A stretch of DNA of 64,000 bases. It comes from an uncultured Rhodobiaceae bacterium. Lineage in GTDB: Bacteria > Pseudomonadota > Alphaproteobacteria > RS24. The stretch spans positions 496,001 to 560,000 of the forward strand of contig CALCUM010000002.1 of assembly GCA_937907245.1 (NCBI GenBank), read 5' to 3'. A program made the translations under genes and the position numbers. This document shows positions 1-64,000 of the stretch, in pieces (position 1 is the stretch's first letter; each line of letters starts with the position of its first letter). The notes below the pieces were generated by a model. It did not search any database, was not told where the DNA came from, and saw only the letters and a list, made by a program, of their open reading frames with translations.

Positions 1-575
1 CCAATCATTACGAAAGCTTTGGCGAGCTGACGCTAGAAGTAAACCCCGGCCATATCGAGGCCGTGTTGAAATTCCTGCGCGACGATAGTGAGTGCGCCTT
101 CACCCAGTTAATCGACCTATGTGGCGCCGATTATCCTGAGCGTCCTTTGCGCTTTGATGTGGTGTATCACTTGCTATCGATGACCCAAAACCAACGCGTG
201 CGCGTGAAGCTGCAAGCGGGCGAAGAAACCCAAGTGCCAAGCGCCACAGGCTTGTTTGATGTGGCCGATTGGTTTGAGCGCGAAGCTTTCGACATGTATG
301 GCATTTTGTTTTCAGGCCATCCTGATTTGCGCCGTTTGCTGACCGACTATGGTTTTGAAGGCCATCCATTGCGTAAAGATTTCCCGCTCAGTGGCCATGT
401 GGAAGTGCGCTACGATGATGACGCCAAAAAAGTCATCCAAGAGCCGGTGTCTTTGGTGCAAGAGTTCCGCGATTTTGATTTCGAAAGCCCATGGGAGGGC
501 GCCCGCGCCGCCAATTTAATTCCCGATAGCTTACCAGGCGATGAAAAAGCCTCCAAAGAAGGGCAGGAGGGTTAA
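1..575 (+). CDS. nuoC: NADH-quinone oxidoreductase subunit C (5' partial)
   Basis: 30-kDa peripheral-arm subunit of respiratory complex I, which links the NADH-oxidising module to the quinone site together with NuoD. The reading frame is open from base 3 to the TAA at 573-575 (190 residues visible) and the true start lies upstream of the window. A GTG at 63 is internal: the residues before it ([12 protein letters not shown]) belong to the family. The family signature is present as [12 protein letters not shown] and [12 protein letters not shown]. It is followed two bases later by nuoD, with GGAGG at its own 3' end serving as the nuoD ribosome site. Confidence 0.95.
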
Positions 576-577
576 TT

Positions 578-1774
578 ATGTCAGCGACGACCCCACAAAA
601 CACCCAAGAAGACCGTAAGTTTACCATTAACTTCGGCCCCCAACACCCGGCCGCGCATGGCGTGCTGCGTTTGGTAATGGACCTAGACGGCGAGCGCGTT
701 GAGCGCATTGACCCGCATATTGGCCTGCTGCATCGCGGCACGGAAAAGCTCATTGAGCATAAAACCTACTTGCAAAGCCTGCCGTATTTCGATCGCCTCG
801 ATTACGTGTCGCCAATGAACCAAGAGCATGCCTATGCCTTGGCCGTTGAGCGCATGATGGGGGTCACTGTGCCAGCTCGCGGGCAATATATTCGGGTTCT
901 TTATTGCGAGATTGGCCGCATTCTCAACCATATTATGAACATCTGCACGCAAGCCCTCGACGTGGGCGCTTTGACGCCGATTACGTGGGGCTTTGAAGAG
1001 CGCGAAAAGCTGATGATTTTTTATGAACGTGCCTGTGGCGCGCGTTTGCATGCGGCTTATTTTCGTCCGGGCGGCGTGCATCAAGATTTGCCGCAAGCTT
1101 TGCTGAACGATATTGAGGCGTTTTGTGACCCATTCTTGAAAGTGCTGGACGATATTGAAGGCCTGTTGACCGATAGCCGTATTTTCAAACAACGTAATGT
1201 CGACATTGGCATTGTGACGCCGGAAGATGTTCAAAATTGGGGCATGTCGGGCGTTATGGCGCGTGGTTCTGGTTTGGCTTGGGATTTGCGCCGTTCGCAG
1301 CCCTATGAAGTTTACAACGATATGCAGTTCGATGTGCCCTTGGGTAAAAACGGCGATTGCTACGACCGCTATTTGTGCCGTGTCGAAGAAATGCGCCAGT
1401 CCATTCGCATTATGAAACAATGTTTGGCGAATATGCCAAGCGGGCCTGTGTCGTCGCAAGATGGCAAGGTTGTGCCACCCAAACGTGGCGAGATGAAACA
1501 ATCGATGGAAGCGCTCATTCACCACTTCAAACTTTACACCGAAGGCTATCATGTGCCCGAAGGCGAAGTTTATTCTGCCGTGGAAGCGCCCAAAGGCGAG
1601 TTCGGTGTCTATCTTATCTCGGATGGCTCGAACAAACCGTATCGGTGTAAAATTCGCGCGCCGGGCTTTGCCCATTTGCACGCGTTAGATTATTTGAGCC
1701 GCGATCATATGCTGGCCGATGTGTCGGCCATTCTGGGGTCGTTAGATATTGTATTTGGGGAAGTCGATCGATGA
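578..1774 (+). CDS. nuoD: NADH-quinone oxidoreductase subunit D
   Basis: 49-kDa subunit of complex I that forms much of the quinone-binding cavity at the junction of the peripheral and membrane arms. The length of 398 residues is usual for alphaproteobacteria. The N-terminal quinone-site motif [11 protein letters not shown] is at residues 18-28, followed by [10 protein letters not shown]. The C-terminus has the expected FGEVDR ending. A good AGGAGGG ribosome site precedes the ATG. The stop overlaps the nuoE start by four bases (ATGA), so the two are translationally coupled. Confidence 0.98.
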
Positions 1775-2367
1775 GTGTACGCCGCCTACATGCAGACCAG
1801 CCGAGCAGCTTTGCTTTTACAGATGAAAACGTAAGCTGGGCGTCAGGCCAAATAGCTAAGTTTCCCGAAGGCCGCCAAGCCAGCGCAATTATTCCGCTGC
1901 TATGGCAAGCACAAAAGCAAGAAGGTTGGTTGTCAGAACCCGCTATTCGCTATGTTGCCGATATGCTGGCCATGCCGCACATTCGGGCAATGGAAGTGGC
2001 GACTTTTTATACGATGTTCAACTTGTCTCCCGTGGGCGAACACTTTGTGCAGCTTTGCGGCACAACGCCTTGCTGGTTGCGCGGGGCTGATGATTTAAAA
2101 TCGGTTTGCCGCAAAGTAATTGGCGAGCAAGGCGATATCACCGACGATGGCAAATTGAGCTGGCTCGAGGTTGAGTGCTTGGGTGCCTGCGTGAATGCGC
2201 CGATGGTGCAAATTAACGATGACTTTTACGAAGATTTGACGGCGGAAAATTTCGAGCAACTGCTCGACGACCTACGCAGCGGCAAACCCGTTGCTACGGG
2301 CCCGCAAAATAGCCGTCATGGATCCGAGCCCGAAGGTGGGCTTACTGTGTTGAAAGGTGACAAATAA
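1771..2367 (+). CDS. nuoE: NADH-quinone oxidoreductase subunit E
   Basis: 24-kDa subunit of the NADH dehydrogenase module of complex I, a thioredoxin-like protein carrying the 2Fe-2S cluster N1a. The cluster ligands are visible as C96-x4-C101 (CGTTPC) and C136-x3-C140 (CLGAC). The 198-residue length includes a roughly 30-residue C-terminal tail after the conserved domain, common in this class. The start overlaps the nuoD stop by four bases and the end abuts nuoF as TAATG. Confidence 0.97.
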
Positions 2368-3653
2368 TGTTGCGTGATGAAGACCGGATTTTCAAAAATA
2401 TTTATGGCCTACAAGGCGCTGACCTGACGGCTGCGAAAGCGCGCGGCGATTGGGATGGCACGGGCGAGTTGATTAAAAAAGGCCGCGACTGGGTGATCGA
2501 CGAAGTAAAGGCCTCTGGCTTGCGCGGGCGCGGTGGCGCGGGCTTCCCCACGGGGTTGAAATGGTCGTTTATGCCGAAAGAAAACGACGGTCGGCCACAT
2601 TATTTGGTGATTAACGCCGATGAGTCGGAGCCTGGCACATGCAAAGACCGTGATATTTTGCGCCATGAACCGCATAAATTGCTGGAAGGTTGCCTGCTGG
2701 CCGGTTTCGCTATGGGCGCCCATGCTTGTTATATTTATGTGCGCGGCGAATTTATTCGCGAGCGGGAAGCCGTGCAACGCGCGGTCGATGAAGCCTATGC
2801 AGCCGGTCTATTGGGCAAAAACGCCGCTGGCTCAGGTTGGGACTATGATATTTACGTCCACCATGGCGCAGGCGCTTATATTTGTGGCGAAGAAACCGCG
2901 CTGATTGAAAGCCTCGAAGGTAAAAAAGGTCAGCCGCGCTTGAAGCCACCTTTTCCGGCCAATATGGGCCTCTATGGTTGCCCAACGACCGTGAACAATG
3001 TGGAAAGCATTGCCGTGGCCCCGACGATTTGTCGTCGTGGTGGCGGTTGGTTCTCGGGTTTGGGGCGCGATGGCAATACGGGCACCAAGCTGTTTTGCAT
3101 TTCCGGCCATGTTAACAATCCGTGCAATGTCGAAGAAGAAATGGGCATTCCGCTCAAAGAGCTGATTGAAAAACACGCAGGCGGCGTTCGCGGCGGGTGG
3201 GACAATTTGCTGGCGGTTATTCCGGGCGGATCTTCGGTTCCGCTTTTGCCAAAAGAAATTTGCGACACAGTATTGATGGATTTCGACAGTCTCAAAGAAG
3301 TGCAGTCGGGGCTCGGGACGGCAGCGGTGATTGTGATGGATAAATCGACGGACATCATTAAGGCGATTGCGCGTATTTCGCATTTTTACAAACACGAAAG
3401 CTGCGGCCAATGCACGCCGTGCCGCGAAGGCACGGGCTGGATGTGGCGCGTGCTTGAGCGCATGGCCGCTGGCGAAGCGCAGGTCAAAGAAATTGATATG
3501 CTGCTGCAAGTGACCAAGCAAATTGAAGGGCATACTATTTGTGCGCTTGGCGATGCGGCGGCTTGGCCTGTGCAAGGGCTTATCCGGCATTTCCGTCCGC
3601 TCATCGAAGAGCGTTTGACGCGTGGGCCGGGCCATCAGGAGGCAGCTGAATAA
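2367..3653 (+). CDS. nuoF: NADH-quinone oxidoreductase subunit F
   Basis: 51-kDa subunit that binds NADH and FMN and holds the 4Fe-4S cluster N3, so it is the electron entry point of complex I. The FMN/NADH glycine-rich segment [10 protein letters not shown] is at residues 54-63. A second signature, [17 protein letters not shown], lies mid-protein. The cluster ligands are CGQCTPC near residues 345-351 and a distal Cys near 391 (TICALGDAA). The 428-residue length is normal. One-base TAATG overlaps at both ends show coupling with nuoE and nuoG. Confidence 0.98.
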
Positions 3654-5725
3654 TGAGCGATCAGGTTAATCTTACGGTCGATGGGGTTCGCGTTTCCGTG
3701 GCGCCCGGCACCACAATTTTGCAGGCTTGTGAAGAAGCGGGTGCAGAAATTCCGCGCTTTTGCTACCACGAGCGTTTGTCGGTCGCCGGCAATTGTCGCA
3801 TGTGCTTGGTGGAGGTTGAAAAAGCTCCCAAGCCCGTGGCCAGTTGCGCGATGCCTGTGGCCCCCGATATGGTGGTCAGCACAAAATCAGACAGCGTAAA
3901 AGCCGCGCGCGAAGGCGTGATGGAGTTTTTGCTGATTAACCACCCGCTCGATTGCCCGATTTGCGACCAAGGTGGCGAATGTGACCTGCAAGACCAAGCG
4001 CTCGGATTTGGCGGTGACGTAAGCCGCTTTGCGGATAACAAACGTGCGGTAGAAAACAAACATATGGGGCCCCTCGTGAGCACCATTATGACGCGTTGCA
4101 TCCATTGCACCCGCTGCGTGCGCTTTGCCCAAGAAGTGGCGGGCGTGCCAGAGATTGGGGCTATTGGGCGCGGCGAAGACATGGAAATCACCACTTATTT
4201 GGAAGCCTCGCTGGACAGCGAAATGTCGGGCAATGTGATTGACCTGTGCCCTGTTGGTGCGCTGACCTCACGCCCATACGCGTTTACGGCTCGCCCTTGG
4301 GAGCTGAAGAAAACCGAAACCATCGATGTGATGGACGCCGTTGGCAGTAATATTCGCGTCGACACGCGAGGCCGCGAAGCGATGCGGATTATGCCGCGCA
4401 ACCACGATGATGTGAACGAAGAATGGCTTTCCGATAAGTCTCGTTTTGTTTGGGATGGCTTGAACACACAGCGTCTCGACCGCCCCTATGTGCGTGCCAG
4501 AAAAAACCTCGCGCCCGCCAGTTGGGACGATGCTTTTGCCTTGATTGCAAAAAAGCTGAAAGGCAAGGGCGCAAAAACAGCGGCCATTGCTGGCGATTTG
4601 GTTTGCGGCGAAGGGCAATTTGCCTTGAAGGCCTTGATGGATAAACTAGAAAGCCCGCATGTGGATTGTCGACAAGATGGCGCCAAGCTGTCTGGCCCAC
4701 GCGGAAACTATATTTTTAACACCAGCATTGCAGGCATTGAAGATGCCGATGCGCTCTTGCTCATTGGCACCAACCCGCGCTTAGAGGCGCCGGTTTTGAA
4801 TGCCCGTATTCGCAAGCGTTATTTGATGGGCAATTTTCCGATAGCTACCATAGGCGCGCCGGTTGAGTTGACCTATGGAGCCGAAAACATTGGCGCAGGC
4901 CCAGATACATTGGCCGACCTTTTAGCTGGCAAATATGGGTTTAGCGATGTTTTGGCGAAGGCCGAACGCCCGATGATTATCGTTGGCCAAGGCGCGCTCA
5001 CGCGTGAGGATGGCGATGCAGTTTTGGCCGCAGCGATTGAGCTGGCTGAAAAATCTTCGGCAATCTCGGACACATGGAACGGCTTTAACGTTTTGCACAC
5101 AGCCGCTGCGCGCGTGGCGGGGCTCGACCTTGGCCTATTGCCTGGCGAGGGTGGGCTGGATGTCGCTGGCATTCAAGACGCGGCGCAAAGCGGCGACGTG
5201 GAAACGGTAATCTTATATGGCGCAGATGAAATTGCGGGCGCGTCATTAGGCGATGCTTTTGTGATTTATATCGGCAGCCATGGCGATAGGGGTGCGCATC
5301 GTGCAGATGTTATTCTGCCAGCCGCCGCCTATACTGAGAAACAAGCGATTTACGTGAACACCGAAGGGCGTCCGCAAATGACAGAACAAGCGGCAACCCC
5401 GCCTGGCGAAGCGCGTGAAGATTGGAAAATCTTCCGGGCGCTGTCGGAAGTTCTGGGCCTGACTTTGCCATTTGATAATCTGGCTGAGCTGCGTAGCGCG
5501 ATGTTTGAAGTGGCACCGCATTTTGCCCAAATCGATGGCCTGAGTGAAAGCGCCACCCCGAAAGCGCCGGCAGCCAAGAAAATGGGCAAAGAGGCTTTTG
5601 CTTATAGCGTGACTGATTTCTATTTCACCAACCCCATTGCGCGTGCTTCGGCCACCATGGCCGATTGCGCCAAGGCCAAGCAGCAACGCTATGGCGAAAC
5701 CGAAGGGACCGGCACCCATGGATAG
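3653..5725 (+). CDS. nuoG: NADH-quinone oxidoreductase subunit G
   Basis: 75-kDa iron-sulfur subunit that carries electrons from NuoF/E towards the quinone. The N-terminal ferredoxin-like 2Fe-2S domain has C37, C48, C51 and C65. The His-Cys 4Fe-4S site is H97, C101, C104, C110. The second 4Fe-4S site is C149, C152, C155 and C199. The rest is a molybdopterin-oxidoreductase-like domain without catalytic function in this family. At 690 residues it is the mitochondrial/alphaproteobacterial size class. The stop overlaps the nuoH start by eight bases. Confidence 0.97.
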
Positions 5726-6728
5726 CGCATTTTTCGATAGCTATATTTGGCCAGCCCTTGTGGTGACGCTGCACTCTTTGGCGATTATTTTGGCGCTCCT
5801 CGTGTCTTTGGCTTTTTTCATGCTGGCCGACCGTAAAATTTGGGCGGCAGCGCAATTGCGCAAAGGCCCAACGGTAGTTGGCCCCTTTGGCTTGCTGCAA
5901 AGTTTTGCTGATATTGCCAAATATTTGTTCAAAGAGATTATCATTCCCACCACGGCCAATAAGCCGGTTTTCCTGCTGGCGCCTTTCGTGACCATGTTCT
6001 TGGCGCTAAGTGCTTGGGCGGTTATTCCGGTCAATGAAGGCTGGGCGGTGGCTGATATTAATGTCGGTATTTTGTATATTTTCGCGATTTCCTCGCTCGG
6101 CGTTTACGGCGTGATTATGGGCGGTTGGGCTTCTAATTCCAAATATCCGTTTCTTGGCGCGCTGCGCTCGGCGGCGCAAATGGTTTCTTACGAGGTTTCC
6201 ATTGGCTTGGTTATCATTACGGTTTTGCTATGTGTGGGCTCACTGAACTTAACCGATATTGTCTTGGCGCAAAAAACCGTCTGGTTTGCCGTGCCGCTAT
6301 TTCCTATGTTTGTGGTTTTCTTTATCTCGGCTTTGGCCGAGACCAATCGCCCGCCTTTCGATTTGCCGGAAGCGGAAAGTGAATTGGTCTCAGGCTTTAT
6401 GACCGAATACTCATCGACACCTTATGTGGTGTTCATGATCGGCGAATTGGCCAACATCGTTTTGATGTGCGCCATGATGACCATCCTTTTCTTGGGGGGC
6501 TGGTTGCCACCGGTTGATATCGCGCCGTTTAATTGGGTGCCGGGCCCGGTCTGGTTCATCATCAAAATGGGCTTCATGTTCTTTATGTTCGCGATGATGA
6601 AAGTTATCGTGCCGCGCTATCGCTACGACCAATTGATGCGTTTGGGCTGGAAAGTGTTTCTGCCTATCTCGCTTATCTATGTCGTTTTGGTAGCGGGTTT
6701 CTTGCAATTTTTTGATATGGCTTCTTAA
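5718..6728 (+). CDS. nuoH: NADH-quinone oxidoreductase subunit H
   Basis: ND1-type membrane subunit at the base of the quinone channel. Translation from the ATG at 5718 gives 336 residues starting [11 protein letters not shown]. An upstream in-frame ATG at 5637 would add 27 residues that are out-of-frame nuoG sequence and was not chosen. Eight or so hydrophobic helices are visible. The conserved loop [19 protein letters not shown], which contacts quinone, is present. The start overlaps the nuoG stop by eight bases. Confidence 0.96.
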
Positions 6729-6739
6729 GGGTTTTTGGT

Positions 6740-7231
6740 ATGGCTTGGTTAGACCGCACAGCTCGCAGTTTGTTTTTGATAGAATTCGTCTCGGCGTTTC
6801 GTTTGGCGCTTGGCTATTTTTTCGGCAAAAAAGCGACCATTAATTATCCGCATGAGAAGGGCCCTTTGAGCCCGCGCTTTCGGGGCGAGCACGCTTTACG
6901 CCGCTATCCGAACGGCCAAGAACGCTGCATTGCTTGCAAACTTTGTGAAGCCATTTGCCCAGCCCAAGCCATAACCATTGAGGCGGGGCCGCGTAATAAT
7001 GATGGCACGCGTCGCACCGTGCGTTACGACATCGATATGGTAAAATGTATTTATTGCGGTTTCTGCCAAGAAGCGTGTCCGGTGGATGCGATTGTGGAAG
7101 GGCCAAACTTTGAATTTGCAACCGAAACACGCGAAGAGCTGGTCTATGATAAAGCCAAATTGCTGACCAATGGCGATCGTTGGGAAGTGGAAATTGCAAA
7201 AAATATCGAGCTAGACGCTCCTTACCGGTAG
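6740..7231 (+). CDS. nuoI: NADH-quinone oxidoreductase subunit I
   Basis: 23-kDa subunit with two 4Fe-4S clusters (N6a and N6b) that pass electrons to the last cluster in NuoB. Two classical motifs are visible: [12 protein letters not shown] near residues 62-73 and [12 protein letters not shown] near 102-113. The length of 163 residues and the N-terminal amphipathic stretch ([20 protein letters not shown]) match the alphaproteobacterial/mitochondrial form. It lies 11 bases after nuoH and 7 before nuoJ. Confidence 0.98.
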
Positions 7232-7238
7232 AAAACTT

Positions 7239-7844
7239 ATGACGCTTACATCTCTTGCCTTTTATCTGTTTGCCTCGGTTTCCGTGGCCAGTGCCTTTAT
7301 GGTTATTGCGTCGCGCAATCCGGTTTATTCGGTGCTGTTTCTCATTCTCACCTTCTTTAACGCGGCCGGCCTGTTTGTCTTGCTGGGGGCTGAGTTTCTC
7401 GCGCTTATTTTGGTCGTGGTTTATGTGGGGGCCGTGGCGGTCTTATTCTTGTTCGTCGTGATGATGCTGGACATTGACTTTGCCGAGCTGAACGAAGGGT
7501 TTTTGCAATATATGCCCATTGGCGCGACCGTCGGGTTAATTCTTCTGCTGGAGCTATTGCTGGTGTTTGGCGCCTCGTCCACCTTGGTAGACAAAGGACA
7601 ATTGCCAAGCGCGACACCCGAAGGCATGACCAATGCGGAAGCCTTGGGGCGCGTGCTGTATACGGATTATATCTTCTTATTCCAAACCGCGGGCGCCATT
7701 TTGCTGGTCGCGATGATTGGGGCCATTGTGTTGACCTTGGTTAAATCGAACAATCCAAAACGCCAAGACATCGCCAAGCAAAACGCGCGCACGCGCGAAG
7801 ATGCGGTCGAGCTGGTGGATATTAAACCTGGGGAAGGTATTTAG
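7239..7844 (+). CDS. nuoJ: NADH-quinone oxidoreductase subunit J
   Basis: ND6-type membrane subunit of complex I, 201 residues with about five hydrophobic helices. The conserved segment with a pi-bulge helix, VVYVGAVAVLFLFVVMML, is visible near residues 58-75. A charged C-terminal tail follows the last helix. Position between nuoI and nuoK is the standard order. No unusual feature was seen. Confidence 0.96.
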   Translation: MTLTSLAFYLFASVSVASAFMVIASRNPVYSVLFLILTFFNAAGLFVLLGAEFLALILVVVYVGAVAVLFLFVVMMLDIDFAELNEGFLQYMPIGATVGLILLLELLLVFGASSTLVDKGQLPSATPEGMTNAEALGRVLYTDYIFLFQTAGAILLVAMIGAIVLTLVKSNNPKRQDIAKQNARTREDAVELVDIKPGEGI

Positions 7845-7853
7845 GAACGCACG

Positions 7854-8159
7854 ATGATTGGACTTACACATTATCTTACGCTGGCTGCCATATTGTTTAC
7901 CATTGGCGTGTTCGGCATTTTCCTAAACCGGAAAAACGTCATCATTATTCTCATGTCGATTGAGCTGATGCTCTTGGCCGTGAATATTAACCTCGTGGCT
8001 TTTTCGGCCTATCTCGGCGATTTGGTGGGGCAAGTATTTGCGCTCCTCGTGCTGACGGTAGCCGCTGGGGAGGCCGCGATTGGCCTTGCCATTCTTGTTG
8101 TTTATTTCCGTAATCGTGGCGGCATCGCAATTGAAGATGTCAGTCAGATGAAAGGCTAA
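7854..8159 (+). CDS. nuoK: NADH-quinone oxidoreductase subunit K
   Basis: ND4L-type membrane subunit, 101 residues with three transmembrane helices. The two buried glutamates used in proton transfer are present in [14 protein letters not shown] and [11 protein letters not shown]. The spacing to nuoJ (9 bases) and nuoL (3 bases) is operonic. The length and order are typical. Confidence 0.97.
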
Positions 8160-8162
8160 CCC

Positions 8163-10091
8163 ATGTATCAGGCGATTGTCTTTTTCCCGCTCCTTGGAGC
8201 GCTTATTGCGGGCTTGTTTGGCCGTGTTATCGGCCACCGGAACTCTGAATATATCACCACGGGACTGCTGATAATTTCAGCTTTATTGTCTTGCGTGGCT
8301 TTTGTGGATGTTGGGGTGAATGGCAATTCTGGCAAAGTTTTGGTTCTGAGCTGGTTGCAATCGGGCAGTCTATCCATTGATTGGACTTTGCGCATTGATA
8401 CGCTCACCGTGGTGATGCTGGTTGTCGTCACCGGAGTTTCTTCCCTCGTGCATGTCTATTCCATTGGCTATATGAGCCACGACGAGCATCGGGCTCGTTT
8501 CTTTGCTTATCTCTCCCTTTTCACCTTCATGATGCTGATGCTGGTAACGGCGGACAATTTTTTGCAGCTATTCTTCGGCTGGGAAGGCGTGGGGCTCGCG
8601 TCTTATTTGTTGATCGGTTTCTGGTTTAAAAAAGCCTCGGCCAATGCGGCGGCGATGAAAGCTTTTGTTGTCAATCGGGTAGGGGACTTTGGTCTCATCC
8701 TCGGCATGTCGGCGATTTACTATTCGGTTGGCTCCTTGCAATTTGACGAAGTCTTTGCTGCGGCCGGTGCTTTGGCCAACGGAAAATTTGACTTCCTCGG
8801 CATGACCTTGCCAATGCTGACGACTATCTGTTTGCTATTGTTCATGGGTGCCATGGGCAAGTCGGCACAATTTTTGCTGCATACGTGGCTGCCAGACGCG
8901 ATGGAAGGCCCGACCCCCGTGTCGGCGCTCATTCATGCCGCGACCATGGTCACCGCAGGTGTTTTTCTCGTAGCGCGTTGCTCGCCCTTATTCGAGATGT
9001 CGCAAACGGCGCTGAATGTGGTGATTGTCATTGGCGCGATTACCGCGTTTTTTGCTGCCACCGTCGGGCTGGTGCAAAATGATATTAAGCGCGTCATCGC
9101 TTATTCTACCTGTTCGCAGCTTGGCTATATGTTTGTTGGGCTGGGCATTGGTGCCTATCAGGCGGCCATGTTCCATTTGTTCACCCATGCCTTTTTTAAA
9201 GCATTGCTGTTCTTAGGGGCTGGCTCGGTTATTCATGCCATGGGCGACGAACAAGATATGCGCAAAATGGGCGGCCTTCGGCAGCTCATTCCGGCTACTT
9301 TCTTAATGATGTTCATTGGCACGATTGCGCTGACTGGCTTTCCGCTTACCGCGGGGTATTTCTCCAAGGATGCGATTATCGAAGGGGCTTTTGCGGCACA
9401 TGCGGGGCCGCATATGTTTGCCTTTGCTTTGCTGATTATTGCCGCGTTTTTTACGTCGTTTTATAGCTGGCGTTTAATGTTCTTAACGTTTTTTGGCGCG
9501 CCGCGTTGCTCTAATGAAACGCTGAGCCATGTGCATGAAAGTCCACCGGTTATGCTGGTGCCGCTTATCGTGCTGGCGTTTGGGGCTTTATTGGCTGGCT
9601 TGGCCTTCTCGGGGATGTTTATTGGCGATGCACAAACCGCTTTTTGGAATGGCACGATTTTCACCTCGGCTGACAATCATGTGCTGCATGATTTGCACAA
9701 TGTGCCGACCTGGGTGAAATTGCTTCCGTTGGTGATGATGCTATCTGGTTTTGTTTTGGCGTATATTATGTACATCCGCTATCCAAAATGGCCGGGCGAA
9801 ATTGCCGAGCAGCACGACCTGATTTACAAGTTCTTGCTCAATAAATGGTATTTCGACGAGATTTACGACTTCCTTTTCGTGCGTCCAGCTAAATGGATTG
9901 CGCGGGTTCTTTGGAAGGGTGGCGATGGCGCCATTATTGATGGTTTGGGGCCAGACGGCATTGCGTCGAGCGTGATGCGCATCACGCGCCGCGTTGTCGG
10001 TCTGCAAACGGGTTTTGTTTATCATTATGCTTTTGTCATGTTGCTGGGTGTCGCCAGTTTCGTGACTTGGCTGATGCTAACGGCGCAATAG
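8163..10091 (+). CDS. nuoL: NADH-quinone oxidoreductase subunit L
   Basis: ND5-type antiporter-like proton-pumping subunit at the distal end of the complex I membrane arm. The length of 642 residues fits the family, with about 16 helices including the long lateral helix region at the C-terminus. The conserved block [16 protein letters not shown] is near residues 139-154. The lysine- and histidine-bearing channel segment ([20 protein letters not shown]) follows near 238-257. Confidence 0.98.
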
Positions 10092-10112
10092 GGAAGATAT
10101 AGGAATACGCAT

Positions 10113-11630
10113 ATGATTGATTGGCCGCTTCTCTCGACCCTCACATTTTTACCGCTTCTCGGCGCTGTGTTCATCTTATTGGTGCGCGGCGACGAAGAAA
10201 CAGTAGCGGCAAACTCACGTGCCGTGGCGCTTTGGACGACCGTGGTAACTTTGCTGCTCAGCATTTTCATGGTTACGCGCTTTGATGGCAGCGAGGCTGG
10301 CTTTCAATTTGTTGAGCGCGCGCAATGGTTAGCGCCCGGCATTGATTACGCTATGGGCGTGGATGGCATCTCGGTGTTGTTCGTTGTGCTTACCGCCGCG
10401 CTGATGCCGATTTGTATTCTGGCGAGTTGGGTCTCGGTGAAAACCCGTGTGCGCGAGTATATGTTGGCTTTCTTGGTGCTCGAAACGCTGATGATTGGCG
10501 TTTTTTGCTCCATGGATATCATTCTTTTCTATCTGTTCTTTGAAGCGGGTCTCATTCCAATGTTCCTAATCATTGGTATCTGGGGCGGCGCTCGACGGAT
10601 TTATGCGAGCTTTAAATTCTTCCTCTACACATTGGTTGGCTCGGTTCTTATGCTTCTGGCCATTTTGTATATGTATTGGCAGACTGGCACGACCTTCATT
10701 CCAGACTTGGCGGCGCATGGCTTTGGGGCTGATGTGCAGACTTGGCTATGGCTCGCGTTCTTCGCTAGTTTTGCGGTTAAAATGCCAATGTGGCCCGTGC
10801 ATACATGGTTACCAGACGCGCACGTGGAAGCGCCAACAGCGGGCTCGGTTATTCTGGCGGGTGTGCTGCTCAAAATGGGCGGCTACGGTTTCTTGCGCTT
10901 CTCTTTGCCCATGTTCCCCGTCGCCTCGGATATGTTCTCGCCGATGGTGCTAGCGCTAAGCGCGATTGCGATTGTGTATACCTCGCTTGTGGCCTTCGCC
11001 CAAGAGGACATGAAAAAGCTCATCGCTTATTCTTCGGTCGCGCATATGGGGTTTGTGACCATGGGTATTTTCTCGGCCACCATTCAAGGTGTGCAAGGGG
11101 CTGTGTTTCAAATGCTGTCACATGGTTGGATTTCAGGCGCGCTGTTTTTATGCGTCGGCGTGGTCTACGACCGCATGCATACGCGTGAAATTGCGGCCTA
11201 TGGCGGCTTGGCCAACCGCATGCCAATTTTCGCCACGGTGTTTTTGCTGTTCACCATGGCCAATGTCGGCTTGCCAGGCACCTCCGGTTTTGTTGGTGAA
11301 TTCTTGACGATTATTGGCACGTTCCAAGTCAGCACATGGACGGCCTTATTTGCCGCCAGTGGCGTCATTTTCTCAGCCGTCTACGCGCTATCGCTTTATC
11401 GCCGCGTGAGCTTGGGTCGTATTGAGCACGAAGGCTTGCAGCAAATTGCCGATATGGATCGTCGCGAAATATTTATCATCGCGCCTTTGGTGATTGCGAC
11501 AATATTATTTGGTTTCTGGCCGATGCCAATTCTAGAGTTAACCGCGCCGTCGGTAGAAGCGCTAGTGTCGGGGTATCAAGAGGCTTTGGCCAATCACTAT
11601 TCTGGCCTCGAAGTGCAGGCGGTGGAGTAA
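10113..11630 (+). CDS. nuoM: NADH-quinone oxidoreductase subunit M
   Basis: ND4-type antiporter-like proton-pumping subunit, 505 residues with about 14 helices. The conserved block [18 protein letters not shown] is near residues 140-157. The channel segment [20 protein letters not shown] follows in the middle of the protein. The gap of 21 bases to nuoL contains a weak GGAAGATATAGGAA-like ribosome site. The 3' spacing to nuoN is four bases. Confidence 0.98.
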
Positions 11631-11634
11631 GACC

Positions 11635-13143
11635 ATGACAACGCAATTTATGAACGACATTATTCTTATCCTGCCGGAGCTGGTGCTATTTCTTGGCGCC
11701 TTGGGTCTCTTGATGGTTGGCGCTTTTTCGGAAAAAGATGCCACCCGCACGGTAGACTATGGCGCCGTCGGGCTTTTGGCTTTAGCGGCGGTTTTGGCGG
11801 CCGGCTATTCGTCAGATGCGACCGCCTATGCGTTCAACAAATCCTTTGTCATGGATAGCTTTGCCTCGCTGATGAAAGTGCTGACCTTTGGCGCCACAGC
11901 CGTGGCCATAGTCATGTCGCAACGCTTCCTACGCCGCGAAAAGCTGGCGCGTTTTGAGTATTCCATTCTATTGGTTCTCTCGGCTACGGGCATGGGGCTG
12001 ATGATTTCAGCCAATGATTTAATCTCGCTCTATATGGGCATTGAGCTGCAAAGCTTGGCGCTTTACGTGGTGGCAGCCATCAATCGAGATAGCCTGCGCT
12101 CTACCGAAGCAGGGCTAAAATATTTCGTTCTCGGCGCCTTGTCGTCTGGCATGTTGCTGTACGGCGCGTCGCTGATTTACGGTTTCTCAGGCTCCACCAA
12201 TTTCAACGAGATTGCTTTGGCCTTCCAACCGGAAGACGGCATATTGCCTATGGCGCAAGTCATTGGTCTTGTGTTCCTGATGGCAGGTCTGGCGTTTAAA
12301 ATTTCTGCCGTGCCGTTCCATATGTGGACGCCAGATGTTTATGAAGGCGCGCCCACATCGGTGACGGCTTTCTTTGCGGCAGCCCCGAAACTGGCGGGCA
12401 TGGCAATTTTCCTTCGCGTGATGATGACCGGGTTTGGCGATGCCATGGTAGCTTGGCAGCAGATTATCATTCTTATCTCGGTGGCTAGTATGGCGCTGGG
12501 TGCTTTTGCCGCTATTGGTCAGCAAAACATCAAACGCCTGATGGCCTATTCGTCTATTGGACATATGGGCTTCGCGCTTGTGGGGTTCGCGGCGGTGTCG
12601 CCAGCCGGGGTTTCAAGTGTCATTCTTTACATGGCGCTTTACGCGGTCATGACGCTGGGCACATTTGCTTGCATTCTTTCGATGCGCCGTGACAGTGGGC
12701 CGGTAGAGAAAATAGAAGACTTGGCTGGCTTGAGCCAAACCCGTCCATTCATGGCGGGCTGTTTGGCAATTCTCATGTTCTCGCTGGCGGGCATTCCGCC
12801 GATGGCTGGCTTCTTTGGTAAGTTATTTGTCTTCCGCGCCGCCATGGATGCGGGGCTTTATAGTTTGTCTATTCTGGGTGTCTTGGCCAGCGTGGTGGGG
12901 GCGTATTACTATCTGCGCATCGTTAAAACCATGTATCTCGACCCGCCAACAGACGAAATAAATGTGCCAATGCCGCGCGAGCTATCCATATTGGCTGGCG
13001 TGATGACGGCGTTCACCCTTTTGTTTTTCGTCTATCCAGCGCCTTTAATTGAGCTGGCGAATATGGCTGGGGCGGCGCTTACACAGGGCGCCGATTTAGG
13101 CCAAGCTGGTGTAGATGCCGCGAAAAGCATTTCGACCCGGTGA
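11635..13143 (+). CDS. nuoN: NADH-quinone oxidoreductase subunit N
   Basis: ND2-type antiporter-like proton-pumping subunit, 502 residues, the last gene of the complex I cluster. The typical segment YMGIELQSLALYVVAAINR and the channel segment VPFHMWTPDVYEGAPTSV are present. The stop TGA overlaps the birA GTG start by four bases (GTGA), so birA is translated as part of the same transcript. Confidence 0.98.
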   Translation: MTTQFMNDIILILPELVLFLGALGLLMVGAFSEKDATRTVDYGAVGLLALAAVLAAGYSSDATAYAFNKSFVMDSFASLMKVLTFGATAVAIVMSQRFLRREKLARFEYSILLVLSATGMGLMISANDLISLYMGIELQSLALYVVAAINRDSLRSTEAGLKYFVLGALSSGMLLYGASLIYGFSGSTNFNEIALAFQPEDGILPMAQVIGLVFLMAGLAFKISAVPFHMWTPDVYEGAPTSVTAFFAAAPKLAGMAIFLRVMMTGFGDAMVAWQQIIILISVASMALGAFAAIGQQNIKRLMAYSSIGHMGFALVGFAAVSPAGVSSVILYMALYAVMTLGTFACILSMRRDSGPVEKIEDLAGLSQTRPFMAGCLAILMFSLAGIPPMAGFFGKLFVFRAAMDAGLYSLSILGVLASVVGAYYYLRIVKTMYLDPPTDEINVPMPRELSILAGVMTAFTLLFFVYPAPLIELANMAGAALTQGADLGQAGVDAAKSISTR

Positions 13144-13904
13144 TAAGCCTTCCAGACGGATATCACTTGCTTCACCTGTCTCAGGTGGATAGCACCAATG
13201 AAGAAGCGCGGCGCATGGCGACGGAAAATAGCCTTCGGCCCACTTGGATTGTCGCCGATGTGCAAACCGCAGGGCGGGGTCGGCGTGGCCGCGTTTGGGA
13301 TAGCCCATCTGGCAATCTGATGACCACGCTATATATGCCCGAAGCCCCGGAGCCGAAACTGGCGGGCCAATTGGCCTTCGTGGCAGGCTTGGCACTGGAA
13401 TCGACCGTGCGCCATTTCATCGGCCCAAGCTCGCCAGAGCGGGCGGAAGTGAGCTTGAAGTGGCCCAATGATGTGCTTATTGATGGCAAAAAAGCGTCTG
13501 GCATTTTATTGGAAAGCACGCAGCAAGATAAACAACGCCGCTGGCTGGCCATCGGGCTGGGGCTTAACTTGGCCTCGCACCCAGACGATACGCCTTATCC
13601 AGCAACAAATATTTCGACCTATACAAGCAAAGCCCCCAGCAATCTTGAGGCTTTGGAGGTTTTGGCAGCCGCTTTTGAACGGATTTATCAGCAATGGAAA
13701 ATGGGTGGCTTTGCTCCGGTTTTGCAAAGCTGGCGCGGCGTGGCCCATGGTATAGGCGGGCCGCTGGTGGCGCGACTGGAAAACCAAGAGATTAAGGGTA
13801 TCTTTAAAGATATCGACGAGAAGGGCGCGCTGCTGCTGCAAGATGAAGCGGGCGAGACGCATGTAATAGATGCAGGGGACGTTTTCTTCCCTGAGAATGG
13901 ATAA
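13140..13904 (+). CDS. birA: Biotin--[acetyl-CoA-carboxylase] ligase
   Basis: Attaches biotin to the carboxyl carrier protein of biotin-dependent carboxylases, in the cytoplasm. The 254-residue protein starts with a GTG that overlaps the nuoN stop. It has the biotinyl-AMP loop GRGRRGRVW near residue 44 and KWPNDVLIDGKKASGILLES near residue 107. There is no N-terminal helix-turn-helix, so it is a monofunctional ligase and not the E. coli-type repressor. Its place right after nuoN is conserved in alphaproteobacteria. Confidence 0.93.
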   Translation: MISLPDGYHLLHLSQVDSTNEEARRMATENSLRPTWIVADVQTAGRGRRGRVWDSPSGNLMTTLYMPEAPEPKLAGQLAFVAGLALESTVRHFIGPSSPERAEVSLKWPNDVLIDGKKASGILLESTQQDKQRRWLAIGLGLNLASHPDDTPYPATNISTYTSKAPSNLEALEVLAAAFERIYQQWKMGGFAPVLQSWRGVAHGIGGPLVARLENQEIKGIFKDIDEKGALLLQDEAGETHVIDAGDVFFPENG

Positions 13905-13905
13905 A

Positions 13906-15564
13906 ATGGCTGAGCAGAACAGCGAACTTGTATTTTTACCCCTAGGGGGAACTGGCGAGATTGGCATGAATTGCAATCTCTATGGCTATGGGCCGCGCGG
14001 TGACCGCGATTGGCTGATGGTCGACCTTGGCGTCACTTTTGGCGGCGCCTATGAGCCGGGCGTAGACCTCATCACGGCCGACATAGAGTTTATCGAGCAA
14101 CGCAAAGATCGCCTTCTTGGTATCTTGCTGACGCATGGCCATGAAGACCATATTGGCGCCGTGGCGCATCTTTGGCACCGTTTGAAGTGTCCACTTTATG
14201 CGACGCCTTTCACCGCTGAATTGGTTAAAGGCAAATTGGCTGAGCGTGGCATCCTCGATGAGGTTGAGCTGAACATTATTGATACGGATGCGCATCTGGA
14301 ATTGGGGCCTTTCTCGCTCGATTATATTTGTCTGACCCATTCGATTGCCGAGCCGAGCGCCATTGCGATTGAAGTGGGTGGCTATCGGGCTTTGCATACG
14401 GGCGACTGGAAAATTGACCCCGATCCCGTTATCGGTCGGCTGACCGAAGTGGATCGCCTGAAGGCGCTTGGCGACAAAGGCATTGATGCGATTATTTGCG
14501 ACAGCACCAATGTGCTGTCGCCTGGGCGTTCGGGCTCGGAAGCTGATGTGGCGAAGAACCTGCTGGAGGCCGTGGCAGATAGCCCCGGTCGCGTAGTGAT
14601 TACAACTTTTGCTTCCAATGTTGCGCGGATGACAAGTATCGCCGAAGTAGCCGTAAAGTCGGGTCGGCATTTATGTCTGGCAGGCCGCGGTATGCATAAG
14701 ATTTATCAAGCGGCGCGCAAAACCGGATATATGACGCAGTTTCCAGAGCTTATCGAAGATAAAGATGCGGGCTATTTGCCGCCCGATAAGTTGTTGCTGT
14801 GCTGCACGGGCAGCCAAGGCGAGGCCAATGCGGCGCTTGGGCGGATGGCCAATGGGCATCATCCCCACCTCACGCTTGAGGCAGGGGATCGGGTAATTTT
14901 CTCATCGAAAATGATACCGGGAAATGAGAAAGAAATTCTCTCGCTGCAAAATAAATTGGCGCAATTGGATGTGGAAATAATCACTCCCAATGGCTCGGAT
15001 ATTCATGTGTCGGGTCATCCGTGCCGCGACGAGCTGGCCGATATGTATAGCTGGGCGCGCCCGCGGGCGGCCTTACCTGTGCATGGCGAACACCGCCATC
15101 TCATTGCTCATGCTGCGCTTGCCAAAGAGTTGGGCGTGCCAGAGCCTTTGCGCATTCACAATGGCGATTTAGTTCGTATCGCGCCGGGCCCCACTGAGGT
15201 GATTAATGTGGTGCCAACGGGTCGGCTATATTTGGATGGTTCGGTAATAACCAGCGGCAAACATTTGGCTACTCGCGATCGGCGTAAACTGTCGGAGACG
15301 GGCGTTGTGTTCGTGGCGGTGCCGATTGACCAAGCCAATCGTTTGGCAGGCCGCTTTGAGGTTTCGACCGCTGGCTTGCCAGAAGATGATGGTATGGTGA
15401 AGCTGGTCGACTGGGCTCTCGATGCTGTGGAGCGGGCCATCCCGTCTAGCGGCAAGCTAACACCAGAGCGGGCCGAGAATGAAATTCGTATCGGGGTGCG
15501 CCGCGAGATGGCGCGTCGCTGGGGCAAAAAGCCGATGGTGCTGGTTAGCTTTATTGAGGTCTAG
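13906..15564 (+). CDS. rnj: Ribonuclease J
   Basis: Metallo-beta-lactamase/beta-CASP nuclease with 5' exonuclease and endonuclease activity on RNA; it processes rRNA and mRNA ends. The zinc motif THGHEDHIGAV is near residues 74-84. Further metal ligands are in LTHSIAEPS and HTGDWKID, and VSGHPCRDEL belongs to the beta-CASP region. From the ATG at 13906 it has 552 residues. An ATG at 13897 (MDKM) is an equally plausible start. It follows birA directly; the pantothenate kinase gene coaX, often found between them, is missing. Confidence 0.94.
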   Translation: MAEQNSELVFLPLGGTGEIGMNCNLYGYGPRGDRDWLMVDLGVTFGGAYEPGVDLITADIEFIEQRKDRLLGILLTHGHEDHIGAVAHLWHRLKCPLYATPFTAELVKGKLAERGILDEVELNIIDTDAHLELGPFSLDYICLTHSIAEPSAIAIEVGGYRALHTGDWKIDPDPVIGRLTEVDRLKALGDKGIDAIICDSTNVLSPGRSGSEADVAKNLLEAVADSPGRVVITTFASNVARMTSIAEVAVKSGRHLCLAGRGMHKIYQAARKTGYMTQFPELIEDKDAGYLPPDKLLLCCTGSQGEANAALGRMANGHHPHLTLEAGDRVIFSSKMIPGNEKEILSLQNKLAQLDVEIITPNGSDIHVSGHPCRDELADMYSWARPRAALPVHGEHRHLIAHAALAKELGVPEPLRIHNGDLVRIAPGPTEVINVVPTGRLYLDGSVITSGKHLATRDRRKLSETGVVFVAVPIDQANRLAGRFEVSTAGLPEDDGMVKLVDWALDAVERAIPSSGKLTPERAENEIRIGVRREMARRWGKKPMVLVSFIEV

Positions 15565-15575
15565 GGAGGCACGAA

Positions 15576-15860
15576 ATGATTGAAGTTGGTTTTATTTTTG
15601 GAACGGCGATTTATGGCATCGTTTGGTTTTTGACGCTGTTTATGGTTTTGCCATTTGGTGTGGTGTCGCAATCGGAATCGGGAGAAGTCGTGCCAGGCTC
15701 CGACGGAGGCGCACCTTCGCAGCCGCGCATTGGGCGCAAACTTTTAATCACGACTTTGGTGTCCGCAGTTCTTTACGCTGGTATTTATTGGCTGCTGACG
15801 AGTGGCGCTTTGGCCAATGCGGATATTCCATTCTTGCCAGACTTTCGGGGCTCGAAGTAG
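15576..15860 (+). CDS. DUF1467 family membrane protein
   Basis: Small inner-membrane protein of 94 residues and unknown function, conserved next to rnj and proS in alphaproteobacteria. Two transmembrane segments are visible at about residues 3-25 and 53-76, separated by a polar loop that begins with the family signature LPFGVVSQSE. A GGAGG ribosome site lies a few bases before the ATG. The stop codon is the first unit of a short tandem repeat that runs into the 3' region. Confidence 0.88.
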   Translation: MIEVGFIFGTAIYGIVWFLTLFMVLPFGVVSQSESGEVVPGSDGGAPSQPRIGRKLLITTLVSAVLYAGIYWLLTSGALANADIPFLPDFRGSK

Positions 15861-15903
15861 CGCGGCACGAAATAGCGCGGCAAAAATAGCGCGGCAAAAA
15901 TAG
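15858..15903. repeat. Short tandem repeat at the DUF1467 stop codon
   Basis: Three consecutive copies of a 14-15 base unit (TAGCGCGGCAAAAA and one variant with CACGAAA) start exactly at the TAG stop and end with a further TAG. The first unit has 15 bases and the other two 14, so all three TAG triplets are direct repeats of the stop region. Probably a small slippage expansion in non-coding sequence; no function can be read from it. Confidence 0.8.
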
Positions 15904-15913
15904 AGAGAGACAT

Positions 15914-15952
15914 AAAAAAGCGGGATCTTCGATTTGCATCGACGACCCCGCT
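15914..15952 (-). terminator. Rho-independent terminator (minus strand)
   Basis: AGCGGG (15919-15924) pairs with CCCGCT (15947-15952), and TCGAT (15929-15933) pairs with ATCGA (15938-15942) around a 4-base loop, with two more pairs between. On the minus strand the hairpin is followed by six Ts. On the plus strand no T run follows, so it works only leftwards. No minus-strand protein gene is nearby to be terminated. Confidence 0.75.
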
Positions 15953-16019
15953 GTCTATGTGCTTCGAGCAAGCTCGAAAGGTTCCTCCCAAAACCCGAGG
16001 GCGCGAGGCCCTCATCCAC
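15914..16019 (-). ncRNA. Candidate minus-strand small RNA, about 106 nt
   Basis: The intergenic region between two plus-strand genes carries a complete minus-strand transcription unit without an open frame. Reading the minus strand: a candidate promoter (16026-16054), a hairpin GAGGGC/GCCCTC with a 5-base loop (15997-16013), a single-stranded GGGUUUUGGGAGGAACC segment, a TTCGAG/CTCGAA hairpin (15963-15978) and a long terminator hairpin ending in six Us (15914-15952). It does not contain the conserved SRP RNA apical-loop sequence. I do not recognise the family. The GGGAGGAA stretch looks like a Shine-Dalgarno sequence, but no start codon follows at a suitable distance. Confidence 0.55.
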
Positions 16020-16025
16020 CTAAAA

Positions 16026-16054
16026 AAATTAACTTTATTCCTACATTCTGTCAT
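16026..16054 (-). promoter_or_regulatory. Candidate promoter of the minus-strand small RNA
   Basis: On the minus strand a -35-like ATGACA (16049-16054) is separated by 17 bases from a weak -10-like TAATTT (16026-16031). The start would fall near 16019, just before the first hairpin. The -10 matches the consensus at only three of six positions, so the call rests mainly on its spacing and position. Confidence 0.35.
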
Positions 16055-16101
16055 CATTTATTTACGGTTTCGGCGATTTTCTTTTGCCGCTCCCGTGACA
16101 T

Positions 16102-16130
16102 TTGCTTGCGCCAGAAACCCGTCATGTTAT
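16102..16130 (+). promoter_or_regulatory. Possible proS promoter
   Basis: TTGCTT (16102-16107), a 17-base spacer and TGTTAT (16125-16130) lie about 40 bases upstream of the proS start. The match is weak but it is the best sigma-70-like pair in this gap. Confidence 0.25.
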
Positions 16131-16168
16131 GACTTAATTTAAGTTTAGCAGGTAAGGAACCCCGCATC

Positions 16169-17521
16169 ATGTCGCCCATTAGCCAGTCCCATCGGATGTC
16201 GAATTATTTTCTGCCAACCCTCAAAGAGACCCCTTCTGAAGCCCAAATTGTATCGCATCGATTGATGTTGCGCGCGGGCATGGTGCGCCAAAGTGCGGCC
16301 GGTATATACAGCTGGCTGCCGCTGGGCTTGCGGGCTTTGCGCAAAATCGAAGCTATCGTGCGTGACGAGCAGGCCAAGGCGGGCGCTATTGAGATGTTGA
16401 TGCCGACTTTGCAATCCGCCGATATCTGGCGCGAGTCGGGACGCTATGAAGATTATGGCAAAGAAATGCTGCGCATCACCGACCGTCATGGACGCGATTT
16501 GCTTTACGGGCCGACCAATGAAGAATTAATCACGCAGATTTTTCGCGACAATGTAGTGAGCTATAAAGACCTGCCGAAAAACCTCTATCACATTCAATGG
16601 AAATTCCGCGACGAGATACGCCCGCGTTTCGGTGTTATGCGCGGCCGCGAATTTTTGATGAAAGACGGTTATAGTTTTGATGTCGACGAGGCTTCGGCTC
16701 GCGTGTCTTACTATAAAATGTTCATCGCTTATTTGCGCAGCTTCCGCCGTATGGGCCTCAAGGCCATGCCGGTGGCGGCCGACACGGGCCCCATTGGTGG
16801 CGAGTTGAGCCATGAATTCATCATTTTGGCCGATACGGGCGAGTCGGAGGTTTTCTGCCATAGCGATATCCTAAACTTACCTGTGCCCGAGGCCGATTAC
16901 GACGGCGACTTGGGCCCCACCATCGAGAGCTTCACGCAATATTATGCGCGCTCCGATGAAATGCACGATGCCGACATGTTTGCCCAGCAAGTGCCGGCCG
17001 AGAAACAGCTCACCGCGCGCGGCATCGAGGTAGGGCATATTTTTTACTTTGGGCAAAAATATTCCACCGCCATGAATGCCCAAGTGGCTGGGCCTGATGG
17101 CAAAGACACGCCTGTGCATGGCGGCTCCTACGGCATTGGCGTATCGCGACTGGTTGGCGGTATTATTGAGGCCAGTCACGATGAGGACGGTATCATTTGG
17201 CCTTGGGCCGTGGCGCCGTTTCATGTGGGACTGATTAACCTGAAGCCGGGCCATGAAGGCTGCGACGCCCTCTGCGAGAGCCTGTTCGAAACGCTGTCAC
17301 AAAACGGCCTTGATGTTCTCTATGATGATAGAGACGATCGGGCAGGGGCGAAGTTCTCGACGATGGATTTAATCGGATTGCCTTGGCAGGCCGTGATAGG
17401 CCCACGCGGGGCCGAGGGTGGCGAAGTGGAAATCAAGAACCGAGCCACCGGAGAGAAACACGTTTTGGTACTGGATGCCGCGATTGCTTTATTGTCGTCG
17501 TCGCCGGATAGCGCCAAGTAG
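16169..17521 (+). CDS. proS: Prolyl-tRNA synthetase
   Basis: Charges tRNA-Pro with proline (class II aminoacyl-tRNA synthetase). The 450-residue length is the short alphaproteobacterial form that lacks the bacterial editing insertion between motifs 2 and 3. Motifs include [23 protein letters not shown] and the motif 3 region [16 protein letters not shown]. An AAGGAA site nine bases before the ATG supports this start. A second in-frame ATG at 16196 ([11 protein letters not shown]) is closer to the family N-terminus but has no ribosome site. Confidence 0.95.
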
Positions 17522-17548
17522 AACGAAAATGGGAAGTAGGATGTCGGC

Positions 17549-18802
17549 ATGACGCGAGCTTTTGGCGCTTTAGAATGGCAAATTGCCGGCCGCTACCTGC
17601 GCTCGCGCCGACGCGAGAGCTTTATCTCGGTCATCGCTGGCATTTCCTTTTTGGGCATCATGCTGGGCGTCGCGACTTTGATTGTCGTCATGGCGGTGAT
17701 GACGGGTTTTCGCGCTGATTTGCTAGATCGTATTCTGGGCGTGAACGGTCATGCCACCGTTCGAGCCTTTCAAACAGAATTCATTGACCGAGACGCTTTG
17801 GTGAAAAAACTCGAAGTCGCCGATGGGGTGGTGTTCGCCACGCCCTTGGTTGATGGCCAAGCCATGTTGTCGTCTGGCTCAGCTGTGCGTGGGGTTTTGG
17901 TGCGCGGGCTGCCGCTGGAGAAGCTGAAACAATTACCGAGCTTACAGGGCAATATTGTTGACGGGTCTTTGGATGATTTGGCTGGCGCGAATACCATTGC
18001 CATGGGCGTTCGATTGGCCGAGCGACATGGCTTTAAAATTGGAGACCGCGTGTCGCTTATCTCGCCGCGCGGCACCCTTACGCCCTTTGGAACCGCACCT
18101 CGGTTGAAGCAATTTAAATTGGCGGCGATTTTCCGTATCGGCCTATCCGAATATGATTTGAATTTTACCTTCATGCGCATTGGCCCGGCCGCCGATTTTT
18201 TTGGCCTCAGCGAAAACCAAGGCGCCATAGATTTGGTGTTGGATGACCCGGACTCGATTGACCAACGCGCGCCCGAGCTGCGTGCCTTGGCAGGCGAGGG
18301 GCATTATCTGGTCGATTGGAAGCAAAGCAATAGCACCTTGGCTGGCGCGTTAGAGGTTGAGCGCAATGTCATGTTCATGATTTTGACGATGATTTTGCTG
18401 GTGGCAGCGCTAAATATAATTTCGGGTCTGGTGATGTTGGTGCGCGATAAGGGCCGAGATATCGCTGTTATGCGCTCGATGGGCGCGTCGCGCGGGCTCA
18501 TCTTGCGGGTGTTTTTCATTACCGGAGCGAGTATTGGCGTTTTGGGCACGATTGCTGGCGTTGGGCTGGGCACTTTGTTTTGCGCCTATATCGAAGAAAT
18601 TCGCCAATTCCTGATTTGGTCGACGGGGGCAAATTTGTTTCCTGCCGAAGTATATTTCTTGGAACGCATGCCGGCCCTTATTTTGCCCAGTGATTTGCTG
18701 CAAGTCACCGGTATGGCGCTAACCCTGTCCTTCTTGTCGACGCTCTATCCCGCTTGGCGCGCGGCCTCTATGGAACCTGTGGAGGCGTTACGCAATGAGT
18801 AG
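17549..18802 (+). CDS. lolC: Lipoprotein-releasing ABC transporter permease (LolC/LolE family)
   Basis: Inner-membrane permease that extracts outer-membrane lipoproteins and passes them to LolA. The 417-residue protein has the usual plan: one helix near residues 25-50, a large periplasmic domain, then three helices at about 275-300, 320-345 and 380-405. Only one permease gene is present next to lolD, so the transporter may be a homodimer of a LolC/E hybrid (LolF-like) or pair with a gene elsewhere. It overlaps lolD by eight bases. Confidence 0.92.
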   Translation: MTRAFGALEWQIAGRYLRSRRRESFISVIAGISFLGIMLGVATLIVVMAVMTGFRADLLDRILGVNGHATVRAFQTEFIDRDALVKKLEVADGVVFATPLVDGQAMLSSGSAVRGVLVRGLPLEKLKQLPSLQGNIVDGSLDDLAGANTIAMGVRLAERHGFKIGDRVSLISPRGTLTPFGTAPRLKQFKLAAIFRIGLSEYDLNFTFMRIGPAADFFGLSENQGAIDLVLDDPDSIDQRAPELRALAGEGHYLVDWKQSNSTLAGALEVERNVMFMILTMILLVAALNIISGLVMLVRDKGRDIAVMRSMGASRGLILRVFFITGASIGVLGTIAGVGLGTLFCAYIEEIRQFLIWSTGANLFPAEVYFLERMPALILPSDLLQVTGMALTLSFLSTLYPAWRAASMEPVEALRNE

Positions 18803-19472
18803 TCATTTTGCCTTATCCGATATTCATCAGCGTTTCGTGCAAGGCGAGCGAGCTTTGCATGTGCTGCAAGGTGCCTCGCTAGAGATTGCGCAAGGCGAAG
18901 TGGTGGCACTAGTTGGCCCAAGCGGCTCGGGTAAGTCGAGCCTTTTACATATTGCGGGTCTGATGGAAAAGCCAGAGCAGGGCAGTATTACCCTGAAAGG
19001 GCAAGTGGTCACCGATGCCGAGGATAAGGCGCGCACGGAGCTGCGCCGCGCCCATATCGGCTTTGTTTATCAGTTCCACAATTTATTGCCCGAGTTCACG
19101 GCGCTAGAAAATGTCGCCATGCCGGCCCGGCTGGCAGGCGATACGAAATCACAAGCTTTGGCCAAAGCGGCGGCTTTGATTGAGAAACTGGGCTTGGCCG
19201 ATCGGGCGAGCCATTTGCCATCGCAACTTTCGGGCGGCGAACAACAGCGGGTCGCGATTGCGCGCGCGCTTACCAATACGCCCGCATTGGTCTTGGCCGA
19301 TGAGCCGACGGGCAGTCTCGATGGCGCGGCGGGTGACAAAGTCGCGGATTTATTACTCAGTGAAGCCCGCGCGCAAGGCAGCTCGGTTTTGCTGGCGACC
19401 CATGATATGGACTTGGCCGCCAGGGCCGACCGGATTGTGCGTTTGCGCGATGGACTTATTATTACCGTCTAG
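18795..19472 (+). CDS. lolD: Lipoprotein-releasing ABC transporter ATP-binding protein
   Basis: ATPase that powers lipoprotein release with the LolC/E permease. All ABC motifs are visible: Walker A GPSGSGKSS near residue 41, the signature LSGGEQQRVAIARAL near residue 145, Walker B LVLADEPTGSLD near residue 165 and the switch histidine in LLATHDMDLA. The 225-residue length is standard. The start lies inside the end of lolC, showing coupling. Confidence 0.96.
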   Translation: MSSHFALSDIHQRFVQGERALHVLQGASLEIAQGEVVALVGPSGSGKSSLLHIAGLMEKPEQGSITLKGQVVTDAEDKARTELRRAHIGFVYQFHNLLPEFTALENVAMPARLAGDTKSQALAKAAALIEKLGLADRASHLPSQLSGGEQQRVAIARALTNTPALVLADEPTGSLDGAAGDKVADLLLSEARAQGSSVLLATHDMDLAARADRIVRLRDGLIITV

Positions 19473-19544
19473 GTCATTACCCTTTCGTCATCATTTTTCA
19501 AAAAGCCCAGAAAACTAGGCGAGAATGCCCTTTATTCATGGGGG

Positions 19545-19576
19545 TTGACAAAAGAACAAAAAGTGAACATTATAGT
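19545..19576 (+). promoter_or_regulatory. Strong promoter for the sidA-like gene
   Basis: A perfect -35 TTGACA (19545-19550) is followed by TATAGT (19571-19576, 20-base spacer) or the overlapping CATTAT (19569-19574, 18-base spacer). It reads towards the 34-residue gene at 19593. A LexA box occupies the spacer, so repressor binding would exclude RNA polymerase. Confidence 0.65.
19554..19568. promoter_or_regulatory. LexA box (GAAC-N7-GAAC)
   Basis: GAAC at 19554-19557 and GAAC at 19565-19568 are separated by exactly seven bases. This is the reverse complement of GTTC-N7-GTTC, the established alphaproteobacterial LexA site. It lies between the -35 and -10 elements of the promoter, where a repressor would act. 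A lexA gene is present in the same window (42616-43278). Confidence 0.8.
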
Positions 19577-19592
19577 TTCAAAGAGGAGACAA

Positions 19593-19697
19593 ATGATGAC
19601 TAATTTAATTGAAGACTTTCTAACCGTTTGCACTTTGCTGGCTATGGGCACAGCGATTGTTATGTGGGGATCTATCGGCCAAGCCTTAGCTGGTTAA
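19593..19697 (+). CDS. SidA-like SOS-induced small membrane peptide, 34 aa
   Basis: The frame encodes 34 residues beginning MMTNLIEDF, with one hydrophobic helix (about residues 9-25, LTVCTLLAMGTAIVMWG) and an IGQALAG end. A GAGGAG ribosome site sits at normal spacing before an ATGATG pair, and a LexA box lies inside the upstream promoter. In Caulobacter crescentus the SOS-induced division inhibitor SidA is a 29-residue inner-membrane peptide that acts on FtsW/FtsN, and as I recall its gene also lies by dnaE. Orthology is inferred from size, membrane helix, LexA control and place; such short sequences cannot be aligned with confidence. Confidence 0.7.
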   Translation: MMTNLIEDFLTVCTLLAMGTAIVMWGSIGQALAG

Positions 19698-19835
19698 TAA
19701 TTATCCCCTTTAATTTACGAAAAGCGCGCGCTCCTTTGCTGACAGCGGCGACGCTTTCGCTAAACTAATAAACGTTCGAGTGATTCCGCCGACGGCGCGG
19801 GTGTCATAATTTGGCGTATATTTGTGTAGGCGTAG

Positions 19836-22800
19836 ATGTCAGCAATATCCAATTCTTCCGTATCGACACATGACCATTTGAGAGAAGGGGGCGTGGTTAA
19901 TCTTATGCGTCCTAAATTCATTCACCTGCGCACACATAGCGCTTATTCTCTGCTCGAGGGCGCTCTGCCCATTAGAACGCTCACACAGACGGCTGTGGCT
20001 GCACATATGCCCGCGCTGGCGGTAACGGATCGCAACAATCTTTTTGGCGCGCTAGAATTTGCTGAAACGGCAACTGGCGTGGGGCTTCAGCCAATCATTG
20101 GCGCCACTTTGCGGGTGCGCGACGGCGAAGAAGATGACGGGGATATCGCGTTACTGGTCAAAAACCGAGCGGGCTATGATAATTTAATGGCGCTGATAAG
20201 TGCGGCGCATCTGCAAGACGAAGGCAAGCTGGGGCCAGGCGTTGACGAGGCTTTGATGGCGCGCCATGCGGACGGGTTAATTTGCCTAACCGGCGGCCCC
20301 GATGGGCCGATAGATAAGCTTTTGGCCAGCAACCGAAAAGATAAAGCAAAAACAAAATTATTAAACTATATCAATATCTTTAAAGATAATATTTATGTAG
20401 AGCTTCAACGTTATACAGATACGCTGGATGAAGAAACAGAGACCGCTCTGATTGACTTTGCCTATGCGCATGACCTGCCTTTGGTGGCCACCAATCAGGC
20501 TTATTTTGCTTCCGTAGAGGACTATCGTGCCCATGATGCGTTGATATGTATTGCCGAGGGGCGCTATCTAAACGAGAGCGATCGGCGTCGTTTAACCCCG
20601 GATCACCGTCTAAAGTCAGCCGAAGAAATGTGCGCTTTATTCGCCGATTTACCCGAAGCCATTGAAAGCAGCATCGAGATTGCTCAACGATGCGCGTTTC
20701 GCCCCACAGAGCATGAGCCTATTTTGCCCGCGTTTGCAGAGGGCGACGAGTTGGACGTGTTGTCCAAGCAAGCCCACGAGGGCTTAACGCAGCGTTTAAA
20801 GCAAATTGTGCCAGCCACCGAAGGGGCGAATTACCGCGAGCGGTTGGATTTTGAGCTGAAGGTCATCGGCGACATGGGTTTTCCGGGCTATTTCCTGATT
20901 GTGGCGGATTTCATCAAATGGTCGAAATCGCAGAATATCGCGGTTGGCCCAGGGCGTGGCTCCGGCGCGGGCTCAGTTGTGGCTTGGGCGCTTACCATTA
21001 CGGATTTAGATCCCTTGAGGTTTAACTTGCTGTTCGAGCGGTTTCTCAACCCAGAACGCGTATCGATGCCAGATTTCGATATCGATTTTTGCCAATCGCG
21101 CCGCGATGAGGTGATTACCTATGTGCAGCAAAAATATGGCCGCGATCAAGTAGCGCAAATCATCACTTTCGGGAAGCTGCAAGCGCGCGCGGTATTGCGC
21201 GATGTTGGCCGTGTGTTGCAAATGCCATATGGCCAGATTGACCGCCTAACCAAAATGGTGCCGAATAATCCGGCCAATCCGGTCACCCTGTCGGAAGCCA
21301 TTGAGCAAGAGCCGCGCATGCAAGCCGAGCGCGATAGCGACCCGCAAGTAGCAGAGTTGCTGGAGATTAGCCTGAAGCTAGAAGGCCTGTATCGGCATGC
21401 CTCGACCCATGCGGCGGGCGTGGTAATTGGCGATAGGCCCCTTCAAGAATTAGTGCCGCTTTACCGCGACCCGAAATCGGACATGCCGGTAACCCAGTTT
21501 AATATGAAATGGGTAGAAAAAGCAGGGCTGGTGAAGTTTGACTTTCTGGGCCTAAAAACGCTGACCGTCCTCGAAAAAGCCGTTGAGCTGATTGAGGGCA
21601 CGGGAATAAGCGTGGATATTCACAATCTGCCGCTCGACGATGAAAAGACTTATGAGCTTTTAGGACGCGGCGACACGATTGGCGTGTTTCAGTTAGAAAG
21701 CTCGGGCATGCGCGATGTGCTGCGCAAAATGCGGCCCGATAAATTTGAAGATATTATCGCGCTCGTGGCTCTTTACCGTCCGGGGCCGATGGACAATATT
21801 CCGACCTATATCGCTTGTAAAATGGGCGAGCAGGAACCCGATTACATGCACGACAGTCTGAAATCCATTTTGGAAGAGACCTATGGCGTGATGATTTATC
21901 AAGAGCAAGTGATGCAAATCGCGCAAACCCTATCGGGCTATTCGCTTGGCGAGGCGGATTTGCTGCGCCGTGCCATGGGTAAGAAAATTCAAGCTGAAAT
22001 GACCGCGCAAAAAGCCCGTTTCATTAATGGCGCCGTGGAGCTGGAAGTGAACCGCAATCAGGCGGCGCTGATTTTCGACCAAGTCGATAGTTTTGCGGGC
22101 TACGGTTTCAACAAAAGCCACGCCGCCGCCTATGCCTTAATTGCTTATCAAACCGCTTGGCTGAAAGCCAATCATCCGGTGGCGTTTTATGCGGCCTCTA
22201 TGTCGCTTGATTTTGAGCGCACCGAAAAGCTCAATAGCTTCAAACAAGATGCCGCCAAACATGACATCATCACCTGCACGCCCGACGTCAATCGTTCGGT
22301 GGCGGCTTTTTCCATCGAGGGCGACCAAATTTTTTATGCGCTCTCGGCTATCCGAAATGTCGGCAGTCTGGCGATGCAGGGCGTGGTTGATGAGCGGATG
22401 GAGAACGGCCCGTTTAAGGATGTGTTCGATTTCGCCCGCCGCACAGCAGGTATTGGGCTGAACAAACGCTTGCTGGAGCATTTAATTGCGGCCGGGGCGC
22501 TGGATAGTCTGGAGCCCGATAGAGCAAAGCTTATGGGCGGCATCGGCGTTCTGCTGGGCGAGGCGAGTATTGCGCAAAATGAAAAAGAGACCCAGCAAGA
22601 TAATCTATTTGGCGAGGCGGATGTTAGCGAGAGCGTGGTGCTGCCTGCCGCTTTGGTGCCATGGTCGGCGATTGACCGACTAACGCATGAATATAATGCC
22701 CTCGGCTTCTTTTTATCTGGCCATCCGCTGGATGATTATAAAACGCTTTTGAAGCGCGCGCGGGTCGCGAGCTTTGAAGATTTGGAAAGCCGTGTCGAGA

Positions 22801-23294
22801 AAGAAGTCATGGTGGCGGGCGCCATTACCAAAGTGGAGGAGCGCAAGTCGAAAGACAAAGGCAATCCTTATGCGTTTGTGACGCTATCCGACCCGACGGG
22901 GCAATTTGAAATGATGGCTTTCTCTAAGGCGCTAGAGGCGTCGCGCGAGCATATGCAAGTTGGCGCCCTTGTGGTCTCGACCGTGAAAATTGAGCGCGAC
23001 GATGGGCAATTGCGCTTACTTATGCAAGGCATGCGCCCGGTCGATGATGTGGCCGCGCACACGGAAGCAGGCTTGCGGATTTTCATAGAGAAACCCGAAG
23101 CCTGTGCAGGCCTAAAAGCGCGTCTTGAGGATGTCGAGAAGCCCCGCCATAAAACCGGCGGGGAGGTATCGTTGATTTTGATGAGCCCCGAGCGCGAGGT
23201 AGAACTGCGCCTGCCGAATAAATATGCCATCAACCCGCGCATCACGGGCGCCATTAAGGCGGTGCCTGGCGTTTTGCACGTCGAAGAAGTCTAG
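19836..23294 (+). CDS. dnaE: DNA polymerase III subunit alpha
   Basis: Replicative polymerase catalytic subunit, 1152 residues, of the DnaE1 class. The N-terminal PHP domain begins with HLRTHSAYSLLEGA. The palm aspartates lie in PDFDIDF near residue 413, with the earlier GPGRGSGAGSVVAWAL motif near residue 370. An OB-fold region follows near residues 990-1060. The start at 19836 has a poor ribosome site. An in-frame ATG at 19905 (MRPKFIHLR), preceded by AGAAGGGGG, is a likely alternative and is closer to the family N-terminus. Confidence 0.96.
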   Translation: MSAISNSSVSTHDHLREGGVVNLMRPKFIHLRTHSAYSLLEGALPIRTLTQTAVAAHMPALAVTDRNNLFGALEFAETATGVGLQPIIGATLRVRDGEEDDGDIALLVKNRAGYDNLMALISAAHLQDEGKLGPGVDEALMARHADGLICLTGGPDGPIDKLLASNRKDKAKTKLLNYINIFKDNIYVELQRYTDTLDEETETALIDFAYAHDLPLVATNQAYFASVEDYRAHDALICIAEGRYLNESDRRRLTPDHRLKSAEEMCALFADLPEAIESSIEIAQRCAFRPTEHEPILPAFAEGDELDVLSKQAHEGLTQRLKQIVPATEGANYRERLDFELKVIGDMGFPGYFLIVADFIKWSKSQNIAVGPGRGSGAGSVVAWALTITDLDPLRFNLLFERFLNPERVSMPDFDIDFCQSRRDEVITYVQQKYGRDQVAQIITFGKLQARAVLRDVGRVLQMPYGQIDRLTKMVPNNPANPVTLSEAIEQEPRMQAERDSDPQVAELLEISLKLEGLYRHASTHAAGVVIGDRPLQELVPLYRDPKSDMPVTQFNMKWVEKAGLVKFDFLGLKTLTVLEKAVELIEGTGISVDIHNLPLDDEKTYELLGRGDTIGVFQLESSGMRDVLRKMRPDKFEDIIALVALYRPGPMDNIPTYIACKMGEQEPDYMHDSLKSILEETYGVMIYQEQVMQIAQTLSGYSLGEADLLRRAMGKKIQAEMTAQKARFINGAVELEVNRNQAALIFDQVDSFAGYGFNKSHAAAYALIAYQTAWLKANHPVAFYAASMSLDFERTEKLNSFKQDAAKHDIITCTPDVNRSVAAFSIEGDQIFYALSAIRNVGSLAMQGVVDERMENGPFKDVFDFARRTAGIGLNKRLLEHLIAAGALDSLEPDRAKLMGGIGVLLGEASIAQNEKETQQDNLFGEADVSESVVLPAALVPWSAIDRLTHEYNALGFFLSGHPLDDYKTLLKRARVASFEDLESRVEKEVMVAGAITKVEERKSKDKGNPYAFVTLSDPTGQFEMMAFSKALEASREHMQVGALVVSTVKIERDDGQLRLLMQGMRPVDDVAAHTEAGLRIFIEKPEACAGLKARLEDVEKPRHKTGGEVSLILMSPEREVELRLPNKYAINPRITGAIKAVPGVLHVEEV

Positions 23295-23338
23295 GTATTT
23301 GATAATTCTTTTTCTGTCTTGAGGGCCCGCATAATCGC

Positions 23339-23367
23339 TTGCCAGACGGGCGATAATTACCTATACC
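23339..23367 (+). promoter_or_regulatory. Probable rpsB promoter
   Basis: TTGCCA (23339-23344), a 17-base spacer and TATACC (23362-23367) are a reasonable sigma-70 pair. The predicted start near 23374 falls just before the structured leader at 23382, which strengthens both calls. Confidence 0.45.
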
Positions 23368-23381
23368 ACGCCTATTACTCA

Positions 23382-23446
23382 CGCAGGGAATGCCCTTTTT
23401 CCAGGGCGCTCTTCGTGTCGCACATGGTGTGCGATGACCCCCTGCG
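23382..23446 (+). promoter_or_regulatory. Three-way-junction leader RNA upstream of rpsB
   Basis: An outer stem CGCAGGG (23382-23388) pairs with CCCTGCG (23440-23446). Inside it lie two perfect hairpins: GCCCT/AGGGC (23392-23407, 6-base loop) and TCGCACA/TGTGCGA (23418-23434, 3-base loop). It ends about 15 bases before the AAGGAAGG ribosome site of rpsB. In E. coli ribosomal protein S2 represses rpsB-tsf through the leader. This RNA is a candidate for the same role, by inference only. Confidence 0.6.
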
Positions 23447-23477
23447 GCGGATTAACGAGAGAAAGGAAGGCAACGCT

Positions 23478-24359
23478 ATGGCTCTGCCCGATTACAACAT
23501 GCGACAACTGCTAGAAGCAGGGGTCCACTTTGGCCACCAAACACACCGTTGGAACCCTAAAATGGCACCGTATATTTTCGGTGGCCGCAACGGTATTCAC
23601 ATTATGGATCTGTCGAAAACAGTTCCGATGCTGCACCAAGCTCTGGTTGCCGTTCAAGATGTTATCGCCTCTGGCGGTCGTGTTTTGTTTGTTGGCACCA
23701 AGCGTCAAGCGGCTGAGCCGATTGCTCGCCACGCGACACAGTGCGCTCAATATTACATGAACTCTCGTTGGCTCGGCGGCACGCTGACCAACTGGCAAAC
23801 GATTTCGAAATCCATTAAGCGTCTGCGCGAATTGGAAGCGAAACTTGACGGCGAAGGCTCCGGCGGTTTGACCAAGAAAGAAGTTCTCAACCTCACGCGC
23901 GAACGCGCCAAACTAGAGCTTGCGCTCGGTGGCATCAAAGATATGGGTGGCGTTCCCGAACTGATGTTCGTCGTCGACACCAATAAAGAAGCCATCGCCA
24001 TTGCAGAAGCGAAGACATTGGGCATTCCTGTGATTGCCGTTGTCGACAGCAATTGCGATCCGGATAGCATTGATTTCCCAATTCCGGGCAATGATGATGC
24101 GTCGCGCGCGATTGAGCTCTATTGCGATTTGATTTCAAAAGCGGTTATTGCCGGCATCGAAGCAAGTAGTTCTGCCTCGGGTATTGATTTGGGCGCGGCT
24201 GTTGAGCCGATGGCCGAGCCAGCTTTGGAAGCAGCCCCAGCAGAAGAAGCCGCTCCAGAAGCTGCTCCAGAAGCTGCTCCAGAAGCCGCTCCAGAAGCTG
24301 CGGTGGCTGCGGAAGCTGTTGATGAAGCCCCAGCTGCAGAAGTTACACCAGAAGCGTAA
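23478..24359 (+). CDS. rpsB: 30S ribosomal protein S2
   Basis: Small-subunit ribosomal protein of 293 residues. The start at 23478 ([20 protein letters not shown]) is the family N-terminus and has AAGGAAGG upstream; longer in-frame starts read through the leader RNA and were rejected. The core ends near residue 235. It is followed by an acidic Ala/Pro/Glu-rich tail of about 55 residues that includes four exact or near-exact 12-base repeats coding APEA (24252-24299). Such tails occur on alphaproteobacterial S2. tsf follows. Confidence 0.97.
24252..24299 (+). repeat. 12-base tandem repeat coding APEA in rpsB
   Basis: Four copies of GCTCCAGAAGCT (the third with a terminal C) run head to tail in frame, coding Ala-Pro-Glu-Ala units in the disordered S2 tail. 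Copy number is likely to vary between strains. Confidence 0.85.
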
Positions 24360-24387
24360 CGCGCATTTTACTTTAGGAGATAGTCCC

Positions 24388-25320
24388 ATGAGCAATATTA
24401 CAGCAAGCATGGTTAAAGAACTGCGCGAAACATCTGGCGCAGGCATGATGGATTGCAAAACTGCCCTTCAAGAAAACGACGGCAATATTGAAGCCGCCGT
24501 GGATTGGTTGCGCACCAAAGGTTTGGCTAAAGCGGCCAAAAAAGCGGGTCGTGTTGCCGCCGAAGGTCTGGTTAGTGTGATGTCTAATGGCACCTCGGGT
24601 GCGGTTGTGGAAGTTAATTCCGAAACCGATTTTGTGGCGCGTAACGACACGTTCCAAAGCATGGTCCGCGAGATAGCTGGCGTCGCTTTGAGCGGGGACG
24701 GAGCCCATGACGGTCTGCTTGGCGCAGATTTTCCGGGCGCTGGTAAATCGGTTGAAGCGCATGTTACCGAGATGGTTGGCACCATCGGCGAAAACATGAA
24801 TGTGCGTCGCTCGCAAAAACTAAGCGTCGAAAATGGCGTTATCGCTAGCTACATTCACGGAGCCGTGGTCGATGGCCTTGGTAAAATTGGTGTGTTGGTG
24901 GCTCTGGAATCGACAGGCGACACGGACAAATTGGAAGCCTTGGGTCGCCAGATTGCGATGCATGTTGCGGCCACGAGCCCATTGGCAGCCAATGAAGCCG
25001 ATTTGGACCCAGCTGAAATTGAACGCGAACGCGCCGTTTTGGTTGCCGAAGCGAAAGAGAGCGGCAAGCCAGACGAAATTATTGAGAAAATGGTAGATGG
25101 CCGTATTCGCAAGTTCCTTGAGGAAGTTGTGTTGACCAGCCAGGTTTTCGTGATTGATGGCGAAACGCGAATTTCGAAAGTACTTGAAAATGCTGCCGCC
25201 GATGTCGGCGCGCCAGTGGCTTTAAAAGCGTTTGTGCGCTTTGAGCTGGGCGAAGGCGTGGACAAGGGCGAAGAAGCAGATTTCGCAGCCGAAGTTGCCG
25301 CCGCTGTAGGTAGCAATTAA
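24388..25320 (+). CDS. tsf: Elongation factor Ts
   Basis: Guanine-nucleotide exchange factor for EF-Tu, 310 residues. The start at 24388 (MSNITASMVKELRETSGAGM) is the family N-terminus with TAGGAGA seven bases upstream. The longer upstream frame overlaps rpsB in another frame and is spurious. The signature SGAGMMDCKTAL and the later EVNSETDFVARND are visible. It is the usual partner of rpsB and probably shares its promoter and leader control. Confidence 0.97.
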   Translation: MSNITASMVKELRETSGAGMMDCKTALQENDGNIEAAVDWLRTKGLAKAAKKAGRVAAEGLVSVMSNGTSGAVVEVNSETDFVARNDTFQSMVREIAGVALSGDGAHDGLLGADFPGAGKSVEAHVTEMVGTIGENMNVRRSQKLSVENGVIASYIHGAVVDGLGKIGVLVALESTGDTDKLEALGRQIAMHVAATSPLAANEADLDPAEIERERAVLVAEAKESGKPDEIIEKMVDGRIRKFLEEVVLTSQVFVIDGETRISKVLENAAADVGAPVALKAFVRFELGEGVDKGEEADFAAEVAAAVGSN

Positions 25321-25454
25321 GCCGCTTCGCATCCGTTAAGTTTTTTCTGGTTAGAAAATTTTAGCGTCTATCTGAAGGGTCGATTATTGGCTTAGGGTGG
25401 GGGCGAGGAATCGCGCCATATTGGCCGAGGCTAGAAGAACGGGGAGAGAGTGTC

Positions 25455-26183
25455 ATGTCTGGAAGTCCGAAATATAAACGGGTTCTACTGAAAGTATCTG
25501 GCGAAGCTCTTATGGGCGACGGCCAATACGGCATTGATGTCGCTACGGTTGACCGCATTGCCGATGAAGTAAAAGACGCACTCGCCCAAGGCTCTGAGGT
25601 TTGCATGGTGATTGGTGGCGGCAATATTTTCCGCGGCCTCACCGGCGCGGCGGATGGCATGGACCGTTCGTCGGCTGACTATATGGGCATGTTGGCCACC
25701 ATTATGAACGCTCTTGCCATGCAAAATGGCTTGGAGCGCAAAGGGGTTCAAACCCGCGTGCTGTCTGCCATTCCGATGACGAGTGTTTGCGAGCCTTATA
25801 TCCGTCGTCGCGCGATGCGACATATGGAGAAGGGCCGTGTGGTTATTTTTGCCGCGGGCACGGGAAATCCATTCTTCACCACAGATACGGCGGCGGCTTT
25901 GCGGGCGGCGGAGATGAACTGCGATGCGCTGATGAAGGGCACCAATGTTGACGGCGTGTACAGCGCCGATCCGAAAACTGACCCGAGCGCGACCCGCTTT
26001 GATCGGCTCAGCTATATGGACGTGCTCTCCAAAGATTTGAAGGTTATGGATGCCTCCGCGGTGTCGTTATCGCGCGAGAACGGGATTCCGATTATTGTGT
26101 TTTCCATTCAACAGTCGGGTGCCTTCACCCAAGTGCTACAAGGCAAAGGCGCTTGCACCCTTGTGGAAGATGTGCAGGCTTAA
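25455..26183 (+). CDS. pyrH: UMP kinase
   Basis: Phosphorylates UMP to UDP with ATP, in pyrimidine nucleotide synthesis; bacterial amino-acid-kinase fold. The 242-residue protein has the N-terminal lysine motif [15 protein letters not shown] and the glycine motif [10 protein letters not shown]. The segment [19 protein letters not shown] marks the nucleotide site. A GGGGAGAG ribosome site precedes the ATG. A 134-base gap from tsf may hold a separate promoter but no clear one is seen. Confidence 0.97.
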
Positions 26184-26203
26184 GGTTTAAAGGAAGAAAT
26201 AAA

Positions 26204-26758
26204 ATGAGTATTGACACAGATGATATTGAACGCCGCATGGATGGCGCCCTCACGGCTTTTAAAGCCGACTTGGCTGGCCTGCGAACCGGACGCGCAAGCG
26301 CTGCGTTGCTAGAGCCGATTATGGTCGATGCTTATGGGCAAATGATGCCAATATCGCAAGTCGGCACAATTGCTGTACCCGAGCCGCGCATGTTGTCGGT
26401 TCAGGTTTGGGACAAAGGGCAGGTGGCTCTTGTTGAGAAGGCCATTCGCGAGAGCAATCTTAATTTGAACCCAATGACCGAAGGTCAGCTTATTCGTATT
26501 CCGTTGCCGGAGCTGAACGAAGAGCGCCGCGAAGAATTGGTTAAAGTGGCAGGCACTTATGCCGAGCAGGCCCGCGTGTCGGTTCGTAATGTGCGTCGCG
26601 ATGGCATGGATCAAATTAAGAAAGCCGAAAAAGACAGCGACATCTCGCAAGATGACGCCAAGATTTATTCGGATGAAGTGCAAGAGTTGACCGATAAAAC
26701 CATTAAGCTGGTGGATGAAACTCTGGCCACGAAGGAAAGTGAAATCCGGCAAGTCTGA
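26204..26758 (+). CDS. frr: Ribosome recycling factor
   Basis: Splits post-termination ribosomes together with EF-G. The ATG at 26204 ([16 protein letters not shown]) has AAGGAAG seven bases upstream and gives the standard 184 residues. A longer in-frame start inside pyrH was rejected. Conserved segments [20 protein letters not shown] and [18 protein letters not shown] are present. The order pyrH-frr is nearly universal. Confidence 0.98.
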
Positions 26759-26770
26759 CCGGAGCGCATC

Positions 26771-27514
26771 ATGCCAGAGGCTGTTGACCCTATAAATATT
26801 CCTACCCATGTGGCCATCGTTATGGATGGCAATGGGCGTTGGGCGCAGCAGCGCGGGCTTTCCCGCCAAGAGGGGCACCGCAAAGGCGTCGAGGCCTTGC
26901 GCCAAATCGTGCGCGATGCGGGCACTGAGGGGATTAACTATCTAACGGTATTTTCTTTCTCGACACAAAATTGGGGTCGGCCGAAATTAGAGGTCGATTT
27001 TTTAATGTCGCTGCTGCAACGCTATATCGAAAGCGATTTGGCGGAGCTGCATAAGGAAGGCGTGCGCGTTCGCATTATTGGTCGTCGCGCGGGGCTGTCG
27101 ACTAAAATTTGCCAATTGATTGACCGTGCCGAAACTTTGACCGCCGATAACACCAATATGTATTTGCAGATTGCGTTTAATTATGGCGCACGCGAAGAAA
27201 TTGCCGATGCTGCCTCGCGCTTGGCGCGGCGAGCCGCTGCGGGCACTTTGGATGCGGCCTCCATTACGCCAGAAGTATTAGATGCCGAAATGCTGACAGG
27301 TGGCATGCCAGACCCGGATTTAATTATTCGTACCAGTGGCGAATATCGATTGAGCAATTTTTTACTCTGGCAAAGTGCTTATACAGAGTTCTATTTTACC
27401 GATACGCTATGGCCAGATTTCGATCGCGACGCGTTACAGCGCGCCATCGAATTTTATGCCAAACGCGATCGTCGCTTTGGTTTGCTAAATGAGCAAGCTA
27501 AGGAAGCCGATTAG
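26771..27514 (+). CDS. uppS: Isoprenyl (undecaprenyl) diphosphate synthase
   Basis: Cis-prenyltransferase that makes the C55 carrier lipid for peptidoglycan and other envelope polymers from farnesyl diphosphate and isopentenyl diphosphate. The catalytic Asp lies in HVAIVMDGNGRWAQQRGL near residue 19. The motifs FSFSTQNWGRP and DLIIRTSGEYRLSNFLLWQ are conserved. The length of 247 residues is normal. It is spaced 12 bases after frr and followed by cdsA. Confidence 0.97.
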   Translation: MPEAVDPINIPTHVAIVMDGNGRWAQQRGLSRQEGHRKGVEALRQIVRDAGTEGINYLTVFSFSTQNWGRPKLEVDFLMSLLQRYIESDLAELHKEGVRVRIIGRRAGLSTKICQLIDRAETLTADNTNMYLQIAFNYGAREEIADAASRLARRAAAGTLDAASITPEVLDAEMLTGGMPDPDLIIRTSGEYRLSNFLLWQSAYTEFYFTDTLWPDFDRDALQRAIEFYAKRDRRFGLLNEQAKEAD

Positions 27515-27530
27515 ATCGGTTGGGGGAAAT

Positions 27531-28370
27531 ATGTCGAAGCCAATAAAACCAAAATTTGAAGGCCTGTTGCAGCGCGTTCGCTCGGCATTAATTTTGCTAC
27601 CCTTCGTTATCGCTCCCGTCTTTTTTGGCGGTTGGTCCTTTACCGCTCTCTTGGCATTGGCAGGGTTTTTAATGGCCCGCGAATGGGGTGCTATTTTGGG
27701 CGCGCCCAAGGCCAGCGCTCAAGTGCTTGGCGGGCTAAGCGTTATGATTTTGACCTTTGGCCTTTGGATGGGCGCGCAGGAAGCCCTGGCGCTGTGCTTT
27801 GTTTGTGTGGGTTTGGCGGCAAGTGTTGCGCTGTGGCGCGGCGAGCGATTATCCCCCGTTGCCGGCGGGCTTTTATATATCGCGCTGCCTTTGGTAACCG
27901 CGCAATATTTTCGCGAAGATGCGCTCGGCATGTTGGTGGTTGGCTATGTGCTGGTCTCGGTTTGGGCGGTCGATATTTTCGCAATGTTTACGGGCAAGCT
28001 AGTGGGTGGGCCTAAATTGGCTCCTGTTATTTCTCCAAATAAAACGTGGTCTGGTTTGCTCGGGGGCATGTTCGGCGCGGGCTTGGGCGGCGGGCTCACA
28101 TTTCTTGTTGTGGTTGGTTTTGGCTTTGGCCAAGCAGACTTTGTTGCCCTGCTTATCATGGCGCCTCTATTGGCGATATGCGCGCAAGGCGCTGATTTAT
28201 TCGAGAGCGCCATTAAGCGCAAATTTAATGTGAAAGATTCTGGCGATATTATTCCCGGGCATGGCGGCTTGCTCGATCGGGTCGATGGGCTTATTGGGGT
28301 TTTGATTGTTTTGCTCGGCGTGGTTTGGCTGCGTGGAGATAGTGTTTCTCAGTCGCTTTGGATTTGGTAA
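27531..28370 (+). CDS. cdsA: Phosphatidate cytidylyltransferase
   Basis: Inner-membrane enzyme that makes CDP-diacylglycerol from phosphatidate and CTP, the branch point of phospholipid synthesis. From the ATG at 27531 (with GGGGGAA upstream) it has 279 residues and about eight hydrophobic helices. The signature is visible as SPNKTWSGLLGG and the C-terminal GHGGLLDRVDGL. A start at 27489 inside uppS is possible but unlikely. It ends in TAATG, sharing a base with dxr. Confidence 0.96.
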   Translation: MSKPIKPKFEGLLQRVRSALILLPFVIAPVFFGGWSFTALLALAGFLMAREWGAILGAPKASAQVLGGLSVMILTFGLWMGAQEALALCFVCVGLAASVALWRGERLSPVAGGLLYIALPLVTAQYFREDALGMLVVGYVLVSVWAVDIFAMFTGKLVGGPKLAPVISPNKTWSGLLGGMFGAGLGGGLTFLVVVGFGFGQADFVALLIMAPLLAICAQGADLFESAIKRKFNVKDSGDIIPGHGGLLDRVDGLIGVLIVLLGVVWLRGDSVSQSLWIW

Positions 28371-29551
28371 TGAGCCGTTCTCTCGCAATTTTTGGGGCCA
28401 CGGGCACCATTGGCGACAATGCATTAGATTTGGTTGACCAGCACCCAGACAGATTTCAGGTGCAAGTATTAAGCGCACATAGCAATACAGATAAACTGTC
28501 TAAGCTGGCTCAAAAATATGCGCCCAATGTTTTGGTGATTGGCACCGAGCTGGGACGCGAGGCCTTGATGCAAACCTTGCCTGATTTTAAAGGCGATATT
28601 CTGGTCGGCGCGGCTGGCTTGTTAGAAGCGGCACGCCATAAAGTAGATGTTGGCGTTATGGCGATTGTCGGCTTTGCTGGGCTGGCCCCGGCCATGGTGT
28701 GCGCTGCGCAAGGTGGTATTTTGGCTTTGGCCAATAAAGAAGCCTTGGTGGCGGCAGGGCCTTTATTGATGCAAACCGCGCATCAAAACAACACGCAAGT
28801 GTTGCCCGTCGATAGCGAGCACAATGCAATTTATCAGCTCCTGCAATTGCAAACAAAAGAGACTTCACCCAAGTCGATGAATAAGTCGATCGAGAAAATT
28901 GTTCTCACCGCTTCGGGCGGGCCGTTTCGGCAGCACACGTTGGCTGACATGGCGAATGTGACGCCAGCCCAGGCGGTCGCGCACCCGAATTGGGATATGG
29001 GCGCCAAGATTTCCGTCGATAGCGCCACCTTGATGAACAAAGGGCTAGAGCTGATTGAAGCGCGGTATTTATTCGATATCGAGCCGGCTCGATTAGATGT
29101 GCTGGTGCATCCACAATCGATTGTGCACGGACTTGTGTATTTTAACGACGGCAGCGTGTTGGCGCAAAAAGGGTGCCCGGATATGCGTGTACCCTTGGCC
29201 TATTGCATGGCTTATCCGGAGCGCATTGCTTCGGGCGTGGCAATGCTCGATTTGGCAGCCCAAGGGCGCTTAGATTTTGAGGCCGCCGACCGCGAGCGCT
29301 TCGTTTGTTTGGCTTTGGCGGAAGCGGCCATGCAAGCCGACGGAGATGCCCCTTGCGTATTAAATGCCGCTAATGAGATAGCTGTGGCGGCATTTTTGGG
29401 CGGGCAAATCGGGTTTGCCGCCATTGGCGATGTGGTCGACGCGGTTTTACAACATCACCCAGTCGGCGTTGTCGACAGCCTAGAAGCGATAGTCGCGACC
29501 GATGCGCGCGCGCGCCAATTGGCGGAACAGCAGGTAAAAAGGGTGGCGTAA
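28370..29551 (+). CDS. dxr: 1-deoxy-D-xylulose 5-phosphate reductoisomerase
   Basis: Second enzyme of the methylerythritol phosphate pathway: NADPH-dependent conversion of deoxyxylulose phosphate to methylerythritol phosphate, supplying isoprenoids (including the UppS substrates). From the ATG at 28370 there are 393 residues. The NADPH motif FGATGTIGDNALDLV begins at residue 6. The segments ALANKEALVAAG and VDSEHNAIYQLL give the metal and substrate sites. The start overlaps the cdsA stop by one base. Confidence 0.97.
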   Translation: MSRSLAIFGATGTIGDNALDLVDQHPDRFQVQVLSAHSNTDKLSKLAQKYAPNVLVIGTELGREALMQTLPDFKGDILVGAAGLLEAARHKVDVGVMAIVGFAGLAPAMVCAAQGGILALANKEALVAAGPLLMQTAHQNNTQVLPVDSEHNAIYQLLQLQTKETSPKSMNKSIEKIVLTASGGPFRQHTLADMANVTPAQAVAHPNWDMGAKISVDSATLMNKGLELIEARYLFDIEPARLDVLVHPQSIVHGLVYFNDGSVLAQKGCPDMRVPLAYCMAYPERIASGVAMLDLAAQGRLDFEAADRERFVCLALAEAAMQADGDAPCVLNAANEIAVAAFLGGQIGFAAIGDVVDAVLQHHPVGVVDSLEAIVATDARARQLAEQQVKRVA

Positions 29552-29676
29552 GGCACAAGCTAAAGCTGGGTCGACTTGATTTTGCCGCAATCTTGGCCGA
29601 CTTTAAATTGACGTTAAAACGAGCTTTTATTCAGCCGAAAAATAGCCATAATGCTCGCAATTCTTAGGAGTAAGAC

Positions 29677-30840
29677 TTGGAAATCATTAGCAACCTCTAC
29701 AGCGCCACCGGTTTGAGTTATATCGTTCCGTTTCTGTTTGTGCTGACCATTGTCGTGTTCTTTCACGAGCTCGGCCATTTTTATGCGGCGCGGCGTTGCG
29801 GCGTTCGCGTGGAAGTTTTTTCGGTCGGCTTTGGTCGCGCCGTTGCGAGTTGGTATGACAAGCATGGAACGCAGTGGAAAATTGGATGGCTGCCTTTGGG
29901 CGGCTATGTGAAGTTTTTTGGCGACGAGAATGAAGCCAGCGCCAGCAACCCGGAAGCGATGGCGCAGCTCGACGATGCCGCGCGCGGGGATACTTTGTTT
30001 TATAAACCGCTTTGGCAACGCGCCATTGTTGTGGCTGCGGGGCCGATTGCTAATTTCATTTTGGCCATTGTCATTTTTGCGTCGCTCTATTCCGTACTCG
30101 GCCAACGGGTGACAGATCCGATGATTGGGGTCATTGTTGAAGAAAGCGCGGCTGAGCGCGGCGGCCTGCAAGTTGGGGATTTGATTAAAGCAATTGATGG
30201 CAGCGAAGTGAGCACTTTTTCGGAAGTGCGCCGCAAAGTAACAGTCAACGCCAATGTGTTGCTAGAATTTGAAATCGATAGGGGCGGAGAAACGCTGCGG
30301 CTGAACATTACACCAGACCGTGTGTTGGAAACCGACCGGTTTGGCAATGAATATAATATAGGGCGCTTGGGCATTGCGGTGAATGCAACCGAAGCCAATG
30401 TGCGCCAAGTGCGATACAATCCATTCACGGCGGTTTGGATGGGTGTCGAAGAAAGCTATTTCATCGTCGAGCAGACATTCGTTGTTTTGGGGCGCATTAT
30501 AATGGGCCGCGAAAGTGCGGAGAGCCTTGGTGGGCCTATTCGCATCGCGCAATTATCGGGACAAACGGCGACGCTGGGCTTGGTGGCCCTTATCAATCTG
30601 ACGGCTGTCTTGTCTGTTAGCATTGGCCTAATCAATCTATTTCCTATCCCGATGTTAGATGGTGGCCATTTGGTGTTCTATGCTTACGAAGGTATTTTTG
30701 GCAAACCAATGTCAGCAAAAGCGCAAGATGTTGGGATGCGTATTGGCCTATCTATGGTATTAATGCTATTCGTTTTTGTGACGTGGAACGATTTGTCTCG
30801 CCTCAACGTCTTCGATCGTATTACAGGTTTCTTCGGATAA
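29677..30840 (+). CDS. rseP: RIP metalloprotease RseP (site-2 protease)
   Basis: Inner-membrane zinc protease that cuts transmembrane segments, such as anti-sigma factors and signal peptides. The HExxH motif lies in FFHELGHFYAARR near residues 29-41 and the second metal motif in MLDGGHLVFY near residue 326. One PDZ domain lies between them (about residues 140-220). The start is a TTG at 29677 with TTAGGAG nine bases upstream; no ATG fits the family N-terminus. Length 387 residues. It precedes bamA by two bases. Confidence 0.95.
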   Translation: MEIISNLYSATGLSYIVPFLFVLTIVVFFHELGHFYAARRCGVRVEVFSVGFGRAVASWYDKHGTQWKIGWLPLGGYVKFFGDENEASASNPEAMAQLDDAARGDTLFYKPLWQRAIVVAAGPIANFILAIVIFASLYSVLGQRVTDPMIGVIVEESAAERGGLQVGDLIKAIDGSEVSTFSEVRRKVTVNANVLLEFEIDRGGETLRLNITPDRVLETDRFGNEYNIGRLGIAVNATEANVRQVRYNPFTAVWMGVEESYFIVEQTFVVLGRIIMGRESAESLGGPIRIAQLSGQTATLGLVALINLTAVLSVSIGLINLFPIPMLDGGHLVFYAYEGIFGKPMSAKAQDVGMRIGLSMVLMLFVFVTWNDLSRLNVFDRITGFFG

Positions 30841-30842
30841 TT

Positions 30843-33137
30843 ATGAACCATAAAGATAAATGTTTCCGCAGCCTTTGGCTTGCTGGTGTGTTGGCCATAC
30901 TGGCGTCTCCATTCTGGGTCATCTCGGCTTCAGCGGAAGTAGGCGAGCCGATTGAGTTCATCCGAGTAGAGGGCACGCAGCGTGTTGAGGGCGAAACCGT
31001 GCGCGCCTATATGGTGGTGCGCGAAGGGATGCTCGACAAATCTGACCTCGTAGACCAATCGGTTAAAACGCTGTTTTCTTCTGGCTTGTTCGCGGATGTG
31101 ACCATTCGCCGAGAAGGCAAAGGTCTGGTGGTGATTGTGGTTGAAAACCCGATTGTTAACCGCGTTAGCTTTGAGGGCAATAGCGCCATCAATGATGAGA
31201 ATTTGGGCAAAGAGGCCAGCCTGTCGGCGCGCCAAATCTATACGCGGGCCAAAGTGCAAGATGACGTAGAACGCTTTATTGAATTATATCGGCGCTCTGG
31301 TCGGTTTGCCGTTCGTATCGAGCCGAAGGTTATTCAGCTGCCGCAAAACCGTATTGATTTGGTGTTTGAAATTAGCGAAGGGCCAACGACGGGTATTCGC
31401 TCGATTAATATTACTGGCAATCGCGCGTTTTCCGACCAAGAGCTGCGCGGAATTATTCTAACGCGTGAAACGCGCTGGTGGCGCATTTTTGCCAGTAGCG
31501 ATAATTACGACCCTGACCGCGTTGCCTATGATGGCGAATTGCTGCGTCGGTTTTACTTGTCGAAAGGCTATGCTGATTTTCGCGTCGTGGCCTCCAATAT
31601 TGAGCTGACCCGAGACGGCACTGAGTTTTTCATCAATTATCAACTGGATGAAGGCACGTTATATAAATTTGGGGAAGCGCGTGTTTCTACGAAATTAGAC
31701 TCGATTGATATCGTGGAATTAGAAGCGCTTATCACGCATGAGCCAGACGAGCGTTACGATAGCCGCAAGCTAGATAAAACAGTCGACGCGCTGGTCAAAA
31801 TGGTTGGCGAGCAGGGCTATGCTTTTGCAGATGTTCGCCCTCGGGTGCGCCGCGACCGCGATAATAGTGTGGTAACGGTCGAGTATATTATCGAAGAAGG
31901 CCCTCGTGTTTATGTGGAACGCATTAACATTAACGGGAATACGCGTACGCAAGACGATGTAATTCGGCGCGAGTTGCGCCTCAGTGAGGGCGATGCTTTT
32001 AACAAAGTATTGTTGTCACGCTCGGAGCGCAATGTTCGCGCCCTTGGCTTTTTTGGCGCGGTAGAAGTAAATGAAACCCCGGGCACCAATGAAGACCAAA
32101 CCATTATTGATGTGAATTTGCGCGAGCAGCCGACCGGCGAATTGAGCTTTGGGGTGGGGTATTCCTCAGCCGAAGATTTGACCACGCAATTCTCGGTTGC
32201 CGAGCGCAACTTCTTGGGCCGCGGGCAAACTTTACGGCTTAATCTGGGGTTATCTAATCAGGTGCAAAGATACAGCCTCGGCTTTACCGAGCCCTATTTC
32301 TTGGGTCGAGATGTATCGGCTGGCTTTTCTCTGTTCAACACAACAACCGATTATGAATATCGCGATGGGTTGGAAACCAGTGAGCAGGGAGCTAGTTTTT
32401 CTCTCGGCTTCCCGCTGTCTGAAGATGGACGTTTGTCTTTATTCACCAGCATAACCGATGATACGCTGACCAATAACACAACCACCGGAGACATTAATCC
32501 GAGTTATAAAAACACCAAACATGTATTCGGCTATTATTATTCGATTGATAAACGCGATGATGTGGTGAACCCGACAGATGGCTGGAACATTAGCTTTGGA
32601 CAAGATATTTCCGGCCCGTCTGGAGATGTGTCTTTCTTGCGGACGACGGGTCAGGCAAGCATTTTTGAAGAGCTGGCCGAAGACTGGGTGTTTCAGGCGA
32701 AGTTGAACTTTGGGATTATTCATGACTATAAGGGTGGCATCATTAATTATAATGATCGCTTCTTCCGCGGCGGTCGTAACTTCCGTGGCTTCGAAAGTGG
32801 CGGCCTAGGCCCGAGAGATTTATCAACTGGCTTTGCGCTCGGTTCGAACCGATATATTACCGGCACCACACAAGTATCTTTGCCGCTTGGCATTCCCAAA
32901 GAAGTGGGCATGCGCGCCAATGCTTTTGTTGATTTCGGCATTTTAGGGGAAACCGACCAAGTTGCCACCGCCTCGTCGCAAATTGAAGATGAGATGGCAT
33001 TTCGCGCCACCTATGGTTTGAGCTTTTCTTGGCGCTCGCCATTTGGCCCTGTGCGATTTGACTTTGCGCGACCACTTGCTAAAGAAGAATATGACGAAAC
33101 TCGGTTTTTCCGGTTTACCATCGGGGCCAGCTTTTAA
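30843..33137 (+). CDS. bamA: Outer membrane protein assembly factor BamA
   Basis: Essential Omp85-family outer-membrane protein that inserts beta-barrel proteins. From the ATG at 30843 the protein has 764 residues: a signal peptide (about 1-32, ending SASAE), five POTRA repeats to about residue 420, then the 16-strand barrel. The lid-lock motif region FRGGRNFRGFESGGLGPRD and the terminal phenylalanine signature (FRFTIGASF) are present. It stands in the conserved rseP-bamA-skp-lpxD order. Confidence 0.97.
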   Translation: MNHKDKCFRSLWLAGVLAILASPFWVISASAEVGEPIEFIRVEGTQRVEGETVRAYMVVREGMLDKSDLVDQSVKTLFSSGLFADVTIRREGKGLVVIVVENPIVNRVSFEGNSAINDENLGKEASLSARQIYTRAKVQDDVERFIELYRRSGRFAVRIEPKVIQLPQNRIDLVFEISEGPTTGIRSINITGNRAFSDQELRGIILTRETRWWRIFASSDNYDPDRVAYDGELLRRFYLSKGYADFRVVASNIELTRDGTEFFINYQLDEGTLYKFGEARVSTKLDSIDIVELEALITHEPDERYDSRKLDKTVDALVKMVGEQGYAFADVRPRVRRDRDNSVVTVEYIIEEGPRVYVERININGNTRTQDDVIRRELRLSEGDAFNKVLLSRSERNVRALGFFGAVEVNETPGTNEDQTIIDVNLREQPTGELSFGVGYSSAEDLTTQFSVAERNFLGRGQTLRLNLGLSNQVQRYSLGFTEPYFLGRDVSAGFSLFNTTTDYEYRDGLETSEQGASFSLGFPLSEDGRLSLFTSITDDTLTNNTTTGDINPSYKNTKHVFGYYYSIDKRDDVVNPTDGWNISFGQDISGPSGDVSFLRTTGQASIFEELAEDWVFQAKLNFGIIHDYKGGIINYNDRFFRGGRNFRGFESGGLGPRDLSTGFALGSNRYITGTTQVSLPLGIPKEVGMRANAFVDFGILGETDQVATASSQIEDEMAFRATYGLSFSWRSPFGPVRFDFARPLAKEEYDETRFFRFTIGASF

Positions 33138-33151
33138 AGGGGAATATAGAA

Positions 33152-33709
33152 GTGTTTAAAACTAACTTACGAGCCGCCATTGTGGCCTTGGCTGTGTTGT
33201 GCGCGCCCAGCGTTGCGTCAGCCGAAACCGTCATTCTGGTGTTTGATCTAGACCGCGCGATTGCCCTATCCAAAGCCGGCAAAAGCATGGCGAAACAGCT
33301 GGAAACCCAAGCCTCCAAAGTTCGCAAAGATGCCGAAAAAGGCGCTAAAGAATTGCAAGATAAAGCCGCCAAATTGCGTGAGCAGCAAAAGCTAATGGCA
33401 CCCGAAGCGTTGAAATCGAAGGTGGAAGAGCTGCAATTGCAAGACTTAGAATTGCGCCAAGACGTGAATGAGAGAACGCAGGCCATTCAAGCTGGCGGCC
33501 AACGCGCGGCACAGCAAGTCATTAAGGTTGCTGAACAGCAGTTGAGCGACATCTCAAAAGAGCGCAAAGCCGATATCGTGTTGCGTCGTCAGGCCGTGTT
33601 TTTTGCTGGCCCCACGACGGATGTGACCAATGAATTGGTTAAGCGCCTCGATAAGAAATTGAAGTCGGTCAACGTGACGCCGATAGCTGCCAAAAAGGCG
33701 AAGAAATAA
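33152..33709 (+). CDS. skp: Skp/OmpH family periplasmic chaperone
   Basis: Periplasmic holdase for unfolded outer-membrane proteins on their way to BamA. The 185-residue product starts with GTG (33152) after GGGGAATATAGAA and has a signal peptide ending near residue 25 (PSVASA). The middle is long charged alpha-helical coiled-coil (about residues 45-140), as expected for the tentacles of the trimer. A lysine-rich C-terminus (AAKKAKK) is present. It is four bases before lpxD. Confidence 0.9.
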   Translation: MFKTNLRAAIVALAVLCAPSVASAETVILVFDLDRAIALSKAGKSMAKQLETQASKVRKDAEKGAKELQDKAAKLREQQKLMAPEALKSKVEELQLQDLELRQDVNERTQAIQAGGQRAAQQVIKVAEQQLSDISKERKADIVLRRQAVFFAGPTTDVTNELVKRLDKKLKSVNVTPIAAKKAKK

Positions 33710-33713
33710 CGCG

Positions 33714-34745
33714 ATGGCAGACCCGCGTTTCTATCGACGCGAGGGGCCCTTTGCTCTGTCTCACCTAGCTGAATTGGTTGGGTTAGACGGTGTAACGGGA
33801 GACATTGAATTGGCAAATATTGCCTCTTTGGAAATAGCTGGGCGCGATGCGCTCAGCTTTTTTTCTGACCCTAAACGCGCCGAGGCGCTGGCCACAACAC
33901 AAGCGGGCGCGATTTTAATTAAGGCTGAACACGCAAACCTATGCCCCGACACGGCACTTGCCGTCGTCTGCCCAGACCCGTATCGCGCGATGGCGCAAGT
34001 TTCTCAAATCTTCTACCCCGATGCGGCGCAATCTCGGCCCATGGGCGGTGTTGCGGCGACGCAGCTTATTCACCCGAGCGCCAAGATTGGGAACAATGTC
34101 TCGATAGCGCCCAATGTATCGATTGGCGCAGGCGCTGAAATTGGAGATGGCTGCAGCCTTGGCGCCGGGGTCTGCATTGGCCATGGCGTCGTTCTGGGGC
34201 GCGATTGCACAGTTTTGCCAAACACAAGTCTGGCTTATGCCTTGATTGGCGACCGCGTGATTATTCATAGCGGTGCCACCGTGGGTAGCGATGGGTTTGG
34301 TTTCGCGGCAGGGGCGTCTCATCTCAAAATTCCGCAATTGGGCCGCGTCATCGTGCAAGCAGATGTTGAGATTGGTGCCAATGCCTCTATTGATCGGGGC
34401 GCCTTTGGCGATACGATGATTGGCGAAGGCAGCAAACTCGATAATTTAGTGCATCTGGCTCACAATGTGCAGCTTGGGCGGCACTGTTTCATTACCGCTT
34501 GTTGTGCGGTTGCGGGCAGCAGTGTGCTTGGCGACTATGTGCAAATGGGCGGATGCGCGGCGGTGGGAGGTCATATCACGATTGGCGATCGCTGTGTTAT
34601 CTCGGCGCAGTCGGCAGTGTTGCGCTCGTTTCCAGCCGATAGCCAAATAGCTGGGTCGCCCGGGCGCTTGCGAAGCGAATTGTATCGCGAATTGGCTTTG
34701 GTTAGTCGCTTGCGAAAGAGTGCCGACCGCGAGAAGAAATCGTAA
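33714..34745 (+). CDS. lpxD: UDP-3-O-(3-hydroxyacyl)glucosamine N-acyltransferase
   Basis: Third enzyme of lipid A synthesis, adding the N-linked acyl chain from acyl-ACP. The 343-residue protein has an N-terminal uridine-binding domain and then a left-handed beta-helix of hexapeptide repeats (about residues 115-310). The catalytic histidine region is DNLVHLAHNVQLG. The next gene is lpxA after 68 bases. The fabZ gene normally found between lpxD and lpxA is missing. Confidence 0.96.
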   Translation: MADPRFYRREGPFALSHLAELVGLDGVTGDIELANIASLEIAGRDALSFFSDPKRAEALATTQAGAILIKAEHANLCPDTALAVVCPDPYRAMAQVSQIFYPDAAQSRPMGGVAATQLIHPSAKIGNNVSIAPNVSIGAGAEIGDGCSLGAGVCIGHGVVLGRDCTVLPNTSLAYALIGDRVIIHSGATVGSDGFGFAAGASHLKIPQLGRVIVQADVEIGANASIDRGAFGDTMIGEGSKLDNLVHLAHNVQLGRHCFITACCAVAGSSVLGDYVQMGGCAAVGGHITIGDRCVISAQSAVLRSFPADSQIAGSPGRLRSELYRELALVSRLRKSADREKKS

Positions 34746-34813
34746 TAAATCGTCACAATCGTTTATTTGCTGCGCCTTTGAACTCGGCTTAGAGATTAGC
34801 CTAGGAGCAAATT

Positions 34814-35608
34814 ATGAGTGATATACATCCAACCGCTATTATCGACGACAGTGTAAAGCTGGGGAGCCACGTAAAAATTGGGCCCTACTGTTGCGTGACG
34901 GGAAATGTCGAATTAGGCGATGAAGTGGTTTTGGAATCGCACGTGATTGTGACCGGTAATACAAAAATCGGGGCTCAAACGCATATTTATCCTTTCGCCT
35001 CCATCGGTCATGTGCCGCAAGATTTGAAGTTTGGCGATGAAGAAGTCTTCCTCGAGGTTGGCGAACGCAACCGTATTCGCGAGCATGTAACGATGAACCC
35101 CGGCACCCATGGTGGCGGAGGTCTGACGCAGGTTGGCAATGATGGCCTGTTTATGATGGGCGCGCATGTGGCGCATGATTGCATCGTGGGAAACAATGTT
35201 ATTCTGGCCAATAATGCGACGCTAGGCGGCCATGTGGCGGTGGGTGATTTTGCAATTTTAGGTGGGCTTGCGGGTATCCATCAGTTCTGCCGCATTGGCG
35301 CACACGCGTTTATTGGCGCGGGCAGCCTTGTGGTGGAAGATGTTATTCCGTTTGGCGCGGCGACGGGAAACCGAGCTGTGCTTTCTGGGTTAAACTTGGT
35401 GGGGCTCAAGCGGCGCAATTTTGAACGGGCGGAAATTAACGCTCTGCGTGCTTTGCACAAAAGCCTATTTGTGGAAAGCGAAGGCGCGCTGATGACCCGT
35501 CTTGCCAATGCCGCCCAGCAACATGCGGGCAGTACTTGTGTGCAGATGGTCGTAGAATTTATGCGGGTTGAGCAAAATCGGGGTTATTGCACCCCGCGCA
35601 ATCGGTAG
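34814..35608 (+). CDS. lpxA: UDP-N-acetylglucosamine acyltransferase
   Basis: First enzyme of lipid A synthesis, adding a 3-hydroxyacyl chain to UDP-GlcNAc. The 264 residues consist of hexapeptide repeats (from HPTAIIDDSVKLG at residue 5) and a C-terminal helical domain. The catalytic histidine lies in MMGAHVAHDCIVGNN near residue 118. A TAGGAG ribosome site precedes the ATG. It is followed five bases later by lpxI. Confidence 0.97.
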   Translation: MSDIHPTAIIDDSVKLGSHVKIGPYCCVTGNVELGDEVVLESHVIVTGNTKIGAQTHIYPFASIGHVPQDLKFGDEEVFLEVGERNRIREHVTMNPGTHGGGGLTQVGNDGLFMMGAHVAHDCIVGNNVILANNATLGGHVAVGDFAILGGLAGIHQFCRIGAHAFIGAGSLVVEDVIPFGAATGNRAVLSGLNLVGLKRRNFERAEINALRALHKSLFVESEGALMTRLANAAQQHAGSTCVQMVVEFMRVEQNRGYCTPRNR

Positions 35609-35612
35609 CGCC

Positions 35613-36467
35613 ATGAGCCAAGGGCCGCTTGGATTAATTGCCGGAAATGGGGCTTTGCCATTGCAGCTTGCCGCAGCGCAAACCGCTTCCGGCGGCGATA
35701 TTTTCATTCTTGGATTGGAAGGCGAAGCCGATGCGGGCATTGAAGCCTATCCCCATGTTTGGTCTCCATTAGGACATTTAAAGGCGGCGGCCGATCATTT
35801 ACGGCAAGCGGGCTGCACGCAAATAGTCATCCTCGGGGGCATTCAGCGCCCCAAGCTAGAAACGCTTGATTTTGATGAAGGCGGGCAATGGTTTGTCGAG
35901 CAGGCTATGGCGGGCGAGCACGCTGGCGACGATCAATTGCTGAAACTCATTTTGGCCTATTTTCAATCGCGCGGGCTTACCATTCAGCCAGCCGAGGCGG
36001 TCTTGTCTGATTTGACGGGGCGGGCGGGGCCACAGACCTCGCATCCGCACGCATGCCATGAAGAAGATATTGCGCACGCCAGCAAGATTGCGAAAACCAT
36101 TGGCGCACAAGACATCGGCCAAAGCGTGGTGGTCGCTCAGCGCTTGGTGCTGGGCATAGAGGGGCCGGAAGGCACCGACGCCTTATTGCAGCGCGTCGCG
36201 GGCTTGGCGTCAGAGTTTATCGGCACGCCAGAGGCTAAAATCGGTGTTTTGGCAAAACTGCCAAAGCCGCAACAAGACCGCCGCGTTGACTTACCCACGC
36301 TGGGCAAGCGAACGGTAGAGTTGGCCGTGCAGGCGCATTTGGCTGGCATTGTCTATGAAGCTGGCGGCGCTCTATTTGATGATTTTGAGGCGGTGGTGGC
36401 CTTGGCAGAAGAACAAGGCCTGTTCCTTGTTGGGCTTGCGCCCGCAGATATTTCGGGCGAGGCCTAA
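35613..36467 (+). CDS. lpxI: UDP-2,3-diacylglucosamine diphosphatase LpxI
   Basis: Hydrolyses UDP-2,3-diacylglucosamine to lipid X; the LpxI (former DUF1009) family replaces LpxH in alphaproteobacteria. From the ATG at 35613 it has 284 residues, beginning LGLIAGNGALPLQLA. The C-terminal part has TLGKRTVELAVQAHLAGI and VGLAPADISGEA. An upstream in-frame start at 35568 would overlap lpxA. It ends as TAATG into lpxB, matching their consecutive steps. Confidence 0.95.
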   Translation: MSQGPLGLIAGNGALPLQLAAAQTASGGDIFILGLEGEADAGIEAYPHVWSPLGHLKAAADHLRQAGCTQIVILGGIQRPKLETLDFDEGGQWFVEQAMAGEHAGDDQLLKLILAYFQSRGLTIQPAEAVLSDLTGRAGPQTSHPHACHEEDIAHASKIAKTIGAQDIGQSVVVAQRLVLGIEGPEGTDALLQRVAGLASEFIGTPEAKIGVLAKLPKPQQDRRVDLPTLGKRTVELAVQAHLAGIVYEAGGALFDDFEAVVALAEEQGLFLVGLAPADISGEA

Positions 36468-37621
36468 TGTCAGCAGATAAACACATCATGATTGTTGCGG
36501 GCGAAAGCTCGGGCGATGCCTTGGGCGCAGATTTAATGCTGGCCTTGCGCGCGCAGCAAAGCGGCGTGATGATTACCGGCATTGGTGGTCCCAAAATGAG
36601 CGAGGCTGGCCTCGCGTCGATTTTTGAAATGTCCGAGATTGCCGTTATGGGCTTACGAGAAATTCTGCCGCGTTTGCCGAAACTGTTCAAACTCGTCGAC
36701 CAAGCCGTGGCTCACGCTTTGGCCAGCGAGCCAGATGTTTTAGTGCTGATTGATAGCCCAGAGTTTAACCACCGTGTGGCCAAAGGCGTGAAAGCCAAGC
36801 GGCCAGATTTACCGATAATTTGCTATGTCGCGCCCCATGTCTGGGCTTGGCGGCGCGGGCGTGCCAAAAAGATGAAGGGCTATTTCGATGCGGTAATGGC
36901 GTTTTTGCCATTTGAGCCCGATGTGTTTGCGGCCAACGATGGGCCGCCGTGTCATTTTGTGGGGCATCCCATTCGCGACCGCTTGGATGCCTTAGAGCCT
37001 TTACCTGATTTTGCTAAGCGTCATCGTTTGAAAGAAAAAGATGTGCCTTTGGTAATTATGCCAGGCAGCCGCCTTAGCGAAGTTAAGTCGCTCAGTCCGG
37101 TTTTTGGCGATGTGTTGCGCCGCCTTGATGGCCGCATAGAAAACCTCCGCCCGATTATCCCACTGGTGCCACATATGGCCGATTTGGTGCGCGAGAAAAC
37201 CGCCTATTGGCCTGGCAAGCCGATTTATGTTGAAGATGAGGCCGAGAAACTAGCGGCCTTCGCGTGCGCGCGTGCCGCTTTGGCGTCTTCGGGCACAGCC
37301 ACAATGGAATTGGCCTTAATGGGGCTGCCTACTGTTGTGGCTTATGATATGGGGCTGATGGGCGATATGTTGATGCGCACCATGCAAGTGCCGAGCGCAG
37401 TATTGGTCAATCTTATTCTGGATGCGCCAGCCATGCCAGAGTTTTTGCAATGGCGCTGCACGCCGCAAGACATTACGCCGAAGCTGCAAGCCATGTTGGA
37501 AGACGATAGGGTGCACGCTCATTACGCCGAGATGCTAGCCAAATTTGCGCCAGCCATGCGCCATGAAGGGCAAAAGCCAGCCGAACGAGCGGCGGCTTTT
37601 ACCCTAGATTTGGCGTCTTAA
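36467..37621 (+). CDS. lpxB: Lipid-A-disaccharide synthase
   Basis: Glycosyltransferase (GT19) that joins lipid X and UDP-diacylglucosamine into the lipid A disaccharide. The 384-residue protein begins IMIVAGESSGDALGADLM and has CYVAPHVWAWRRGRAKKM near residue 123. The PGSRLSEVKSL motif marks the nucleotide-sugar side. It shares one base with lpxI. It runs into gltA on the other strand, with only one base between the two stop codons and no terminator visible. Confidence 0.96.
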   Translation: MSADKHIMIVAGESSGDALGADLMLALRAQQSGVMITGIGGPKMSEAGLASIFEMSEIAVMGLREILPRLPKLFKLVDQAVAHALASEPDVLVLIDSPEFNHRVAKGVKAKRPDLPIICYVAPHVWAWRRGRAKKMKGYFDAVMAFLPFEPDVFAANDGPPCHFVGHPIRDRLDALEPLPDFAKRHRLKEKDVPLVIMPGSRLSEVKSLSPVFGDVLRRLDGRIENLRPIIPLVPHMADLVREKTAYWPGKPIYVEDEAEKLAAFACARAALASSGTATMELALMGLPTVVAYDMGLMGDMLMRTMQVPSAVLVNLILDAPAMPEFLQWRCTPQDITPKLQAMLEDDRVHAHYAEMLAKFAPAMRHEGQKPAERAAAFTLDLAS

Positions 37622-37622
37622 G

Positions 37623-38915
37623 TTAACGTGTTTTAATGTCTGCGTAATCACGCGGAGCCGCACCAATGTACAACTGACGCGGACGTCCGATGCGTTGGCT
37701 TGGATCTTCAATCATTTCGTTCCACTGTGCAATCCAGCCCACGGTGCGCGCAAGCGCAAACAAAACGGTGAACATAGATGTTGGGAAACCCATGGCTTTC
37801 AGCGTAATGCCCGAATAGAAATCAATGTTTGGATACAGCTTCTTCTCGACGAAGTAAGGGTCTTCCAAGGCGATTTTTTCGAGTTCCATGGCCACATCCA
37901 AAAGCGGGTCGTCTTTAATGCCCATTTCTTTTAGCACTTCGTGGCAGGTTTTTTGCATCACACGCGCGCGCGGATCGTAGTTTTTGTAAACGCGGTGACC
38001 AAAGCCCATCAAACGGAATGGATCGTTTTTGTCTTTGGCTTTGGCAACATATTCAGGGATGCGATCGACGGAGCCAATTTCGGCTAGCATGTCGAGGGCT
38101 GCTTCATTGGCTCCACCGTGGCTTGGGCCCCAGAGGCAAGCAATACCAGCCGCGACGCAAGCAAATGGGTTGGCGCCAGAAGAGCCAGCCAAACGAACGG
38201 TCGAGGTCGACGCGTTTTGCTCGTGGTCAGCGTGTAGAATAAAGATGCGGTCCATGGCGCGAGCCAGAACCGGGTTCACTTTGGTTTCTTCGCACGGCAC
38301 CGAGAAGCACATGTTCAAGAAGTTGGAGGCATAGTCCAAATCATTGCGCGGATAGACGAAGGGCTGGCCGATAGAATATTTGTAAGCCATAGCGGCAATG
38401 GTCGGGATTTTGGCAATCAGGCGACGGCTGGCAATTTTGCGTTGCTCAGCATCGTTCACATCGGTGCTGTCGTGGTAAAAAGCGGACAGCGCGCCAACCA
38501 CGCCAACCATAATGGCCATTGGGTGGGCATCGCGACGGAAGCCATGGAAAAAGCGGTTCATTTGCTCATGCAACATAGTGTGATTGGTAATCGCACTTTC
38601 AAACTCTTCGAGTTGCGCTGCATTTGGCAATTCGCCGTTCAGCAGCAGATAGCAGGTCTCGATGAAATTGCCTTCGTCGGCCAATTGTTCAATCGGGTAG
38701 CCGCGATGCAAAAGCACGCCTTTTTCGCCATCGATGAAGGTGATCTCTGACTTACAGCTGGCTGTCGAGGTGAAGCCAGGGTCATAGGTGAATTGACCTG
38801 TCTGACCGTAAAGCGAGGATACATCAATAACGCTTGGGCCAACCGTGCCTTCATGGATGCCGAATTCATAATCCGTACCTAGGCTTGAAAGTTTTGCGTT
38901 GTCCGATCCGCTCAT
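37623..38915 (-). CDS. gltA: Citrate synthase
   Basis: Condenses acetyl-CoA and oxaloacetate to citrate, the entry step of the TCA cycle. From the ATG at 38915 (AGGAGA upstream) it has 430 residues of the type II hexameric class. The catalytic segments are [16 protein letters not shown] and [15 protein letters not shown] longer in-frame start at 38969 lacks a ribosome site. It is convergent with lpxB and follows gltX on the minus strand after a 98-base gap. Confidence 0.97.
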
Positions 38916-39013
38916 AGCAGTCTCCTGTTTTTTGAAGTCATGTGTGTTTGGTTTGGCACCTTCTAGCACGAAACTTAGGTAACCGCCAGCATTGCCCTTA
39001 AAAATCGTCGATT

Positions 39014-40408
39014 TTAGCCAATTTTATCTTTGAGCCGACTCAAAGCCTCGTCTCGCCCCAGAAGCGCCAAAACATCGAAAATGCCCGGAGATTGGCTGTT
39101 TCCAACCAAGGCCGCGCGAAAGGCGGGGGCTAATTTCCCCATTTTTAGCGCCTCGGCCTCCATATAGGCCTTTATGAGCGCTTCAATCGGTTCGGCAGCC
39201 CATGTTTCAAGGTTATGCAGGAGGCCTTGCAGCCTGTCTAAATGCGCTAAATTGGCCTCATGGAGATGCTTGGCTAGCTTTTCGTCCACAGAAATAGGGC
39301 GTTTTGCTTTCAAAAACGCAGCATCGGTTACCAAATCACCCAATCGAGAGGCGCGTTCCTTCAAAAGCGGCATGGCGGCCTCAACTTGCGCAGCAAAAGG
39401 CGCCAAATCGGGGTCTAAGGTCAGGGTTTGGGCCGTTAAATCGGCATCCTCGGCTTGGTTTAAGTGCTGCGCGTTGATGTAATCTAGTTTTTCCATGTCA
39501 AAGCGAGCGGGGGCTTTGCCCACGGCATCGAGCGAGAACCAGTCGACCAGCTGAGCCGTTGAAAAAACCTCATCATCGCCATGGCTCCAGCCGAGGCGGG
39601 CTAAGTAATTACGCATAGCTTCGGGCAAATAGCCCATGTCGCGATAGGCATCGACGCCCAAAGCGCCGTGGCGTTTGGATAGCTTGGCGCCATCGGCCCC
39701 ATGAATAAGCGACATATGCGCAAAATTTGGCAAGCGCCAATCAAGGGCGGTGTAAATTTGGGCTTGGCGGCCCGCATTGGTTAAATGGTCATCGCCGCGA
39801 ATAACATGGGTGACGCCCATATCATAATCATCCACCACGACGGACAGCATATAGGTCGGTGAGCCATCGGAACGCAGCAAAATCAAATCATCAAACTGGG
39901 CATTATCGAAAGTGACATCGCCTTGAATAGCGTCTCGGATAATGGTTTCGCCAGATTGTGGCGCCTTGAAACGAATAACATAGGGCGCGTCGGGCGCGGC
40001 TTCAGAAGGATCGCGGTCGCGCCACGTGCCGTCATAGCGCAAGGGTTGGCCAGCTTGGCGGGCGGCTTCGCGCATGGCATCGACTTCTTCGGCCGTGCAA
40101 AAACATTTATAAGCTTGGCCCGCAGCCAAAAGCTGATGCGCCACGTCCACGTGACGTTCGGCTTGGGCGTGCTGAAAGCTTGGTGCTTCGTCGGCATCGA
40201 GCCCCAGCCAAGCCATGCCGTCTAAAATTGCCTCAATGGCTTCTTGGGTCGAGCGGGCGCGGTCTGTGTCTTCAATGCGGAGCAAAAATGTGCCGCCATG
40301 ATGGCGCGCGAATGCCCAATTGAACAGCGCGGTGCGAGCGCCACCAATGTGTAAAAACCCCGTCGGGGAGGGGGCAAAGCGGGTGATAACTTTTTGGGGC
40401 TCGCTCAT
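39014..40408 (-). CDS. gltX: Glutamyl-tRNA synthetase
   Basis: Class I aminoacyl-tRNA synthetase for glutamate, 464 residues. The HIGH-like motif is in [14 protein letters not shown] near residues 11-24, and the KMSKS-like motif is [14 protein letters not shown] -10-like element (40421-40426, minus strand) lies just upstream of the ATG, without a good -35. Many alphaproteobacteria have a second gltX that also charges tRNA-Gln; only this one is visible here. Confidence 0.96.
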
Positions 40409-40570
40409 GAAAGCTCTCTCATTCTAGCTACGCGCACAACTGGCGAGAGTTCGCCTAATGCGCGTGTTGTTGACTTAATACACTCACTGGTTGGTGGCGT
40501 CCACGCTCGGACTGTTTCACTATTGCGACATCCTAATAGCACAAATTCACTTAACACCCTAGAGCCCCAC

Positions 40571-42604
40571 ATGCGCCAACACCATTTTTCGATGCTGATA
40601 GTCAGTTTTGCGGCCGCCATGGCGGTGTTTTTCGGCTGGCCGAATGAACCGCCCGTCGCGGTCAGCTTGGCTTTGGCAACTCTGGCGCTCATTATTCTGC
40701 AATATGGCGAGCAACGCGTTCGTCCCCGCGTGCGCCGTGCGGGCCTTGTTTTATTGGCATTTGCATTCGGCTTTGGCTGGGCGCAGGCCTTTACCCATTG
40801 GCATAGTGCATCGACGGGCCATATTTATATTGCGCCGAGCGAGGTTTGGCAGCCCGACGCGGCGCCCAGTGAGCCACGCCTAATTGGTGGGATTGTCGAT
40901 TGGTCGGAGCCAACGCCGCGCGGTAGCCGAGTGGATTTGCGCTACACTGATTATTTAGATCGCCCGCTAACTTTGCGCCTCTATGGCGAGCAAGAGTTGG
41001 CGGAGCGTTTATGGCCTGGCTGTCAGGTGCAATTACTCGTGGCGCTGGAGCCTTTGGCTCTGCCGACAGTGGTTGATGGCTATGACCCGCGGGCTTCGGC
41101 TTGGTTCGATGGCCAGCGCGGGCGAGGCTTCGTCCGCGAGGTGCAAACTATCGATTGCACGGCGAGCCCATCCTTGGGGCATCGATTGGCGCGCCTGCGC
41201 TTGGCTTTAGCTGCAAAATATAGAAGCTCCATGTCGGATACGGTGGGGCCGGTTGCGGCCGCTTTGGTAACCGGCGTGCGGGGGATGATATCGAAACCCG
41301 TGCGTGAGGCTTTTCGCCATAGTGGATTGGCGCATATGTTGGCGATATCGGGTTTGCACATGGCCCTTTTCGCGGGCTCAATTTATGCTTTATTGCGATT
41401 TTTAGCGGCTCTATGGCCAGGCCTCGTGTTGCGCCGAGACGTGCGAAAGCCATGCGCCATTATTGCGCTTTTGGCCGCGACGGGCTATCTCGCTTTGTCG
41501 GGCGGCAGCGTCGCCACGCAGCGGGCTTATATAATGTTGGCGATTTTCTTTCTTGCCATTCTGCTAGACCGGCCCGCCGTCACCATGCGCAATGTGCTTT
41601 GGGCGGCAGTGTTTGTTTTACTATGGCGGCCCTATGCCATTATGCAGGTCGGATTTCAAATGAGCTTTGCCGCGGTTATGGCGCTTGTCGCGGTCTATGA
41701 GGTTTGGCAACGCCGCGACACCTTGCACCTTCGCATTGAAGAAATGGCGCCCGTCAAACGGCTGCTTCGGCTTGGCTGGCGCTATGGGTCTGGGTTAGCG
41801 CTGACCAGTCTGATTGCGGGCTCGGTGACGGGCTATTTGGCGTTGCTGCATTTTCATCAAATTGGCACTTATGGCCTGCCGGCCAATCTATTGGCCATGC
41901 CGCTATTTACCACACTCATTATGCCGCTGACGCCGCTGTCGCTTTTGGCCATCCCAATGGGGGTAGAGGCGGGCTTAATGGCCATCATGCAGCTTGGGCT
42001 AAAGGGAGTGCTTTCCATCGCTACCTTTATGACCGGTCTGGACGGCGCTTTGCTAAAGCCAGGTGCCAGCCCAGTTTGGGTTCTTCCGACCGCGTCCATT
42101 GGTTTTCTTGTTTTATGTTTGGTGCCCAAACGGGCGCGTTGGTTGGGGCTTGTGCCTATTTTACTTGGGTTTTTATTCATCGGCTCGGGCAGTCGACCGA
42201 TTGCGCTTTTGGTCGGCAATGATGTGATTGTCGCGCAAAAGTGGGAAGGCGGTTTATCGCTCATGCGCCAAAATAAGCATGGCTATGAGCTGCGCCGCAT
42301 CGCCCAATATCATGGGCAAGAGATAGAAGACCTGGGCGATGGCAGCTCGTGCGAAAACGGGTGCGGCTTAATTTCGAAAGACCGCATGACCATCGCCTAT
42401 CTGACACACCCCAAGCGACTTGAGATTGCTTGCCAAGAGACGGATCTGGTTATTCTGCCATTTTCAAACGCCGAACATTACCCGTGCGAGGCTTTGCTAT
42501 TGGATAAATCGGCTCTGCCGCCCAAAGTGCCGCTGCAAGTTGTTAGTGATGGGCGTAAACTATCCATAAAAAAGGCGGCCCGAAGCCGCCTTTGGGAACA
42601 GTGA
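40571..42604 (+). CDS. comEC: ComEC/Rec2 family membrane protein
   Basis: Putative inner-membrane DNA uptake channel. From the ATG at 40571 it has 677 residues; the frame is open to 40394 but the extra residues overlap gltX and lack family character. It has an N-terminal DUF4131-like region, then the competence domain (about residues 240-510) with HMLAISGLHMALFAGSIYAL. The C-terminal metallo-beta-lactamase-like part is degenerate, as is common in alphaproteobacteria. Its last codons contain the lexA terminator. Without other competence genes, transformation cannot be inferred. Confidence 0.88.
   Translation: MRQHHFSMLIVSFAAAMAVFFGWPNEPPVAVSLALATLALIILQYGEQRVRPRVRRAGLVLLAFAFGFGWAQAFTHWHSASTGHIYIAPSEVWQPDAAPSEPRLIGGIVDWSEPTPRGSRVDLRYTDYLDRPLTLRLYGEQELAERLWPGCQVQLLVALEPLALPTVVDGYDPRASAWFDGQRGRGFVREVQTIDCTASPSLGHRLARLRLALAAKYRSSMSDTVGPVAAALVTGVRGMISKPVREAFRHSGLAHMLAISGLHMALFAGSIYALLRFLAALWPGLVLRRDVRKPCAIIALLAATGYLALSGGSVATQRAYIMLAIFFLAILLDRPAVTMRNVLWAAVFVLLWRPYAIMQVGFQMSFAAVMALVAVYEVWQRRDTLHLRIEEMAPVKRLLRLGWRYGSGLALTSLIAGSVTGYLALLHFHQIGTYGLPANLLAMPLFTTLIMPLTPLSLLAIPMGVEAGLMAIMQLGLKGVLSIATFMTGLDGALLKPGASPVWVLPTASIGFLVLCLVPKRARWLGLVPILLGFLFIGSGSRPIALLVGNDVIVAQKWEGGLSLMRQNKHGYELRRIAQYHGQEIEDLGDGSSCENGCGLISKDRMTIAYLTHPKRLEIACQETDLVILPFSNAEHYPCEALLLDKSALPPKVPLQVVSDGRKLSIKKAARSRLWEQ
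42568..42593 (-). terminator. lexA terminator inside the comEC coding end
   Basis: GGCGGC (42574-42579) pairs with GCCGCC (42585-42590) around a CCGAA loop. On the minus strand the hairpin is followed by six Ts, making a textbook Rho-independent terminator 22 bases after the lexA stop. It is also transcribed within the last residues of comEC, where three Ts follow the hairpin on the plus strand. Confidence 0.8.
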
Positions 42605-42615
42605 TGAATTCCGTT

Positions 42616-43278
42616 CTAATATTTACGAATGAGCCCGACAAGGCGACCTTGCACGCGCACTTGGTCGGCGCGGAAGATGCGAGTTTCATAGGCTTGGTTG
42701 GCAGCTTCTAAAGCAATCATTTCCCCTTTGCGGCGCAAGCGTTTCAAGGTGGCTTCATGGCCTTCAACCAAAGCGACGACAATTTCGCCATTTTCGGCCG
42801 TTGCACCATTTTGAATAATCGCTGTGTCGCCATCTAGAATACCCGCTTCAATCATCGAATCACCATGCACTTCGAGCGCATAATGTTCTCCTGAGCGGAG
42901 CATTTCCATGGGAACCGAAATTTGATTCACTTCTTCTTGTAGCGCCTCAATAGGCGTGCCGGCGGCAATTCGACCCATTACAGAGATCGACATCGAGCGA
43001 TCATCATTGGCCGCGACAGGGGGCGTACTCGCCCGGGAGGGGCTGGCCAGACTGGCCGACAGGGTATCGGGTAATTTAACCACTTCGAGCGCTCGGGCAC
43101 GGTGAGCCAAGCGTTTGATGAAGCCACGTTCTTCTAAAGCGGTGATAAGACGGTGAATGCCAGACTTGGAACGCAAGTTCAAAGCTTCCTTCATTTCGTC
43201 AAAACTGGGCGAAACGCCGGTCTCTTTTAACCGTTCATTGATGAACAACAAAAGCTCGTATTGTTTTTTCGTAAGCAT
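42616..43278 (-). CDS. lexA: LexA repressor
   Basis: SOS repressor that cleaves itself when RecA filaments form. The 220 residues comprise an N-terminal winged helix (about 1-65) and a C-terminal S24 peptidase domain. The cleavage site Ala106-Gly107 lies in [11 protein letters not shown]. The catalytic pair is Ser141 ([10 protein letters not shown]) and Lys179 (GHEATLKRL). Two LexA boxes precede the gene (43296-43331), so it should be autoregulated, and another lies at the sidA-like gene. The moaC/moeA genes often found between trpC and lexA are missing. Confidence 0.97.
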
Positions 43279-43295
43279 AGGTGCCCCTCAAAGTA

Positions 43296-43331
43296 GAACG
43301 AATCACTAACTCTTTTGTTCTACTTTTATTC
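43296..43331. promoter_or_regulatory. Two LexA boxes upstream of lexA
   Basis: GAAC-N7-TAAC (43296-43310) and GTTC-N7-ATTC (43317-43331) each match seven of eight bases of the alphaproteobacterial LexA site, in opposite orientations with six bases between. The outer sequence is a perfect inverted repeat, AAAGTAGAAC and GTTCTACTTT. Their place just before the lexA start fits autoregulation. Confidence 0.7.
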
Positions 43332-43364
43332 GCATTTGGGTGCAAGAGGCTTAATTCGAGTTAT

Positions 43365-44180
43365 TTATGATTCGGTCAATTTTCGCGTCGCCAAGACGAT
43401 ATCTTCTTGCCGCATCAAGCTCTCCCCAACGAGAAACGCCGGAACGCCATCGTCCATCAGCCCACGCACATCGGCGCCCGACGAAATGCCGCTTTCGCTG
43501 ACCAGTAAAATATCGTCTGGCACATGGGTCATCAGCTCCCGTGTTGTCTCTAAGCTGGTTTCGAAAGTCCGCAAATTACGATTGTTGACGCCCAGCAGTT
43601 TCGGCTTCAAGGCCAAGGCGCGCTGCATTTCAGGCACGTCATGCACTTCAAACAGGGCATCCATGCCAAATTGCGTGGCCGCGTCATACAGCTCGTGGGC
43701 TTGGGCATCACTGGTCGAGGCTAGGATAATCAAAACCGCGTCGGCTCCCCAGCTTCTGGCTTCGGCCACTTGATAGGGGTCATACATAAAATCTTTGCGC
43801 AAAACCGGAAGCGCACATGCCGCGCGCGCAGCTACCAGATACTCTGGCGCGCCTTGAAAACTTGGGCCATCGGTTAAAACCGACAGGCAGGCGGCGCCGC
43901 CTTGTTCGTAGCTTTGGGCAATCATGGGTGGATTAAAGTCGGCGCGAATAAGACCTTTGGAGGGGCTGGCCTTTTTAATTTCGGCAATCAAGGCTGGCTT
44001 GTTTTGCCCCGCTTTGGTTTTCAAAGCCTCGATAAACCCGCGAGGTGTATCGCCAGCATCGCGGATAGCTTTGGCCTCATCCATCACTTGCGCCAAGGGG
44101 CGAGCGGCTTTTGCGGCGGCAATTTCTTCCAATTTATAGGCGGTAATATGGGCCAGAATATCAGTCGGTTGAGAGGTCAT
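43365..44180 (-). CDS. trpC: Indole-3-glycerol phosphate synthase
   Basis: Closes the indole ring in tryptophan synthesis from carboxyphenylamino-deoxyribulose phosphate. The 271-residue TIM barrel has [17 protein letters not shown] near residue 59, [13 protein letters not shown] and [13 protein letters not shown]. It is monofunctional, with no TrpF domain. It lies three bases after trpD at the end of the trpE-G-D-C set. Confidence 0.96.
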
Positions 44181-44183
44181 GGG

Positions 44184-45206
44184 CTAGCTCGCAAGTTTTT
44201 GGGACGTGGCAACCAAATTGGCCAAGACAGTGCGCGCGCCACCATCATCAATCGCAAGGGCGGCCATCTCAGCGCCTTCTTTCAAAGTTTCGGCTTTGTG
44301 GCACACCACCAAAGCGGCCGCCGTATTCAGCAGAACGATGTCTCGATAGGCGCCGGTCGCGCCGTCGAGCAAGGCAGTCATGGCGGCGGCGTTTTCCTCT
44401 GGCGTGCCACCCACTAAGTCTTCAGGTTTGGCGCGGGGAAGGCCTGCATCTTCTGGGGTCACTTCAAAGACATTGATTTCGCCTTTACGCAAACTGGCCA
44501 CTGTGCTGACCCCCGTCGTGGTCAGCTCGTCCATACCATCCGAGCCATGCACAACCCAGGCGCGTTCAGAGCCGAGTTTTTTTAATACTTGTGCGAGCGG
44601 CTCTACCCATTGTTTGTCGAACACGCCGAGCAATTGGCGGTTGGCGCCAGCAGGATTAGACAGTGGGCCCAATAAATTAAAGATAGTGCGAAAGCCCAAT
44701 TCTTTTCGAATGGGCGCGACATGGCGCATGGCGGCATGATGATTGGGCGCGAATAAAAACCCGATGCCGACATCATTAATGCAGTGCTCTAACGCATTGG
44801 CCGATAGGTTTAGCTCGACGCCCAAAGCTTGTAAGACATCCGAAGATCCTGATTTGGAGCTCTGCGCCAGCGTGCCATGTTTGGCGACATAAGCCCCGCA
44901 AGCGGCCGCCACAATAGCCACGGCGGTGGAGATGTTATACGAGCCGCTGCCATCGCCGCCCGTGCCGCAAGTGTCTAGCACATGGGTAGGGGTTTTTACC
45001 TTCATGGCATTGGCGCGCATGACCGAAACGCCAGCAGCAATCTCGTCGATGGTTTCGCCGCGCACCCGTAGCGCAGTAACGAAAGACCCAATTTGCGCGG
45101 GGCTGGCTTCGCCACTTAAAATAACCTCAAAGGCTTTGCTGGCTTCGCTCGAGGTGAGCGGGCGTCCAGTTTGCAAAATCGCTAGGGTTGGTTTTAGCGC
45201 ATCCAT
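44184..45206 (-). CDS. trpD: Anthranilate phosphoribosyltransferase
   Basis: Second step of tryptophan synthesis, transferring phosphoribose from PRPP to anthranilate. The 340-residue protein has the PRPP-binding motif DTCGTGGDGSGSYNISTA near residues 78-95 and KHGTLAQSSKSGSSDVLQAL after it. It is separated from the glutaminase gene trpG, unlike the fused enterobacterial protein. It begins 21 bases after trpG. Confidence 0.97.
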   Translation of the reverse strand: MDALKPTLAILQTGRPLTSSEASKAFEVILSGEASPAQIGSFVTALRVRGETIDEIAAGVSVMRANAMKVKTPTHVLDTCGTGGDGSGSYNISTAVAIVAAACGAYVAKHGTLAQSSKSGSSDVLQALGVELNLSANALEHCINDVGIGFLFAPNHHAAMRHVAPIRKELGFRTIFNLLGPLSNPAGANRQLLGVFDKQWVEPLAQVLKKLGSERAWVVHGSDGMDELTTTGVSTVASLRKGEINVFEVTPEDAGLPRAKPEDLVGGTPEENAAAMTALLDGATGAYRDIVLLNTAAALVVCHKAETLKEGAEMAALAIDDGGARTVLANLVATSQKLAS

Positions 45207-45227
45207 TTGAAATTCCTCTTAACTCTT

Positions 45228-45845
45228 TTAAACTTTTAAAGCTGTGTCTTGGGGTATACGGCCGTCTTCAACCTCGAGCCCGGCGACGCGCAAAAACTTT
45301 GCCATCATTTTATGTCCGCCCACAGAGGCAATGCTCTCGGGGTGAAATTGTAGGCCATAAACGGGTCGGGTTTTATGTTGCACGGCCATGATAACGCCAT
45401 CATCGGTTTGCGCCATGACATCCAGGCAATCTGGCACGCTATCGGGGGCAATCATTAACGAATGATACCGCGTTACCGTGAGAGGCTGGGGCAGGGCTTC
45501 AAACAGGCCTTTGCCGGTATGTTGAATGTCGCTCAACTTGCCGTGCATAATTTTATCCGCGCGCACAACCTTGGCGCCAAAGGCTTGGCCAATGCATTGA
45601 TGGCCGAGGCACACACCGAAGATGGGCATATTGGCGGGCGCGGTTTTAATCAGGTCCAGGCAGATGCCTGCTTTATCGGGGTCGCATGGGCCCGGCGAGA
45701 TGACAATACCTTCTGGGTTGCTGGCGAACACTTCTTGGGGGGTCGCTTTGTCGTTGCGCACCACATTGCAGTCATGGCCCAGCTCGCCCAGAAACTGCAC
45801 GAGGTTGAACGTAAAACTATCGTAATTATCAATCAGCGTTAGCAT
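45228..45845 (-). CDS. trpG: Anthranilate synthase component II (glutamine amidotransferase)
   Basis: Releases ammonia from glutamine for TrpE. The class I amidotransferase triad is visible: Cys in GVCLGHQCIGQAFG near residue 79, and His/Glu in LQFHPESIAS near residue 168. The oxyanion motif VISPGPCDPDKAG is near residue 50. The length is 205 residues. It may also serve p-aminobenzoate synthase, as is common when only one such gene exists. It overlaps the trpE stop by one base. Confidence 0.95.
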   Translation of the reverse strand: MLTLIDNYDSFTFNLVQFLGELGHDCNVVRNDKATPQEVFASNPEGIVISPGPCDPDKAGICLDLIKTAPANMPIFGVCLGHQCIGQAFGAKVVRADKIMHGKLSDIQHTGKGLFEALPQPLTVTRYHSLMIAPDSVPDCLDVMAQTDDGVIMAVQHKTRPVYGLQFHPESIASVGGHKMMAKFLRVAGLEVEDGRIPQDTALKV

Positions 45846-47362
45846 TAAGACCGGTTCTTTCTTTGGTTTGCCAAGTCGAGGGCCACTTCAGCGGCACGGA
45901 ACAAGGCGGCGGCTTTGTTAACCGTTTCTTCGTATTCATATTCTGGCGTGCTGTCATACACCACGCCACCACCCGCTTGGGCGTAAAGCTTACCATCTTT
46001 TACCACAGCCGTGCGCAGGGCGATGCACGTATCCATGTCGCCATTGGCTGAGAAATAACCCACGCAGCCTGCATAAATGCCGCGCCGTTCAGGCTCTAAC
46101 TCGTCGATGATTTCCATCGCGCGAATTTTTGGAGCCCCCGAGACCGTGCCGGCTGGAAAGCCAGCCACCAGCGCATCAATCTCATCGAGGTCTTGGCGCA
46201 AAGTGCCCGTCACATCGGAGACGATATGAATGAGGTGCGAGGTCTTTTGCAAACCAAAAGACGTGTTTACTTTTACGCTGCCAATCTCCGATACGCGCCC
46301 GACATCATTGCGCCCTAAATCGAGCAGCATTAAATGTTCAGCGCGTTCTTTTTCATCGCTCAAGAGGTCGGCGCTAATGGCCGCGTCTTCAGCCAAACTC
46401 GCGCCCCGCTTTCTGGTGCCAGCGATGGGACGAATGTTGACCTCACCCCCTTTCACACCGACCAAAACTTCGGGGCTGGAGCCGACGACGGCGAAATCAC
46501 GCAAGTTTAAATAGAATAAATAGGGCGATGGATTAACCCGGCGCAGGGCGCGATAGAGATCAAACGGCGGTAAATCAAAGTCAATGTGGAAGCGCTGGCT
46601 GAGGACAACCTGAAACACATCGCCCGCCTCGATATAGGCTTTGGCCGTGTCTACCATGTCGTAATAAGATTGCTGGCTCATGTTAGAGCTGGGCTTGGTG
46701 AAGGAATTGGGCACGTTTAAGGAGGTTTCGGGCAGGGCGCTATACAGCCGCTCCTTGGCGTCTTCCAACCGCTCGAGAGCAGCCTCATAGGCGGCCTCTG
46801 CAGTTTGGGCGTCGGGTCGAACGGGGGTCACCAAACGTATCATGTCGGTTACGCTGTCAAACACCGCCATCATTGTGGGGCGCATAAACAAGCAGTCTGG
46901 CACTTGCATAATGTCTGGGTTGCTATTGGGCAGGTCTTCCATATGGCGCACCATGTCGTAGGCCATATAGCCAAAAACACCGGCCGACATTGGCGCCAAA
47001 GCCTCGGGAATTTCGAGCCGCGATTGGGCTAATATTTCGCGCAAAGCATCTAACGGCTCGCCCTGCATGGGGGTGAAGCTATCGAGGTGAGAGAGTGCAT
47101 TTGGGTTTACTTCTGGTTGCCCATCAGACACGCGGAAAAGCAAATCTGGGGCCAAGCCAATCATCGAATAGCGGCCACGAATGTCGCCATCTTCCACGCT
47201 CTCGAGCAGAAAGGAAAACGGCTCGTTATGCGTGAGCTTTAGAAAGGCCGCAACCGGCGTCTCCAAATCCCCGATGAGTTGCGACCACACAAGCTGAGGC
47301 TTGCCTGCGCTATAGGCAGCGATAAAGTCATCGCGGGTTGGGGTCGTTGTCGCGTTGTTCAT
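45845..47362 (-). CDS. trpE: Anthranilate synthase component I
   Basis: Converts chorismate to anthranilate with ammonia from TrpG, the committed step of tryptophan synthesis. The 505-residue protein has the N-terminal feedback-binding region and the chorismate domain with PIAGTRKRGAS, HLMLLDLGRNDVGRV and FPAGTVSGAPKIRAMEII. It is ten bases after ppiD, so no leader peptide or attenuator precedes it here. Confidence 0.97.
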   Translation of the reverse strand: MNNATTTPTRDDFIAAYSAGKPQLVWSQLIGDLETPVAAFLKLTHNEPFSFLLESVEDGDIRGRYSMIGLAPDLLFRVSDGQPEVNPNALSHLDSFTPMQGEPLDALREILAQSRLEIPEALAPMSAGVFGYMAYDMVRHMEDLPNSNPDIMQVPDCLFMRPTMMAVFDSVTDMIRLVTPVRPDAQTAEAAYEAALERLEDAKERLYSALPETSLNVPNSFTKPSSNMSQQSYYDMVDTAKAYIEAGDVFQVVLSQRFHIDFDLPPFDLYRALRRVNPSPYLFYLNLRDFAVVGSSPEVLVGVKGGEVNIRPIAGTRKRGASLAEDAAISADLLSDEKERAEHLMLLDLGRNDVGRVSEIGSVKVNTSFGLQKTSHLIHIVSDVTGTLRQDLDEIDALVAGFPAGTVSGAPKIRAMEIIDELEPERRGIYAGCVGYFSANGDMDTCIALRTAVVKDGKLYAQAGGGVVYDSTPEYEYEETVNKAAALFRAAEVALDLANQRKNRS

Positions 47363-47372
47363 TTTGCTTGGC

Positions 47373-49268
47373 TCATCGCGAGGTCAGTTCGCTGGTGGCT
47401 CGCTCTAGATTGGCTTGGTTGACGCTGAGGCCAAAGTGGCCTTGCAAGCTGCGGACAAATTGATTGGTCAGGTCGAGATGATATTTACGTTTCTCGCCAT
47501 CGAAAATCAGGTCTTTGGCTTCGCCATCGCGCACATCTGCTGGAATAACCTTGCTGACCTGCATGACGATAATCTCGCCCCCGAAGCCAACATTGGCCCA
47601 AGCAAATTTGCGATTTGGAACCGCGAATAAACGCTTCACGGCTTCATCTGAAAACGTGTCATTGCTGACTTGGCGGGTCATGGGCTCAGAGACCAATGGG
47701 TCTCGTTTAAAGCTGGCGGCGACAGATTTAAAGCTGCCCGTTTCATTGCCTTGCTTGACCATATGTTCGGCCATGGCTTCCAACAATTTGGTGCGCTCTG
47801 CGACTTCCCATTGTTCGCTCACGGTTTTGCGAATGTCGGCCAGAGGCGGCACTTCGCTTGGCGTGATGGAGGTGAGGCGCAACCAAACATAGGTGCCATC
47901 GTCCATTTCAATCATGGGGGTTTCTTCGCCCACGGCAGTTTCAAACAGGGAGGGCGCAATCGTTTCATAGCGAGAAAGAAGCGCCATTTTTTGGCCCTTC
48001 GCGTTCTCGCCATCGGCGTTGATGTTGCGGATGTTAATCACATTGAGGTCGAAGCGCTGGCCGACGCTCTCCAGCGTTTCGCCGCTGGCAAGTTCGTCTT
48101 CTACAGTTTCCGAGAAGGCCAACATGTCGTCCAGGGCGCGGTCATAGATAATGCGATTGCGTAGCAGGTCGGCCACTTCCGACAAAGGCTTTGTGGCGCC
48201 TGGCGTAATGTCGCGCACCCGCAAAACCACATAGCCGAGCGGGCCTTCAATCACATCGCTAATCTCGCCTTTGTCCATGGCGAAAGCCTTTTTGGCCAAG
48301 TCGGCGCTGATCAGGTCTTGGCGCTCTACCGTACCGAGGTCTGTGTTGCTCAGTGTTTGGTTAACCGACAGAACGATTTTGGCAAAGCTGGCTTTTTCTT
48401 GCAGAAGTTTTTTCACTTGCGCCACTTCGTCTTCATCGCTCAATACCAATTGGTCGAGGGCGCGGGTCTCGGCAATGGAATATTCGTCTATCGAGGCTTC
48501 ATACTCTTCTTGCAGCGTGGCGCTGTCGATGGAGATTAGCTCAGCGAAACGAGCCGGCGATACAACAAGGGCTTGGCCCGAGCGTTTTTCGGGCTCCGCG
48601 AAACGCAATTTGGTTTGGCTAAAAAAGGTTTCCAATTCTTCATTGGTCGGTTCGCCAATACCGTCGGTCTCGTCGAGCGTTAAAATAAGGTATCTCGCGA
48701 CACGGCGTTCTAAAAAATGTTTATACAGTTTTTCAGTCAGAGCCTTGGGAACCAAGCTTGAGTCCACGGTCGCCGTGCTTAGTTGCTCCAGCATGTGGAA
48801 GCGTCGTTGGTCTTCGACGAATAGTTTTTCGGTCAGCCCATTTTGTTGCAAGACCGAGCGGAACGTCGGCTCATCGAATTTGCCATTGGCGCCAAAGAAA
48901 TTCGGGTCTGCCACAATCGCTTCGGCGATGGCGCCATCGCTATGGCCGAGGCCCAGCTCTTCCGCGGCTTCGCGCAAAGCTGCGCTGCCTAACATATTGT
49001 TTAGCACTTGGTTTTCAATGCCAAGGTTACGCGCCATGGAAGGGGTAATATTCGTGCCCAATTGTTGCGACAGGCTTTGCGTGCGCTGCATGAAGCGCAA
49101 CTGATACTCTTGCCGATCAATTTTCTGGTCACCGACTTGCGCGATTTCCTCGTTCGAGAAACCGGTAAACGTGTCCGCTACGCCCCAAAGGCCAAAAGCG
49201 AAAACCAGCAAAGCGATAAGCAGAATGCCAAGCACACCGCTTATCTTGGAGCGCATAAAATTGAGCAT
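47373..49268 (-). CDS. ppiD: PpiD-like peptidyl-prolyl isomerase / SurA N-terminal domain protein
   Basis: Periplasm-facing chaperone anchored to the inner membrane by one helix (about residues 12-33). It consists of a SurA-like N-domain (to about residue 200), a parvulin-type rotamase domain (about 250-370) that looks divergent, and a C-terminal chaperone part. The length is 631 residues. It heads the minus-strand ppiD-trpEGDC set and is divergent from tpiA across a 232-base region, in the conserved alphaproteobacterial order. Confidence 0.88.
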   Translation of the reverse strand: MLNFMRSKISGVLGILLIALLVFAFGLWGVADTFTGFSNEEIAQVGDQKIDRQEYQLRFMQRTQSLSQQLGTNITPSMARNLGIENQVLNNMLGSAALREAAEELGLGHSDGAIAEAIVADPNFFGANGKFDEPTFRSVLQQNGLTEKLFVEDQRRFHMLEQLSTATVDSSLVPKALTEKLYKHFLERRVARYLILTLDETDGIGEPTNEELETFFSQTKLRFAEPEKRSGQALVVSPARFAELISIDSATLQEEYEASIDEYSIAETRALDQLVLSDEDEVAQVKKLLQEKASFAKIVLSVNQTLSNTDLGTVERQDLISADLAKKAFAMDKGEISDVIEGPLGYVVLRVRDITPGATKPLSEVADLLRNRIIYDRALDDMLAFSETVEDELASGETLESVGQRFDLNVINIRNINADGENAKGQKMALLSRYETIAPSLFETAVGEETPMIEMDDGTYVWLRLTSITPSEVPPLADIRKTVSEQWEVAERTKLLEAMAEHMVKQGNETGSFKSVAASFKRDPLVSEPMTRQVSNDTFSDEAVKRLFAVPNRKFAWANVGFGGEIIVMQVSKVIPADVRDGEAKDLIFDGEKRKYHLDLTNQFVRSLQGHFGLSVNQANLERATSELTSR

Positions 49269-49467
49269 GAATTTATTCTCTTTCTAGATGGGCCAATAAC
49301 CCAGATGGGATTTGCTAGCATCATAGTGCGGCCCAGCCAATCTCGCAAGCTATGTAGCGGTTAAACTCGGCTGTTTTGTGCAGATAAGCAGGCAAAGATG
49401 ACAAACCACAGCGAAGCAGCTAAACAAAGGAAAGAGACTGACGCTCAAAATTGCTGACCCCAAATGC

Positions 49468-49489
49468 TTATTACAATATTTATTACAAT
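49468..49489 (+). repeat. Direct repeat upstream of tpiA
   Basis: TTATTACAAT occurs twice (49468-49477 and 49480-49489) with a two-base spacer, giving a 12-base period just before the GGAG ribosome site of tpiA. Each copy contains TACAAT, a five-of-six match to a -10 box. It may be a duplicated promoter element or an operator. Confidence 0.6.
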
Positions 49490-49500
49490 GGAGAACCGCC

Positions 49501-50274
49501 ATGGCTGCCCGCAAAACAACCCCTATCAAAGCCCCCAAGCCGCTCGTTGCTGGCAATTGGAAAATGAATGGCACGAAAGCCAGCCTCAGCGAAGTGAAAA
49601 AACTGGCGAGCGGACTAGCCAAAAATAAAGCTAAATGCGACGTGATGATTTGCCCGCCAGCCACTTTATTGGCGCCCCTAAAGGCCCTGAAAGCTAAGGG
49701 CGTGGCCTTAGGTGGGCAAGATTGCCATGCCGCCAGCAGCGGCGCACATACCGGCGATATCTCGGCCGCCATGCTAAAAGATGCCGGCGCCACGGCGGTT
49801 ATTCTGGGTCACTCAGAGCGCCGCGCCGACCATTTAGAAACCGATAAACAAGTAAAAGCCAAAGTCGCCGCCGCCCATGGCGCGGGTCTGCTGGCGATTA
49901 TGTGCGTTGGCGAAAGCCTGAAACAGCGCAAAAGCGGCGACACGTTAAAAGTCGTTAAAGCGCAATTGCGCGGCTCGCTGATGGATGGCTGCACGGCCAA
50001 AAACACCGTGATTGCCTATGAACCCGTCTGGGCCATCGGCTCGGGCCTCACGCCCACGGTAGAGCAAGTCGAAGAAGTCCACACAGCGCTCCGCAAAGCC
50101 TTGGTGCGCCGCTTCGGCGATGAGGGTGCGAAAATGCGCATTCTCTATGGCGGTTCGGTGAAGCCTGCCAATGCCGCGGAGCTGATGGCGGTGCCAAATG
50201 TCAACGGCGCGCTGGTTGGCGGCGCCAGCCTGACGGCCAAAGATTTCGGCGGTATTATTAAGGCCTACGCCTAG
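49501..50274 (+). CDS. tpiA: Triosephosphate isomerase
   Basis: Interconverts dihydroxyacetone phosphate and glyceraldehyde 3-phosphate. The catalytic residues are in GNWKMNG (Lys), ILGHSERR (His) and AYEPVWAIG (Glu). The 257-residue length includes a lysine-rich start ([16 protein letters not shown]) about ten residues longer than usual. The ATG is preceded by TGGAGAA. It starts the tpiA-secG-pyrG-kdsA-(eno) run typical of this class. Confidence 0.97.
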
Positions 50275-50353
50275 CGGTTGCTGCGAGTATGGTTTTAGTC
50301 AGGCATACTGATAATTTCTAGAGGTTCATTTGGGTCATGGCACATGGCGTTCC

Positions 50354-50566
50354 ATGAGTGACTCGATTAAAGCGGTAACCATCTTGGGCTTTTATTTCAC
50401 GATTTCCCTTAGCGTTTGGATGATGAGCATGGGGCGGCATTGGCTTAAATTTCGCTTTGCTGAATCCCGCCATTATCGCAAGGCCGTGGAAAGACAGAAC
50501 GAGCTGGTCTATTTTAAAAAAGACGAGACGCCGCCGTTGAAATTCACCCATAGAACATTCGACTGA
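50354..50566 (+). CDS. Small single-helix membrane protein of unknown function
   Basis: The frame from the ATG at 50354 encodes 70 residues, with one hydrophobic helix (about residues 6-25, AVTILGFYFTISLSVWMMSM) and a basic/charged cytoplasmic-type tail. An upstream in-frame ATG at 50330 adds eight residues and is also possible; neither has a good ribosome site. It stands between tpiA and secG on the same strand. I do not recognise a family. Confidence 0.5.
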   Translation: MSDSIKAVTILGFYFTISLSVWMMSMGRHWLKFRFAESRHYRKAVERQNELVYFKKDETPPLKFTHRTFD

Positions 50567-50648
50567 GGCGAAACCCACCGATTGCTATTCCCCCGCAAAC
50601 GCGCTATATCGCTGCTATTGATTTTCGGACAGACTTTAGGAGACGTCC

Positions 50649-50987
50649 ATGACCACACTTATTCTGGTTGTGCATTTGATGATCGCAGTGGCGATGATTG
50701 TGCTGGTATTGCTGCAACGCTCTGAGGGCGGCGCCCTTGGCATTGGCGGCGGTGGCGGCGATGGTATGATGTCCGCACGTGGCCTCGGCAGCGTCATGAC
50801 CCGCGCTACGGGTATTCTGGCCGGTCTGTTTTTCCTCACCTCCATCAGCCTTACCGTGCTTGGCACGATGCAAAACCGTTCGTCGGTTCTCGATGGCGTG
50901 ATTGAGCAAGAGGGCAATTTGCCAGGATTGGGCACTTTGGCGCCAGCCCCTGTGTTGCCACCTAGCCGCCTGCCAACCCCAGAGTAA
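50649..50987 (+). CDS. secG: Preprotein translocase subunit SecG
   Basis: Small accessory subunit of the SecYEG channel, 112 residues. The first helix (TLILVVHLMIAVAMIVLVLL) is followed by the family motif LQRSEGGALGIGGGGG and a second helix (about residues 55-75). A proline-rich C-terminus (LPPSRLPTPE) ends it. TTAGGAG lies upstream of the ATG. It is in the conserved position before pyrG. Confidence 0.95.
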   Translation: MTTLILVVHLMIAVAMIVLVLLQRSEGGALGIGGGGGDGMMSARGLGSVMTRATGILAGLFFLTSISLTVLGTMQNRSSVLDGVIEQEGNLPGLGTLAPAPVLPPSRLPTPE

Positions 50988-51021
50988 CGCTTTATTCGAC
51001 AAGCTGTGCACAACTGAGTGA

Positions 51022-52713
<1,692 letters not shown>

Positions 52714-52730
52714 ATAGCATTGGAAACATC

Positions 52731-53579
52731 ATGAGCGTTTTAACCCTGAAAGATTACGACATTAAAATTGGGGACGGCGAGAAGATGGTCGTCATGGCTG
52801 GCCTTAATGTGCTGGAAGACGAAGGTCTGGCGATGGAAGTTTGCGCCGAGCTGAAAGCCATTTGCGCCGACCTAGATTTGCCGTTTATTTTCAAAGCCAG
52901 TTGGGACAAAGCCAACCGCTCGTCCATCACCTCGTATCGCGGCCCCGGCATGGCGGCGGGCCTGCCGATGTTGGAAGCGGTGAAAGCCAAACACGGCGTG
53001 CCCGTGGTGACAGATTTGCATGAAGAATCTCAGGCCGAAGCGGTGGCCGCCGTGGCTGAAGTGGTTCAACTGCCGGCCTTTTTGGTGCGCCAAACCGATT
53101 TGGTGGTCGCCACCGCCAAAGCCGTGGCCGCGCAAGGCGGCTGGCTACATGCCAAAAAAGCGCAGTTTTTAGCACCATGGGATTGCGCCAATATTATTTC
53201 AAAAACCCGCGAAGCGGCGCCCGATATTCAGCTTATTCTGTGCGATAGAGGCACGAGTTTTGGCTATAATAATTTGGTCGTCGACATGTTGGGCATTCCG
53301 GAAATGAAAAAACTCGGCGTGCCGGTCACCATGGACGCCACGCACGCGGTGCAATTGCCCGGTGCCGACCCACGCACGGCAGGCGCCTCGACGGGCGGTC
53401 GTCGCGAAGGGGTTTCTGTGCTGGCCAAATCGGCGATTGCGGCGGGCGCCAACGGCGTCTTCCTAGAGTTCCACCCAGACCCAGACGCCGCCTTGTGCGA
53501 TGCCCCAAGCTGCCTGGCGCTAAGCGAAGCCCGCGGACTGCTGACCACGCTAAAAGCCGTGCATGAGGCAGTGGCTTAA
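52731..53579 (+). CDS. kdsA: 3-deoxy-8-phosphooctulonate synthase
   Basis: Condenses arabinose 5-phosphate and phosphoenolpyruvate to KDO 8-phosphate, for the inner core of lipopolysaccharide. The 282-residue TIM barrel has FKASWDKANRSSITSYRGPG near residue 46, LCDRGTSFGYNNLVVDM and MDATHAVQLPGADP. The stop codon is one base from the stop of the convergent antitoxin gene, which marks the edge of an insertion in the usual kdsA-eno neighbourhood. Confidence 0.97.
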   Translation: MSVLTLKDYDIKIGDGEKMVVMAGLNVLEDEGLAMEVCAELKAICADLDLPFIFKASWDKANRSSITSYRGPGMAAGLPMLEAVKAKHGVPVVTDLHEESQAEAVAAVAEVVQLPAFLVRQTDLVVATAKAVAAQGGWLHAKKAQFLAPWDCANIISKTREAAPDIQLILCDRGTSFGYNNLVVDMLGIPEMKKLGVPVTMDATHAVQLPGADPRTAGASTGGRREGVSVLAKSAIAAGANGVFLEFHPDPDAALCDAPSCLALSEARGLLTTLKAVHEAVA

Positions 53580-53580
53580 G

Positions 53581-53904
53581 CTATTCGGCGGCGACGCTTA
53601 CGCTCAGCTTAATGCTTTCGTGTTCGGTGATGGCGCGAAGCACTTTGAACAGATTGGCAGTCGTCGGATTACCGCTTTTGCCGAACATACGGATGAGGCT
53701 TTTTTCCGGAATTTGGGTCAACGCCTCCAATTCCTTATAGCCGACATCTGATGTTATATATTTTCGCAACATCTGCTGCCCCAACTTGGTGTCGCCTTCG
53801 ATAAAGTAGCTTAACGTGCGGATAATCAACTGCACCCGAAACTCTTTGTCGGTGGCAAAATGTTCCTTCACTGTATCGCTAAATAGTCGATATTCTCGCG
53901 CCAT
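53581..53904 (-). CDS. HigA-like antitoxin (addiction module antidote)
   Basis: Cytoplasmic DNA-binding antitoxin of 107 residues, expected to neutralise the toxin encoded just upstream and to repress the pair. The C-terminal half carries a helix-turn-helix (about residues 55-95) with LTQIPEKSLIRMFGKSGNPT, matching the antidote family that accompanies this toxin type. The start overlaps the toxin stop by one base. Order toxin-then-antitoxin is that of higBA-type modules. It converges on kdsA. Confidence 0.82.
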   Translation of the reverse strand: MAREYRLFSDTVKEHFATDKEFRVQLIIRTLSYFIEGDTKLGQQMLRKYITSDVGYKELEALTQIPEKSLIRMFGKSGNPTTANLFKVLRAITEHESIKLSVSVAAE

Positions 53905-54227
53905 TATGCTTCCTTTCCGTCTAGATAATCGGCCTGTCTTAATCTTGCGTTTTCAATGTCTCTAGTTTGCGTGTCTTTCTTGCCGCCGCCCAAGAGTAGA
54001 ATAATCTGCTCACCATCTTTCATCCAATAAATCCGCAAACCGCCGCCGATGGGTAACTTGCTTTCCCAGAGGCCTTGCCCGAGGGATTTGACGTGCGTTT
54101 TATCGTCACTTTCCAAACGTTCTAAGGCGCCAGATACGTTCGCCTTTAACGTGCCGTCCAACTTTGCGTACCATTTTTGGAATGGAGACTTGCCAGACGT
54201 GGTTTCATATTCAATTATTATTGTCAT
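53904..54227 (-). CDS. RelE/HigB-superfamily toxin (addiction module killer protein)
   Basis: The 107-residue protein matches the RelE/ParE-type killer family by FQKWYAKLDGTLKANVSGAL, VKSLGQGLWESKLPIGGGLR and LLLGGGKKDTQTRDIENA. Family members are translation-inhibiting ribonucleases; whether this one is active cannot be told from sequence. It is followed directly by its antitoxin and preceded by a 24-base palindromic operator six bases from the start codon. Confidence 0.85.
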   Translation of the reverse strand: MTIIIEYETTSGKSPFQKWYAKLDGTLKANVSGALERLESDDKTHVKSLGQGLWESKLPIGGGLRIYWMKDGEQIILLLGGGKKDTQTRDIENARLRQADYLDGKEA

Positions 54228-54233
54228 TGAGAG

Positions 54234-54257
54234 TTAGGTAACATATTTGTTACCTAA
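54234..54257. promoter_or_regulatory. Palindromic operator of the toxin-antitoxin module
   Basis: TTAGGTAAC (54234-54242) and GTTACCTAA (54249-54257) form a perfect 9-base inverted repeat around ATATTT. It begins six bases upstream of the toxin ATG, where it would cover the core promoter. It is the likely binding site of the HigA-like antitoxin. Confidence 0.7.
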
Positions 54258-54302
54258 AATCAACCAACGCGTCCAGTAAACGAGACGCGAGGAAGAAGAT
54301 GG

Positions 54303-55562
54303 ATGTTCAGTTTTTGGAATATTTTAGATTGGTATGCGCTGAATGGCGTGTTGCTGGTTATTGTCTTGCTAATGTTGGAGCGCTTGAACTGGGAGTTTGA
54401 GCCCGATGTGTCGGGTAGGGCTTCGTCCCTTGTGGAATGGGTCAAGGAGAATCCGGGTTATGGCCTGCTGACCCTTGGCGTCGCTATCATAATTTCAGCA
54501 CTATCTGAGGAGACGCGGGTTCTTTGGGCGCATGATGTGGTTTTCTCTGGCTATATGCCGAACAAAAATATCGCGCCATGGACTGGTGAGTCGACGCGGT
54601 CGCTGGGTTTAGCCTTAGGTGCATTGGCTGGGGTTTATGGCCTTGTTTTGGCTGGGCGGCGACTACAGGTTAGCCAGGATCAAGTTTACATTAGTCAGAA
54701 GCAGGCGGAGACGGCAGAGTCCAACCTATTCAATGACCGATTGAAGAGTGGCCTAACTTTTCTGGATAACAAGAGCATTTCGATTAGATGTGCAGGCATC
54801 TTGCTGCTTCAACAGTACGCTCTCAATGCTTCGGTTGCCGCGTCCGAGAAAGAAACTATTAGTAAGGTTTTAGTCAATTTCATACGGCATCGAGCGGATA
54901 CACCAGTTGAAGGTAAGCGGCCTGATTTGGAGTTAGCAATTTCTGCGTTGACAAAAACTATTCCGCTGGAGGCGCGGTTCGAAGGAAAAGAAGAACTAAG
55001 ATTGAATAATCTTGATTTGAGTGGTCTCGATTTTCAGAAACTGGATTTATCATTTTTTAACTTTACCTCGTCAAATATGAAACTCGCCAAATTTAGTTTG
55101 TCAAAACTTAACAAAACAAGGTTCTTGCGTGCAAACCTTGAAAATGCCCTTTTTTGGATTGACGACTGTGTTGAGACAACCTTTGAAAATGCAAATATGG
55201 CAGGAAGTTATTTGTTTAAGCTAAAATTAGACGAAGGCTCATCCTTAGTGGATGCAAATCTCGAAAATTCAAATATCTACGGTCTCTCTATATTAGGTTC
55301 TGACTGCCGCCGTGCAGATTTCTCGGGAGCTGATATTGTTGTGAAGACAAGGCTGACAGAAGAGGTCTTGGATGCAGTAATATTTGAAAAAGGGCGTGAG
55401 CCAAAAATTGAATTTGAGGACGAAGAGAGAGCGGAGCCTTTTATGATTGATGACCAGCAATCCTATCAATGGATAGATGGTAAGCGTGTAAAGGCTGACG
55501 GTTCGGTTGTGGCATATGCTCTCGGCAATTTCCCATGGTGGCACGAAGAAGAACAAAAATGA
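54303..55562 (+). CDS. Pentapeptide-repeat membrane protein
   Basis: The 419-residue protein has three hydrophobic helices (about residues 13-28, 50-67 and 98-117). A charged helix with RRLQVSQDQVYISQKQAETA follows. Then comes a segment like the LGGIYALERIA element of membrane pentapeptide proteins (here CAGILLLQQYALN). Pentapeptide repeats occupy about residues 235-350 (LNNLDLSGLDF, FLRANLENALF, DANLENSNIYG). The function is unknown. The gene, most of all its second half, is visibly more AT-rich than its neighbours, which suggests transfer. The stop overlaps the next start (ATGA). Confidence 0.8.
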   Translation: MFSFWNILDWYALNGVLLVIVLLMLERLNWEFEPDVSGRASSLVEWVKENPGYGLLTLGVAIIISALSEETRVLWAHDVVFSGYMPNKNIAPWTGESTRSLGLALGALAGVYGLVLAGRRLQVSQDQVYISQKQAETAESNLFNDRLKSGLTFLDNKSISIRCAGILLLQQYALNASVAASEKETISKVLVNFIRHRADTPVEGKRPDLELAISALTKTIPLEARFEGKEELRLNNLDLSGLDFQKLDLSFFNFTSSNMKLAKFSLSKLNKTRFLRANLENALFWIDDCVETTFENANMAGSYLFKLKLDEGSSLVDANLENSNIYGLSILGSDCRRADFSGADIVVKTRLTEEVLDAVIFEKGREPKIEFEDEERAEPFMIDDQQSYQWIDGKRVKADGSVVAYALGNFPWWHEEEQK

Positions 55563-56209
55563 ACTACCCCCAAACCCTAGCCCCTAAAATCGCCCAAATT
55601 GAGCAGGCCAGTTCTGCGCTTGGGTTTGTTGCGTCTTGCGATTTGCAGGTCGCTAATTTTTGTGCCGTTTTGGTGGCGGGGCTGGGCGCTAAGCGGGTTT
55701 TGGAGCTTGGTACGGGCACGGGGCTTTCTACTTTGTTTATGGCCGAGGCACTGGCGGAGGGCGCGCAGTTGGTGAGCGTGGATGTCGATGCCGATTGTTC
55801 GGCCGTGGCGGCGCAAGCGATTACCGATGCGCGGGTGCAGTTTGAGGTGGCCGATGCAGGCGGCTTTTTGAAAACCTGCCAGCCTAATTGTTTTGACTTT
55901 ATTTTCGCCGATGCTTGGCCCGGAAAATTTAGCCATTTGGATGCAGCCCTAAACGCGCTGGCGCCGAACGGGCTTTATGTTATCGACGATTTATTGCCGC
56001 AAGATAATTGGCCGAAAAACCATCAGCCGCGCGTCGATGCTTTGCTCGCCGCTCTCGAGGCCATGGACGGGGTGGCGTTGAGTTATCTCGATTGGGCGTC
56101 CGGTGTCGCCATTGTGACAAAGCTTGATGAGCAACCCATCGCGCCCGAAATTCGCCAGCACGCGGAGTACGCTTTTCTGTTTTCCGAAACCATGCCGAGC
56201 GATATTTAG
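55559..56209 (+). CDS. Class I SAM-dependent methyltransferase
   Basis: The 216-residue protein has the Rossmann motif I VLELGTGTGLSTLF near residue 46, motif II ending LVSVDVDAD, and the FDFIFADAWPGKF and GLYVIDDLL segments of O-methyltransferase-like enzymes. The substrate is unknown. The start at 55559 overlaps the pentapeptide gene stop as ATGA, so translation is coupled. Its base composition is like the core genome, unlike its partner. It converges on queF. Confidence 0.78.
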   Translation: MNYPQTLAPKIAQIEQASSALGFVASCDLQVANFCAVLVAGLGAKRVLELGTGTGLSTLFMAEALAEGAQLVSVDVDADCSAVAAQAITDARVQFEVADAGGFLKTCQPNCFDFIFADAWPGKFSHLDAALNALAPNGLYVIDDLLPQDNWPKNHQPRVDALLAALEAMDGVALSYLDWASGVAIVTKLDEQPIAPEIRQHAEYAFLFSETMPSDI

Positions 56210-56273
56210 CCCTCACATATGCATCATCAACCGCTTAAGCGCGTGACGCTGGTGTTCATCTAACCTATTCGGG

Positions 56274-56741
56274 TCAGCGGCCTCTATACGGCGGCACACC
56301 TTGGTCTGGAATAAATAGGCCTACAGGTGGCTCTGAACTTTGCCAAAAAACATCAATCGGAATGCCGCCGCGTGGATACCAATAGCCCCCGATGCGAAGC
56401 CATTTTGGTTTCATGCACTCAATCAGCCGTTTGGCCACCATAATGGTGCAATCTTCGTGAAACGCGCCGTGGTTGCGAAAGCTGCCCATGAACAGTTTGA
56501 AACTTTTGCTCTCAACCAAATGTTGGTCTGGCACATAGTCGATAACCACATGCGCGAAATCTGGCTGGCCCGTAACGGGGCAAATAGAGGTGAACTCGGG
56601 CACCGCAAAGCGGGCCACATAATCAATATCTAAATGCGGGTTCGGCACGCGCTCCAGCACCGCTTCTTCGGGGCTATTGGGCAGGCCGGTTTGCTGGCCC
56701 AGCAGGGTTGCGCCGGTGGCGTCACTTCCTTTAGTCGACAT
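56274..56741 (-). CDS. queF: NADPH-dependent 7-cyano-7-deazaguanine reductase QueF
   Basis: Reduces the nitrile preQ0 to the amine preQ1, on the route to queuosine in tRNA. The 155-residue protein is the short unimodular (YkvM-like) type. The nucleophile Cys54 and Asp61 lie in [10 protein letters not shown], and the QueF motif ESKSFKLFM is at about residues 77-85. It overlaps the end of queD by 11 bases and ends the queC-queE-queD-queF operon. Confidence 0.95.
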
Positions 56742-57099
56742 GTTGGCTCCCTTGATAGAGGCAAGATTGGCCGAGGCTATCGCGAAACACTTCGACAGCG
56801 CAAATTTGTGGTAGCGGGCTTTGCAAGGCGCCCCAAATCCATAGGCATAGGTTTTCCAGCGTCGGCTGTTCTAGGCCGTCAATTTCGTTCAGCATTTGGT
56901 GGTCTAAGCGCTCGTGCATGTCTTGCAGCAGCGTGCCCATTTTTTCCAAATCGACAATTTGCCCATGTGCGTCGGGCAGGCCTTCCACGGTAACGCGGGC
57001 CCGAAAACTGTGCCCATGCACGCGCGTATTGGCGTGGCCTGCCGGATAATGGCCAAGGCTGTGGGCAGCATCAAAAGTGAATTCGCGTGATAATTTCAT
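56731..57099 (-). CDS. queD: QueD-like 6-pyruvoyl-tetrahydropterin synthase family protein
   Basis: Expected to make 6-carboxytetrahydropterin from dihydroneopterin triphosphate, the first committed step to preQ0. The 122-residue protein keeps the zinc histidines H13, H28 and H30 ([19 protein letters not shown]) and the Asp66-His67 pair (ERLDHQMLN). However, Asn24 stands where E. coli QueD has its catalytic Cys27. The C-terminal glutamate of VKETC is also not conserved (VFRDS here). The place in a que operon still argues for a queuosine role. Confidence 0.85.
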
Positions 57100-57141
57100 G
57101 CCCCGCTTATGCCCGATTAAGCAAATCGGGTCAATTGGGCT

Positions 57142-57789
57142 CTAGTCGAGGCCGACAATTTTATGCGTCTGCAAGCTAACCCGCCATTGCGGATTTTGCA
57201 GGCAATAGGCAATCGCGGCCTGCGCATTGTGCCAACTGGTTTGCGCGTCGCCTGTGTCCATCGGTTGTAGGTAAAAGTTTTCGAAATCTAGTTCGGCAAA
57301 CTGATCGGGCGACAACTCGTCTTGCGGGTAGACGAATTTTAACTCATGGCCGCGCGTTTGTTTCAGCTCGGTTTTGGGTTTGGGGCTAACACAAATCCAA
57401 TCGACGCCTTCGGGCACTTCCATAGTGCCATTGGTTTCCACGGCGCACTCAAAGCCGCGGGCCGCCAAGGCCTCCAGCAGGGCTGTGTCTAATTGCAAAC
57501 AAGGCTCGCCGCCCGTAAAAACAATATAGGCATCGGCGCTGGGTGGGTTTTCTGGCCAGAAGCTAGCAATCGCGTCGGCTAGCTTTTCGGCGGTGTCGAA
57601 TTTGCCGCCATTTTGGCCGTCGGTGCCTACGAAATCTGTATCGCAAAATGTGCATTGCGCGGTGGCGCGGTCTTTTTCAAGGCCTGACCAAAGGTTGCAG
57701 CCTGAGAAGCGGCAAAACACGGCAGGGCGGCCGCTTTGCGCGCCTTCGCCTTGCAGGGTGTAAAACATTTCTTTCACGCTATAGGTCAT
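57142..57789 (-). CDS. queE: 7-carboxy-7-deazaguanine synthase QueE
   Basis: Radical SAM enzyme that contracts carboxytetrahydropterin to 7-carboxy-7-deazaguanine. The start at 57789 ([20 protein letters not shown]) overlaps the queC stop as ATGA; a start four codons upstream is less likely. The cluster motif is the variant C31-x14-C46-x2-C49 used by QueE. The length of 215 residues is normal. The glycine motif FTGGEPCLQ follows. Confidence 0.95.
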
Positions 57790-58496
57790 GCGGCTTTCCA
57801 TTTTTTATAGCCTGCGGCGCGTAAATCGCACGCAGGGCAATCATTGCAGCCATAGCCCCAGTCGTGGCGCAGCTCGCGCTCGCCACGATAACACGTGTGG
57901 CTATGTTCTAGGGTCAGCTCCACCAAAGCCTCGCCGCCCAACTGAGAGGCCATCTCCCAAGTCTCGGCTTTGTCGATGTGCATCAGCGGTGTGTCGATGG
58001 TAATTTGGGTTTCCATACCTAAGTTTAACGAGGCCTCTAGCGCGTCCAGCGTGTCGCGGCGGCAATCTGGGTAGCCAGAATAATCGGTCTCGCACATGCC
58101 GCCCACAAGCACATTCAGCCCGCGCCGATAGGCCAAAGCTGCGGCATAGGTGAGGAATAATAAATTGCGACCCGGCACGAAAGTAGCAGGCAGGTTGTTT
58201 TTCATTTCCTTCATGTCATCGCTATCGCTATCCGACGCGATGAGCGCTGTGCCGCCAATGTCAGCCAAAGCGGGCAAGGGCAGCGTGTGGTCATCGCCAA
58301 GGCGGGTGCCCCAATCGTTTATTTTGGCAATCTCTTGGCGCAGGCGGTCGCGGCAATCCAGCTCGATGCGGTGGGTTTGGCCATAGTCGAAGCCTAGCGT
58401 TTCGACGTGGGCAAAATTATCCAGCGCATAGGCCAAGCAAGCAGTGGAATCTTGCCCGCCAGAAAACAATACCAAAGCTGTTGAAGTGTCATTCAT
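57786..58496 (-). CDS. queC: 7-cyano-7-deazaguanine synthase QueC
   Basis: ATP-dependent conversion of carboxydeazaguanine to preQ0. The start at 58496 ([18 protein letters not shown]) gives 236 residues; the frame extends 12 codons further without family similarity. The PP-loop is LFSGGQDST near residues 9-17. The four zinc cysteines are near the C-terminus, in CYRGERELR and CNDCPAC. It is first in the que operon and divergent from eno. No preQ1 riboswitch was recognised upstream. Confidence 0.95.
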
Positions 58497-58599
58497 GCCT
58501 GACCTTAGACCGAACTCTATTGCTTTCGTCAAGAGGGCGCATTTGGGGCAGGCCAGCCGGCGCGTCGTCGCATTTGCACGAACGTCTGATTTACGCTAA

Positions 58600-59910
<1,311 letters not shown>

Positions 59911-59930
59911 ACTCTCTCGGGTAAAATTAA

Positions 59931-59969
59931 AAAAAGCCGCGCCTCTTCATTTTAGGGGCGCGGCTTTTT
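59931..59969. terminator. Bidirectional terminator between eno and the TonB receptor
   Basis: GCCGCGCC (59936-59943) pairs with GGCGCGGC (59957-59964), flanked by five As on the left and five Ts on the right. The hairpin can end eno rightwards and the convergent TonB receptor gene leftwards. Confidence 0.9.
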
Positions 59970-59973
59970 CGTT

Positions 59974-61953
59974 TTAGAAGCGATACTCTATCGATAGTCG
60001 GAAGTCTCGTCCGGCTTCTGGAAGCAGGTCTTTAAGCTCGCTTGTGTGTTGGCGAACCTCTTCATCGGTGGCGTTTCGAAGCGCGGCGGTGATGGTCAAG
60101 CCGGGGGTTTGCGGCACTGGCCAACGGGCCGACAGATTGAGCTTCGTATAGGCGTCGGTCGCCAGCTCGCCCAAAGCAAGGTCGTTCTGCTGATTGGCAT
60201 GTTCAACATCTGCCGCAAGGCTAAAGCGCGAGAAGTCACCGGCCAAAGATAAGCTCAACTGGGTTGGTGGGATGGAACGAACTCTTTCGCCATTCGCTAA
60301 TTTGGCGCGGGTGCGGGTTACCCCCAAGGTGGTTTTCCACTTGGCATCGAGGGCTGTAAAGCGCGTCGAGGCTTCCATTTCCAGGCCGCTCACGGTTGCG
60401 TCTTGCTGGCGATATTCATATTTCTTGGGGTCTGAATTGCCATCGGTAAGGTGCAGGTAGATGAAATCTTCATAGGCATTATGAAACACGCTGGCCCGCG
60501 CTTGGGCATTGTTCCACTGCCGACGAATATATAGCTCGCTGGCCACCGCTGTTTCGCGGCGCAACGTGGCGTCGCCCGTCTCTTCGCGGTCGGCTGCTAC
60601 ATGTTCCCCATCAGCATATAGCTCAACGCTAGAAGGCGCGCGTTGTGTGGAGGAGGCCGAGCCACCAATCAAACTATCGCCAAAGCCCGTATAGCCAATG
60701 CCGAAAGAGACATTGGTTAGGGTATGCGAGATTTTGGCATCGGCGGACTTTTGCGCCTGTGCGCGGTCGACCCTCAGGGCATATTCTTGCACCCAATTTG
60801 TATCGGTGCGCGAGGTAAGCCCGAACAGGCCAACACGCTGGCTATCACTGCTTGGCAAAAAGGCTTCCGCGCCTGCGGTGGTTAACTCCACTTGTTGCAG
60901 GCTTGCCCCGAATAGGCTTTCCCAACCGGCAAAATCTTTGCTGGCTTCGAGGCGAAGATTGGCGCTGTCTTGCTCAAACTGAGTGCCAATACTTGTGCCC
61001 TCTAGCTCGTCTTGCGAGTAGCTGGTGAGGGAGACATCCATCTGCAAGCCATCGATGCGCGAGCGGCTTGGCTTATGGGTGAGGCGGGCTTGAAAGGTTT
61101 GGCTGTCCAACTCTAGGCTAACCGCGTCGCCACCGCCATGCGCATGGCCAGGGACGCCATATTGCATTTCCAAGTTTTCTACCCGCAAGTTGGCCTGGGT
61201 CGCGCCCGTGCCATAGGCCGCGGAGGCCGTTATACCTTGGCTTTGGGTCGATGTATTGGCGGCGTCTTGCGCTTTGTCTTCCTCTGTTTCGCCTTCTGCC
61301 GCTAACTGTCGAGCGCTTTCGGCATGGGTGGGAATGCGAACTTCGTTGCTGTTTTGCGAGAAACCCGAAACCGCATAATGGCCAAACCGATGGAAGGCGG
61401 CTCCAAGGGTTTCCTCAGCCGCGCTGCCAGCTCCCAAAACGATATGGCTATTGGGCTCATTTGCTTCTATTTGGGACTGAATTTGGGATGGGGATTGCAT
61501 GTGGCGGCTGAAGTTTTGAATAACACCAGTTGCCGCATAAGGGCCGTAGCGAAGCGCCGATGGGCCTTTTAAAACCTCGATGCGTTGGCTGTCGAATAAT
61601 TTTAGCGCATTGGCATGGTCATTGCCCGTGGCGGAAACATCGCCCACGGGTAAGCCATCATTGAGGATGGCGATACGATATCCACCAGCGCCGCGAACCA
61701 TAGGCCGCGAGACAGCAGGCCCATGGCTTGCCGCGCTAACCCCAGGAAGGTGAGACAGCACATCGCCAAGGGGGCGGTCTACTTGGGATTGAATTTGGTC
61801 TTGGGATATTATTTCCGTGGTGGAAATAATATCCGTGGCTGCTTTTTGGAAAGGGGAACCAAGCACGATAATTTCGTCAAGGTTTTGGGCCAGAGCCGAG
61901 GGGCTCATAAGCGTGATGCCGCCAGCAAGGGCGGTCCATAATTGAAGTCTCAT
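59974..61953 (-). CDS. TonB-dependent receptor, possibly for zinc (ZnuD-like)
   Basis: Outer-membrane ligand-gated channel of 659 residues. It has a signal peptide (about 1-23, ending SALAQ), a TonB-box-like LDEIIVLG, a plug domain (about 35-150) with VLKGPSALRYG, and a beta-barrel ending in the aromatic YRF. A loop near residues 266-275 reads QYGVPGHAHGGGD, similar to the histidine-containing loop of ZnuD-type zinc receptors. Zinc as ligand is an inference. A small secreted protein gene precedes it by 34 bases. Confidence 0.82.
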   Translation of the reverse strand: MRLQLWTALAGGITLMSPSALAQNLDEIIVLGSPFQKAATDIISTTEIISQDQIQSQVDRPLGDVLSHLPGVSAASHGPAVSRPMVRGAGGYRIAILNDGLPVGDVSATGNDHANALKLFDSQRIEVLKGPSALRYGPYAATGVIQNFSRHMQSPSQIQSQIEANEPNSHIVLGAGSAAEETLGAAFHRFGHYAVSGFSQNSNEVRIPTHAESARQLAAEGETEEDKAQDAANTSTQSQGITASAAYGTGATQANLRVENLEMQYGVPGHAHGGGDAVSLELDSQTFQARLTHKPSRSRIDGLQMDVSLTSYSQDELEGTSIGTQFEQDSANLRLEASKDFAGWESLFGASLQQVELTTAGAEAFLPSSDSQRVGLFGLTSRTDTNWVQEYALRVDRAQAQKSADAKISHTLTNVSFGIGYTGFGDSLIGGSASSTQRAPSSVELYADGEHVAADREETGDATLRRETAVASELYIRRQWNNAQARASVFHNAYEDFIYLHLTDGNSDPKKYEYRQQDATVSGLEMEASTRFTALDAKWKTTLGVTRTRAKLANGERVRSIPPTQLSLSLAGDFSRFSLAADVEHANQQNDLALGELATDAYTKLNLSARWPVPQTPGLTITAALRNATDEEVRQHTSELKDLLPEAGRDFRLSIEYRF

Positions 61954-61987
61954 TGTCTATATCCTTTGATTGAAAAATTGGGCGGTA

Positions 61988-62281
61988 TCAAAGGTATTGA
62001 GGCGGAGCTCGGCTGAAGGGGGTTAGGTATTTGGCTTTGCAAACTTGGGCAAGGCCAAGGTTCGAGCCAGCTAGGAGGGAGAGAAAGTCTGGATACTCTG
62101 GCGGGCCAGAGGGCGCCAAGGCGGTGGCCGTATCGGCTAGTAGGCAATCGGTTTCGCTGTGAACGCTTTGTGTTGGTGCGCCATCATATAGGTTCGCCTC
62201 ATGCTGAGCCCCATGCACCAGGGCGAGCTGCAAGAGCAGCAGGCACAGTATGGGGAGAGTGTGGCGAAAGCGTTTCAACAT
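61988..62281 (-). CDS. Small secreted protein upstream of the TonB receptor
   Basis: The 97-residue product has a signal peptide (about residues 1-25, ILCLLLLQLALVHG). The short mature part has a His-rich start (AQHEANLYD, VHSETDCLL), two cysteines and a C-terminal SRAPPQYL. Similar small proteins next to metal TonB receptors (DUF2946-like) are known to me, but I cannot confirm membership. The gene precedes the receptor by 34 bases, so the two are probably co-transcribed. A role in periplasmic metal handling is speculative. Confidence 0.55.
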   Translation of the reverse strand: MLKRFRHTLPILCLLLLQLALVHGAQHEANLYDGAPTQSVHSETDCLLADTATALAPSGPPEYPDFLSLLAGSNLGLAQVCKAKYLTPFSRAPPQYL

Positions 62282-62401
62282 TTCATGAAGCTATCATTGC
62301 GTGGAGAGTTGCACAAGCCAACAGCTCCTAAGGGCTTGAAAAACAACAAGCGAATCACTTTCTCCTTGACCCGGAGAATCAAATCATGATTCGTTGCCTA
62401 C

Positions 62402-62755
62402 ATGATTCGTTTTGCAACCTCAGGGCTCTCAAGCCAGACCGTCGGACAAGAACCGTTCCGTTTGCGTCAGCTATTATTCCCCGGCATGTTGCTTTTGATG
62501 ATCGTTGGTCTTTCGGGGCAAGCCTTAAGAGGCGAGCGCAGCCTATCGGGCTGGATGCAGCTTGAGCGTAATCTGATCGAGCGCCAAGCTGAGTTGGCTG
62601 ACCTTCAAAAGCGCAATGATGAGTTGCAACTGCGAGTTTATCGTCTATCCAACGAGAGCTTAGACTTCGATTATCTAGACGAAAGAGCGCGGCGCGTTTT
62701 GGGCCTCACGCGGACGGATGAAACGGTGATTTTCAACCTACCGGAAACGCCTTAA
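62402..62755 (+). CDS. ftsB: Septum formation initiator FtsB (DivIC family)
   Basis: Bitopic division protein that links FtsL and FtsQ in the divisome. The 117-residue product has a helix (about residues 23-43, LLFPGMLLLMIVGLSGQAL), then GERSLSGW and a coiled coil (about 50-80, ERQAELADLQKRNDELQ). It ends in the family motif DYLDERARRVLGLTRTDE. The N-terminal 20 residues are longer than usual. The start lies in the second copy of a 16-base duplication, and the ribosome site GGAGAA is better placed for the first copy. Confidence 0.85.
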   Translation: MIRFATSGLSSQTVGQEPFRLRQLLFPGMLLLMIVGLSGQALRGERSLSGWMQLERNLIERQAELADLQKRNDELQLRVYRLSNESLDFDYLDERARRVLGLTRTDETVIFNLPETP

Positions 62756-62845
62756 ACCCTCAGCTGAAACTTTATCGCTATTTGTCCTCAGAAAGGGCGA
62801 TATTCTCGTCTGTTCTTATGGGCCTATTTGGCCTATATACATCTC

Positions 62846-63829
62846 ATGACTGTGGTGATTGATACTCTATCGGGTGAACCGAAAAAGCCTGCCAAAGCGC
62901 GGCATCCGGAAAAAGCGAAGAATCCGGACAGCGCTATTTTGCGAAAACCCAAATGGATTCGCGCCAAAGCCCCTGGCTCTCCTGTCTATGCGGAAACCAA
63001 AGCGATTGTGAAAGAGCATAACCTCGTCACCGTCTGCGAAGAGGCCGCGTGCCCCAATATCGGCGAATGTTGGTCGCAAAAACATGCCACTTTTATGATT
63101 TTAGGCGAGATATGCACTCGGGCTTGCGCCTTTTGCAATGTCAGCACGGGGGTTCCCTTGGCGCTCGATGCTCAGGAGCCGTCCCGCGTTGGCGATGCGG
63201 TGGCCAAATTGGGGCTGAACCATGTGGTAATCACCTCCGTCGACCGCGACGACCTAGACGATGGCGGCGCGCGTCATTTTGCCGATACGATTCAGGCCAT
63301 TCGCGCTGCATCCCCAGGAACCACGGTCGAAATACTAACGCCAGATTTCTTGCGCAAAGACGGCGCCCTAGAGGTTGTGGTGGAGGCCAAGCCAGATGTT
63401 TTCAATCATAATTTGGAAACCGTGCCGCGCTTATATTTATCCATTCGGCCGGGCGCGCGGTATTTCCATTCGCTCAACCTATTGCAGCGCGTCAAGCAGC
63501 TCGACCCAGAGATTTTTACCAAGTCTGGCATTATGGTTGGGCTTGGCGAAGCACGCGAGGAAGTGATGCAAGTGATGGATGATATGCGCTCAGCGCAGAT
63601 TGATTTCATTACCATCGGGCAATATTTGCAGCCAACCCGCAAGCACGCGCCCATCGACCGCTTTGTTACCCCCGATGAGTTTGATGGCTATACAAAGCTT
63701 GCCAATTCTAAAGGTTTCTTGATGGTTTCTGCTACGCCGTTAACGCGTTCCTCGCATCATGCGGATGCTGACTTTGAAAAGCTGAAGGCGGCTCGCCTAG
63801 CGAATGAAGCGAAACTAAAGACGCGCTGA
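62846..63829 (+). CDS. lipA: Lipoyl synthase
   Basis: Radical SAM enzyme that inserts two sulfurs into protein-bound octanoate. The auxiliary cluster motif is in [12 protein letters not shown] and the radical SAM motif in CTRACAFCN. From the ATG at 62846 the protein has 327 residues; a TTG at 62828 is the only upstream alternative. No Shine-Dalgarno is visible, and a TATATA (62834-62839) lies six bases before the ATG, so the mRNA may be leaderless. The pyruvate dehydrogenase genes that often precede lipA are not here. Confidence 0.96.
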
Positions 63830-63830
63830 T

Positions 63831-64000
63831 ATGCAGTCGATTAAGCTCACGCGACAAAGCCCGTTTACCGCGCAGCAAATGTTTGAGCTGATTTGCGATG
63901 TCGACAACTATGACGCCTTTATTCCTTACTGCACGGCGGCGCGAGTGCGCGAACGTAGCGATACGCAGATGCTGGCGGACTTAGCCATTGGCTATAAGTT
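63831..64000 (+). CDS. Coq10/RatA-like START-domain protein (3' partial)
   Basis: The frame from the ATG at 63831, one base after the lipA stop, runs open to the window end (56 full codons). The residues MFELICDVDNYDAFIPYC and the preceding QSIKLTRQSPF are typical of the Coq10/RatA polyketide-cyclase-like family, which in mitochondria and bacteria binds ubiquinone. The position after lipA is conserved in alphaproteobacteria. Confidence 0.88.
   Translation, partial: MQSIKLTRQSPFTAQQMFELICDVDNYDAFIPYCTAARVRERSDTQMLADLAIGYK

Follow-up and report, generated by a model that had tools for sequence, protein, structure and literature searches.

A SidA-like micropeptide gene with a putative LexA operator lies upstream of dnaE in an uncultured Rhodobiaceae bacterium

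The window, that is, the whole 64,000-nucleotide stretch of DNA analysed here, carries between lolD and dnaE an unannotated micropeptide gene, which we regard with good confidence as a highly diverged relative of sidA that occupies the ancestral sidA place, would be derepressed upon LexA cleavage and most likely blocks septal wall synthesis at FtsW/FtsN. An earlier sequence-only reading had labelled the frame SidA-type, a guess from its size and control; the label is now supported by three independent lines, namely place, LexA control and a kinship that runs through intermediate peptides. The curated SidA model is not matched.

The gene is preceded by a sigma-70 type promoter, TTGACA-N17-CATTAT, at positions 19545..19573 of the forward strand, on which all features named in this paragraph lie except lexA. 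The -35 element (TTGACA, 19545-19550) and the -10 element (CATTAT, 19568-19573) are separated by 17 nt and score 10/12, and recA and the relatives show the same layout. Inside the spacer sits the putative LexA operator GAACAAAAAGTGAAC (19554..19568), which is kept in relatives and is the alphaproteobacterial GTTC-N7-GTTC direct repeat seen from the other strand. When the letters were read again, the promoter with its GAAC-N7-GAAC box and the ribosome-binding site GAGGAG (19583..19588; retained in the closest relatives) were found where the sequence-only reading had put them. That reading had also proposed a frame of 34 codons. Two in-frame start codons are present, ATG 19593 giving 34 aa and ATG 19596 giving 33 aa, and the latter was taken as the conserved start because one relative (L013) has that ATG alone. 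Thus, the 34-codon frame holds if translation begins at 19593, whereas the conserved start gives the 33-aa peptide MTNLIEDFLTVCTLLAMGTAIVMWGSIGQALAG (19596..19697, stop codon TAA at 19695-19697). The leader is short, with ~20 nt from the -10 element to the first ATG. AlphaFold2 modelled the peptide as a single helix of residues 2-32 with a mean pLDDT of 87, of which approximately residues 8-28 (19617..19679; hydropathy 1.98) are predicted to span the membrane, in agreement with the one transmembrane helix noticed earlier; the product would be a single-helix inner-membrane peptide. Both neighbours are conserved, lolD upstream (18795..19472) and dnaE downstream (19905..23294, beginning MRPKF...), the latter marking a sidA-type locus, and the placement of the gene between them was confirmed. 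The gene of the expected repressor, lexA, lies 23 kb off within the window on the reverse strand (42616..43278). Unlike recA and the peptide gene, lexA has an imperfect box only (GAACAAAAGAGTTAG) in its promoter region (43279-43340).

The bare GAACN7GAAC motif occurred once in the window against 1.24 expected, and 17 times genome-wide against 95 for its mirror image. Since about one per window is expected and the genome shows no enrichment, the box alone is not noteworthy. The full pattern of promoter plus box was expected 0.01 times, even when 3 mismatches were allowed. Furthermore, in this genome the window box recurs letter for letter (15/15) as the operator of recA, and the imuA-imuB-dnaE2 operator is near-identical to it. 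LexA control of the peptide gene is well supported by these matching operators.

The search for short frames with a LexA box between lolD and dnaE of relatives, suggested at the outset, found the micropeptide gene in 11 of 11 other genus members and in other genera. Altogether, homologs were present in 21 of the 28 family genomes, with full-length matches of 39-94% identity to the window peptide, and a 26-aa form was present in one further genus. In every family copy read, GAAC-N7-GAAC begins 41-62 nt upstream of the ATG, and the copies lie between lolD and dnaE wherever the contig extends far enough. The expected bias toward synonymous substitution was borne out in this frame only: within the genus, pN/pS was 0.175 for the peptide frame, and the two alternative frames gave 1.30 and 2.07. 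Residues M1, E6, D7, L14, W24, I27, G28, A30, and L31 were invariant in an alignment of 16 sequences. Judged by this substitution pattern and by conservation of frame, box, and place in relatives, the window frame is a real gene, and its coding status is well supported. It is worth noting that the further genus (g5) seemed empty, but 4 of its genomes (L045-L048) carry the 26-residue version, MIVKDLIALVSLISFGYFVLMIGSFL, at the same position behind the same box; this form between lolD and dnaE is possibly the smallest natural one.

The same locus was then read in Caulobacteraceae, where SidA is 29 aa long (PMC4211646), sidA is CCNA_02004 in Caulobacter crescentus (PMC10769358) and dnaE is CC1926 (PMC1839093). 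In named Caulobacter and Phenylobacterium genomes, a gene for a 29-30 residue peptide lies immediately upstream of dnaE and carries one or more LexA boxes, some of them imperfect. The Caulobacter peptide was recognized as NCBIfam NF033228, cell division inhibitor SidA, over 29/29 positions (E 6.4e-21, 74 bits), and in Caulobacter ~50 nt separate the sidA stop from dnaE. Neither dnaE nor sidA was found on the contigs of a Caulobacter vibrioides MAG (L145), and other named Caulobacter species were read instead; the sidA-dnaE adjacency would, as in its relatives, hold for the type strain. Queries with PopZ and CtrA were used solely to locate genomes (PopZ for named Caulobacter). NF033228 matched 3 control genomes, the C. 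vibrioides control included, 1 of them above the cut-off. Two loci, L327 (G089) and L323 (G302), each have a pair of tandem LexA boxes and a SidA-like peptide (in L327, MARWVREMLSLASCGGFVWMAWQAALLAY) that stays under the curated SidA cut-off; this model seems drawn too narrowly to include even close relatives. In the papers that were read, we found no description of SidA outside Caulobacter.

In the order search, only the window's own family was represented, and distribution was therefore assessed across the class. In 143 other alphaproteobacterial genomes, all outside the window's family, the sequence upstream of dnaE (located by tblastn) was surveyed. Exact GAAC-oriented boxes occurred in 16 cases, and in all 16 a short hydrophobic frame of the family type comes next, such as MSEWVKDTAALFVLGAVMWSGFALTAAAQAAG, ...DGWFKDIAALISVGAFIWVVSTWTVIAQTLIG, and MREWIGDLVALGMMAGSIWLVVLWGAVFGIVSV; control motifs yielded none. 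Boxes of the opposite orientation (GTTC) near dnaE were followed by a micropeptide in 1 of 8 cases, and that box adjoins a GAAC-oriented one. In four other genomes (L111, L116, L122, and L132), GTTC-N7-GTTC stands 54-60 nt before the dnaE match with no micropeptide; these sites may be there by chance or may put dnaE itself under LexA control. The survey peptides have in common A-L and, at the N terminus, an x-D pair (often K-D); in many of them the helix also contains one or two tryptophans.

Like the window gene, sidA lies upstream of dnaE behind a LexA box of the same orientation and encodes ~30 residues with one helix. Nevertheless, the window peptide gave no match at E≤10 to NF033228 (a 29-position equivalog, 35 bits), nor did anything in genome G000, and it matched nothing in Pfam, NCBIfam, and PHROGs. 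Direct comparison of the window-family profile with the SidA profile was not significant, as 79 of 200 shuffles did as well. The 14 micropeptides that served as intermediates had been selected for their place, box, and hydrophobicity, without regard to sequence. Against the profile of these intermediates, hhalign gave E 6.7e-8 for the window-family profile and E 2.3e-7 for the SidA profile, with 0 of 200 column shuffles as good in either comparison. Common ancestry of the window peptide with SidA is well supported in this transitive form, and the remote kinship is claimed solely through the intermediates because the direct window-SidA comparison was not significant. In an all-branch profile, the worst member scored 5e-7 versus 0.7 for the next frame upstream of dnaE, the members being mostly in the profile. 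In a ranking against decoys, the window peptide scored 11.2 bits; some decoys turned out to be additional SidA or own-family peptides, and no unrelated real decoy stood among the listed family members. As a few shuffled sequences scored higher than the window peptide in this ranking, the profile-level test with 200 shuffles was relied on.

The locus-derived profile was also run over a sample of 385 whole alphaproteobacterial genomes, and it found one match each in 31 genomes of 12 families, whereas NF033228 passed its cut-off in 1 of the same genomes. Among 9 matches previously unseen, which this profile had picked out by sequence alone, 8 had an exact box no more than 90 nt away and 7 lay beside dnaE, which adds to the support for kinship. 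The remaining one, in L355 (G255), WLKDTLALVSLFALTWMGMAWIAVLDLT, lies off dnaE and without an exact box, and may be a false positive or a copy that has moved. The window peptide displays all features of the wider SidA-like family, namely a LexA operator in the same orientation, a place upstream of dnaE, and ~26-47 aa with one membrane helix. "SidA-like" fits it and "is SidA" would be too strong, because it matches neither the curated model nor SidA directly; it is a divergent branch that falls outside the curated SidA equivalog. The window peptide has 33 aa versus 29 in SidA, with E-D near the N terminus and a late W where SidA has R-E and an earlier W. These conserved residues differ, and the divisome contact could therefore differ as well. 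The host genome, too, is very different from that of Caulobacter, being small (1.8 Mb).

Other small division inhibitors resemble the window peptide in part. YneA, SosA, ChiZ, and DivS of Gram-positive bacteria are DNA damage-induced, single-helix membrane division inhibitors, as proposed here, and for YneA, ChiZ, and SosA the presumed target is FtsW (PMC13396833). They are, however, bigger proteins that carry a LysM domain or an extracytoplasmic extension, and no kinship to the window peptide was seen; the latter, with 33 aa and a helix of residues 2-32, has neither an extracytoplasmic extension nor LysM or any other domain. DidA of Caulobacter, likewise a small membrane inhibitor of the FtsW/I/N complex, has 71 aa, binds FtsN, and is SOS independent, being controlled via DriD (PMC4211646).

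The peptide could instead be a membrane toxin that resembles TisB/DinQ and is controlled by LexA. It would depolarise the membrane and slow growth or make persisters, and would be restrained by an antisense RNA. Size, single helix, and SOS control fit such a toxin of Escherichia coli equally well, as TisB has 29 aa and DinQ is another LexA-controlled membrane micropeptide of similar size. These peptides, however, belong to type I toxin-antitoxin systems with an antisense RNA and are not encoded at dnaE, and they typically have a long structured leader, for which the ~20 nt present here leave no room. The window locus shows no sign of an antisense RNA: Rfam gave no match within 19300-20100, and a single weak terminator-like hairpin on the minus strand was at chance level. 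With kinship and locus pointing to SidA, we consider a toxin of this type improbable.

Alternatively, the element could mainly be an SOS promoter for dnaE, with the frame as a leader or by-product, such that release of LexA would raise the replicative polymerase. No terminator was found between the peptide gene and dnaE (19698-19904), and dnaE starts 207 nt downstream in the window, against the ~50 nt of Caulobacter; because the gaps are short and no terminator was found, read-through into dnaE is possible, and it may be an additional function. As the principal role it is improbable, given the strong selection on the frame at the amino acid level, a helix chemistry kept across ~12 families, and the proven role of SidA in inhibiting division (PMC4211646). 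Finally, a chance open frame behind a chance motif, for which the expected 1.24 bare motifs per window would speak, is refuted by the conservation of box, frame, and place in dozens of genomes and has practically no likelihood left.

For the SidA-like peptide, division arrest is suggested by kinship. SidA binds FtsW and FtsN, and mutations in ftsW/ftsI suppress its effect (PMC4211646); it has also been modelled, with low confidence, against TM7 of FtsW (PMC13396833). Genes of the FtsW/RodA family are present in the host genome. In the proposed mechanism, LexA bound to its box in the spacer of the promoter would keep the peptide gene off until DNA damage occurs and RecA induces LexA to cleave itself. 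The promoter, which is close to consensus, would then fire alongside recA and imuAB-dnaE2, and the peptide would enter the inner membrane, where it would most likely bind the septal wall-synthesis complex of FtsW/FtsI/FtsN through FtsW, and perhaps FtsN, and hold the complex inactive, making constriction wait until repair is done. Both the damage induction of the window gene and its FtsW/FtsN target are putative.

These data suggest that an SOS division stop by SidA-like peptides is spread over many families of Alphaproteobacteria and is not confined to Caulobacter. We think it reasonably probable that SidA belongs, as one branch, to an ancient alphaproteobacterial checkpoint, namely a rapidly evolving micropeptide under LexA control that is kept beside dnaE in at least 11-12 families, is reduced to 26 residues in one genus, and escapes both gene callers and curated models. 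Such a checkpoint would do for the whole class what SulA does in Gammaproteobacteria, with septal wall synthesis and not FtsZ as its target, and is possibly coupled to the supply of the replicase (dnaE) by read-through. A single-organism inhibitor would thus become a class-wide, testable family, whose natural variation from 26 to 47 residues offers material for finding the FtsW/FtsN contacts. Moreover, position together with an operator can reveal genes that homology search misses because they are too short and evolve too fast.

Further sites were noticed in genome G000 at contig ends. Contig C1 (L001, 3085 bases) carries many iteron-like direct repeats (AGGGTTATTTCCACTGC) at its start, ~146-396, followed by a GTTC-N7-GTTC site, and is perhaps a small plasmid. 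Near the start of contig C2 (L002:395), a T-rich LexA-like site, GTTCGCTCTTTGTTC, lies beside a tRNA-like sequence at the contig end.
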